Shown here: positions 1 through 40,159 of the stretch, piece by piece
How positions within the stretch are numbered: position 1 is the first letter of the stretch
Layout of the letters: the number at the start of each line of letters is the position of its first letter
DNA from: an endosymbiont of Lamellibrachia barhami
Lineage (GTDB): Bacteria; Pseudomonadota; Gammaproteobacteria; Chromatiales; Chromatiaceae
Assembly (NCBI RefSeq): GCF_011947365.2
Contig: NZ_JAAVSH020000001.1
Span: forward strand, 786,630-826,788
DNA length: 40,159 bases
Direction of reading: 5' to 3'
The notes under the pieces: generated by a model
The model's database searches: none
What the model saw: the letters and a program-made list of their open reading frames with translations, nothing else
Told to the model about the DNA's origin: nothing
Translations under genes and position numbers: made by a program

Positions 1-126
1 CTCTCTCTTTTGACCGGGGGCGCAGCAGGCCAACTGCTGGATGGGGTGTTGATGCCAAAAAGGCATGAACCAAATCTTGTCCTCAATGGCGTGGCGATAG
101 TTGCCGGGCTGAGGGACAACGCATGA
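1..126 (+). CDS. coaX: Type III pantothenate kinase, C-terminal end (partial)
   Basis: The first 41 codons in frame 1 are the end of a protein cut by the window edge. They read LTGGAAGQLLDG, then a HEPNLVLNGVAIVAGL tail, which is the usual C-terminus of CoaX (a TGG-A loop followed by a P-x-LVL-x-GL helix). CoaX phosphorylates pantothenate, the first step of coenzyme A synthesis, and in gammaproteobacteria it commonly lies next to birA and before a SPOR-domain gene. The stop TGA (124-126) overlaps the ATG of the next gene, so the two are probably translationally coupled. Identification rests on about 40 residues plus the context. Confidence 0.75.
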   Translation, partial: LSLLTGGAAGQLLDGVLMPKRHEPNLVLNGVAIVAGLRDNA

Positions 127-1079
127 AATGGCTGTTTTTCCTGCTTCTACTTGCCAATATCGGTGTCTTCATCTGGGCCTATCCACAGCAGCAGGTTTCC
201 CGGAGTGGCCACCTGAACGCTGATGGGGTTGCAACCTTGATCCTGCTGAGTGAGGTGCCGGAAAAGGCTGAACTACAATCTGAGCAGAAGTCCGACATCC
301 TGAACGATCTTCCTGTTGAGGTTACAGAAGAACCTGCAATGCCCCCCACTTCTGAGGAGAGCTTAACTCCAAGACCTGAACCTGCTCAGACAATAGTGCT
401 TGATAGTGGGGAGATATCTGGGGAAGTGACGCCCGAACCCGTCCTGGAGAAAGGTTTGGAAGAGGAGAAAGAGGAGGCTGAACCTCCCACCGTTGCAGTT
501 TTAGAACCTCAGGTTTCGAAGCCAATTATTCCTCCAGAAGAGGAAATAGCCACTACGGAAGAGCCCGAGAAAGTACGCGTCGATACCACTACCTGTGTAA
601 GCATTGGCCCACTACCCAAGCGTGCCATGGTGGACACACTGTCCATCAGGCTATTGGCTATGGACGTAACAACACGGTTGAAGACCGAGTCTGTGAAAGA
701 GCAGGCCGGCTATTGGGTGGTGGTTCCCCCACAGAAAGATCGTGCTGCCGCTGTAGCCACAGTTAAAAGATTGAAAGGTGCCGGTGTTACGGATCTCTGG
801 CGATTTACCAGCGGTGAACTTGCCCATGCCATCTCTCTGGGACTCTTTCGAAACGAAGACCGGGCAGAGGCCAGGAAAAAGCTGATCGCAGATAAGGGTT
901 TTGATGTCGAGGTTCGTCCAAGAGTGAGAAAACAGTCCTCATACAGACTTGAATATCGCTATAAGAATACTCCTCCTATTTCGGATGATAAGTGGGGGAG
1001 CCTCACACAAGCTTTTCCTGGAATCGAGCGCAACGTGATTGATTGTGGAAACGTTGCCACATCCGGCATAAAAGAATAG
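123..1079 (+). CDS. SPOR-domain membrane protein
   Basis: 318 aa. An N-terminal membrane segment or uncleaved signal (residues 3-20, WLFFLLLLANIGVFIWAYP) is followed by a long, low-complexity Pro/Glu-rich linker (about 45-150). A C-terminal globular part starts near CVSIGPLP (about 157) and carries GYWVVVPPQKDRAAA and SLGLFRNEDRAEA. Those last two stretches match the two halves of the SPOR fold, which in other proteins binds denuded peptidoglycan glycan strands. The protein is therefore probably inner-membrane anchored with a periplasmic peptidoglycan-binding head. It follows coaX with a 4-base ATGA overlap and precedes tRNA-Thr by 14 bases, a common gammaproteobacterial arrangement. Its precise role is not known. 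Confidence 0.75.
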   Translation: MKWLFFLLLLANIGVFIWAYPQQQVSRSGHLNADGVATLILLSEVPEKAELQSEQKSDILNDLPVEVTEEPAMPPTSEESLTPRPEPAQTIVLDSGEISGEVTPEPVLEKGLEEEKEEAEPPTVAVLEPQVSKPIIPPEEEIATTEEPEKVRVDTTTCVSIGPLPKRAMVDTLSIRLLAMDVTTRLKTESVKEQAGYWVVVPPQKDRAAAVATVKRLKGAGVTDLWRFTSGELAHAISLGLFRNEDRAEARKKLIADKGFDVEVRPRVRKQSSYRLEYRYKNTPPISDDKWGSLTQAFPGIERNVIDCGNVATSGIKE

Positions 1080-1093
1080 AATCCCGATCCAAC

Positions 1094-1169
1094 GCCGGCG
1101 TAGCTCAGTTGGTAGAGCAGCTGACTTGTAATCAGCTTGTCGGGGGTTCGACTCCTCTCGCCGGCTCCA
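1094..1169 (+). tRNA. tRNA-Thr(UGU)
   Basis: A complete 76-nt cloverleaf including CCA. The 7-bp acceptor stem GCCGGCG/CGCCGGC is perfect. The D arm contains AGCTCAGTTGGTAGAGC, the anticodon stem-loop CTGACTTGTAATCAG has anticodon TGT (threonine, ACA codons), and the T loop is GTTCGACTC. The encoded 3' CCA is at 1167-1169. In E. coli the equivalent tRNA (thrU) heads a cluster with tRNA-Tyr, tRNA-Gly, a second tRNA-Thr and tufB; none of these follow here. Confidence 0.97.
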
Positions 1170-1177
1170 ATGTAATC

Positions 1178-1207
1178 AAAGGGTTAGCTTGATGCTGCCC
1201 TTTTTTA
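1178..1207 (+). terminator. Rho-independent terminator after tRNA-Thr
   Basis: AAAGGG..AGC pairs with GCT.CCC across a five-base loop and is followed directly by TTTTTT. It lies 9 bases after the tRNA CCA, so it would end the coaX-SPOR-tRNA transcript. Confidence 0.6.
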
Positions 1208-1652
1208 TTGCCAGGGTTTTCTGCCTAGTAGCCGAATAGTAGCCAGTGGTACATTTTTCGCGCTTATTCTGGTTGGGTTGGACACCTAAAACAGTGGTTC
1301 TCTGGGGTATAAAGAAACACCTCCCTCTATCCCCCGTATCCAGAAAAATCCCCGTAAATATCCAAAATATTCGACTTTCGGGCCTACTGTGTCGCGTATG
1401 GGGTTTCAGACTGGCAAAAAATCCGGAATGTTGCGAGAGCTGGCGAGGTCTTTGGTCGGTGGTCTCCGGTTCTTGTGAAATTAACTGTGGCAACCTTAGC
1501 GCGGGCGTCGTCACTACAAGCCTTCCAACCATCAACCGTGTCCTCGCATGCGCTGCGGACCGCACCATGGTGGTTTGTCGGGCTATTCCGCTCCTCCTGT
1601 TTGCCGCGTCTGTCGTGAAGCCACGATTTCACGAACGAGCAGGAGACGAACA
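1208..1652. other. Gene-poor stretch after the tRNA
   Basis: No reading frame here resembles a known protein, and the open frames on both strands overlap each other without coding character. A hairpin, CGTGAA (1614-1619) with TTCACG (1628-1633), lies just upstream of a strong ribosome-binding site AGGAGA and the ATG at 1653, so the end of this stretch looks like the leader of a lost or tiny gene. Placement directly behind a tRNA gene suggests the scar of an integrated element, but no integrase or clear attachment-site duplication is visible. Confidence 0.4.
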
Positions 1653-1733
1653 ATGACTGGATTCTACGCTCTCACTTGCTTTTTCGTTAAACAGTCTCTG
1701 AAGAAAAGGACAGTATCTTATGGATTGTATTAA
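1653..1733 (+). CDS. Tiny ORF with strong ribosome-binding site, possibly broken gene
   Basis: 26 codons (begins MTGFYALTCFFVKQ) preceded by AGGAGA at 7-base spacing. The frame ends soon after, but a +1 frame continues as an open, strongly hydrophobic stretch (VSEEKDSILWIVLILIF) that joins the next small ORF. The two may be halves of one small membrane protein broken by a frameshift. No family recognised. Confidence 0.3.
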   Translation: MTGFYALTCFFVKQSLKKRTVSYGLY

Positions 1734-1744
1734 TCCTGATATTT

Positions 1745-1849
1745 ATGTTTGTATTCTTCATAGTGGTCGTATGGACACCGCCTGGAAATGCGCTTTATTT
1801 TATTCCTTCAGCCATTGTTGTAGGTGCCACAGAAAAAAGTAATTCTTGA
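1745..1849 (+). CDS. Small hydrophobic ORF (34 aa), unidentified
   Basis: Starts MFVFFIVVVWTPPGNALYF and ends GATEKSNS. The open frame extends upstream without a start to about 1700 and adds a longer membrane helix, which suggests this is the 3' part of a longer gene whose 5' part is the preceding ORF in another frame. It has no evident ribosome-binding site of its own. It may be a remnant rather than an expressed gene. Confidence 0.25.
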   Translation: MFVFFIVVVWTPPGNALYFIPSAIVVGATEKSNS

Positions 1850-1997
1850 ATTAGTTAGGAAAATAGCGGGAATTATTTGAATAAAAACTTAACGTGTAGC
1901 TCCTGCGGGCAAAAAAATCATGCGCTCCTGGCAGCCCTTTTTTCTGCCCCGTGCATGGCGTTAGCGGAAATACGAGAAATACTGATACTCAAACATA

Positions 1998-2315
1998 ATG
2001 GATTTTCTTACCTTTAAAAGTTTTATCAGCACTACGGTCCTTATTGCGTTTTATTACATTGGCGCGGTTATATTGCCTGTCGGAACATGGTTCTTATCAA
2101 TATGGCTTATAAAAAAATATAAATTTATTGATGATGCGCACAAAAAAGTAAAGGAAGATATTTGGGGCTTGTTAAATAAAAAACAACAAGTGAAACTGGT
2201 TGCGCTGGTTATGACATTCTTTCTATTCATGGAGTTATTTTGGCGAATGCTCTTTGAGTTCTTAATTGCCTACATGCAAATACGTGATGCACTATTGCAG
2301 TCATACTCTTTCTGA
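1998..2315 (+). CDS. Small membrane protein, possibly DUF4282-like
   Basis: 105 aa, opening MDFLTFKSFISTTVLIAFYY. Two membrane segments flank residues 10-40 (VLIAFYYIGAVILPVGTWFLSIWLI), a charged middle contains KKYKFIDDAHKKVKED, and a third hydrophobic segment lies at about 68-98. The FLTFKxFIS...YYIGAV opening resembles small DUF4282-type membrane proteins, but this is a loose match by eye. The gene is visibly richer in A and T than its neighbours and stands alone in a gene-poor stretch behind a tRNA, consistent with foreign origin. Function unknown. Confidence 0.55.
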   Translation: MDFLTFKSFISTTVLIAFYYIGAVILPVGTWFLSIWLIKKYKFIDDAHKKVKEDIWGLLNKKQQVKLVALVMTFFLFMELFWRMLFEFLIAYMQIRDALLQSYSF

Positions 2316-2326
2316 GTGTTCAACGT

Positions 2327-2395
2327 GGTAACAATAGGGAGCTTGCTAATTCCCCCGAAAAATCGTTTAAATGTGTGGAATGCCATACAAGTTAA
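2327..2395 (+). pseudogene. Remnant 3' end of a c-type cytochrome gene
   Basis: An open frame without a start, read just after the preceding gene, ends ELANSPEKSFKCVECHTS and stop. CVECH is a haem-attachment motif (CxxCH) close to a stop codon. The frame stays open upstream only through sequence belonging to the 105-aa gene. The simplest reading is the last codons of a decayed cytochrome; chance cannot be excluded for one short motif. Confidence 0.3.
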
Positions 2396-2493
2396 GAATG
2401 CCGCAGAATGCTGATGGATAAGGAATCCACTAAGAGATCTGTATAAAATACGGCAAGATCCTATACCCCAGGCTCCAATACCGGAGAGAATCC

Positions 2494-3156
2494 ATGAAGA
2501 ACATCATACATTCCGTGGTGCTACTGTGCCTCCTCGCAGTGTTCATCCCTGAAGTATCAGCTAATCCCCCGCCAGCCTATGAGGGGAGAGGGCTCTATGT
2601 TTCCTACTGTCAGTTGTGTCATGGAACGGGCGGCAAGGGGGATGGTCCTCTCGCAAAGGCGATGAAAATCAGTCCGGCCGATCTGACCACCACGGTACGC
2701 TCCAGGAGCGATACCATCCTCATGAAGATCATCACCGGAGAAGGTCGGCAGACAATAACGGGCCGGGACCGTCACAATCTGCTTAGTGATGCCATGCCGG
2801 AATGGAAGGATATATTCAGCGAGTCACAGATCAAGTCATTGATCGCATACCTTCGTTTTATGGGCAACACCAAGCATGATCTGATGGGGGATCCCAAGGT
2901 GGGCCTGCAACTCTATCAGAAGTATTGCCAGGTTTGTCATGGTGTGGAGGGTGATGGTGATGGCATCATGACGAGACTCATGGGGATTATGCCGATGGAT
3001 CATACCAATCCCAACGTGACCAATCCTCTCGATAATAAGGAACTGGTCAGTAGCATCCTTGATGGTAAAGGGCGGTTTATGCCGGCTTGGCGCGGTATCC
3101 TCAGTCAGGGTGATGTCGAGGCACTGGTCAGTTATATTCGACTGCTCTCTCACTGA
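2494..3156 (+). CDS. Periplasmic diheme cytochrome c
   Basis: 220 aa with a Sec signal peptide (about 1-23, ending VSANPPP), then two tandem class-I cytochrome c domains. The first haem motif is CQLCH (about 39-43) in RGLYVSYCQLCHGTGGKGDG; the second is CQVCH (about 151-155) in GLQLYQKYCQVCHGVEGDG. Candidate sixth haem ligands are Met residues in DAMPEWKDIFS and GRFMPAWRGILS. It should carry electrons in the periplasm; the partner is not shown by the neighbours. A GGAGAG ribosome-binding site precedes the ATG at 2494. The protein resembles c4/c5-like cytochromes of sulfur and nitrogen oxidisers, but no specific enzyme can be assigned. Confidence 0.85.
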   Translation: MKNIIHSVVLLCLLAVFIPEVSANPPPAYEGRGLYVSYCQLCHGTGGKGDGPLAKAMKISPADLTTTVRSRSDTILMKIITGEGRQTITGRDRHNLLSDAMPEWKDIFSESQIKSLIAYLRFMGNTKHDLMGDPKVGLQLYQKYCQVCHGVEGDGDGIMTRLMGIMPMDHTNPNVTNPLDNKELVSSILDGKGRFMPAWRGILSQGDVEALVSYIRLLSH

Positions 3157-3462
3157 CGGCAGTGGGATCAGATCTTTCGTTTTGCCAACTCAAACGCCCG
3201 ATCCGCTACGCTTGATCGTGCCTACGTCTTGAACAGCCACAAGCCATCTTTATATTTGAGCTGAATTGCAAAAGAACAAAGGTTAGGTGATATTGTCTGT
3301 GGGAGCCATGCCATATGGCGGTACTCCTGCAGTAACCCGCGCACACTACCCTGGATTATGCGCAGTATTTTATTGGGCGATTTATTCCTGCCATCACCAG
3401 CCTTCCTCCATTTGGGCTAAGCTTCAATTGAAAGGTAACAGCCTTGAGCGGAGGTTCGCACC
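3157..3462. other. Intergenic region with a dispersed palindromic repeat
   Basis: No gene is visible. It contains one copy of the CCGCTACGCTTG repeat family (3195-3225) and a short stem CACTG/CAGTG just after the cytochrome stop (about 3151-3165) without a clear T run. A GGAGG-like site lies before the ATG at 3463. Confidence 0.5.
3195..3225 (+). repeat. REP-like palindrome, CCGCTACGCTTG family, copy 1
   Basis: Reads CGCCCGATCCGCTACG then CTTGATCGTGCCTAC. The arms GCCCGATC and GATCGTGC pair with one mismatch around the constant loop CGCTACGCTT. The same core recurs at 4081, 24558, 24598 (inverted) and 39202 (inverted). Confidence 0.65.
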
Positions 3463-3993
3463 ATGACAACACCCATCACTTCCACTGGCGTGAAGATCCC
3501 AGGTTCACCCCAGCCACAGTCGTTGAGCGTTCAGGCGCAGCGTATGGAGCTGAATGCGCAGATCGTCTCCGCGTCGGCTGAGTTTCAGTCGGGCGCAGCG
3601 GGACAGCCGCAGGCGCTCCTGTTTCGTTCTGCTATCGAAAAGCTCAACGAACTGCTGCTTCCTGAGTTGGGGGAGAATGCGGTTCAACAGGCGACCGACT
3701 CAGGTATCGATTTTTCACCGGAGGCCACGGCGGAACGTATTGTCGGTTTTGCCACCGGTTTCTTCCCCGTCTTTCTCGACACTCACTCAAATGAGGATCC
3801 CCAGGCGGCGCTGGATGAGTTCATGCAAATCATCCGTGATGCAATCGAGCAGGGCTTTTCCGAGGCGCGGGAGATTCTTGATGGCCTGAGTGTGCTGGAA
3901 GGGGATATCGCCGCCAATATTGATACCACTTTTGAGCTTGTGCTCGAAGGATTGGAGCGTTTTGAGATCGAGATGGCACCTGAGGATCTCTGA
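3463..3993 (+). CDS. DUF5610-domain protein
   Basis: 176 aa, no signal peptide or membrane segment. After a variable N-terminus (1-45) come the conserved-looking blocks EKLNELLLPELGENAVQQA (62-80), DFSPEATAERIVGFATGFF, LDEFMQIIRDAIEQGFSEA and REILDGLSVLEGDIAANID. This series of amphipathic helices is typical of DUF5610 proteins, some of which are found near flagellar or surface-structure genes. Here it stands alone, before an AmgK-type kinase about 200 bases downstream. No activity is known and none is inferred. Confidence 0.7.
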   Translation: MTTPITSTGVKIPGSPQPQSLSVQAQRMELNAQIVSASAEFQSGAAGQPQALLFRSAIEKLNELLLPELGENAVQQATDSGIDFSPEATAERIVGFATGFFPVFLDTHSNEDPQAALDEFMQIIRDAIEQGFSEAREILDGLSVLEGDIAANIDTTFELVLEGLERFEIEMAPEDL

Positions 3994-4080
3994 CAACTTT
4001 CTTGATCGAAGCTGAGTAAGCAGGTTCGAACATAGTGGAATCGGGACCCCCACTGCTTTAGGATATTCTAAAATTCTCGG

Positions 4081-4111
4081 TTCGACGCGCTACGCTTGAT
4101 TGGGCCTACAC
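4081..4111 (+). repeat. REP-like palindrome, CCGCTACGCTTG family, copy 2 (degenerate)
   Basis: Reads TTCGACGCGCTACGC then TTGATTGGGCCTAC. The core GCTACGCTTGAT and the GGGCCTAC tail are kept, while the left arm has diverged. Confidence 0.55.
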
Positions 4112-4190
4112 CTTCTTTCCAAATCAAAATATACTCTGCACACTTTGTGCATTTCAGCCTGTCCTGCCACTCAATCACTGTGTCTAAAAA

Positions 4191-5159
4191 ATGCCCCAAC
4201 GAATCGAACAATTGAAAAACTGGCTCTTATCCTTGCCGGGAATCGACAATTACACCTTCGAGCCAGCCTCTGGCGATGCCAGTTTTCGCCGCTACTTTCG
4301 TATCGAAACCGGTGACAATAGCTATATTGCGATGGATGCCCCGACGGATAAAGAGGAGATGACACCGTTTATCCGCATGGCGGAGGCCCTTGAGTCGATT
4401 GGGCTCAATGTGCCCCATATTTATGCCCGCAATCAGGCGGAGGGTTATCTGCTGTTGAGTGATTTGGGCAAGACCCTCTATCTTGACCGGCTCGATGAGA
4501 CGAATGTGGACCGGCTCTATGGCGATGCCCTGGGGGCGTTGATGGTGATTCAGGCCTGTGGCCCTGTCGAGGGGCTTCCGGACTATGACCGGACGCTGCT
4601 GCAACAGGAGATGGCGCTGTTTCGTGAATGGCTGTTGGAGCGGCATCACGGCCTTAGCCTCACTGACGGTGAACACTCCATGTTGGATGTCACCTTTGAT
4701 TTTCTGGCCGGCAATGCGCTGGATCAGCCACAGGTCTGTGTACACCGCGATTACCACTCCCGCAACCTGATGGTGACCGATCAGTCGAACCCAGGCATCA
4801 TCGATTTTCAGGACGCAGTGGTTGGGCCAGTGACCTATGATCTGGTCTCACTGCTGCGGGACTGTTATATCAATTGGCCCAAGGCACGCATCGAGGCCTG
4901 GGTGATGGGCTACTATGAGCTGGCGGTGCAGTCAGGCGTCTTGCGTAGTGAGCATGAGGATCAGTTCCTGCGCTGGTTTGACCTGATGGGGGTGCAACGC
5001 CATCTAAAGGCCAGCGGGATCTTTGCACGTCTCAACATTCGTGACGGCAAACCCGGCTATCTGCAAGATATTCCGCGCACACTCAACTATATTCTTGAGG
5101 TGGCACCTGACTATCCTGAGTTGCAGGGGCTGGCCAAGCTGATCCACAGGATTCTCTGA
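4191..5159 (+). CDS. amgK: AmgK-type aminoglycoside phosphotransferase-family sugar kinase
   Basis: 322 aa. In other species AmgK phosphorylates the anomeric hydroxyl of N-acetylmuramate and N-acetylglucosamine during cell-wall recycling. The sequence shows the family fold: an N-terminal ASGDASFRRYFRI block (26-38) where AmgK proteins have their nucleotide-binding loop, the catalytic loop HRDYHSRN (185-192, Asp187), and the metal-binding IDFQDAVVGP (Asp205). Length fits AmgK (about 330-340 aa). Its usual partner murU, a nucleotidyltransferase, is not next to it; a secreted sugar dehydrogenase follows instead. The ATG at 4191 is the only sensible start, with a weak ribosome-binding site. A broader aminoglycoside-phosphotransferase annotation would be safe if the recycling role is doubted. 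Confidence 0.75.
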   Translation: MPQRIEQLKNWLLSLPGIDNYTFEPASGDASFRRYFRIETGDNSYIAMDAPTDKEEMTPFIRMAEALESIGLNVPHIYARNQAEGYLLLSDLGKTLYLDRLDETNVDRLYGDALGALMVIQACGPVEGLPDYDRTLLQQEMALFREWLLERHHGLSLTDGEHSMLDVTFDFLAGNALDQPQVCVHRDYHSRNLMVTDQSNPGIIDFQDAVVGPVTYDLVSLLRDCYINWPKARIEAWVMGYYELAVQSGVLRSEHEDQFLRWFDLMGVQRHLKASGIFARLNIRDGKPGYLQDIPRTLNYILEVAPDYPELQGLAKLIHRIL

Positions 5160-5268
5160 GTGCCCGCTGCTCTGTCCGTTCGGGAGTGGGCTTCACGCAT
5201 TCCGTGGCGCTCCAGGCGGGCTACAATGAACTGACTCTCTACTGGCAGGGTTGCAACCCGAATCGATT

Positions 5269-6489
5269 ATGGATCTGCGCAGGCTTCTATCTCTTCTGGC
5301 CGCACTCTTGTGGGGTGGCGATGTACTGTCGGATGCACAGGGCTTTGCCTCGCTATTCGGTGGCAAACCTGTTTGTGCCGCCAAAGAAACCAAGGGTGTG
5401 CGGCTTGCTGCCCCCTTCCCCTTACTTCCTGAGCTGAACCGGCCCGTAGCCATGCTGATGGCGCCCGGGGACGATTCCAACTGGTATCTGGTGCAGCAGC
5501 CGGGACGGGTTGTCCGCTTTGATAACAGTTCCCAGGCCAGTCGTGTAACAGCGTTTGTCGATATCAGTGAGCGGGTGGCTGGCGGCGGTGTTGGCGGGGA
5601 TGAACGGGGGCTGTTGGGTATGGCATTTCACCCCGATTATTCCCGTAACGGCTATCTCTATCTCTCCTATACCGGCAGGCACAAACAGAAGGGGCTGGTT
5701 TCCCGAATCTCCCGATTTCATTTGAAACCTGGCGCAGGGGTGGTCGACCCAGCGTCTGAGCGGATTCTGCTCTCGGTTGCCCAGCCCTACAGCAACCACA
5801 ACGGCGGGCAGATTGCCTTTGGGCCAGAGGGTTATCTCTATTTCGGCTTGGGTGATGGCGGGGCAGGTGGCGACCCGCATGGTCATGGTCAGAATACCCG
5901 GACACTGTTGGGTGCGATGTTGCGGATCGATGTGGGTGACGGTGGTTCAGGCCAATACACCATTCCTGCGGACAACCCCTTTGCGGCTGGCGACGGCCGG
6001 GGGGAGATCTTTGCCTGGGGTCTGCGCAACCCTTGGCGCTGGAGTTTCGACCGGGAGAGCGGCGATCTGTGGGTTGGGGATGTGGGACAGAATCGTTACG
6101 AGGAGATCAACCAACTGGTCAAGGGCGGCAACTATGGCTGGAACAGAATGGAAGGCGATCATTGCTTCGAACCTGCCTCGGATTGCCGGACCAAAGATCT
6201 GAAGATGCCGGTAGAGGCGTATGGCCGAAATGAGGGGATTGCCGTTACCGGGGGGTATGTCTATCGGGGCCGGAGGATAACGGCACTATGGGGGAAGTAT
6301 CTCTATGCCGACTACGGTTCCGGCAGGATCTGGCAACTTTCAGCCAGCGATGAAGCAGGTTATGTGAACTCGGAGTTGTTCAAGACTGATCTGAATATCA
6401 GCAGCTTTGCCGAGGCACACGACGGCGAGCTTTTTGTCCTGGGACTGGGTGGGGAGATCTGCAAGATTGTCAATGCACGGGCAAAGTGA
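5269..6489 (+). CDS. Secreted PQQ-dependent sugar dehydrogenase family protein
   Basis: 406 aa from the ATG at 5269, which opens directly into a signal peptide (MDLRRLLSLLAALLWGG); an in-frame TTG 18 bases upstream is less likely. The body is a six-bladed glucose/sorbosone dehydrogenase-type propeller. Landmarks are GGDERGLLGMAFHPDY, NHNGGQIAFGPEGYLYFGLG, GDGRGEIFAWGLRNPWRWSF and DLWVGDVGQNRYEEINQL, the blocks that in relatives hold the PQQ and catalytic His residues and calcium ligands. It probably oxidises an aldose in the periplasm and feeds electrons to a quinone or cytochrome. Many family members have unknown true substrates, and no PQQ-synthesis genes are seen here. It lies about 110 bases after amgK on the same strand. 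Confidence 0.8.
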   Translation: MDLRRLLSLLAALLWGGDVLSDAQGFASLFGGKPVCAAKETKGVRLAAPFPLLPELNRPVAMLMAPGDDSNWYLVQQPGRVVRFDNSSQASRVTAFVDISERVAGGGVGGDERGLLGMAFHPDYSRNGYLYLSYTGRHKQKGLVSRISRFHLKPGAGVVDPASERILLSVAQPYSNHNGGQIAFGPEGYLYFGLGDGGAGGDPHGHGQNTRTLLGAMLRIDVGDGGSGQYTIPADNPFAAGDGRGEIFAWGLRNPWRWSFDRESGDLWVGDVGQNRYEEINQLVKGGNYGWNRMEGDHCFEPASDCRTKDLKMPVEAYGRNEGIAVTGGYVYRGRRITALWGKYLYADYGSGRIWQLSASDEAGYVNSELFKTDLNISSFAEAHDGELFVLGLGGEICKIVNARAK

Positions 6490-6519
6490 CTGCCGTTACC
6501 CTGGATAATCGATCCTCTC

Positions 6520-7422
6520 CTACCCCTTCAGTCTGTACTCAATCTCCGGGAGCATGCGTTTCACACAGTTTTCACCCTCCTTGATCGCCTCTTTTCCCCG
6601 GTGAAATTCCAGCAGTTCGATGTGGGAAAGCCTGGGTGAGAGCATGATGTCCGGCGGGTCGCCGGCCATGCGGCTACGGGTGATTCGGTCCTGGGTGATA
6701 TTGATGGAGCCGGCAATGGCGTCAAACAGGCTGGGTGCGGGATCTTTGCTGGGAAAGAGGGTGTCCGAGTAGGCGCGGATGCTGCGGGAGACACTGTCGA
6801 GCAGACCTTTATCCTCTGGTGGCTCCTCACGGGTTTTTTTTCTCTGATGCTTGCCCAGGATGTCACCGTTCAGATTGACTGCAATCACGATATCTGCGCC
6901 GAGGGCGCGGCAGATAGAGACCGGCACGGGGTTCACCAGACCGCCATCCACCAGCCAGCTGCCCTGATGCCGTACAGGCGGGAACAGGCCCGGCAGTGAA
7001 ATCGATGCACGGACTGCATCGAGGGTGAGACCTTCAGTGAACCAGACTTCACGCCCTGTCTTCAGATCAGTGGAGACAGCGGCGAAGGTCTTGGGCAACT
7101 GTCCGATCTGAATGGCTTCATCGCAGACGCACGCGTCGAGAAAAGCGTGAAACCGCTCGGCGTTGACAAAGCCATTGAGAGAGAGATTAAGTTCAAAGAA
7201 GCGAGTGACCGTTCGCTTGGAGAGTGACCTGACCCAGGTTTCGAGGGCCTCCAGATTGCCGGCGGCATGGGATGCCCCGACAATAGAACCGATGGAGCAG
7301 CCGCAGATGATGTCAGGCTCGATACCTGTTTTTGCCAGTTCTTTGATGATGCCGATATGTGCCCAGCCCCGTGAAGAACCACTGCCAAGGGCCAGGCCGA
7401 TGCTCTCTTTTGCCTTATCCAT
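6520..7422 (-). CDS. rssA: Patatin-like phospholipase, RssA family
   Basis: 300 aa, cytosolic by appearance. It has the patatin oxyanion-hole loop GSGSSRGWAHIGI (13-25), the nucleophile elbow GCSIGS (Ser43) and the catalytic DGG (Asp159), the full Ser-Asp dyad of this lipid acyl-hydrolase family. The short N-terminus and GLALGSGSSRGWAH start are typical of RssA-like proteins. Substrate unknown; E. coli RssA is also uncharacterised. It is read in the same direction as glgP but is separated by about 170 bases holding a palindromic repeat, so it may have its own promoter. Confidence 0.8.
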   Translation of the reverse strand: MDKAKESIGLALGSGSSRGWAHIGIIKELAKTGIEPDIICGCSIGSIVGASHAAGNLEALETWVRSLSKRTVTRFFELNLSLNGFVNAERFHAFLDACVCDEAIQIGQLPKTFAAVSTDLKTGREVWFTEGLTLDAVRASISLPGLFPPVRHQGSWLVDGGLVNPVPVSICRALGADIVIAVNLNGDILGKHQRKKTREEPPEDKGLLDSVSRSIRAYSDTLFPSKDPAPSLFDAIAGSINITQDRITRSRMAGDPPDIMLSPRLSHIELLEFHRGKEAIKEGENCVKRMLPEIEYRLKG

Positions 7423-7488
7423 CTCTTTCCAGGATCAGTAACTCAATCTCTTTGGGTTTGATTCCCCGCAGCTTGCTGCGAAGGAGTC

Positions 7489-7555
7489 GTAGGAGCGGCG
7501 TCCCGCCGCGATTGCACCGTAGATGGGAAAATTGCGGCGAGGGCGCCGCTCCTAC
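7489..7555. repeat. GTAGGAGCGGCG palindromic repeat
   Basis: Perfect 12-bp inverted arms, GTAGGAGCGGCG (7489-7500) and CGCCGCTCCTAC (7544-7555), with further imperfect pairing inside (CGCCGCGATT with AATTGCGGCG). This is the familiar intergenic palindrome found in many gammaproteobacteria; here it sits between glgP and the patatin gene. Confidence 0.75.
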
Positions 7556-7563
7556 ACTTAAAT

Positions 7564-7586
7564 ACCCCGTCCGCTTGCGGTGGGGT
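7564..7586 (-). terminator. Stem-loop after glgP, possible terminator
   Basis: ACCCC and CCGC pair with GCGG and GGGGT around a TT loop, 8 bases past the glgP stop. On the minus strand it is followed by TATTTAAG, a poor U-run, so termination would be weak or would need the adjacent palindrome. Confidence 0.4.
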
Positions 7587-7593
7587 AGGAGGT

Positions 7594-10068
7594 TCAACGG
7601 GGTAGTACCGGTTCGACCCCCCAGATTTTTTCGGCATACTCTTTGATTGTCCTGTCACTGGAGAAGTGCCCCATCATGGCGGTATTCATCACCGCCATGC
7701 GGTTCCATATCTCCGGGTTCCGATAACAGGCATCCGCATTGTCGCTGGTTTCGAGATAGTCCTGAAAATCGGCCAGCACCAGGAAGGGATCGCTGTTGAG
7801 CAGGGTCTCCGAGATGACTTTATAGCGGTTTGGATTGGTTGGTGAAAAGAAGCCGTTGCCGATCATATCCACCACCCGTTTCAGCTCTGGGTTGGTCTCA
7901 TAGTAGTGGCGGGGATGATAGCCTTTCCGCTTTAGCTGCTCGATGCCGTCGGTAGTCAGGCCAAAGATGAAGAAATTCTCATCGCCGACCTTCTCGCGCA
8001 TCTCCACATTGGCGCCATCCATGGTGCCGATGGTCAGCGCGCCGTTCAGCGCCAGCTTCATATTGCCTGTGCCAGAGGCCTCCATGCCTGCTGTGGATAT
8101 CTGCTGGGAGAGTTCCGCGGCCGGGATAATGTCGGAGGCGGTGGTGACATCGTAGTTCGGGATAAACACCACCTTCAACCGATCATTGACCGCAGGATCG
8201 TTATCGATGACGTCCGCAACATCGTTGATCAGGCGGATGATCAGTTTCGCCATGAAATAGCCGGGCGCCGCCTTGCCGCCGAAGATGACGGTCCGCGGCA
8301 CGAAGTCGGCAGATGGGTTGTCCAGCAGCCGGTTATAGAGAGCGATCACCCGCATCACATTGAGCAATTGTCGTTTGTATTCGTGGATGCGTTTCACCTG
8401 TACGTCGAACAGGGTATGGGGATCGATTACCTGATTGAGGTAGTGTTTCACCAGTCCGGCAAGCCGCGTTTTATTGATCTGTTTGGCGGCACGAAAACGT
8501 TCCTGAAATGTCGTGTCGTCCGCCAGCGGAACGAGATCAGCGAGTTTGTCCAGATCCCGCACCCAGTCATGGCCGATCGCTTCGCAGATCAATTTTGAGA
8601 GCGGGCGGTTGGAGAGCAGCAGCCAGCGACGGGGGGTGATGCCGTTGGTGATATTGATGAGTTTGTCGGGATAGAATTCGTGAAAGTCCTTGCAGGTCCT
8701 GGTTCGCAGCAGCTCGGAGTGCAGTGCAGAAACGCCATTGACCTTGTGGCTGCCGATAACCGCCAGGTGTGCCATGCGTATACGCCGTTCCCCCTTTTCA
8801 TCGAAAATGGAGAGGCGCCGTTGGATCTCGCGGTCGTCCGGGTGCAGGTTCCCCACCATCAGCAGAAAGCGCCGGTTGATCTCATAAATGATCTGCAGAT
8901 GGCGTGGCAGCAGTTGTTCAAACAGCTGTACTGACCAGGTTTCCAGGGCTTCCGGCAACAGGGTGTGGTTGGTATAGGAGAAGACCCGGGTGGTGATGTT
9001 CCAGGCCAACTGCCACTGCAGTTTCTCCTTGTCGAGCAGGATACGCATCAGTTCGGCGATGGCGATGGACGGGTGGGTGTCATTGAGCTGGATAGCGACC
9101 TTATCCGGCAGATCCTGCAGGTCGTCGTGATCGATGGAGAAGCGGCGCAGGATATCCTTCAGTGAGGCGCTGACGAAAAAGTATTGTTGTTTCAGGCGCA
9201 GCACCTGGTTTTTCGCGCTGCTGTCGTCAGGATAGAGCACCTTGGAGATGTTTTCCGATTGGGTCTTCTCCTCCACCGCATGGGTGTACTCCCCCATGTT
9301 AAAACAGGTCAGGTCGAAATCCTCGTAGGCCTTGGCACTCCAGAGGCGCAGATTATTGACCGTGTCGTTGTGGTAGCCGGGGATCGGGGTGTCGTAGGCC
9401 TGGGCGACAACCACATCCCCGTCGATCCAGTCGAAATGACGCCGGCCGTCCGGGCCCTGGTACTCCATGACCCGGCCGCCAAAGCGGATCTTGTAGGAGA
9501 CCTCGGGGCGGGGGAACTCCCAGGGATTACCGTGGGCAAGCCAGTTTTCCGGTAGCTCCACCTGACGTCCATCCTCCAGTTTCTGCCGGAACATGCCGTA
9601 CTCGAAACGGATGCCGTAACCGTAACCGGGAAGGTTGAGGGTCGCCATGGAGTCCAGAAAACAGGCGGCCAGCCGTCCCAGTCCGCCATTGCCGAGGGCG
9701 GCGTCGTGTTCCAGGCTGCGCAACTTTTCCAGCTCGACGCCGAGTTTATGCAGGGCCTTGCTGCACTCGTCATGGATATCCATATTGAGCAGACTGTTGA
9801 CCAGGCTGCGGCCAATGAGGAACTCCATCGAGAGGTAGTAGATCCGTTTGGCATCGCTACGGTAGTAGCTGCGCTGGGTCTCCATCCAACGCTCGATGAG
9901 CCGGTCCCGGACCACATGGCTGAAGGCCATCATCCAGTCGTGGTCGGTGGCGGTGAAAGGATCCTTGCCGATGGTGTAGACGAGATGGTTTGAGACCGAA
10001 CGTTGGATCGCCTTGGGATCGGAGCCGAGATAATCGTATTTGAAAGCGCTTTTTTTTCCGTCGCTCAT
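7594..10068 (-). CDS. glgP: Glycogen/maltodextrin phosphorylase
   Basis: 824 aa from the ATG at 10068 (MSDGKKSAFKYDYLG), chosen because an AAGGGA site precedes it and phosphorylases begin about here; a longer upstream frame is out of character. The enzyme releases glucose-1-phosphate from glycogen or maltodextrins using pyridoxal phosphate. Visible landmarks are the SYYRSDAKRIYYLSMEFLIG and LEHDAALGNGGLGRLAACF blocks, the active-site MEASGTGNMKLALNGALTIG with the PLP lysine, and the TMDGANVEM motif. Length is typical (about 815-830). The first 102 bases of the gene are repeated identically downstream (see the tandem duplication). No other glycogen genes are in the window. Confidence 0.95.
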   Translation of the reverse strand: MSDGKKSAFKYDYLGSDPKAIQRSVSNHLVYTIGKDPFTATDHDWMMAFSHVVRDRLIERWMETQRSYYRSDAKRIYYLSMEFLIGRSLVNSLLNMDIHDECSKALHKLGVELEKLRSLEHDAALGNGGLGRLAACFLDSMATLNLPGYGYGIRFEYGMFRQKLEDGRQVELPENWLAHGNPWEFPRPEVSYKIRFGGRVMEYQGPDGRRHFDWIDGDVVVAQAYDTPIPGYHNDTVNNLRLWSAKAYEDFDLTCFNMGEYTHAVEEKTQSENISKVLYPDDSSAKNQVLRLKQQYFFVSASLKDILRRFSIDHDDLQDLPDKVAIQLNDTHPSIAIAELMRILLDKEKLQWQLAWNITTRVFSYTNHTLLPEALETWSVQLFEQLLPRHLQIIYEINRRFLLMVGNLHPDDREIQRRLSIFDEKGERRIRMAHLAVIGSHKVNGVSALHSELLRTRTCKDFHEFYPDKLINITNGITPRRWLLLSNRPLSKLICEAIGHDWVRDLDKLADLVPLADDTTFQERFRAAKQINKTRLAGLVKHYLNQVIDPHTLFDVQVKRIHEYKRQLLNVMRVIALYNRLLDNPSADFVPRTVIFGGKAAPGYFMAKLIIRLINDVADVIDNDPAVNDRLKVVFIPNYDVTTASDIIPAAELSQQISTAGMEASGTGNMKLALNGALTIGTMDGANVEMREKVGDENFFIFGLTTDGIEQLKRKGYHPRHYYETNPELKRVVDMIGNGFFSPTNPNRYKVISETLLNSDPFLVLADFQDYLETSDNADACYRNPEIWNRMAVMNTAMMGHFSSDRTIKEYAEKIWGVEPVLPR

Positions 10069-11094
10069 GGCGGATCCCTTATATCGTTCTTCGGCGGAAG
10101 CAGTCACCCAGTATGCCAGCGCGGCGCCAGCAGGGGTATCTGTTTCAGCATCGGTAGGAGCAGTGGATAGCAGATCAGGCCCAGGGAGTCGGTTCCCAGA
10201 TCCCAAAGGGAGAATAGCCGATGGGGCAGGAAGTACTGAAAAACCTCAATGGCCAGGCCGTAACCCAGCAGGGGTAGGAGTTTTTTCCAGCCCCAAGCGG
10301 TGTTGGGAAAAGCGAAGTCGGTAAGAAAGGCGAGCACCAGAAAGGCGGTGAAATGTTCCCATTTGTCGTTTATGTCAGACAATTCACCGGGTAATCCAGC
10401 GTCGTGGTGGCCAGATGAGAGATGATCGACTCAGGGTGACTGCCAGGCCGAAACGAAGAGCTGTGTCAGCGGCAGAGTGGTTGCTGGCAGCACTCTCTGT
10501 TTGTCGTCAGGCCTTCACGAGCTTACGGCGCGATAACCGATGTCGGTGCGGTAGTAGAGCCTGTCCAGTGGATGCCTGGGCCAATCTGTAGGCTTCGCTG
10601 GGCTTGCACGACCGTATCCCCAAGGGCGGTGGCGCAGAGCACCCTTCTGGGCCTCGCAGTCACCACCTGACCCGCCTTTTCGGCGGTTCCTGCGTGAAAG
10701 ACCTTTCCCTTCGGTCTCGGTCTCGGGTAGGCCGGATATGGCATCACCGCCGGTATAATCCGTTGACACCGCCGGCGGCCAGTACGACACCCAGTGGAGA
10801 CGCGGATCCGCTGCGGCTCTGGTGTCCAGTTCGCCTTCGATGATGGCGGCAAGACAGTGGGCAACCAGATCCGACTGCATGCGCATCATGATAGGCTGGG
10901 TTTCAGGTCTCCGAAACGGCAGCTTGTACTCGATCACCTTTGGGGTGCCGGCTGCGACTATCAGGCCAGCGTAGAGAAAACTGCGTAGGGCAGACCTCCT
11001 TCGCCATACCAGATACGGTAAGGTGATTACCGTCCATGATGCGCTGATAAATCCGTTCGTCGACCACCGGGCGGGAGAGTAGGCCCCTCATACC
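9967..11094. repeat. Tandem duplication, copy 1 (1,128 bp)
   Basis: Runs from inside glgP through a VanZ gene into purD. It matches 11095-12238 and joins it at 11095-11098 through GCCG, which is present at both parent ends (9967-9970 and 12235-12238). By eye the glgP part is identical, the VanZ part up to about 10380 differs by five transitions, and the purD part carries many one- and two-base indels. Confidence 0.85.
10104..10514 (-). pseudogene. VanZ-like gene, duplicated copy, 5' part frameshifted
   Basis: The 92-residue intact part (MSDINDKWEHFTAFLVLAF onwards) differs from the complete copy at 11232-11645 by Ala-to-Thr, Phe-to-Leu and Ala-to-Thr changes. Upstream of 10380 relative to the coding direction, small insertions and deletions break the first membrane segment. 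It is either a decayed duplicate or a badly read copy. Confidence 0.7.
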
Positions 11095-11098
11095 GCCG
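10507..11098 (-). pseudogene. purD 3' fragment, heavily frameshifted
   Basis: Corresponds to the C-terminal half of the intact purD (11632-12238). Recognisable pieces such as QPIMMRMQSDLVAHCLAAI appear but are scattered over all three frames by numerous one- and two-base indels. It cannot encode a functional domain. It is fused at 11095-11098 to the start of a glgP fragment. Confidence 0.8.
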
Positions 11099-11196
11099 AT
11101 GGTGTAGACGAGATGGTTTGAGACCGAACGTTGGATCGCCTTGGGATCGGAGCCGAGATAATCGTATTTGAAAGCGCTTTTTTTTCCGTCGCTCAT
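11095..11196 (-). pseudogene. glgP 5' fragment in the second duplication copy
   Basis: An exact repeat of the first 102 bases of glgP, including its ribosome-binding site and ATG at 11196 (MSDGKKSAFKYDYLG), which then runs out of frame with glgP into the purD fragment. If real, it would be translated as a short chimeric peptide. Confidence 0.8.
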
Positions 11197-11231
11197 GGCG
11201 GATCCCTTATATCGTTCTTCGGCGGAAGCAG

Positions 11232-11645
11232 TCACCCAGTATGCCAGCGCGGCGCCAGCAGGGGTATCTGTTTCAGCATCGGTAGGAGCAGTGGATAGCA
11301 GATCAGGCCCAGGGAGTCGGCTCCCAGATCCCAAAGGGAGAATAGCCGATGGGGCAGGAAGTACTGAAAAACCTCAATGGCCAGGCCGTAACCCAGCAGG
11401 GGCAGGAACTTTTTCCAGCCCCAAGCGGTGTTGGGAAAAGCGAAGTCGGCAAGAAAGGCGAGCACCAGAAAGGCGGTGAAATGTTCCCATTTGTCGTTTA
11501 TGTCAGACACCACCGGGTAATCCAGCGTCGTGGTGGCCAGATGAGAGATGATCACCAGGGTGACTGCCAGGCCGAAACGAAAGAGCTGTGTCAGCGGCAG
11601 AGTGGTTGCTGGCAGCACTCTCTGTTTGTCGTCAGGCCTCTTCAC
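11232..11645 (-). CDS. VanZ-like membrane protein
   Basis: 137 aa with a GTG start at 11645 that overlaps the end of purD by 14 bases, so it is probably translationally coupled to purD. Three to four membrane segments are visible: LFRFGLAVTLVIISHLA, HFTAFLVLAFLADFAF, LLPLLGYGLAIEVFQYF and the last around LGLICYPLLLPM. The DKWEHFTAF and EVFQYFLPHR motifs are typical of the VanZ family. Some VanZ proteins lower sensitivity to glycopeptides, but most, including this type in gammaproteobacteria, are uncharacterised. Confidence 0.8.
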   Translation of the reverse strand: MKRPDDKQRVLPATTLPLTQLFRFGLAVTLVIISHLATTTLDYPVVSDINDKWEHFTAFLVLAFLADFAFPNTAWGWKKFLPLLGYGLAIEVFQYFLPHRLFSLWDLGADSLGLICYPLLLPMLKQIPLLAPRWHTG

Positions 11646-12918
11646 GAGCTACGGCGCGATAACCGATGTCGGTGCGGTAGTAGAGCCTGTCCCAGTGGAT
11701 GCGCCTGGCCAATTCGTAGGCTTTCCGCTGGGCTTGCACGACCGTATCCCCAAGGGCGGTGGCGCAGAGCACCCTTCCGCCTGCAGTCACCACCTGACCC
11801 GCCTTTTCGGCGGTTCCTGCGTGGAAGACCTTCTCCCCTTCGGTCTCGGTCTCGGGTAGGCCGGATATGGCATCACCGCCGGTATAACTGCCGGGATAAC
11901 CGCCGGCGGCCAGTACGACACCCAGTGAGACGCGGGGATCCCAAGCGGTGGTTTCGGTGTCCAGTCTGCCTTCGATGGCGGCAAGACAGTGGGCAACCAG
12001 ATCCGACTGCATGCGCATCATGATAGGCTGGGTTTCAGGGTCTCCGAAACGGCAGTTGTACTCGATCACCTTTGGGGTGCCGTCGGCTGCGATCATCAGG
12101 CCAGCGTAGAGAAAACCGGTGTAGGGCAGACCCTCCTTCGCCATACCAGATACGGTGGGCAGGATTACCTCGTCCATGATGCGCTGATAAATCCGTTCGT
12201 CGACCACCGGGGCGGGAGAGTAGGCCCCCATACCGCCGGTGTTCAGACCGGTATCGCCATCCCCTACGCGTTTGTGATCCTGGCTGGTGGCCATCGGCAG
12301 GACATGTTTCCCATCCGCCATGACGATGAAACTGGCCTCTTCACCCTCCAGGAACTCTTCGATCACTACCCGATGGCCAGCCTCGCCGAAGGCGTTGCCG
12401 GCGAGCATGTCGGATACAGCGGCTTTGGCCTCCGCTTCAGTCATGGCTACGATCACCCCCTTGCCAGCGGCCAGGCCATCGGCCTTGACTACGATCGGCG
12501 CGCCCTTCTCTGCAATATAGGCGAGGGCCGGTTCCACCTCGGTGAAGGCCTGATACTCCCCGGTGGGGATATTGTGACGGGCGAGAAAGTCCTTGGTGAA
12601 GGTCTTGGAACCTTCAAGTTGGGCTGCACCCCGGGTTGGGCCGAAACAGTTGAGTCCGGCAGCGGTAAAGGCATCCACCACTCCGATTACCAACGGGACC
12701 TCAGGACCCACGATGGTGAGTCCGATATCATTCTCTTGCGCGAATGCGATCAACTCATCGATGGCATCAACACCAAGCGGAATATTCTCCAGTTTGGGTT
12801 CCAGCGCAGTGCCAGCGTTGCCGGGGGCGACGAAGATGCGTTCTGCCAGCGGAGATTGGGCGGCTTTCCAGGCCAGCGCGTGTTCACGGCCGCCGGAGCC
12901 GATGATGAGAATGTTCAT
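11632..12918 (-). CDS. purD: Phosphoribosylamine-glycine ligase (GARS)
   Basis: 428 aa, full length. It catalyses ATP-dependent joining of glycine to phosphoribosylamine, the second step of de novo purine synthesis. The ATP-grasp enzyme starts MNILIIGSGGREHALAWK and carries GPEVPLVIGVVDAF, the GPTRGAAQLEGSKTFTKDF block, KADGLAAGKGVIVA, EEFLEGEEASFIVM and GGMGAYSPAP; the C-terminal domain ends before VanZ. In gammaproteobacteria purD normally follows purH directly; here an LpxA-like gene and about 370 bases of repeat-bearing sequence separate them. The 3' half is duplicated as a damaged copy upstream in coordinate order. Confidence 0.95.
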   Translation of the reverse strand: MNILIIGSGGREHALAWKAAQSPLAERIFVAPGNAGTALEPKLENIPLGVDAIDELIAFAQENDIGLTIVGPEVPLVIGVVDAFTAAGLNCFGPTRGAAQLEGSKTFTKDFLARHNIPTGEYQAFTEVEPALAYIAEKGAPIVVKADGLAAGKGVIVAMTEAEAKAAVSDMLAGNAFGEAGHRVVIEEFLEGEEASFIVMADGKHVLPMATSQDHKRVGDGDTGLNTGGMGAYSPAPVVDERIYQRIMDEVILPTVSGMAKEGLPYTGFLYAGLMIAADGTPKVIEYNCRFGDPETQPIMMRMQSDLVAHCLAAIEGRLDTETTAWDPRVSLGVVLAAGGYPGSYTGGDAISGLPETETEGEKVFHAGTAEKAGQVVTAGGRVLCATALGDTVVQAQRKAYELARRIHWDRLYYRTDIGYRAVAREEA

Positions 12919-13290
12919 GCTGATATGTCTGTGATCCTGTTGGGGTGGGAGGTTATGGCTTATAAAACTGTTGATGAATCGAATTGTAAATTTTCACCCG
13001 CAAGATGCAAGGGTGAATCTTGGGCTGTGGTTACCGTTTTGATTGTTAATTATTGTAAACGGCTATTTCACGGACAGTTGAGACCAACAGGGAAAAGGAG
13101 TTGACCAAACATCCGCCGGCGCTGAGCAAGGTTGAAGACTGGGTCAGCCAGGCCAAGGATCTGCCTAAGCTTCTGACCTAATTGATTGAATTCGTCCGGA
13201 AACGCCATTTATACCACGAAGGTAAGAGATTGATTAACCATGAATTTTCTTCGCGTACTTCGTGGTGAAAACAGTGTTTTCGGACGGAAG
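12919..13290. other. Intergenic region upstream of purD
   Basis: No complete gene. It holds a hairpin TTCACCC/GGGTGAA (12993-13017), an inverted repeat CCGTTT/AAACGG (about 13034-13063), a 40-codon open frame on the plus strand ending at 13181, and paired CACGAAG repeats (13213-13266). The hairpins could be leader structure of purD, but no known riboswitch class is recognised. Confidence 0.5.
13213..13266. repeat. Paired CACGAAG inverted repeat, locus A
   Basis: ACCACGAAG (13213-13221) and CTTCGTGGT (13258-13266) form a perfect 9-bp inverted pair, with further partial repeats TTCTTCGCG between them. It lies just past the LpxA-like gene's stop. Confidence 0.7.
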
Positions 13291-14070
13291 CTATTTATGC
13301 CCGGTCACACCCCGGTCGCTTTTCTCGATGAAGCGGACGAGTTTTTCCACCTCTTCTATCAATTCCTCTCCCTTAAGCTGTTCCAGTGCTTGTGAGATAT
13401 TCAGGCCAGAGAGAAACAGTGTCTTATAGGCCTGTTTGATCGCCGCCCGTGTCTTGGGGTTAAAGCCACTGCGTTTGAGGCCAATAGCGTTGAGACCGAC
13501 CAGTCGCGCCGGATTGCCGTCGCAGGTGGCGTAGGGCGGCACATCTTTCACCACCTTTGAGCAGCCGCCGAGCATGGCGTGGTCGCCGATGAAGGTGAAC
13601 TGGTGGATTCCCACCAGGCCGGAGACGAATGCCTTGTCTCCGATGCCGACATGACCTGCGATGGTGCTGTTGGGGCCGAAGATATTGTTGTTGCCGAAAC
13701 GGCAGTCGTGTCCGGCATGGAATCCGCACATGAAGTAGTTGTCGTTGCCGATGAGGGTTCCCTCCTCGGTCTTCACTCCACGGCTGATGTTCACCCCCTC
13801 CTTGATGTGATTGTCATCACCAATGACGAGAGGCTTGCTGTTGGCGGGATCGAAGGTGAGATCCTGGGGTTCGCAGCCCAGCATGGCGCCGCTACAGACC
13901 CGGTTGTTTCTGCCCAGACTTGTGCCGCGAAAGATACGTACGCCGCTGTCGATGACACAGTCCTCGCCGATTATTACATCGGATTCGATGAGGGAGAAGG
14001 GGCCGACAGTGACCGATTCATGCAGATCGGCACCGTCCTCAATGATGGCGGTGGGGTGGATTCGCTTCAT
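13291..14070 (-). CDS. LpxA-like acyl-ACP UDP-N-acetylglucosamine O-acyltransferase
   Basis: 259 aa, close to the 262 aa of LpxA. The N-terminal two thirds is a left-handed beta-helix of hexapeptide repeats (IHPTAIIEDGADL, VGPFSLIESDVIIGEDCVI, and so on). The active-site region HAGHDC (His121, equivalent to E. coli His125), the block STIAGHVGIGDKAFVSGLVG, IHQFTFIGDHAMLGGCS and DVPPYATCDGNPA all follow the LpxA pattern. The C-terminal helical domain starts near LKRSGFNPKT. LpxA starts lipid A synthesis with hydroxyacyl-ACP. The gene sits between purH and purD rather than beside lpxD/fabZ/lpxB and is flanked by CACGAAG repeats, so it is probably a paralogue with a variant acyl or sugar substrate. 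I leave the symbol blank for that reason. Confidence 0.75.
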   Translation of the reverse strand: MKRIHPTAIIEDGADLHESVTVGPFSLIESDVIIGEDCVIDSGVRIFRGTSLGRNNRVCSGAMLGCEPQDLTFDPANSKPLVIGDDNHIKEGVNISRGVKTEEGTLIGNDNYFMCGFHAGHDCRFGNNNIFGPNSTIAGHVGIGDKAFVSGLVGIHQFTFIGDHAMLGGCSKVVKDVPPYATCDGNPARLVGLNAIGLKRSGFNPKTRAAIKQAYKTLFLSGLNISQALEQLKGEELIEEVEKLVRFIEKSDRGVTGHK

Positions 14071-14081
14071 GAAATCAATGT

Positions 14082-14140
14082 TTAACCACGAAGGGCGCGA
14101 AGTGTTTAAGCCTTAGTGTTCTTCGTGCCCATCGTGGTAA
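14082..14140. repeat. Paired CACGAAG inverted repeat, locus B
   Basis: TTAACCACGAAGGGCGCGAAG on one side faces CTTCGTGCCCATCGTGGTAA on the other. It fills the gap between the purH stop (14147) and the LpxA-like start (14070). Confidence 0.75.
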
Positions 14141-14146
14141 AGCTGA

Positions 14147-15706
14147 TTAGTGACGGAAGTGGCGCATGCCGGTAAAGACCATGGCCATGCCGTGTTCGTT
14201 TGCAGCAGCGATCGCCTCGTCATCGCGCATGGAACCGCCGGGCTGGATCACTGCAACGATGCCGGCTTCTGCGGCGTTGTCGATGCCGTCCCGGAAGGGG
14301 AAGAAGGCGTCGGATGCCATCACGGAACCCTTCACTTTCAGGCCTGCATGTTCCGCTTTGATGCCGGCGATGCGGGCGGAGTTGATGCGGCTCATCTGAC
14401 CGGCGCCGACACCGATGGTCATGCCGTCCCTGCCGTAGACGATAGCGTTGGACTTGACGAACTTGGCGACGCGCCAGGTAAAGAGCAGATCGCGCATCTC
14501 CTCATCTGTGGGCTGGCGTTCGGTGACGACCTTAATCTCGTTGGTGAGTTGCAGGTCGGCGTCCTGTACCAGCAGGCCGCCGTTGACGCGCTTGAACTCG
14601 GTGCGGTGCAGTGCTTCGACATTCCACTCGCCGCACTCCAGCAGGCGCACATTCTTCTTGCTGCTGACCGCTTCGATGGCTGCGGCGGAGAGATTGGGCG
14701 CGATGATCACCTCGACGAACTGCCGGTCAACGATGGCCTGGGCGGTCTCGCCGTCCAGTTCGCCGTTGAAGGCGATGATGCCGCCGAAGGCGGATTCCGG
14801 ATCGGTGCTGTAGGCGCGATCATAGGCTTCGAGCAGATTGTCGCCGAAAGCCACGCCGCAGGGGTTGGCGTGTTTGACGATGACGCAGGCGGGGCCCTCG
14901 TCAAAGTTCTTCACGCACTCCAGGGCTGCGTCGGTGTCGCCGATATTGTTGTAGGAGAGTTCCTTGCCCTGGATCTGTTTGGTGGTGGCGATGCATGCTT
15001 CCTCGACCTTGTGTTCAACGAAGAAGGCCGCCTTTTGATGCGGATTCTCGCCGTAGCGCATGGTCTGCACCTGCTTGAACTGCATGGAGAAGGTGCGGGG
15101 AAAGTCTGCCACCTCTTCGCCGGTGCGGGCGCCCAGGTAGTTGGCGATGGCTGCATCGTAGCGGGCGGTGTGTTCGAAGGTCTTTACCGCCAGGTCAAAG
15201 CGGGTGGCAGCGGAGATATCGCCGTCGTTGCCGTCCATCTCCTCCAGAACCCGCGCATAGTCTGCGGCGTCCACCACCACGGTGACGTCCTTGTGGTTCT
15301 TGGCGGCGGCGCGAATCATGGTGGGGCCACCGATGTCGATATTCTCGATTGCGGTCGGCAGATCGCAGTCGGGATTGGCCACGGTCTGCTCAAAGGGATA
15401 GAGGTTGACCACGATCAGATCGATATTGCCGATACCATTCTCTTTCATTACCTGGTCATCGGTACCGCGCCGGCCGAGAATGCCGCCGTGAATCTTGGGG
15501 TGCAGGGTCTTGACCCGCCCATCCATCATCTCCGGGAAACCGGTGTACTCGGAGACCTCGATGACTGGGACATTGTTGTCGGTAAGCAGCTTGGCAGTGC
15601 CGCCGGTGGAGAGGATTTCAACGTTTTTTTCGGCCAGGCTGCGGGCGAATTCCACGATGCCGGTCTTATCGGAAACGCTGATCAGGGCGCGGGTAATCGA
15701 AGACAT
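14147..15706 (-). CDS. purH: Bifunctional AICAR formyltransferase / IMP cyclohydrolase
   Basis: 519 aa, full length. It performs the last two steps of IMP synthesis. The N-terminal IMP cyclohydrolase domain begins [19 protein letters not shown] and carries [30 protein letters not shown] and the INLYPF-equivalent [10 protein letters not shown]. The formyltransferase domain has [31 protein letters not shown] (Lys-His catalytic pair), [10 protein letters not shown] and the C-terminal [17 protein letters not shown] followed by [11 protein letters not shown]. It lies 118 bases after fis on the same strand, the usual gammaproteobacterial order. Confidence 0.96.
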
Positions 15707-15824
15707 GATAGGTCTATCCGTTTGTTTGGAGGGATTAATGAGATGTTATGTTTGCTTGAGCACAATATACAGTGCCGAAAGCGTCCCTGGTGAAATAGTC
15801 TAAGGACAGATTCCGGCAGCGGGT

Positions 15825-16121
15825 TCAATCCAGGTCGTAGAGCGAGAGTTTTTTGCGTAACGTGCTGCGGCTGATGCCGAGAATAGCGGCTGCGCGGGTC
15901 TGGTTGCCACCGGCATATTCCATGACGCTCTCCAACAGAGGCGCCTCGACTTCATTCATCACCATGCGGTAGAGGTTGCTTGTACCGTGCCCATCAAGAT
16001 GGCTGAAATAGCGTTGCATCGCATCCTGAACGCAATGACGTAGAGGCTCGCTTTTCTTGCTGTGAGTGACTGTCAGTGTGGAATCCCCATCACTCCTGAA
16101 CATACCTGCTTCCATATTCAT
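15825..16121 (-). CDS. fis: DNA-binding protein Fis
   Basis: 98 aa, matching the 98-residue E. coli Fis. The C-terminal helix-turn-helix GGNQTRAAAILGISRSTLRKKL is the Fis/NtrC-type signature, and the middle helices (LYRMVMNEVEAPLLESVMEYA) form the dimer core. The N-terminal region that contacts Hin-type recombinases is less conserved. Fis bends DNA and tunes growth-rate-dependent transcription. It starts 24 bases after dusB, as in the conserved dusB-fis operon, and is probably controlled by the dusB promoter. Confidence 0.95.
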   Translation of the reverse strand: MNMEAGMFRSDGDSTLTVTHSKKSEPLRHCVQDAMQRYFSHLDGHGTSNLYRMVMNEVEAPLLESVMEYAGGNQTRAAAILGISRSTLRKKLSLYDLD

Positions 16122-16145
16122 GCCGCCAAGCTCCCCGTGCTTGTC

Positions 16146-17105
16146 TTAACTATCGAAAAAAACGTGGATAAGCTGCAGTTGCTCGTCCGCTGTTTCCGAG
16201 TCATTTATCGTTTTTCTAAACTCCGCACCGCCTCTATGGGCTTTGCTGTACCACGCAATATGCTTGCGGGCAATGCGAACACCCTGATGTTCCCCATAGA
16301 AATCATAGAGTGTCTGCAGATGTTCCAACAGTAACGCCTTCACCCAAGAGGGGGATGGCTCAGCCAGCTTTTCGCCGGTCTTCAAATAGTGATCGATCTC
16401 GCGAAAGATCCAGGGTCTCCCCTGGGCCGCCCGGCCGATCATGATCCCGTCTGCACCGGTTGTCTCAAGCACTTTCTGTGCCTTCTCCGGTGTTCTAATA
16501 TCCCCATTCGCAATCACCGGGATGGTGACTGACTCTTTGATGGCGCGGATGGTGTCATATTCCGCGTCACCCGAAAATTTGCAGGCTCTGGTACGGCCAT
16601 GGACCGCCAGTGCCTGTATGCCCGCCGCTTCAGCGATCTGAGCAATGCGCACCCCGTTTCGGTTCTGTCGATCCCAGCCGGTGCGGATCTTCAGCGTTAC
16701 CGGGGCCTCGACGGCAGAAACCGTTGCCGTCAATATGTCAGTGATCAGGGCCTCATCCTGCAGCAGAGCCGAACCCGCCGATGTCTTACAAACCTTTTTT
16801 GCCGGGCAACCCATGTTGATATCGATGATCTGGGCGCCATTGGCGACGTTTGCCCGTGCCGCCTCCGCCATCGTTCGCGGATCAGATCCGAGGATCTGCA
16901 CCGCAATGGGGCCGGTCTCCCCTTCGTGATCGAGTCGCCGCAGCGTTTTACGGCTGCCCCAGAGCGACGAGTCGGCTGAAACCATCTCGGAAACAGCGAG
17001 TCCTGCGCCATGCCGCCGGCAAAGCTGGCGGAAGGGTCGATCGGTCACTCCGGCCATCGGCGCCAACAGGAGATTGTTTTCCAGCCTGTAGGGTCCGATG
17101 CGCAT
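16146..17105 (-). CDS. dusB: tRNA-dihydrouridine synthase B
   Basis: 319 aa. This FMN enzyme reduces specific uridines in the tRNA D-loop. It shows the Dus TIM-barrel markers: LAPMAGVTDRPFRQLCR at the flavin site, the catalytic cysteine region INMGCPAKKVCKTSAGSAL (active Cys in MGCPAKKV), TLKIRTGWD, AVHGRTRACKFSG, PVIANGDIRTPEKA and GADGIMIGRAAQGRPWIF. Order dusB-fis-purH supports the B subclass. It heads the operon; a promoter-like sequence lies about 50 bases upstream. The start codon at 17105 (MRIGPYRLENN) fits the family. Confidence 0.94.
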   Translation of the reverse strand: MRIGPYRLENNLLLAPMAGVTDRPFRQLCRRHGAGLAVSEMVSADSSLWGSRKTLRRLDHEGETGPIAVQILGSDPRTMAEAARANVANGAQIIDINMGCPAKKVCKTSAGSALLQDEALITDILTATVSAVEAPVTLKIRTGWDRQNRNGVRIAQIAEAAGIQALAVHGRTRACKFSGDAEYDTIRAIKESVTIPVIANGDIRTPEKAQKVLETTGADGIMIGRAAQGRPWIFREIDHYLKTGEKLAEPSPSWVKALLLEHLQTLYDFYGEHQGVRIARKHIAWYSKAHRGGAEFRKTINDSETADEQLQLIHVFFDS

Positions 17106-17150
17106 ATCGACGATGAGATCGAGCCCTAAAATCGAGGGGAAAGGCGTCAG

Positions 17151-17179
17151 ATAATAACGCCATTTTCAGGGTGAATCAA
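17151..17179 (-). promoter_or_regulatory. Candidate sigma-70 promoter for dusB-fis
   Basis: On the minus strand TTGATT (17174-17179) and TATTAT (17151-17156) are spaced by exactly 17 bases and lie about 45-50 bases before the dusB ATG. They match consensus in 4/6 and 5/6 positions. Assigned by eye only. Confidence 0.4.
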
Positions 17180-17382
17180 AGGTTCATGGTCATTATTCTT
17201 TGATTATTGCAACAGTGGCAAAAATGCAACAGATAGCCTTGTAGCGCTGTCGGCAGATAGGCGAATAATAACCCGTTGGATTGAAAGGGATTATTGAGTG
17301 GGCGCGTCTGTCCGCAGGAGTGGTGCCTCTCCGCGAAACCCACGGACTAACCGCCGCAGGGTGCCGCTCTGGCTGAGCATTG

Positions 17383-18117
17383 TTACAGAAAATCGAACTT
17401 AAAACCGGTGACTTCGTCGCCTGGATCAACCAACTCCATTATGACCTCGATGAGACGAAAGCGTGGCATGGGCGAATTGGCGGAGATCCCGGCAGGCAGG
17501 TATTCCGATGGGTCGAAGAGACGGGTTGCAAGCATCTTTCCGGCGTCATTGAAAAGACTGAGTTGAAGTTGGGGGAAGGGTTGTTTGAAAGAGGCATTGT
17601 TTATCATGTTGAGCTGGAATGATAGTGCCTGAGGATGCACGGAGTGGAGGCGCAGGTCCAGATGGTCTGTCTCTATGCGGGAGAGATCACGGCGTTGCGG
17701 TGGTGTGCAGTTGAGTGCCTGACACATCACCGAGAGAAGTTGTCTGCCACTTTCGTAGTGAATGGCCTCGCTGCGGAACTGCCAGATCAATTGCAGCCCC
17801 AGGATCAGAATAAGCCCGACTGCGCCTACCCCCCAGAGCATGCCTGCGAAGGGCTTGCGAGGTTCGATAAACTGCACCTCTGGGTAGGGGGTGGACATTT
17901 GTTGTCCCGTTGCCGTTATTTCAGTCGGATCGTTTGTGATCGATAGCTCATCGGGTTCAGAGATGAGTACGGACTCGAGCTCATCCAGTGGTTCGTCAAA
18001 CTCCGTCCCGATGGCTGGACCGTGGTCACCAAAGACCGCAGCCTCTCCGCGCAGTACGAGCACACCCTGCTGGTGACTGAAACGGGCTGTGAGGTACTGA
18101 CCCTGCGGCTGAAGCAT
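17383..18117 (-). CDS. DUF3426 membrane protein lacking a recognisable zinc ribbon
   Basis: 244 aa from the ATG at 18117 ([13 protein letters not shown]); an upstream in-frame start at 18243 would overlap glnD and adds no family-like sequence. One membrane helix ([24 protein letters not shown]) is followed by the DUF3426 domain, including [36 protein letters not shown] and [17 protein letters not shown]. Family members usually begin with a CxxC..CxxC zinc ribbon, as in the MJ0042/zinc-ribbon type. Here the equivalent stretch (QYLTARF...[14 protein letters not shown]) has the spacing but no cysteines. In related genomes the gene lies beside prmA and dusB; prmA is absent here. Function unknown. 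Confidence 0.7.
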
Positions 18118-18169
18118 AGCCGACCCACCTGAAAGTGATCTCGGCAATAGACCCACGTTCGGACTCTCC

Positions 18170-20782
18170 GTGCTTGACCAGGCGCTGGCAGGCACCTCAT
18201 CCACACCTATCCCGGTTTTTCGCGACTTCCTGAAGCTGGGCACTGAAACGATCAGGGAAAGATTTAATCAGGAACAGCCGATAACCCAGCTGGTGGGCGC
18301 CCGCGCCCATCTGGTCGATGCCGTCCTGGAGCGCGCCTGCAATCTCCACTTCCAGGATTCCACTGACGCCGCACTGGTCGCAGTGGGTGGGTATGGCCGG
18401 GGAGAGCTCCATCCTGCTTCAGACATCGACCTGCAGATTCTGCTCGACCACGAAGATCACTGAACAAGCCGTAGGAACCCTTACTGGGCCAGTCTGCTCT
18501 GGGACATCGGACTGGAAGTTGGACACAGCGTACGCACCATTGAGGATTGCATCCGGGAAGCATCAAATGACATCACGGTTGCCACCAACCTGATGGAATC
18601 CCGGCTGCTGGTCGAGCCTGAGACCCTCTTCAGGGCGATGCGGAAAGCCACCAGCCCCGCTAAGATTTGGGACAGCAAACGCTTTTTTGAAGCGAAATTT
18701 GCGGAACAGCAGGCGCGGCATCAAAAATTCGAGGACAGCGAAAGCAACCTGGAACCCAATCTGAAGGAGAGTCCAGGCGGATTGAGGGATATCCAGATGA
18801 TCGGCTGGGTGGTGAAACGCCACTTCCAGGCCGACACCTTGCGTGATCTGGTGAGTCACGGCTTCCTCAACGAGGACGAATACCAGACACTGATCGAAGG
18901 TCAGGATTATCTCTGGCGCATCCGTTTCGCCCTGCATACCCTTACAGGCAGACGCGGCGACATTTTACTTTTCGACTATCAGCGCACCCTGGCTAACCAG
19001 TTTGGCTATGATGACAATACCAGCAATCTGGCGGTGGAGCAGTTTATGCAACTCTTCTACCGGACAACGCTGGAGCTGAACCGCCTCAACGAAATCCTTC
19101 TGCAGCACTTCCAGGAAGCGATCCTACTGGAGAACAAGCTGGATGCCCCCGTTTCTCACGGCAACCGTTTCCAAAGCCGCAACAGTTTTCTCGAGGTCAC
19201 CCATCCGGATGTCTTCTCCCGCACCCCCACCGCCCTGCTGGAACTCTTTCTTATCCTGCAGGAGAATCCAGAACTAAAAGGTGTCAGAGCCAGCACCATC
19301 CGCCTGCTGCGGGACAATATTCAGCTGATCAACAGCGCCTTCCGCGCAGACATCCGGGCACAGAGCCTGTTTATGGAGATCCTGCGCCAACCCTGGGGCA
19401 TAACCCGGGAACTGCGCCGCATGAATCGTCATGGCATCCTCGCTGCCTACATTCCAGCCTTTGAAAATATTGTCGGACGTATGCAGTACGACCTGTTTCA
19501 CGTCTATACCGTGGATGAGCATACATTGATGGTGCTGCGTAACCTGCGCCGTCTGTCAGTGCCGGAACTCGCAGAAGAGACCCCCTTCTGCACCCAGCTG
19601 TTCCGCACCCTGCCGAAGAAAGAGCTGATCTATCTGGCCGCCCTCTTCCACGACATCGCCAAAGGACGTGGCGGCAATCACTCCATACTCGGTGAGAAGG
19701 ACGCGGTGGACTTCTGCCGCCAACACCATCTCAGCGAATATGACAGCCGTTTGGTTGGCTGGCTGGTGCGCAACCACTTGGTCATGTCCATGACCGCCCA
19801 GCGCAAGGACATCAACGACCCGGACGTCATCCAGGCGTTTGCTGAAAACGCCGGGGACACAATGCACCTCGACTATCTCTATCTGCTGACAGTCGCTGAC
19901 AGTCAGGCCACCAATCCGAAACGCTGGAACTCATGGAAAGATTCACTGCTGCGGGATCTCTACAAATCCACCCATCGCGCCCTGCAGCGCGGGCTGGACA
20001 ACCCGCTGGCGCAGGAGGAGTTGATCCGGGAGACAAAATACGAAACGCTGGAACTGCTGGCCAAGGCCGGACACGATGAGAGAGAGATTCTCAGACTCTG
20101 GCAATCCTTCAGCCCGGAGTATTTTCTCTCACACTCTCCCAATGCGATCTGCCGGCAGATTCAGGCCATCATCACCACGTCACCGGAAGACCTGCCGCTG
20201 GTCGCGATCCATGAAACCGCCGAACACGGCGGCAGCGACGTACTCTACTACGGACCGGATCGCGACAATCTGTTTGCCGTCATGACCACCCTGCTGGATC
20301 AGTTGGGCCTGTCCATCGTCAACTCCCGCATCATGAGCACGACTCAAGGCTTTTCTCTCGACTCATTCCTGGTCATGGAGGAGGATGGCAGTCCTGTCCA
20401 GCTTGGCCATCGCGCCGAAGAGATCATCACCACCCTGAAAGCCGGATTGACGCAGAAAGACGACCGGCCACTCAAAGTGCATCGCCGCATGCCCCGCCAG
20501 CACAAGAGCTTCGACACCCCGACCCGCATCTTCTTCTCCCAGGATCCGGCTTACAACCGCACAGTGATGCGTCTGATCACCCTTGACCGGCCGGGACTGT
20601 TATCGGAAGTGGGACAGGCCTTCGCCGCCTGCGACATTCGTCTGCAGCACGCAAAAATCGCGACCATCGGCGCAGAGGTGGAGGATATCTTTTTCATCAC
20701 CGACCGGGAGAACCGGCCGTTATTGGACAAGCATCAGCTGGAGCGTCTGGAAGCCGCCGTCACCACACGGCTGCCGGAGTAG
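18170..20782 (+). CDS. glnD: PII uridylyltransferase/uridylyl-removing enzyme, interrupted by an in-frame TGA
   Basis: 870 codons from a GTG at 18170, close to the normal 860-900. GlnD modifies and demodifies PII in response to glutamine. The nucleotidyltransferase motif GGYGRGELHPASDIDL (73-88) is intact, as are VGHSVRTIEDC, the HD-domain LFHDIAKGRGGNHS and two C-terminal ACT domains (RLITLDRPGLLSEVGQAF). TGA at 18461-18463 interrupts it after LLDHEDH. Removing T18461, one G of 18474-18475 and one G of 18486-18488 restores an uninterrupted DHEQAVEPLLASLLWDIGLE, just what the family has there, and three insertions keep the downstream frame. The break is therefore either a sequencing error cluster or a recent inactivation. 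The alternative, a truncated UTase plus an internally started protein at 18593, is less likely. Confidence 0.85.
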
Positions 20783-20810
20783 CATTCAGCAGGGCGCCCC
20801 GCAAGTGAAA

Positions 20811-21983
20811 TCAGCGCTTGCTGCCCAACTTGCCGCCACTCCCCTGCAGTGAGAGCAGGTTGGAGTCGAAGACATAGGTCCGCCTGCCCTTTTCCCGAAA
20901 CCTCTCCAGCGCCAGCTTGATGACGCGAGTGGTCAAGGCAGCAAACGAAACGCCGCTCGCCTCCCAGAGATAAAACGCCAGTGATCCGGGGATGGTATTG
21001 ATCTCGTTGACAAAGACATCGCCGCGCTCCTCATCAACAAGAAAGTCGATACGAACCACTCCACTCGCGCCAATCAGGCTGAACGTCTCCTTTGCCAACT
21101 GGCGGATCCTGTCCGCCAGTTCCTCGGGTATCTCCGCCGGCAGTACGCGATCGGTGGAGCTGATGCCCTTGGTCTTGCCACCCTGATATTTGTCGGCAAA
21201 ATTCAGGATACCGCTGGAACGCAGGGGCTCCTCCAGCGCCGCAACCTCCACCCCATCCCGATTACCCAGCACCGAGGCGTTGATCTCCTTGAGTCGGGTC
21301 ACCATGCGTTCGATCAGGATCGAGGGGTCGTACTGGCCGGCGTTTTCGATCGCCTCCTCCAACTCCGTTTCCGAGGCAGCGACACTAATGCCAATGCTCG
21401 ACCCCAGATTCGCCGGTTTGACCACTACCGGGTAACCCAATTTGGACTGGATCCGGTCGATAATCGCCCGCCTGTCCTGATACCAGGCTTCCATCCGACA
21501 ACTCTCCGACTCCACCACCGGGATGCCGTTACCCCGCAACAGTGTCTTGGTCAGGATCTTGTCCATGCCGATGACCGACGCAGTGACGTCGCAGCCTGCA
21601 TAGGGAACACCTGCCATCTCAAGCAGCCCCTGCAGGGTACCGTCCTCGCCATTGGTGCCGTGAATAACAGGAAAGACGATATCAAGTTTCTCGACGAGGT
21701 TGTTTTTAAGACGGGCCGGAGGAACACGATAGAGTTCAAGCTGTCCGCCATTTCCGTGAGGCGTAACTTCAGTGCTTTCGGAGAGCAGGGTTTCCAGTTG
21801 CTTGAAGTTGTCGATCTCAGACAACTTTGCACCGATGTACCACTCACCCGTTTTACTGATGTAAACCGGCGTCACGCAGTATAGATCGGCATCGATTGCA
21901 TGAACGACCTGCAGACCGGAAATGATGGAGACCTCATGCTCTACCGAGCGGCCACCAAAAAAGACGCCAACATTGGGTTTCAT
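20811..21983 (-). CDS. D-alanine-D-alanine ligase family protein, variant specificity possible
   Basis: 390 aa ATP-grasp ligase. The N-terminal GGRSVEHEVSIISG has the family glutamate (Glu15), MDKILTKTLLRGNGIPV and GYPVVVKPANLGSSIGIS form the ATP site, and the end has the acid-Asn cluster FVNEINTIPGSLAFYLWE. In E. coli DdlB, Tyr216 of the omega loop favours D-Ala as second substrate. The aligned position here, in GILNFADKYQGG, is Phe262, as in Leuconostoc Ddl2, which makes D-Ala-D-lactate. The omega-loop wording (LNFADKY...SSTDRVLPAEIP) and the NEINTIPGSLAFYLWE ending resemble Ddl proteins of Clostridia more than the usual gammaproteobacterial ones, as recalled by eye. It is downstream of a membrane Mur ligase but separated by CACGAAG repeats. 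Confidence 0.85.
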   Translation of the reverse strand: MKPNVGVFFGGRSVEHEVSIISGLQVVHAIDADLYCVTPVYISKTGEWYIGAKLSEIDNFKQLETLLSESTEVTPHGNGGQLELYRVPPARLKNNLVEKLDIVFPVIHGTNGEDGTLQGLLEMAGVPYAGCDVTASVIGMDKILTKTLLRGNGIPVVESESCRMEAWYQDRRAIIDRIQSKLGYPVVVKPANLGSSIGISVAASETELEEAIENAGQYDPSILIERMVTRLKEINASVLGNRDGVEVAALEEPLRSSGILNFADKYQGGKTKGISSTDRVLPAEIPEELADRIRQLAKETFSLIGASGVVRIDFLVDEERGDVFVNEINTIPGSLAFYLWEASGVSFAALTTRVIKLALERFREKGRRTYVFDSNLLSLQGSGGKLGSKR

Positions 21984-22023
21984 CGACTACACCTTCAACT
22001 CACGCAAATTCGAAATACCGCTT

Positions 22024-22153
22024 TCACCACGAAGAACACAAAGAGTACGAAGGTTTGAGATCTCTCCCTACGGTCGAGATAACAATAATGCAATTAATCA
22101 AATCCTCCCTGACCATACATTTTCTTCGTGTCCTTCGTGTTCTTCGTGGTTAA
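22024..22153. repeat. Paired CACGAAG inverted repeat, locus C
   Basis: CACCACGAAGAACACAAAG..ACGAAG at 22024-22052 faces CTTCGTGTCCTTCGTG..TTCGTGGTTA at 22124-22153, with an AT-rich 70-base centre. It separates the Mur ligase stop from the Ddl start. Confidence 0.75.
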
Positions 22154-22174
22154 TTATGTTTTTTCAATCGGAGA

Positions 22175-23779
22175 CTAATTATAAGTATCCGGCAGATCAT
22201 TTTCATAGAGCACGACATCACCCTCTCGCGAGATCTTCGCAAAATGGTCATTGGCCTCATTCAGATGGGCCGCAACATATATCTGGTTTTGCGGATAACC
22301 TGCCGAAACCAGCCCCTCATAGATCGGTTTGGCCCGCTCGATACCCACCAGAATGACATAGTCACAGCGGCTTGCCGCGTAGGCGCCAAGAAGACGATTC
22401 TCCTCCGCCTCCGTTTCGCCAAGCTCGACCATGCCCGGAGTGATCAACACCTTTCTCTTGCCCTCAATCTCCCGCAGCACATCCAGGGCGGCTCGCGCCC
22501 CCATTGGATTGGAGCTGAATGCATCGTCCACGATGGTGATGCCCGCAGCGCTCTGTTTCACGTTCAATCGGTGTGGCGCCGGCTGCAGCGAGCGCACCGT
22601 CGCTCTGATCCGGTTTTCCGGCACACCCAGCTCCATTGCCACTGCAACTGCAGAGACGATGTTGTAGATATTGTTTTTTCCCAGAAGACGGGTCTCCAGC
22701 TGCAGCGTCTCCCCCTTCGGTAAAGAGAGAGTGAGCGCAGTCAGGCCATTGGCCAGATATTTGATCTCGCGCGCCGCATAATCCGCTCCCGGTGAATCGA
22801 CGCCGAAACTGACAACCCTCGCCTGAGTCCTGCCTCGCACTTCAGCAAAACTCTCATCATCCGCATTGATAAACGCGATGCCATCGGACGGCAGGGATTC
22901 GACCAACTCCGATTTGGTCTTCACAATATTGGCAAGACTTTTGAACATCTCCAGATGCTGTTTACCGATGGTGGTGATCAAACCATACCTGGGGTGCACC
23001 AACTCGCAGATCTCCCGGATATCACCCGGCTGTTTGGCGCCCATCTCCACCAGAAAGAGATCGTGTATCGGCTTGAGCTTCTCCCTGATGATGCGAGTCA
23101 CCCCAAGCAGGGTATTGAAACTGCCCGGCGTCATCAATGCATTGTATTTGGCCAGCAACAGTTCATTCAGGATGAATTTGGTACTGGTCTTGCCATAACT
23201 CCCGGTGATACCGACCACCTGAAGCCCCGGCATGCCGTTGATGATCTTCCCCGCATCGCCGATGTACCATCTGGCGATGGCCGACTCCACCGGCACCGCC
23301 AACAGGTTGGCGACGAGCAGCAGCCAGGGCAGCAACAGCAGGAGCAGGCCCGACATGAGAAACAGAGAAAAATAGGGGACTGGTGACAATCCCGTCGCAC
23401 CGAGAAAAAACGTCGGCAGCGACACCCCCACCCAGATCAGAAAGATTGCCGCCATCAGGCGCTTGACCCTTCCGGTCACCACCAGCGGCTTTTTCACCGG
23501 CGCTTTGGGGCGTTTCAGACTGAGCAGCAGGAATCCCCCGATCCAGATGCCGAAAAATAGCCCGCTGTTCCAGTAAAACAGCAGCGCCACAAGCGGTAGC
23601 AGTGAGACCAGGCCAAGACGTTTAAGCAGATCCTCGTGCAGCCAACGCAGATAACGCTCATTGCGATAGGAGTTGAGCTGCAGCATGTGCAGGTAGTGCA
23701 TAACTGCGCGTCCGACGATAACAGCGTAGAGCGTCAGGGCAAGCAGCACAGCAAGCGTCTGGAACAGGGCAGCCCCCAT
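22175..23779 (-). CDS. Membrane-anchored Mur ligase family protein (MurF-like)
   Basis: 534 aa. The first about 165 residues contain four to five membrane helices (LFQTLAVLLALTLYAVIVG, LVSLLPLVALLFYW, GIWIGGFLLLSL, LMAAIFLIWVGVSLPTFF, PYFSLFLMSGLLLLLLPWLLLV), which ordinary MurF lacks. A Mur ligase follows: P-loop GSYGKTST (193-200), NTLLGVTRIIRE, VEMGAKQPGDI, TTIGKQHLEMF (His275), ADDESFAEV, LLGKNNIYNIVSAVA, then VDDAFSSNPMGARAAL and a terminal VVLYENDLPDTY typical of MurF. MurF adds D-Ala-D-Ala to UDP-MurNAc-tripeptide; a membrane anchor hints at a lipid-linked or transported acceptor here. The preceding hydrolase ends 3 bases before this start. Confidence 0.85.
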   Translation of the reverse strand: MGAALFQTLAVLLALTLYAVIVGRAVMHYLHMLQLNSYRNERYLRWLHEDLLKRLGLVSLLPLVALLFYWNSGLFFGIWIGGFLLLSLKRPKAPVKKPLVVTGRVKRLMAAIFLIWVGVSLPTFFLGATGLSPVPYFSLFLMSGLLLLLLPWLLLVANLLAVPVESAIARWYIGDAGKIINGMPGLQVVGITGSYGKTSTKFILNELLLAKYNALMTPGSFNTLLGVTRIIREKLKPIHDLFLVEMGAKQPGDIREICELVHPRYGLITTIGKQHLEMFKSLANIVKTKSELVESLPSDGIAFINADDESFAEVRGRTQARVVSFGVDSPGADYAAREIKYLANGLTALTLSLPKGETLQLETRLLGKNNIYNIVSAVAVAMELGVPENRIRATVRSLQPAPHRLNVKQSAAGITIVDDAFSSNPMGARAALDVLREIEGKRKVLITPGMVELGETEAEENRLLGAYAASRCDYVILVGIERAKPIYEGLVSAGYPQNQIYVAAHLNEANDHFAKISREGDVVLYENDLPDTYN

Positions 23780-23782
23780 AGA

Positions 23783-24487
23783 TCAGGTTTCCATTTTCAG
23801 AAAATAGTCGACGATGATCTGGAACTCGCCAGGCTTTTCCAGATAGGAGAAGTGTCCTGCCCCCTTGATGAGCGCCAAACCACAATCGGGTATATGCGCC
23901 TCCATCACCTTTGCCTGATAGAGAGGCGTATCCAGATCGTCCTCTCCCCAGACCAGCAGGGTGGGCGCTTTGATCCCGGACAGCAGGGGCGTCAGATCTT
24001 CATTCACCACCTTTACCAGGGTCTGTCGCATAATGGGGGAGGCATTGCGGTAATCTTCGGAACCGGCACGTCCGCGCATCTTTTCCAGTAGTGGTGGATA
24101 GAGCCGGCCCGGGACATTTTTCATCAGCTTGTATGAATAGACCTTGAGATAGTAATTCAGGCTGCGGCGGGGTTTGACCCCGGCACTGTCCACCAGAATC
24201 AATCTTCTGACCGACATCTCCGTCGCCAGCCGGATCGCCAGCCGACCACCGAAGGAGTGACCGATGATCGCAGGATTTTCGATCTCCATCTCAGCGATAA
24301 AACGCTCCACCAAGGCCGCATATTCCGTCGTTCCCCATGGGGATCCCGGCTCCTGGCTTTCACCGAAACCGGGAAGATCCAAGGCGTAGACACAATATTT
24401 TTTCGCCAGATGCTGCCTGACAGCCGCGAAACTTCCGAGATCGCTGCCCCAGCCGTGCAGGATAAGCACACGACTCCCACTGCCCAC
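23783..24487 (-). CDS. Alpha/beta hydrolase
   Basis: 234 aa as annotated from GTG 24487. Catalytic features: the oxyanion HGWGSDLGSFAA, nucleophile elbow GHSFGG (Ser in IIGHSFGGRLAI), acid in LLVWGEDDLDTP and His in IKGAGHFSYLEKP, all in canonical order. Homology-like sequence continues upstream of the GTG (TIHNIRLHYDVVGSGS), so translation must begin earlier. No ATG is available in frame; an ATT at 24529 lies 6 bases after CGGAG and is a candidate. Substrate unknown. It overlaps functionally with the downstream Mur ligase only by operon position (3-base gap), which suggests it releases or edits a product of that pathway. Start uncertain. Confidence 0.8.
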   Translation of the reverse strand: MGSGSRVLILHGWGSDLGSFAAVRQHLAKKYCVYALDLPGFGESQEPGSPWGTTEYAALVERFIAEMEIENPAIIGHSFGGRLAIRLATEMSVRRLILVDSAGVKPRRSLNYYLKVYSYKLMKNVPGRLYPPLLEKMRGRAGSEDYRNASPIMRQTLVKVVNEDLTPLLSGIKAPTLLVWGEDDLDTPLYQAKVMEAHIPDCGLALIKGAGHFSYLEKPGEFQIIVDYFLKMET

Positions 24488-24557
24488 AACATCATAGTGG
24501 AGACGAATATTGTGGATAGTAGTGTAAATCGTTATCTCCGGGTCAGACAGTGAGGTT

Positions 24558-24588
24558 GCCGGTTCCGCTGTGCTTGAACCGGCCTACT
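24558..24588 (+). repeat. REP-like palindrome, copy 3, forward
   Basis: GCCGGTTC (24558-24565) and GAACCGGC (24576-24583) form a perfect 8-bp stem around CGCTGTGCTT, a variant of the CGCTACGCTT core, followed by CTAC. Confidence 0.6.
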
Positions 24589-24597
24589 ACTGGACTT

Positions 24598-24628
24598 GCA
24601 GGCCTGATCAAGCGTAGCGGATCTGGCA
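24598..24628 (-). repeat. REP-like palindrome, copy 4, inverted
   Basis: On the minus strand it reads TTGCCAGATCCGCTACG then CTTGATCAGGCCTGC. Together with the forward copy at 24558 it makes a head-to-head pair, between the end of the PEPCK-like gene and the hydrolase start. Confidence 0.65.
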
Positions 24629-24642
24629 AATCGCTGGGCCAA

Positions 24643-27600
24643 CTAAGCGGGGCTGCCCGCTGGCCGCAGGGGGTCCGCACCAATCGTGCCGACCAGACTG
24701 CGCAGATAGTCATCACTTCGTACTGCCGCGAGCCGCGCTTCGGCCATCTCGAGTCGCGACGCTATACCCATCTTTTCAGCCACATCCGCATAACCGGGCC
24801 GACTGAGGAAATCCTGCAGATAATCAACATGACGTTCCCAGAGCGATATTTCCCGAACCTGTTTCACTTGCAGACGCTCCTGGTACCAATCCGATGCCAA
24901 CAGGTAGTCGCTGGTGAACATGGCGCGAATCTCCGGGTCATGCACTGCCTTACCTTCGTACTCACCCTTCGCCATGATATGCAGCACAGCCTTCAACGGC
25001 GGACAGGCATCCTCAACACTGCCGTCATCCAGATACTGCTGAGCAACTCTCTGTTGTGCCTCTAGGATATTGTTGATGCCGTCCGCAAAGACATCCAGAT
25101 CCTGCAGTTCCGGTTTCAGGATACTTTCGGTCAGCACCGTGTTGGCATTATCGAAAATCTTGCCGAGGAAGCCGTGCACAAAACGATCGGTAATACGATA
25201 ACCCAACCGGCTCGCCAAAACCTGATGGCCGTTATGCTCAAAGTCTTCCAGCGGTTCGAGGTAGCCGTTCTCGATGAGATAGGCCGGTTCACGTTCATGT
25301 TCATCGAGCCGCGCCCAGACCTCAGGGATCAGCAGGCTGATATCGTGGTTAACCCGCACGTTCGGACCGACATACCCGGCAGAACTGGAAAAACCCGGAT
25401 AACCCGTAAGAATGAACGAGACCAGCGCATTGTTGAGATCCGCAGTGGCGCGCAGGGCGTTGAAAGGCCCCTTGGTCAGCGCACCCTCACTCCCCGCCCC
25501 GGTGGTGGAGGGGGACTTGCCGGTGAGACTGCAGACAAAGTCCATGAAAAGTTCGGGCAGCTCCTGATAATGGATCGGGTTATAGACCGCCAGGGAGCGA
25601 ATACCGGGTTCAGGTGGGTTGTTGCGACGTCCGGCCAGCACCGCATCGACCGTATGACAAACCTTCTTTCCCAACGGCAGCTTACGATGGAATCGCGCGC
25701 CAATCTCGGCCACGTAGGCCCGTATCGGCGCCACCAGATCCTGCCGGGTCTGCAGATAGCGGGGGTTCTTGCTCGGCTTTCCATCCACCAGCCGCGGATG
25801 GGCAGATGAGGCCACATAACCGCTCTGCGCTTCGTGGGCACCCGTAAGCAACTCTCGCATGGGCTGAGTGAAGTTGCAGAGATTCAGCACATCCTCCACC
25901 ACCTCGGTCAGCTTCTCCCCGCTCAGCGGCTCAAAATTGGCAAGAAAATTCCCGGCCTGGGACATATCGAATTCGGTCTGCTTGTCGAAACCGGGTATGA
26001 CGGCATCATCCGGACGCTGGAACAGACGATACTCGCAGTTGGCGGTCAACTTGACGCTGCGATCATTGTCAGATCCACAGCGGCAGTCATCAAGGGATTT
26101 CGCTCTGACCACCACCGAAGTGGTGATGTCGTCCTCCATCTGAATCTTGTCAGCGGCGATGAAATCCTGTCGTACCTTGAAGATGCGCCACTCACCGCGC
26201 GCATCGAAACCGACGCGCAGATAGGAGGCGATGATGCGGCGATCCAGCAACTTCAGTTCATGGCCAGCCGCACCGTCTATCTCATCCACTGAAATATATT
26301 TGCGCCAGTTAGTGCCCCAGAATGGCCGGTAGAAACGTTTGATGACAAAGGCCAGCGCCAGGATGCGCGGCGGAATCGACTCCAGCCAGGCATTGTACTC
26401 ATCCGTATAGCTGGGAGAGGGGGTCATCAATTTGATGAAGGAGCCCAGGCTGCGCTCCTTACTCAGCGGCTTACGGCTGGGATCCCGGTCCACACTCTCA
26501 AAACTGGACTTCAAGCGATCACTATAGTCCCGCTCGTAGATCTCCTGCACCCGGTCGAGATCAATCTGCAGATCATCCACAAAGAGCGGACCATAGATCA
26601 CCGCATCGTCGAGAGACTTGGATATCTCCGATTTGCCACCACCGGAGACGGTGCTGGGTTTGTGACAAAAAGTCCCCTCGGGGTCGGTGCCGATCAGACG
26701 CCAGGAGGGGGCGCCCGGATGCTTTTGCATCTCTATTTTATAACCGTTGGGCTGGATATAGATCTTGCCCGGCTGCAGACGAATAACATGCGACTCGCCA
26801 TCCCGCAGGAAGGCGATGCTCTGCTCCTGCAGATCCATGCGCAGATCCTGCGGCACGTAGATTACATCGGGGAAGCGCTTGTCGATACCATGCCCTTCAG
26901 GTTGCAGATTCATGATATCGCCGTAGCGCTCCACCACATCCTGAAAGCTGTAACCCAGCTCCCGGGTTATAGAGTCGACACCATATTCGATGCCGTGGTT
27001 ACGGCGAGGGAAGGCCAGTGCTCCGCCGGCATGCTCCTCCTCCGCCAGGCCAAAAAGATTGGCGGCGAAGCTGATCTGGGTCTTGACCTCTTTCTTGCAA
27101 TAGCCGTAGTAGTTATCCGCAAGAATGGTGACGATCACGCCGCTCTCATCACGGGCAGTGATCTTGAAGGCCTGGCCATCGTTGTAGCGTTCGTCTTCCG
27201 ACTGCCAGCACATGCCTTCCGCCCGCTGACGCTCACTGGCATCGTCGAAGTGGGGCAATCCTACAGACTTTTTGGTGAGCTGGGTAAGATGGGGCGCGAG
27301 GATGACGCAGCCGGTCTGTCCGCTCCAGTGGTCCACATCCAGGGCAGAATCAAACTCCGGCAGCATAGGGTTGCCGCCGTTGCCGAAGATGCTCTCGACA
27401 AAATCGAGGTTACTGGCCAGGTTACCCGGCGCGAAGAAGCGGATCTCCATGCTCTTCTGGCTATCCTGGCCGGGGATCTCCGGACAGACGGTGGGGCGCA
27501 GCAGCAGGGAGACAAACATCTTCGCCTGCTCTTCCAACGCTGAGGTAAAAGGTATCTGCAGCAGTTCATCCGGCGGATTCATTGCGGCTGACAGCATGAA

Positions 27601-28176
27601 GGCAAAACAACGCTTCGGCACCACCTTCTTGTCGCCAGGAACCGGCAGTCCGCCATCGGCAATATGAAAAGAACCCTTGGTGGTCCGGCGATCGCTGGCG
27701 GGATTGTGCAGCACACCCTGCTTCACCCGGAAACTGTTGACGATATCGGAGTGGAACTCGTCCTCGCCCAACGGCAGGGAGAGCTCCCGGGCCACGCCAT
27801 GCCTGTCAAGGATGAAGGTCATGGCGGGCAGCCTGGGAATCTCCCCTTCAGGAAGACCCTCAAGATAACGTTCCAAAAATGACTGGATACGCTGGTCAGC
27901 GGGACAGAGGTAGTCGGTGAGCAACCGGTTCTTCTCCCGGTAAGTCTTGAGCAGATCGTGGGCGGTGGAAAGAAACGCATCATCTCCGCCAGCAACTGTG
28001 GGCTGACCCGAAGACGCCAGTTTCAGGTTGATATAGAGCTGTAGCTTTTTGCTCTCTTCTTCCGGATCAGCCGGAGTATCTTTAAGACCGAGGGAACGCT
28101 CGAAGTCCATGACTTCTCCAAATCTGTTGACCGCGCGCATCCTGCCCGAAGCAGCGTACAGATTCAAGTCTGACAC
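24643..28176 (-). CDS. Putative pyrophosphate-dependent phosphoenolpyruvate carboxykinase
   Basis: 1177 aa. PPi-type PEPCKs (known from Entamoeba and Propionibacterium) are about 1100-1180 aa, twice the ATP/GTP enzymes, and interconvert PEP, CO2 and phosphate with oxaloacetate and PPi. The match here is from memory of conserved blocks: RFFAPGNLASNLDFVESIFG (246-265), ADNYYGYCKKEVKTQISFA (353-371), EEEHAGGALAFP (379-390) and the P-loop-like HKPSTVSGGGKSEISKS (505-521), where classical PEPCKs have a kinase-1 loop. The C-terminal half is an all-alpha-looking region without an obvious named domain. No signal peptide, so cytosolic. A TATAAT promoter and hairpin precede it. If correct it would tie C3/C4 carboxylation to PPi. 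Alternative: a large conserved protein of unknown function. Confidence 0.65.
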   Translation of the reverse strand: MSDLNLYAASGRMRAVNRFGEVMDFERSLGLKDTPADPEEESKKLQLYINLKLASSGQPTVAGGDDAFLSTAHDLLKTYREKNRLLTDYLCPADQRIQSFLERYLEGLPEGEIPRLPAMTFILDRHGVARELSLPLGEDEFHSDIVNSFRVKQGVLHNPASDRRTTKGSFHIADGGLPVPGDKKVVPKRCFAFMLSAAMNPPDELLQIPFTSALEEQAKMFVSLLLRPTVCPEIPGQDSQKSMEIRFFAPGNLASNLDFVESIFGNGGNPMLPEFDSALDVDHWSGQTGCVILAPHLTQLTKKSVGLPHFDDASERQRAEGMCWQSEDERYNDGQAFKITARDESGVIVTILADNYYGYCKKEVKTQISFAANLFGLAEEEHAGGALAFPRRNHGIEYGVDSITRELGYSFQDVVERYGDIMNLQPEGHGIDKRFPDVIYVPQDLRMDLQEQSIAFLRDGESHVIRLQPGKIYIQPNGYKIEMQKHPGAPSWRLIGTDPEGTFCHKPSTVSGGGKSEISKSLDDAVIYGPLFVDDLQIDLDRVQEIYERDYSDRLKSSFESVDRDPSRKPLSKERSLGSFIKLMTPSPSYTDEYNAWLESIPPRILALAFVIKRFYRPFWGTNWRKYISVDEIDGAAGHELKLLDRRIIASYLRVGFDARGEWRIFKVRQDFIAADKIQMEDDITTSVVVRAKSLDDCRCGSDNDRSVKLTANCEYRLFQRPDDAVIPGFDKQTEFDMSQAGNFLANFEPLSGEKLTEVVEDVLNLCNFTQPMRELLTGAHEAQSGYVASSAHPRLVDGKPSKNPRYLQTRQDLVAPIRAYVAEIGARFHRKLPLGKKVCHTVDAVLAGRRNNPPEPGIRSLAVYNPIHYQELPELFMDFVCSLTGKSPSTTGAGSEGALTKGPFNALRATADLNNALVSFILTGYPGFSSSAGYVGPNVRVNHDISLLIPEVWARLDEHEREPAYLIENGYLEPLEDFEHNGHQVLASRLGYRITDRFVHGFLGKIFDNANTVLTESILKPELQDLDVFADGINNILEAQQRVAQQYLDDGSVEDACPPLKAVLHIMAKGEYEGKAVHDPEIRAMFTSDYLLASDWYQERLQVKQVREISLWERHVDYLQDFLSRPGYADVAEKMGIASRLEMAEARLAAVRSDDYLRSLVGTIGADPLRPAGSPA

Positions 28177-28235
28177 CGTTCAAACCGGACCAACACAACC
28201 CTTAAAAAGAATTTTTTTACTTTAATAAACAATCT

Positions 28236-28266
28236 ATTATAGAAACATTGCCTGGTTTTTCCAGGC
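28236..28266 (-). promoter_or_regulatory. Candidate promoter with overlapping palindrome upstream of the PEPCK-like gene
   Basis: A perfect TATAAT (28236-28241 on the minus strand) lies about 60 bases before the start. The perfect palindrome GCCTGG-AAAAA-CCAGGC (28250-28266) overlaps where a -35 box would be and lacks a good TTGACA, so an activator or operator may act there. Confidence 0.4.
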
Positions 28267-28317
28267 GCTCGGAAAACCTGTGAAATCTTTCACTGCCTGA
28301 GGCAAACAAGAGGAAAT

Positions 28318-28337
28318 CGGGTAGAAGTCCCTACCCG
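28318..28337 (-). terminator. Stem-loop after the secreted 147-aa gene
   Basis: Perfect 7-bp stem CGGGTAG/CTACCCG with a six-base loop, 10 bases past the stop at 28347. On the minus strand it is followed by ATTTCC, a weak U-run. Confidence 0.4.
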
Positions 28338-28346
28338 GTGGGGCGT

Positions 28347-28790
28347 TTACTTAACTGCCGATTGCATGCAGCTATCCATCTCGGCACTGCTGGCACTCTT
28401 TCCCAAACAGCCTTTTATCGCCTCGCTCCGCTTGATCGATAGTTTCAGATCCTTCACCATCTGGACCTTCATTTCCGGACTCCACTCGATATTCTTCGGA
28501 TCTGGCGCGAGCGGTGGTTTGCCGTGAGAACTCTCCTTGCCTCCGCCTATGGAGCGCATGGCCTGCTCTCTGGCCTCGGTCATAATGGCAACACACTTCA
28601 TCAGATCATCCTTGCTGGATGTCCCCTCCAGACAGGTCAGGGTCTTTTTCATCGCCGGTATGCTCGTCTCCATCACAGGAAGCATCCTCTGCTTTGCCAT
28701 CTTGAACATCTGTTCCCTGTCCATCTGTCCCTGCGGAGACTGCGCAAAGACGAGCGCCGGCAGCAACAAGATCGGTAGCAGATATTTCAT
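28347..28790 (-). CDS. Small secreted protein with conserved-looking cysteines
   Basis: 147 aa. A clear signal peptide (MKYLLPILLLPALVFAQ) is followed by a helical, Met- and Lys-rich mature part. Four cysteines, in KTLTCLEG, LMKCVAIM, IKGCLGK and DSCMQS, could form two disulfides in the periplasm. Two similar-looking helical repeats (TLTCLEGTSSKDDLMKCVAI and AIKGCLGKSASSAEMDSCMQ) suggest an internal duplication of a C-x(11-13)-C hairpin. No family recognised. It ends 170 bases before the PEPCK-like gene and follows a membrane protein gene, apparently as a separate unit. Confidence 0.75.
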   Translation of the reverse strand: MKYLLPILLLPALVFAQSPQGQMDREQMFKMAKQRMLPVMETSIPAMKKTLTCLEGTSSKDDLMKCVAIMTEAREQAMRSIGGGKESSHGKPPLAPDPKNIEWSPEMKVQMVKDLKLSIKRSEAIKGCLGKSASSAEMDSCMQSAVK

Positions 28791-28828
28791 TGGCTTCTCC
28801 TGGGGATTATTGGGACGGACATACTACC

Positions 28829-29839
28829 CTATTCCGCTAGGGGAGGCTTTTGTGCATTGCCTTCTCTGCCTGGCGCCCCGGCCACACTGGAGGGTCTTTT
28901 CCCGACCGAACGCAGATCGACCAATTTGTTGAGCAGGTCAAACCAGAAGGGCGCACCCATGGAGATAGCAAGGATGGTAATCAACAGGCCGGTTATTTTG
29001 ACCAGCACCGCCCATAATCGGCTCTCTTCGTCTCCTTTTGCGTCTTCCCGGTTCTGCCAGAATTTTGTTACCGACTCGCTATCCCAACCCAGGGGCAGTG
29101 AGAGACCTTCAATTTTCTCAACAACCTCTTTGTAATTCTGATCCTTTGTCAGGGCATCTTTATCACTCTTTGCAAGTTGCTCCGCCTGCGCCACCAAGGC
29201 CGTACGCACACCGGAATCATGCCACAGCACATGGGCGATATGGATAGTGTCGATGTTCATCGAGGTGACTACTACGGCGGCGACAAGGAGGATAATCATC
29301 TGCGACTGGCGTCGATACCAGCCCGATGCCCGACCCATCGAGGTATCAAACCACGCCTCGATGTTGGATTGAATCTTCTCCAGATCATCTCCCGCATTAT
29401 CGAGCAATGGCAGGAGGGAGCGTTTGAGGTGTTCGTTCTCCTCCTTGTTGATCAGGCTTCGGATCGACGTAACCGTTTTCATCTTGCCATCTCCGCCCCT
29501 GGCCCCAATGGTATCGAGCAGGGTAACGGCAAAGGTGTGAGGCGGGATATAGTTCGGTACCTTCTCATCCCTCTGCTTACCGAAAAAGCGTACCGGAGGC
29601 TGTTTCAGGGCACTGATGAAGGGATGTGACGTGACCTTGCTGATCAGGGTGGCAGCCGCCGAATTCTCCGCAGGCTTTGCCTCATTCGTCAACAATTGAT
29701 TGAGCGCTGTCAGCAGGTTCTTGGAGCGCAGATTGAAAAAACCGGCGATCATCTCATTGAGAGAGGAGCAGAGCAGGCTCAGCAAAATATAGATGAATGC
29801 CAAGCCAATGGCGACCTCAAGCATGACTGATCCAAACAT
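28829..29839 (-). CDS. Conserved membrane protein of unknown function
   Basis: 336 aa. A long N-terminal membrane helix (VMLEVAIGLAFIYILLSLLCSSLNEMIAGFF) is followed by a soluble stretch with IPPHTFAVTLLDTIG and a helical LKRSLLPLLDNAGDDLEKIQ. A second helix comes at about 175-195 (QMIILLVAAVVVTSMNIDT) and a third near the C-terminus (VLVKITGLLITILAISMGAPFWFDLLNKL). The SSLNEMIAG start and APFWFDLLNKLVDLRSVGKRP end are seen in uncharacterised bacterial membrane proteins. The soluble loop between helices 1 and 2 carries the word FDTSMGRASGWYRRQ. No function is proposed. Confidence 0.75.
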   Translation of the reverse strand: MFGSVMLEVAIGLAFIYILLSLLCSSLNEMIAGFFNLRSKNLLTALNQLLTNEAKPAENSAAATLISKVTSHPFISALKQPPVRFFGKQRDEKVPNYIPPHTFAVTLLDTIGARGGDGKMKTVTSIRSLINKEENEHLKRSLLPLLDNAGDDLEKIQSNIEAWFDTSMGRASGWYRRQSQMIILLVAAVVVTSMNIDTIHIAHVLWHDSGVRTALVAQAEQLAKSDKDALTKDQNYKEVVEKIEGLSLPLGWDSESVTKFWQNREDAKGDEESRLWAVLVKITGLLITILAISMGAPFWFDLLNKLVDLRSVGKRPSSVAGAPGREGNAQKPPLAE

Positions 29840-29941
29840 AGCCCCATCCTCCTGGAGTAACGAGCGTGGACAATTTCAAATAGTATAACGATTCAGCTTA
29901 GCCTCAGAGGTAAATCATTTCCGTAGGCCGGGTTAGATGCG

Positions 29942-29985
29942 CAAAAAGGGGACAGATTTATTTACCATAAATAAATCCTTTTTCA
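29942..29985. repeat. GGGGACAGATTTATTT hairpin, degenerate copy
   Basis: AAAAAGGGGACAGATTTATTTA faces TAAATAAATCCTTTTTC; the right arm has lost the CTGTCCC part. The fuller version is at 34672-34720. Confidence 0.6.
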
Positions 29986-30069
29986 CTCTACGCGCGACCT
30001 GATAAGCACCTTGTTGTCGAAACTCCTATCCAAACAGTTGGTCGCAGAAACCTTTGGCCTTCTCTGCGT

Positions 30070-30307
30070 CCTGGGAGGCTGTCGGGTTTATCCGTTTGAA
30101 GCGAAAATTACTGGGGGCGAATCAAATCAGTTTATCGAACGAGGCGATTAAATGGACAGGAGTCCATTTGACGGCGAAGCCACCCGCAGGGTGCGAGGCA
30201 GGACGCCGAGCATCAATAGTCGGCCTATTTAACGAGTTTGATAAGCTGAGTTGATCGCCATCCAGGGATTTGCAGCCAAACAGCGTTAAATCCGACAGCC
30301 TCCCAGG
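30070..30307. mobile_element. 238-bp foldback/MITE-like element
   Basis: Perfect 16-bp terminal inverted repeats CCTGGGAGGCTGTCGG (30070-30085) and CCGACAGCCTCCCAGG (30292-30307). The inverted similarity continues imperfectly for about 80 bases: GCGAATCAAATCAGTTTATC on the left matches GGCGATCAACTCAGCTTATC on the complement of the right. A perfect palindrome AAATGGAC-AGGA-GTCCATTT lies at 30155-30174 by count. No open frame of note and no clear target-site duplication. Confidence 0.65.
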
Positions 30308-30319
30308 TCTGCAGTTTGT

Positions 30320-33300
30320 CTACACTGAACATCCGGGCTGGGGGGAGACTTCTGCAGACTGAGGACTCTTGACGCTGTAAAACACAGCATAAATCACGGG
30401 GATGATCCCCAGCGTCAAAATGGTGGAGAGCAAAATTCCTGCAATGATGGCGACCGCCATTGGCTCCCACATTTCGCCCCCTCCCAGGTAGAGAGGAATC
30501 AGGCCCAGCACGGTGGTGGCTGTGGTGAGTAGGATGGGACGCAGGCGGCGCTGGGCGGCTTCGATGATGGCCTGTTGCGGCGGTAGTCCGTTGACATCCA
30601 GTTCAAGCTGGATGCGCTCAAGAAGGACGATGGCGTTGTTGATGACGATGCCGGCCAGGGATATCACCCCCAGCAGGGTCATGAAGCCGAAGAAAGAGTC
30701 GGCGAGAATGAGTCCGTAGATCACACCAATCAGCCCCAGGGGGATGGTGAGGATCACGATGAGTGATTTGCGCAGGGAGTTGAACTGGGCCACCAGCAGC
30801 ATGATGATGATGAAGCCGGCGATGGGCAGTTTTTCGGCGATGGATTGGGTGGCGGCGCCGGAGGATTCAGCTTCGCCGCCGAGTTCGTAGCGATAGCCGG
30901 GTGGCCAGCCGGCTTGTTGAGCCGTCAGCCAGGGCCGAAGCGCAGCGATGGCTGTGGCAGCGGTGCTGCCCTCTTGCAGTTGGGCACCGATGGAGACGGT
31001 CTTCATGCGGTCCCGACGCAGGATCTTTGAGGCCCCCCACAACACCTCCACGTCCGCGACCTGCGTGAGCGGCACCGCCTTGCCGGTGGCCTGCGAATAG
31101 ACCGACAGGGCTTCGAGCTTGCCGATGTCCCGCCGGTCGGCGGTGGAGGAGCGCAGCATGACCGGAATCACCTCGTCGTCCTCGCGGAACTGGGTGAGTT
31201 CCATACCGCTGAGGCCGGTCTGTAGGGAGATGGCGATGTCCTCGCTGGAGACACCGGAGCGCAGGGCCCGAGGCTGGTCGATGTTGATGGCCAGTTTCTT
31301 GATCCGCTGGCCCCAGTCATCGTTGATGTTCTGTAGCCCGGGGATCTCCCTCATTTTCTGTTTGACCTGGGCGACCAGAGAGAACAGTTCGTCCGTGTCG
31401 CGGCCGGAGAGGCGGACTTCCACCGGGTTGGCGATGGCTGCGCCGTTTTCGAAACGGCGCATGGTCACCCGCAGATCAGGAAAATGCTCGAAGGTGTAGC
31501 GGTCGAGCTTCTCCATCAGTCCTGTGATCGCCTCGGCGGAGGTCACATGCACGATGATCAGGGCATAGTTGGAGCTGACCGCATGGGGCGAATGGGTGAG
31601 CACGAAGCGCATTCCGCCAAAGCCGATGTAAGCCACGGTGCGGGTGACGCCCATGTCTTGTTCCGCCAATTCATCAGAAGCCGGTTGTGCGGTTTTCAGT
31701 TCATCCTGGATGAAACCCTCGATCTGTCTCACCATCGATTCGGTGGTTTCAATGGAGGTGCCCAGAGGCAGTTCCAGTTCGAGCTTGAAGTAGGTCCGAT
31801 CCGAGGGAGGGAAGAAGATGTTGGGAATGAAACGGAAGCTGTAGAGTGCGCTGGCGAACACCAGGGCGATGATCAGCAGGGTGGAAAACCTGAACCTGAG
31901 CAGCAGCTTCAGCATGCCCCGGTAACCTCGGTAGAAGGCGCTGTCAAAACTCTCCTGCTGCTGATCCAGCTTGAGGAAGTTGACCGCCAGCATGGGGATA
32001 ACCGTCAAAGACAGGATCCAGGAACAGAGCAGGGTGATGGTGACGACCTTGAACAGGGATGCGGTGAATTCACCCGTGGTGGATTCGGCCAGAAAGATCG
32101 GCAGAAAGGCGGCGGAGGTGGTCAGGGAGGAGGTGAGCAGTGGCGCCCGCAGCTCGGCGGCGGATTCGATGGCTGACTTGACCGGCGCCATGCCGCTGGC
32201 CATGCGTGTCATGATGCTCTCGGACATGACGATGCCGTTGTCCACCAGCATGCCCAGGGCGATGATCAGGGCGGCCAGCGAGATCTGATCCAAGCCGATG
32301 TCGAAGAAGGACATGACCAGCATGGTGATGATCATGCTGGCGGGGATCAGGGCCGCGACGATTAAGCCGCTGCGCAGCCCCAGTGAGATGATCATCACCG
32401 CCGCCACCACGGCGATGGCCTGCATCAGATTGGAGATGAAGCTGCTGACCTTGTCCTGCACCTCATCGGGGGTGAAATGCACGATATCCAGATCGAGGCC
32501 CAGCGGGTAGGCTCCCTGCAGGTCAGCCAGGACTTCCGATACCTGTTTGCCAAGCACGATGTTGTTGCCGCCCTCGCGCATGGAGATGCCCAGGGCCAGG
32601 GCGGGTGTGCCGTCGGCGTGGACCTTGGTGGCCGGCGGATCGATGTAGCCGCGCCAGACCTTGGCTACGTCCTTCAAATAGATCAGGGTGCGATTGCCTG
32701 GCACCTGGATGATGGAGTGGCGAATCTCTTCCAGGGTTTCGTAGTTGCCGCTGGGTTCCAGGTCGATGCGCTCCCGGCCCAGGGTGACCGTGCCACCGGC
32801 AACGATGATGTTGCGGCTGGCCAGCATCTGGCTGAGTTGCGCGGGTGAGATGCCCAGTTCCGTCAGACGTGCGTTGTTGTATTCCACAAAGATACGTTCG
32901 TCCTGGACGCCGTAGAGCTGCACCTTGGCGGCATCCGGCAGGCGCAGCAGTTCATCGCGGGTCTGTTTGGCAAAGTTATTCAGCTCGGCATAGCTGAAAT
33001 CCGGCCCGGTAACGCCGATGACAATGTCGAACACGTCGCCGAATTCATCGTTGACGATGGGGCCTACGATGCCGTCCGGCAGATCACCCGCCGCGCTGTC
33101 GATCTTGCGTCGAAGATCGTCCCAGATCGGTCGCATGATCGCGTAGCTCTCGCTGATATTGACCGAGATAATAGAGACACCCGCACGGGATTCACTGCTG
33201 ACGAAATCCAGCTCCGGAATCTGCTGAATGACTGTTTCCAGCTTATCTGTCACAAGCTGTTCGACACGTTGCGGACTGGCGCCAGGAAAATAGGTTGTTA

Positions 33301-33439
33301 CCTGGGCGGTGCGGATGACGAAGCCCGGATCGTAGGCGCGGGGCATCTTGGTGAACGCCTCTACGCCTGCCAACAGCAGAACCACCAGCAGGACCAGGGT
33401 CGTGCGGTTGTTCTTCAGCGCGAACTCGGTGATGCTCAA
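30320..33439 (-). CDS. RND efflux pump inner-membrane permease
   Basis: 1039 aa, full length for an RND transporter. It begins MSITEFALKNNRTTLVLL with TM1 and shows the two large periplasmic loops and twelve predicted helices, including TIILCSWILSLTVIPMLAV-type and GVISLAGIVINNAIVLLERI segments. In the TM4 proton-relay motif the sequence is GMLVDNGIVMSE, so one of the two aspartates of AcrB-type pumps is Asn; TM10 also has an Asn-Asn pair where AcrB has Lys. This is shared by a subset of RND permeases. It exports drugs, lipids or detergents by proton antiport; the substrate is unknown. Its start overlaps the stop of the adaptor gene by 4 bases. No outer-membrane channel gene is in the window. 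Confidence 0.92.
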   Translation of the reverse strand: MSITEFALKNNRTTLVLLVVLLLAGVEAFTKMPRAYDPGFVIRTAQVTTYFPGASPQRVEQLVTDKLETVIQQIPELDFVSSESRAGVSIISVNISESYAIMRPIWDDLRRKIDSAAGDLPDGIVGPIVNDEFGDVFDIVIGVTGPDFSYAELNNFAKQTRDELLRLPDAAKVQLYGVQDERIFVEYNNARLTELGISPAQLSQMLASRNIIVAGGTVTLGRERIDLEPSGNYETLEEIRHSIIQVPGNRTLIYLKDVAKVWRGYIDPPATKVHADGTPALALGISMREGGNNIVLGKQVSEVLADLQGAYPLGLDLDIVHFTPDEVQDKVSSFISNLMQAIAVVAAVMIISLGLRSGLIVAALIPASMIITMLVMSFFDIGLDQISLAALIIALGMLVDNGIVMSESIMTRMASGMAPVKSAIESAAELRAPLLTSSLTTSAAFLPIFLAESTTGEFTASLFKVVTITLLCSWILSLTVIPMLAVNFLKLDQQQESFDSAFYRGYRGMLKLLLRFRFSTLLIIALVFASALYSFRFIPNIFFPPSDRTYFKLELELPLGTSIETTESMVRQIEGFIQDELKTAQPASDELAEQDMGVTRTVAYIGFGGMRFVLTHSPHAVSSNYALIIVHVTSAEAITGLMEKLDRYTFEHFPDLRVTMRRFENGAAIANPVEVRLSGRDTDELFSLVAQVKQKMREIPGLQNINDDWGQRIKKLAINIDQPRALRSGVSSEDIAISLQTGLSGMELTQFREDDEVIPVMLRSSTADRRDIGKLEALSVYSQATGKAVPLTQVADVEVLWGASKILRRDRMKTVSIGAQLQEGSTAATAIAALRPWLTAQQAGWPPGYRYELGGEAESSGAATQSIAEKLPIAGFIIIMLLVAQFNSLRKSLIVILTIPLGLIGVIYGLILADSFFGFMTLLGVISLAGIVINNAIVLLERIQLELDVNGLPPQQAIIEAAQRRLRPILLTTATTVLGLIPLYLGGGEMWEPMAVAIIAGILLSTILTLGIIPVIYAVFYSVKSPQSAEVSPQPGCSV

Positions 33440-34569
33440 GGCTTAGTCCCCGGATTCCAGCGAACTTTCATCTCCGGCTGCGCCTGGCTCATGCCGGCGG
33501 TGAGGAGGTGGTCGCCCTGTTTCAGGCCCGAGGTGATGAGCAGGCCACGGTTGTCGATCTCGCCGGTGGTGACGGCACGGCGCTGGATCACGCCGACGCC
33601 ACGCTTGCCGGTCTCGGCGGCTGTCGGGGTATCGTCATCTGCTCTGGTATCAGATTCAGCCAGCGCCTCCACCACATACACATAACGTCCTTGCATATCT
33701 TCCAGCACCGAAGAAGCGGGCACATGGAATATGGCGCCGTTATCCTCTGCGCTGCTCTCGGTCTCGATGATAACCACCGCGCTCATGCCGGGGAGAATGG
33801 TGTAGCCCTTCACACGGGGCATGGTGAAGGTCACTTCATAGGTCTGGTTCTCCTCGTCCGCGCTGGTTGCCGCCTCTTTGAGCTTTAGCGGGAAGCGCTG
33901 TTTGGCGATGGCGTCGAACTTTACGAAGTAGGAATGCACCTGGGTCTTCTTCCGGGTGCGTAACATGATGCTTTCCGGCACATTGATCTGGATGGTGAGT
34001 GTGGAGATATCCTGCAGGGTGACGATCTGGGTCTGCGGGGTGACTTCCTCGTGCCTTTCGACGAAGCGTCTCGCGATGCGGCCATCAAAGGAAGCGTGCA
34101 GTACGGTGTAATTCAGGCTCTGTCTTGTCGCTGCCAACTGGGCCTCTGCGGTGGCGTACTGTGCGTTGAGCTTGTCAAAATCGGATTGGGAGATATGGCC
34201 GGGGCCGACGAGTTTCTTGCCGCGCTGGAAATTGGATCTGGCGGTCTCGTAACTGGCCTGGCTGGACTTCAGTTCAATTCTGGCATCGGTCTGATCCAGC
34301 TTGGCGATGACCTCGCCCTTCTTGACCTTCTCTCCCTCCTTGAGCCGCATCTCATTGACGATGCCTGATACGCGGAAACTGAGATCGGCGCTACGGGCGG
34401 CGCCCACCACGGCGGGAAATTCACGGGTGGCCTTGGTGACGGTGGGTTCGACCTCCAGGGTGCGAACAGGACGGAGAATTTCCGGCGGCACAACAGGTTC
34501 GGTCTCTGTTCCGCAGGAGAGCAACAGGGGGCTGAAGATCAGGCTCAACAGCAGCGGGGTAATTTTCAT
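33436..34569 (-). CDS. RND efflux periplasmic adaptor lipoprotein
   Basis: 377 aa. A lipoprotein signal peptide with the lipobox LLSC (Cys19) implies anchoring in the inner membrane. The adaptor fold is visible: the lipoyl/barrel-sandwich halves FRVSGIVNEMRLKEGEKVKKGEVI and HASFDGRIARRFVERHEEV, a helical hairpin with the coiled-coil heptads (SQASYETARSNFQRGKKLV, DKLNAQYATAEAQLAATRQS), and a beta-barrel domain (TLTIQINVPESIML). It links the permease to an outer-membrane channel of the TolC type. It is immediately upstream of the permease in the same operon. An AT-rich stretch and a hairpin repeat lie before it. Confidence 0.92.
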   Translation of the reverse strand: MKITPLLLSLIFSPLLLSCGTETEPVVPPEILRPVRTLEVEPTVTKATREFPAVVGAARSADLSFRVSGIVNEMRLKEGEKVKKGEVIAKLDQTDARIELKSSQASYETARSNFQRGKKLVGPGHISQSDFDKLNAQYATAEAQLAATRQSLNYTVLHASFDGRIARRFVERHEEVTPQTQIVTLQDISTLTIQINVPESIMLRTRKKTQVHSYFVKFDAIAKQRFPLKLKEAATSADEENQTYEVTFTMPRVKGYTILPGMSAVVIIETESSAEDNGAIFHVPASSVLEDMQGRYVYVVEALAESDTRADDDTPTAAETGKRGVGVIQRRAVTTGEIDNRGLLITSGLKQGDHLLTAGMSQAQPEMKVRWNPGTKP

Positions 34570-34671
34570 TATTACTATTTACAGTCCGTGTCTATGAAAT
34601 CAAGTTCAGCCGAAAGCTTACTCCAAGCCAGATAACAGCAGGGATTTTAGCACCTGAAAAGGCAGGGGCAA

Positions 34672-34720
34672 GGAGACAGATTTATTTATGGGAAATTGAA
34701 AATAAATCTGTCCCCTTTTT
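34672..34720. repeat. GGGGACAGATTTATTT hairpin
   Basis: Left arm GGAGACAGATTTATTTA and right arm AAAATAAATCTGTCCCC pair over about 16 bases around GGGAAATTG, then TTTTT. This form is common in gammaproteobacterial genomes and often accompanies REP-associated tyrosine transposases; none is in the window. It also lies after the CbiX stop, so it might act as a terminator for that minus-strand transcript. Confidence 0.65.
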
Positions 34721-34726
34721 GAGTTG

Positions 34727-35101
34727 TTATCCCCTATCCTCTCCCGCGCAGTCAAGCAACATAGCGGATATCCCATCGGCTCCGCCCAGATATGGGGCAA
34801 TCCGGATCCTGACCTTGGGATGTTTACATTGGGCATCCCCCACCGCCTGTGGAATATCGAGGCTCACATGCCGGCCTGCGGAGAGGAAATAGGGCAGCAC
34901 GACCACCTCTTCCGCACCCTCGGTGATGCACTGCTCGATCCCTGCAGGTATGGAGGGGTCGGCAAGTTCCAGAAAGGCGCAAATCACAGAATGGTAGCTA
35001 TTTCCCGCCTCTGCTCTCACCCGCTCCGTCAGCCGCCGGATCTCCTCGTTGGAGGCCTCCCGGCGACTGCCGTGCGCCACAATCAGCAACGCCCGGTTCA
35101 C
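34727..35101 (-). CDS. CbiX/SirB-type sirohydrochlorin chelatase, short form
   Basis: 124 aa, the size of the single-domain CbiX(S) chelatase. It begins NRALLIVAHGSRREASNEE with the metal-binding HGS (His10) and has a second active-site block VVLPYFLSAGRHVSLDIP with the conserved GRHV histidine. Such enzymes put ferrous iron or cobalt into sirohydrochlorin to make sirohaem or cobalamin precursors. In a sulfur-metabolising bacterium sirohaem would serve sulfite reductases, which is inference. Its start overlaps the stop of pepN by 4 bases, so the two are co-transcribed. The metal cannot be told from the sequence. Confidence 0.85.
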   Translation of the reverse strand: MNRALLIVAHGSRREASNEEIRRLTERVRAEAGNSYHSVICAFLELADPSIPAGIEQCITEGAEEVVVLPYFLSAGRHVSLDIPQAVGDAQCKHPKVRIRIAPYLGGADGISAMLLDCAGEDRG

Positions 35102-37749
35102 TTGACCTCCAGACTCTTGGAAGCAATCTCGAAGAGATCCCGTGAGATATCCGGCGTAGAGAGCACCCGTCGAAATTCGCGCTTCATCAAGGTCTGACGC
35201 ACCTCGTCATAACGCTGCCAGCGGGTCATGATACGCATCATGCGGGCCGCAACCTGGGGGTTGAGCCGGTCCAGTTCCAGAACCCTGTCGGTCAGAAAAC
35301 GGTAGCCGGAGCCATCCACTGCATGAAACCCAGTGATATTGCCACTGCAAAAGGCGCCGATCAGACTGCGCACCTTATTGGGGTTCTGCATGGAAAAGGC
35401 AGGGTGAGCCATCAAACGTTTTACGACATCCAACGTCGAGGGTAAGCGGGAGAACGCCTGCACGGAGAACCATTTGTCCATCACCAGCATATCGCCCCGC
35501 CAGCGAGTCTCGAATGCAGCAAGTGCGACATCTCTCTCAGGAGTGTCTGTATTGGCCAGTGCCGAGAGTGCCGCCATGACATCGGTCATGTTGTGCGACG
35601 CCTCGAACTGGGCCATGCAAAGATCACGGATAACCTGCTCATCGAGCAGCATGAGATAACCGAGACAGACATTCTTCAGGCTACGCCGGGCGATGGCGGC
35701 GGAGTCGATGGTGTACACACCCGATTCTGTATTGGCATGGTAGACCTCAAGCAGCGAGGTTTTCAGGGCCACGGCAAGTTGTCGTTTCACCGCCTCCCGC
35801 TCTATATGGATACCATCGACATCCACCTCCGCCATCTGATCACCCAGCAGGGATTCGGACGGCAGGGCCAACACCTCGGCCAGCAACGCCTTATCGGCCT
35901 GTTGGTCGGTCAGTGCCTTATGAAAGGCGTCGATAAATCCTTGCGGCACCTCCAATCGATTGCCTGCACGATGTGCATCCAACAGTTGCAGGATGATGCG
36001 CTGAGCCAGCGTCTGGGCGGCATCCCAACGGTTGAAGTCATCGTTGTCGTGGGCCATCAGGAACATCAGTTCCGCATCGCTGTAACCATAATCGATCTTC
36101 ACCGGCGCAGAGAGTCCCCGCAGCAGTGAAGGCACCGGTCTGGATGGCACATTGATGAAATGAAAAGTCTCCACCGCCTGGCGCAACTCAACGACGCGTG
36201 TCCCTCCACCTGGCGCCGCCTCGCCCTTCAACTGCAGCGGAATATCCTCTCCCGTCTCATCGAGCAGTCCCAAGGCCAGGGGGATGTGAAACGGTGGTTT
36301 GTTCTTCTGTCCACTAGTGTCGGGGCAGTGCTGGGTGAGCTGCAGACTGTAGACTTGTGCTGAGGCGTCGTAATCCGCCTTCACCTGCAGTTCCGGGGTA
36401 CCGGCAAGACTGTACCAGTGCTTGAATTGAGAGAGATCCCGTCCGCCGGCATCCTCCATACATCGCACAAAATCCTCAGTGGTGACCGCCTGGCCGTCAT
36501 GCCGCTCAAAATAGAGGTCGGTAGCCTTGCGGTAGCCGGCATCGCCCAGCAGATTGTGCTGCATGCGCACCACTTCGGCACCCTTCTCATAGACAGTCAC
36601 GGTGTAGAAGTTGTTGATCTCCATATAAGCATCTGGACGGATCGGATGGGCCATGGGACCGGCATCCTCGGCAAACTGGTGAGCACGCAGCAACCGCACG
36701 TCTTCGATGCGCTTTACGCCCCGGGAGCCCATGTCCGCCGAAAACTCCTGGTCCCGAAACACCGTCAGCCCCTCTTTCAGACTGAGCTGAAACCAATCTC
36801 TACAGGTGATGCGATTGCCGGTCCAGTTATGAAAATATTCGTGAGCGATGACCCCTTCGATACCCTGAAAATCACGGTCGGTGGCGCTATCGGGGCGGGC
36901 CAGCACGAACTTGGAATTGAAAACATTGAGGCCTTTGTTCTCCATCGCCCCCATGTTGAAATCGTTGACCGCCACGATCATGTAGATGTCCAGATCGTAC
37001 TCACGACCATAGTGCTGCTCATCCCAGGCCATGGCGTGTTTCAGGGATTGCATGGCATGATCGCACTTCTCGATATTTTCCGCTTCCACGTAGATGCGCA
37101 GATCCACATCACGTCCCGAAAGGGTGGTATAGCTGTCTCGAATAAAACGCAGATCCCCCGCCACCAGGGCAAAGAGATAACAGGGCTTGGAAAAGGGGTC
37201 TTCCCAGCGAACCCGGTGGCGACCCTGATCGAGCGCCTCTTCCTGAACCCGGTTGCCGTTGGAGAGCAGTACCGGATAGCGCTTTCTGTCTGCGCTGATG
37301 GTGGTGCTGAAGCGGGCCATGACATCGGGCCGATCAGGGAAATAGGTGATGCGGCGAAACCCTTCGGCCTCGCATTGAGTACAGAACATGCCACCGGAGC
37401 GATAGAGCCCTTCCAGTGCACTATTCTCCTGGGGACGTATCAACACCCGGGTTTTCAGTTCAAACTGTTCAGGTGGATTATCGATGGTCAGGGACGTGTC
37501 ATCCAGCCGATAGGCATCGACTCCCAGCACCGCATCATCGAGCTGCATGGATTCCAGCTCCAGCAGCTCGCCATTCAACAGGAAGGCACGTGCGTCGCCT
37601 TTGAAGGCAGGGTTACGGCGTACCTTCAGGCGACTCTCAACACGAGCGTAGTCCTCGTGGAGGTCAAAATTCAGGTCGATCTGATCCACCAGGTAAGCCG
37701 GTGGCAAATAGTCCTTCAAATGGATGGTGACAGGGGTATCGGAGCGCAT
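35098..37749 (-). CDS. pepN: Aminopeptidase N
   Basis: 883 aa from the ATG at 37749 (MRSDTPVTIHLKDYLPP), preferred because family members start just before the YLPPAYLVDQIDLNFDL block; an upstream start would add 22 residues. This M1 zinc metallopeptidase removes N-terminal residues from peptides. It has the substrate-anchoring GAMEN (267-271) and the zinc motif HEYFH (303-307) with the third ligand Glu326, the HExxH-18-E pattern, followed by the bacterial PepN C-terminal helical domain (DGSGYRFLTDRVLELDRLNPQVAARMMR). Length is near the 870 of E. coli. It is followed within the same operon by the CbiX-type chelatase. Confidence 0.95.
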   Translation of the reverse strand: MRSDTPVTIHLKDYLPPAYLVDQIDLNFDLHEDYARVESRLKVRRNPAFKGDARAFLLNGELLELESMQLDDAVLGVDAYRLDDTSLTIDNPPEQFELKTRVLIRPQENSALEGLYRSGGMFCTQCEAEGFRRITYFPDRPDVMARFSTTISADRKRYPVLLSNGNRVQEEALDQGRHRVRWEDPFSKPCYLFALVAGDLRFIRDSYTTLSGRDVDLRIYVEAENIEKCDHAMQSLKHAMAWDEQHYGREYDLDIYMIVAVNDFNMGAMENKGLNVFNSKFVLARPDSATDRDFQGIEGVIAHEYFHNWTGNRITCRDWFQLSLKEGLTVFRDQEFSADMGSRGVKRIEDVRLLRAHQFAEDAGPMAHPIRPDAYMEINNFYTVTVYEKGAEVVRMQHNLLGDAGYRKATDLYFERHDGQAVTTEDFVRCMEDAGGRDLSQFKHWYSLAGTPELQVKADYDASAQVYSLQLTQHCPDTSGQKNKPPFHIPLALGLLDETGEDIPLQLKGEAAPGGGTRVVELRQAVETFHFINVPSRPVPSLLRGLSAPVKIDYGYSDAELMFLMAHDNDDFNRWDAAQTLAQRIILQLLDAHRAGNRLEVPQGFIDAFHKALTDQQADKALLAEVLALPSESLLGDQMAEVDVDGIHIEREAVKRQLAVALKTSLLEVYHANTESGVYTIDSAAIARRSLKNVCLGYLMLLDEQVIRDLCMAQFEASHNMTDVMAALSALANTDTPERDVALAAFETRWRGDMLVMDKWFSVQAFSRLPSTLDVVKRLMAHPAFSMQNPNKVRSLIGAFCSGNITGFHAVDGSGYRFLTDRVLELDRLNPQVAARMMRIMTRWQRYDEVRQTLMKREFRRVLSTPDISRDLFEIASKSLEVK

Positions 37750-38051
37750 GTGTAGTCCCGGAAAACGTTCAAGGCGCTCCATGTTATAGCCAAACCGGAG
37801 AATCTTAAAATCCACTGCCGGTAAAGTTCTTCTGTGCTTCCACCTAAAACCATTCTCATGTCATGGTGTTCGTGGAACTCTGCTAATGTGGCTGTTAATA
37901 TTGAGATATTAAACGAAACAGTGCTTTTTCGATGATTTACTGAAGACTCAAAGAGTTACATAACAATTTCTGAAAATCATCTCTGCCCCGCCGCCCTCTC
38001 CACCAGGGTCCAGGGCCTTGCTGAACACTTTTACCAAGAGGAATTTACCCC
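37750..38051. promoter_or_regulatory. Divergent upstream region of pepN and grxC
   Basis: 302 bp between divergent starts, so it must hold both promoters. AT-rich patches (for example around 37900-37980) are candidate sites, but no box pair is convincing. An AAGAGG ribosome-binding site lies about 10 bases before grxC. Confidence 0.35.
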
Positions 38052-38315
38052 ATGCCTAAAGTGGTGATGTATACCACGGCGATCTGCCCCTATTGCGTAC
38101 GCGCCAAGTTCATGCTGAAAAACAAGCAGGTTGACTACAAGGAGATCCGCATCGATACCGACCACGAAGCGATGCAGGTCATGATGCAACGCAGTCGGCG
38201 CAACACGGTGCCGCAGATCTTCATCGACGAATACCATGTCGGCGGTTATGACGATATGGCCGCCCTTGAAATGGCTGGTCGCCTGGACGAACTGCTCGGT
38301 CTGGCGGAAAGCTGA
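38052..38315 (+). CDS. grxC: Glutaredoxin 3
   Basis: 87 aa. The dithiol active site CPYC is in TTAICPYCVRAK (12-15), and the glutathione-binding TVPQIFIDEYHVGGYDD with the cis-proline is present. It reduces disulfides with glutathione in the cytosol, for instance of ribonucleotide reductase. Length matches GrxC (about 83-90). It precedes hslR by 5 bases and is the first gene of the plus-strand run grxC-hslR-hypothetical. Confidence 0.94.
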   Translation: MPKVVMYTTAICPYCVRAKFMLKNKQVDYKEIRIDTDHEAMQVMMQRSRRNTVPQIFIDEYHVGGYDDMAALEMAGRLDELLGLAES

Positions 38316-38320
38316 TCCGC

Positions 38321-38719
38321 ATGAATGAAATGGCAGGCAAGATCCGGCTCGACAAATGGCTGTGGGCAGCCCGCTTTTTCAAGACTCGTCAACTCGCCTG
38401 CGAAGCAATCAACGGCGGCAAAGTACATCTCAATGGGCAGCGCACAAAACCTGGCCGTGAGGTCAGGGTCGGTTCGCATCTGCAGATCCATAAAGGCTCA
38501 CTCGAATGGGATGTGGAGGTACGGGTACTGGCCTCAAAACGACGTCCCGCCAGAGAGGCACTTGAATTCTACGAAGAGTCGGCAGAGAGTGAACAGCAGC
38601 GACAGAAGATTACCGAAGAGCAGCGCTTGCAGCGTGCCATGGAACCACGGCCCGCTGGTGGCAAAATGAACAAGAAAGATCGCCGTATGATCCATCGTTT
38701 CATCAATAAGGATAGCTGA
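38321..38719 (+). CDS. hslR: Ribosome-associated heat-shock protein Hsp15
   Basis: 132 aa. The N-terminal S4 RNA-binding domain is clear: KIRLDKWLWAARFFKTRQLA, GGKVHLNGQRTKPG and VRVGSHLQIHKG. A basic, helical tail (LQRAMEPRPAGGKMNKKDRRMIHRF) follows, as in E. coli Hsp15. The protein binds 50S subunits carrying stalled nascent chains. It probably shares a transcript with grxC. Start MNEMAGKIRL chosen from the 5-base gap; the second Met (residue 4) is an alternative. Confidence 0.92.
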   Translation: MNEMAGKIRLDKWLWAARFFKTRQLACEAINGGKVHLNGQRTKPGREVRVGSHLQIHKGSLEWDVEVRVLASKRRPAREALEFYEESAESEQQRQKITEEQRLQRAMEPRPAGGKMNKKDRRMIHRFINKDS

Positions 38720-38726
38720 ATCTGTC

Positions 38727-39185
38727 ATGGACCAAGATGCATACCATCGCACTTACCGTGAGATCAACGACCGTTACTGCCCCTTCGAGCGGAGCATTCT
38801 GAACGATAAGTGCAGCTGCGGTGAGTCAAAGCGATTCTACCTGGCGGAGCGTGTCGGGGTGCATTGTGAATCAGACCAGGGACAGGCCCAATGCATGGAA
38901 CTGCTCGAACTGCTCCGTCATCACGCCCGCTTTGCACTGAAATCCAATGACCGGCATGCAACTCTGCCTCATGGCCAGGCGATGCGCTTACAGGTCGGTG
39001 GGCTGCGTGGACTATTTTCCGAGACCTACCCGGAAGAACCTATGCCCGAGCCGGTTGGCGACATATTCACACTCGTCAGTAGCGCCATCGAAAAATTCAA
39101 TTCACTGGATGAATTGCCGTTCCAACCCATCATCCAGCAGGTTGCCGCCTATCGAGGGCGCCAGCGATCAAAACCCAATAAATAG
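38727..39185 (+). CDS. Conserved Cys-containing protein of unknown function
   Basis: 152 aa, no signal or membrane segment. The N-terminal part holds DRYCPFERSILNDKCSCGESK, then LAERVGVHCES and QAQCMELLELLRHHARFAL: five cysteines, of which CPF..CSCG and HC..QC look like metal or iron-sulfur ligands. The C-terminal half has the block MRLQVGGLRGLFSE and a helical HPLDELPFQPII-like segment. I recall similar uncharacterised proteins in sulfur-oxidising gammaproteobacteria, but not their function. It follows hslR by 7 bases on the same strand and ends at a strong stem-loop. Confidence 0.75.
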   Translation: MDQDAYHRTYREINDRYCPFERSILNDKCSCGESKRFYLAERVGVHCESDQGQAQCMELLELLRHHARFALKSNDRHATLPHGQAMRLQVGGLRGLFSETYPEEPMPEPVGDIFTLVSSAIEKFNSLDELPFQPIIQQVAAYRGRQRSKPNK

Positions 39186-39201
39186 TGTAACTGTTCAAGA
39201 T

Positions 39202-39235
39202 GCAGGCCCGATCAAGTGTAGCGGATCGGGCCTGC
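39202..39235. repeat. REP-like palindrome, copy 5, between convergent genes
   Basis: A perfect 12-bp stem GCAGGCCCGATC/GATCGGGCCTGC around AAGTGTAGCG, 16 bases after the 38727-39185 stop and 4 bases before the end of the next gene on the other strand. Read on the minus strand it is the CCGCTACACTTG version of the family. It could act as a bidirectional terminator or transcript stabiliser. Confidence 0.8.
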
Positions 39236-39239
39236 CACA

Positions 39240-40158
39240 TTAGGTTCCCGTCCCCTTCAGCACGCGTAGATATGCCATCAATGATGTCAATACCGGTTCC
39301 AACTTACGGCGCATCAGAGAGCCGATCGCATCAGAATGACTGAATACAGGACGCACGACGCCATACCCCATGCCGGAAAAAATACGCATCGCCTTTAACT
39401 CTCCCGCCAACTCAGGCACAGCATCCAGGCAACTCTCAAAGGCGCGACAAGCAGCCTTTCCTGCAAGCAGCTGTTCCGCTTCCTCTTCCAGCGCTTCAAG
39501 GGTCAGATCAGGGTTTCCTGCAGGCCTCAGTGGCGCGAAATAGTCTCGCAGGACATCAAGTAGCAGGGTAACCACATCCTGATTAGCGGGTTTGACCATC
39601 ACCCGCCCGACTGTATCGATAAAGCTTTGGCCCGGGGCAGAGAGTATCTTCAACACTATTTCCGCATAAGGGTTTCCTGCCTCTGAAAGCGCTGCGAGCG
39701 TACCTGCATGGTTATCCCTGTCTCCACGCGATTGCAACTGATCCGACGCTTCATTCGGGATGCTGGCAGAAATCGAGATAAGTAGACAGGTTTGCGACCT
39801 GCGTTTCCATAACTTCATCGGCTACATCCGAAACCAATCCCGGTTGAAGTACGAGTTTGGAGGCTGCATCATCCTCCGGTTCCGGTCTCGAGGGGGTATT
39901 CGATCCAAACTCCGCCAACTCGGCGCCATCTCTCCGGCAACCGCGGCGGGATTAGCCCGCGTCGCGGGCATTTTCCGGCTCTGACCTGACCGCGGGCCGG
40001 GGCGCGCCAGCTCGTCCGTCAGTCACTGGCGCAGGTAGCGGCGACCGCTTCGGTTCGCCAAGCGGGAGCAGCTGTTCTAGGGTTTTCACCCCGGGTCTGG
40101 CCCATTCCGGATTGACGTTTGAAAAATGGTATGCGGGTGATCCCGTCGCATGACCAAT
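39240..40158 (-). pseudogene. Unidentified gene, frame-disrupted, running off the window
   Basis: The longest uninterrupted part is 39240-39818 (ending VRPVFSHSDAIGSLMRRKLEPVLTSL, a helical C-terminus with a possible nucleotide- or membrane-related block not recognised). Upstream, another frame reads sensible sequence (ASKLVLQPGLVSDVADEVME and TQVANLSTYLDFCQHP), and a third reads GVKTLEQLLPLGEPKRSPLP with a stop at 39952-39954. Removing one G near 39957-39960 and re-framing near 39770 joins them. It is therefore one gene of more than 300 codons broken by indels, or a badly read region at a contig end. Family not recognised. Confidence 0.5.
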
Positions 40159-40159
40159 G

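Follow-up and report, generated by a model that had tools for sequence, protein, structure and literature searches.

Textbooks describe the essential enzymes MurF and Ddl in one fixed form, and the question raised by this locus is whether a hydrolase, a membrane MurF-like ligase and a D-alanine–D-alanine ligase that lie together in an endosymbiont of Lamellibrachia barhami constitute an extra special pathway beside the normal one, or whether they are all that the symbiont has. The window (the whole stretch of DNA analysed, 40,159 nucleotides) carries them as follows:

23783..24487, minus strand: alpha/beta hydrolase, 234 aa as listed (open frame, Pfam), encoded by the leading gene of the trio
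22175..23779, minus strand: membrane MurF-like ligase, 534 aa (open frame, Pfam), the sole MurF-type protein found in the genome
21984..22174, no strand: murF-ddl spacer of 191 bases, parts of which match elsewhere in the genome
20811..21983, minus strand: D-alanine–D-alanine ligase (Ddl), 390 aa, the sole Ddl found in the genome

The three frames are intact and real, with all Pfam domains above cut-off, and are transcribed in the order hydrolase, Mur ligase, Ddl. The original prediction had described genes running in one direction, with the hydrolase and the Mur ligase three bases apart, outside any mur/ftsZ cluster; all three frames are indeed on the minus strand, the frame coordinates give a gap of 3 bases, and the trio stands ~0.67 Mb from the dcw cluster, on the 4.15-Mb contig C1, with glnD, fis and lpxA in the neighbourhood. 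The Ddl gene is not tightly coupled to that of MurF, being separated from it by 191 bases with fragments of an interspersed repeat, and parts of this spacer recur 40 times elsewhere in the genome, on a count that scored 40 of 66 candidates.

A search of the symbiont's own genome found no second MurF or Ddl. The PF07478 cut-off is also exceeded by two frames of 1072 and 465 aa, whose partial matches score 35.6 and 30.7 bits; these we take for other ATP-grasp enzymes. The genus to which the symbiont belongs comprises tubeworm endosymbionts; the trio recurs at 93–95% identity in five further genomes of it, one of them a single contig, and at E 1e-30 each of the five yielded a single MurF and a single Ddl. 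In the symbiont's dcw cluster murE adjoins mraY and murB adjoins ftsQ, with neither murF nor ddlB, and the cluster of the single-contig genome (G005) is likewise without both, whereas that of the one sister genome checked, from another genus of the same family (G008), keeps them. Across the family, the membrane MurF was present in 6 of 210 genomes, all within one of 61 genera. Since neither the own genome nor those searched in the genus yielded a second copy of either enzyme, the trio is not an additional pathway, and the idea of a special one running beside the normal one was rejected: the undescribed additional system once predicted here has to be given up, and the canonical murF-ddlB sought elsewhere in the genome was not found. 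The prediction had also held that, if the trio were the only murF and ddl and had an ordinary phylogeny, it would merely be a displaced standard pathway; the genes are the only ones found, but the phylogeny is not ordinary, as the MurF belongs to a separate branch. This single MurF candidate appears to stand for the step in which D-Ala-D-Ala is joined to UDP-MurNAc-tripeptide, an activity predicted from sequence.

The ligase is divided into the following parts:

22208..23221, minus strand: Mur ligase central and C-terminal domains, residues 187–524, with an intact ATP loop, GSYGKTSTK
23237..23779, minus strand: N-terminal helical membrane domain, residues 1–181, in the place that the uridine-binding domain takes in ordinary Mur ligases
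23615..23701, minus strand: membrane-domain loop 1, residues 27–55, putatively cytosolic, with Q34 and Y38 invariant in 61/61 rows
23456..23515, minus strand: membrane-domain loop 2, residues 89–108, putatively cytosolic, with K96, T102, R104 and R107 invariant in 61/61 rows

The catalytic part is recognised by Mur_ligase_M (PF08245, 139.2 bits) and Mur_ligase_C (PF02875, 54.6 bits), and the best ten Foldseek matches of the structure model are all MurF structures, as their titles say or, in the case of 2am1, the molecule name. The MurF profile TIGR01143 is not passed (233.8 bits against a curated cut-off of 288.6; the match begins at profile position 74 of 418), as expected if a domain is missing. 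In the structure model (pLDDT 89.3) residues 1–181 are entirely helical, and four hydrophobic regions exceed the threshold used (1–30, 50–78, 99–131, 130–169), which supports the reading of this MurF as a membrane protein; the multi-helix domain had been foreseen, although its predicted length of 165 residues was slightly short. The usual N-terminal domain has been lost: at an E limit of 10, Mur_ligase (PF01225) was absent from 5/5 membrane MurFs and matched a soluble MurF and the symbiont's own MurE as controls. The test is not fully sensitive: most matches weaker than about E 0.1 are removed by the HMMER filters, and a MurF-alanine racemase fusion likewise escaped the model at E 0.01.

The survey of loci was made with exact peptides of the window protein, a procedure that would miss divergent relatives. 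Its 80 loci gave 77 usable MurFs, 47 of which were past the similarity filter; 45 of these and the window formed alignment A1 (46 rows, 41 from records named Bacteroidota), L053 and L063 being left out for a short N end, while A2 (37 rows) and A3 (28 rows) were hand-picked from survey loci. Nine loop residues were invariant in A1, a number reduced to six on 61 rows, where M32 and R42 are each kept in 47 and S37 in 43. The remaining six, three of them basic, lie in two basic loops and are identical in rows that span Bacteroidota, Gammaproteobacteria and a clostridial phylum. The loops are conserved (0.48–0.49) nearly as the central domain is (0.52), in contrast to the hydrophobic parts (0.16–0.20). 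A sequence motif differs as well, reading DDAF(N/S)SNPxG in 7 of the 9 membrane MurFs examined (one has DDAYNSNP and one is unmatched), as opposed to DD(S/T)YNANPxS in 5 of 7 soluble MurFs (two unmatched).

The Ddl co-varies with the MurF, in its acceptor loop:

20961..20990, minus strand: acceptor loop of the Ddl in shortened form, residues 332–341 (PGSLAFYLWE); the canonical Ddls compared read PGxTxxS here

Both Ddl domains (PF01820, N; PF07478, C) are above cut-off, and two subfamily models are passed, NF002528 (329.6 bits vs 262) and TIGR01205 (289.7 vs 245.65); the protein falls below the D-Ala-D-Ala equivalogs NF002526 (295.4 vs 449), NF002525 (249.2 vs 457), NF002527 (226.8 vs 310) and NF002529 (221.6 vs 472). 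Of 61 families 25 were listed, and it also fails each D-Lac and D-Ser model in that list, in which VanG scores best (228.8 vs 495). A Van-type resistance cluster was ruled out by these scores, and no van partner occurs among the nine window proteins scanned. K265 and Y266 are invariant in 28 rows and align with the KY of the solved Ddl 2i87, presumably that of S. aureus, a pair in the omega loop that we take to mark D-Ala-D-Ala ligases. The shortened loop, PGSxxxYLW, accompanies the membrane MurF even when the genes are unlinked, and it is present in 8/8 Ddls whose genes do not lie next to, and run with, the membrane MurF gene of their genome. The structure 2pvp, titled D-alanine–D-alanine ligase and in our assumption that of H. 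pylori, seems to share the short acceptor loop, judged from match limits only (43 to 41 residues over this region).

The hydrolase is above cut-off for Abhydrolase_1 and Abhydrolase_6, and its fold is supported by the model and Foldseek. S78, D184 and H212, invariant in 37 rows, fit the pattern of a Ser-Asp-His triad. The listed start is a GTG. Upstream of it, 52 bases are the same in all four relatives compared, and within them lie a GGAG box and, at 24529, an ATT in frame; the listed start may thus be too late and the ATT the true one, although these four relatives carry ATG where the listed start lies.

Beyond the genus, the membrane MurF was found in 61 of 296 sampled Bacteroidota genomes and in 17 of 299 of a clostridial phylum, centre included. 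The trio order, with both neighbours adjacent, is conserved in 71 of the 76 non-symbiont loci and in 16 of those 17 clostridial-phylum genomes (the L088 genome is in both counts), a recurrence far beyond chance. The three genes therefore do behave as a module, and the earlier impression of Clostridia-like versions agrees with the same trio in that phylum. The absence of Campylobacterota from the locus survey is not evidence, because a scan for exact peptides misses divergent relatives. Elsewhere the MurF of the trio may have company: 12 of the 22 genomes examined also carry a long MurF-type frame (794–878 aa).

The MurF and Ddl trees were built from chosen subsets (75 and 53 rows). In the former, the 61 membrane MurFs form one branch (SH-aLRT 100) apart from the 14 soluble ones; the symbionts group weakly with other gammaproteobacteria (83), whereas in the Ddl tree they are placed at the base. 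The closest rows outside the genus have identities of only ~47% (MurF), ~51% (Ddl) and ~57% (hydrolase). Because of this low identity and the differing placement, no donor is named, and the trees do not prove a joint arrival. Among plasmid records, 113 had a match, none covering 80% of the query, and the matches listed (40 rows) begin at residue 163 or later and correspond to ordinary soluble MurF; 138 stretches of viral contigs matched a pattern, none encoding a relative. On these plasmid records and viral contigs, a plasmid or viral source was rejected. The transfer that the original prediction had thought possible is nevertheless the best account of the separate MurF branch, the recurring trio and its restriction to those few genomes of the family.

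We consider it very probable, on the strength of these comparisons, that a foreign co-adapted module has become the sole MurF/Ddl machinery of the symbiont, displacing the dcw murF and ddlB. The module would have entered the ancestor of the tubeworm-symbiont genus, and the dcw genes would then have been lost. Ddl would make D-Ala-D-Ala in the cytosol, and MurF, anchored in the inner membrane through four to six helices, would join the dipeptide to MurNAc-tripeptide, most likely still in its UDP-linked form, beside MraY, to which the product could be handed over. The two conserved loops would grip the UDP-sugar end, replacing the missing N-terminal domain. The hydrolase would be a cytosolic serine esterase that accompanies the pair; a part in quality control, perhaps against depsipeptide by-products, is a best guess only.

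The membrane domain could instead be a mere anchor that brings an otherwise ordinary MurF to MraY and the elongation machinery, with loops that bind a protein partner. The poor conservation of the hydrophobic segments would suit this, as would the interaction of H. pylori MurF with the membrane protein Csd5 (excerpts of PMC9448923 and PMC9507126), but we find it doubtful, since it leaves unexplained both the missing uridine-binding domain and the six loop residues identical across three lineages. A helical membrane domain where no uridine-binding domain was found, and those six residues, three of them basic, are also what would be expected if MurF acted after MraY, adding D-Ala-D-Ala to a lipid-linked MurNAc-tripeptide (lipid I/II) held by the loops, with the order of the steps changed. 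This is unlikely, as MraY would need to accept the tripeptide form, and as H. pylori MurF, with its four N-terminal transmembrane domains (PMC9448923), catalyses the final cytoplasmic step (PMC9507126), according to excerpts of both. Quite unlikely, too, is that the stem peptide would be finished on the membrane after MraY with a co-changed Ddl acceptor site, the symbiont genus having switched to this by gene replacement.

The original prediction favoured a special D-Ala-D-X, edited by the hydrolase. The unusual acceptor loop leaves room for another dipeptide, and the differing MurF motif points the same way, but the family models give no indication of it: two D-Ala-D-Ala subfamily models are passed and all listed D-Lac and D-Ser models failed, the omega loop retains its KY pair, and 2pvp, named a D-alanine–D-alanine ligase, seems short-looped as well, by its match limits. 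We regard it as very improbable. That contamination or misassembly put the trio in the genome is practically out of the question: the assembly has a contamination estimate of 3.75%, but the trio sits on a 4.15-Mb contig near glnD, fis and lpxA, and its recurrence in the genus includes a single-contig genome.

The displacement by a foreign module that we prefer can be set against several known systems. With the canonical MurF (TIGR01143) and the gammaproteobacterial dcw DdlB, the symbiont enzymes share the Mur central and C-terminal domains with their ATP loop, and the ATP-grasp Ddl; they differ in the N domain, not found in the symbiont MurF, in a score below cut-off, in the separate branch, in the shortened acceptor loop and in the locus of the genes. 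In the lipid II amidotransferase MurT/GatD, the MurT protein is without the canonical Mur ligase N domain. It is a Mur-ligase homologue too, one that works on a membrane-bound precursor, and its N-terminal region is not visible (excerpts of PMC6085368); unlike MurT, the symbiont MurF scores only 20.8 and 26.3 bits on the MurT models, with cut-offs of 800, and a GatD partner is absent among the nine window proteins scanned. The hydrolase has its best NCBIfam match in the EstV family lipases (NF058580), although below the curated cut-off (137.7 bits vs 300); H. pylori EstV prefers C2–C6 esters (excerpts of PMC3741291).

In the symbiont, then, both essential enzymes have apparently been exchanged for a distant pair, with a MurF that is membrane-bound and without the uridine-binding domain. 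This raises the question of whether the D-Ala-D-Ala end is always attached to a soluble precursor, and suggests that two dcw enzymes are replaceable by a pair from outside. In H. pylori the genes presumably run ddl (HP0738), hydrolase (HP0739) and murF (HP0740); a literature search on membrane-bound MurF and on HP0738–HP0740 returned no papers by those phrases. A tubeworm-symbiont paper, in the excerpted main text (PMC7787665), does not mention MurF, Ddl, Mur ligase or cell wall. The H. pylori MurF has four N-terminal transmembrane domains (Blair et al. 2018, as cited in the excerpts of PMC9448923), so that both MurFs bear several N-terminal membrane segments, a likeness by description. As a membrane MurF is already reported there, the symbiont module is a variant on that theme, unlike it in that it fills the place of the dcw murF and ddlB that were lost.

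The alpha/beta hydrolase, the membrane MurF-like ligase (534 aa) and the Ddl (390 aa) are all complete frames on the minus strand, transcribed in the order hydrolase, Mur ligase, Ddl, and we consider it very likely that, in the genus of tubeworm symbionts that holds the window, murF and ddlB are replaced by a membrane MurF and a Ddl of foreign origin, adapted to each other and accompanied by the hydrolase.

20811-21983, minus strand: Ddl, complete frame, Pfam and NCBIfam concordant on the family
22175-23779, minus strand: Mur ligase, complete frame, Pfam and NCBIfam concordant on the family
23783-24487, minus strand: hydrolase, complete frame, Pfam and NCBIfam concordant on the family
24643-28176, minus strand: 1177-aa frame upstream of the hydrolase

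The stop of the hydrolase lies 3 bases from the start of the Mur ligase, and 191 bases (21984-22174) separate the latter from the Ddl; parts of this spacer recur elsewhere in the genome, with 40 of 66 candidate places scored as matches (some being both strands of a single place), and it carries inverted repeats of CACGAAGAACACGAAG type. The hydrolase may begin at an ATT at 24529 (24487-24529, minus strand), with a GGAG box upstream; four relatives share all 52 bases that precede the listed start, and an ATG is present about 17 codons farther upstream in several homologues, but the same four relatives carry an ATG at the listed position, which counts against the earlier start. The trio is flanked by glnD on one side and by the 1177-aa frame on the other, the latter having no match in Pfam or NCBIfam, as is also the case for the frames 28347-28790 and 28829-29839. 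An in-frame stop (18461-18463) divides glnD (18170-20782, plus strand) into two frames and, since this stretch is open in four tubeworm-symbiont relatives (L032-L035), either the glnD of the window is broken or the assembly is wrong here. These four records, from endosymbionts living in Escarpia and Lamellibrachia tubeworms, match the window at 93-95%, and five genomes of its own genus match equally well; as four of the five (G001-G004) prove by identical coordinates to be the genomes of these very records (G055-G058), the genus count is six, own genome included. The contig that holds the window measures 4.15 Mb, in a genome of 4.17 Mb with 99.96% completeness and 3.75% contamination.

The original prediction saw here a real, unusual unit, which is borne out by the three complete frames and by the recurrence of their order elsewhere; it also saw a second, special pathway, and in this it fails, as the trio appears to be the pathway itself, with no other MurF or Ddl identified in the six genomes of the genus that were searched. 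As regards the sole copy and DISPLACEMENT, searching the genome with Mur_ligase_M gave six proteins: the trio MurF, three within the dcw cluster and two further ones, near 0.75 Mb and at 3.38 Mb; judging by sight the dcw frames and that near 0.75 Mb, we read the dcw three as MurE, MurD and MurC, and the other as Mpl. A Ddl C-domain search returned the trio Ddl (169.4 bits) and two partial matches (35.6 and 30.7 bits), both exceeding a low cut-off of 24, in frames of 1072 and 465 aa that we take to be other ATP-grasp enzymes. Within the dcw locus (L007, genes named by sight) murE runs to 7063 and mraY begins at 7066; murB runs to 14295 and ftsQ begins at 14292. Both pairs abut in the same way in G005, a single-contig genome of the genus. 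In G008, the one genome compared here from another genus of the Chromatiaceae, murE and mraY are separated by a 453-aa murF, and murB and ftsQ by a 307-aa ddlB. All five further genomes of the genus gave one MurF-type and one Ddl-type match each (E 1e-30). A profile built from an alignment of 46 membrane MurFs, used at E 1e-100, found six of the 210 genomes of the family, which all belong to the symbiont genus, one among 61, and a class sample gave five of 274, own genome included, spread over five families.

The trio also occurs in other groups. A contig scan across genomes confirmed 97 relatives, the best 80 being 4 symbionts and 76 others, nearly all Bacteroidota by name, with long matches reaching the membrane part. 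Among these 76, the hydrolase is adjacent upstream of MurF in 73 of the 75 testable loci, the Ddl is adjacent downstream in 74, and both are adjacent in 71, the departures being L040, L049, L052, L063 and L084. In a sample of 299 genomes from the phylum of G072, a record named Clostridia, 123 gave a match at 1e-60: of these 17, centre genome included, are of the membrane type, with the Ddl adjacent in 17/17 and the hydrolase in 16/16 testable, and the other 106 matches, which begin at position 142 at least, are of the ordinary soluble type. Around a Mucilaginibacter genome 62 of 296 matched, 61 with the membrane type (centre included) and one, G582, with a match beginning at 177; the hydrolase is adjacent in 5 of the best 30 loci, and of 29 that could be tested for the Ddl only the centre genome itself has it adjacent, so that in a large branch of bacteroidetes the MurF occurs outside any trio. 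Four other gammaproteobacteria comprise one full trio, one with the hydrolase only, one with the Ddl on the opposite strand and one with neither. The MurF frame of L104 is interrupted by a stop (1618-2073) although the match continues to 3174, and was excluded from the alignments.

Each of 22 genomes chosen from the best 80 loci has one Ddl above cut-off, and 12 have an additional 794-878-aa frame with a MurF match; the ten without it, among which are draft bins, comprise the four symbionts and G059, G066, G072, G073, G075 and G076. By Pfam, the long frame of L212 fuses a Mur ligase with an alanine racemase; L213 and L214 (of G804) were judged by eye, the racemase half of L213 from its length alone. 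L212 and L213, from trio-bearing Bacteroidota, keep the ATP loop and have DDSYNSDL or HDNYTSDF as against the DDxYNANP of the soluble MurFs matched, and the MurF half of such frames may, on these motifs, have changed function. In 30 further genomes there is one long MurF-racemase-type frame above cut-off (G804), the remaining second MurF matches being partial or weaker (107-167 bits), and that of G231 being MurE adjoining mraY; a second Ddl-type match occurs in seven (G762, G915, G798, G819, G400, G335, G581), above cut-off in G762 and G915 only.

The window Ddl exceeds the cut-off for two D-Ala-D-Ala subfamily models, and falls below it for the narrower D-Ala-D-Ala equivalog models and for all D-Lac and D-Ser models among those listed. 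It retains the KY of the omega loop, and its acceptor loop is PGSLAFYLWE, the canonical ones being PGFTAFS (solved 2i87) and PGMTSHS (G008 DdlB). This short loop is present in 11/11 symbiont loci (six genomes), 17/17 of the clostridial phylum, 3/3 of other gammaproteobacteria and 29/30 from a Ddl search of further genomes, a set overlapping the others, in which the one Ddl that departs, L181, is a different one from that of the trio in its genome. From the contig scan (best 80 of 97), 67 of 75 loci follow the strict pattern, six have N or S replacing F and two are incomplete; one locus lacks a Ddl. Eight short-loop Ddls are not beside MurF in the same direction: seven are unlinked, on another contig or distant (G231, G171, G400, G335, G518, G550, G581), and that of G185 is near MurF on the opposite strand. 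The solved 2pvp, which we take to be the H. pylori Ddl, aligns across the acceptor loop with 43 residues against 41, by match limits alone. On the MurF side, DDAF(N/S)SNPxG or DDAYNSNP occurs in 8 of 9 membrane types and DD(S/T)YNANPxS in 5 of 7 soluble ones, the remainder of each matching no pattern; on the sequences, this motif appears to vary in step with the form of the Ddl acceptor loop.

The AlphaFold2 model of MurF (pLDDT 89.3, pTM 0.83; input, the 46-row alignment) is wholly helical over residues 1-181, followed by the Mur central and C domains, and its ten best solved Foldseek matches are soluble MurFs over 363-371 columns, approximately the length of those two domains. The Mur_ligase N domain gave no Pfam match at an E limit of 10 in the window MurF and four relatives, in a search whose filters lose most matches above 0.1; as controls, it was present in a soluble MurF and the genome's own MurE, and missed at E 0.01 in a MurF-racemase fusion. 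Basic loops separate four hydrophobic regions, a pattern suggesting a cytosolic position for loops 27-55 and 89-108. Identity to the window MurF in the alignment, mostly of Bacteroidota, is 0.16-0.20 in the hydrophobic parts, 0.48 and 0.49 in the loops and 0.52 in the central domain, and nine loop residues are invariant over its 46 rows. In a wider set of 61 membrane MurFs from all groups, M32, S37 and R42 vary, and Q34, Y38, K96, T102, R104 and R107 are invariant in 61/61, as are four ATP-loop residues compared alongside. These six residues, and loops conserved near the level of the central domain, therefore make the loops a working surface, one which would bind the phosphates of the substrate.

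The hydrolase model (pLDDT 90.0) has S78, D184 and H212, invariant in 37 rows. Its best Foldseek matches fall among general hydrolases, esterases and lipases, with a bacterial membrane phospholipase A in first place, and its best NCBIfam match, below cut-off, is EstV, which in H. pylori is reported to prefer short-chain esters, C2-C6 (PMC3741291). These likenesses single out no substrate.

The trees were made by a quick method; branch support is SH-aLRT alone, and some branches are long. In that of MurF (75 rows) the 61 membrane MurFs come together in a single branch (100), separate from the 14 soluble ones, a split aided by the membrane columns themselves, and the symbionts are placed amid gammaproteobacterial, clostridial and bacteroidete rows, in a weak branch (83) with three other gammaproteobacteria. 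The Ddl tree (53 rows) reproduces the main groups, unlinked Ddls included: the solitary bacteroidetes with L164/L166/L167 and G171/G185 have 84 in the MurF tree and 88 in that of Ddl, where G231 with L036/L118 has 90. However, the symbiont Ddl is basal, apart from the gammaproteobacteria, which counts against the agreement of the two trees. Over 39 loci the distance correlations, to which a species history common to all contributes, are 0.73 for MurF-Ddl, 0.70 for MurF-hydrolase and 0.62 for Ddl-hydrolase. L057, a record named Paenibacillus, groups with Duncaniella (Muribaculaceae) in both trees and is probably misnamed or a mixed bin.

A literature search, with most subscription journals outside its reach, found in the accessible portions no report of a membrane-MurF trio across phyla, nor of one displacing the murF and ddlB of the dcw cluster. 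In H. pylori and Campylobacter jejuni, ddl, a hydrolase and murF are presumably near one another. According to a study of dcw order (PMC8871954), members of the FBC superphylum have lost murB and ddlB from this cluster. Finally, the MurF of H. pylori is reported to have four N-terminal transmembrane domains and to interact with the shape protein Csd5 (PMC9448923, PMC9507126, PMC7012605); it shares with the MurF of the window the presence of N-terminal membrane segments.
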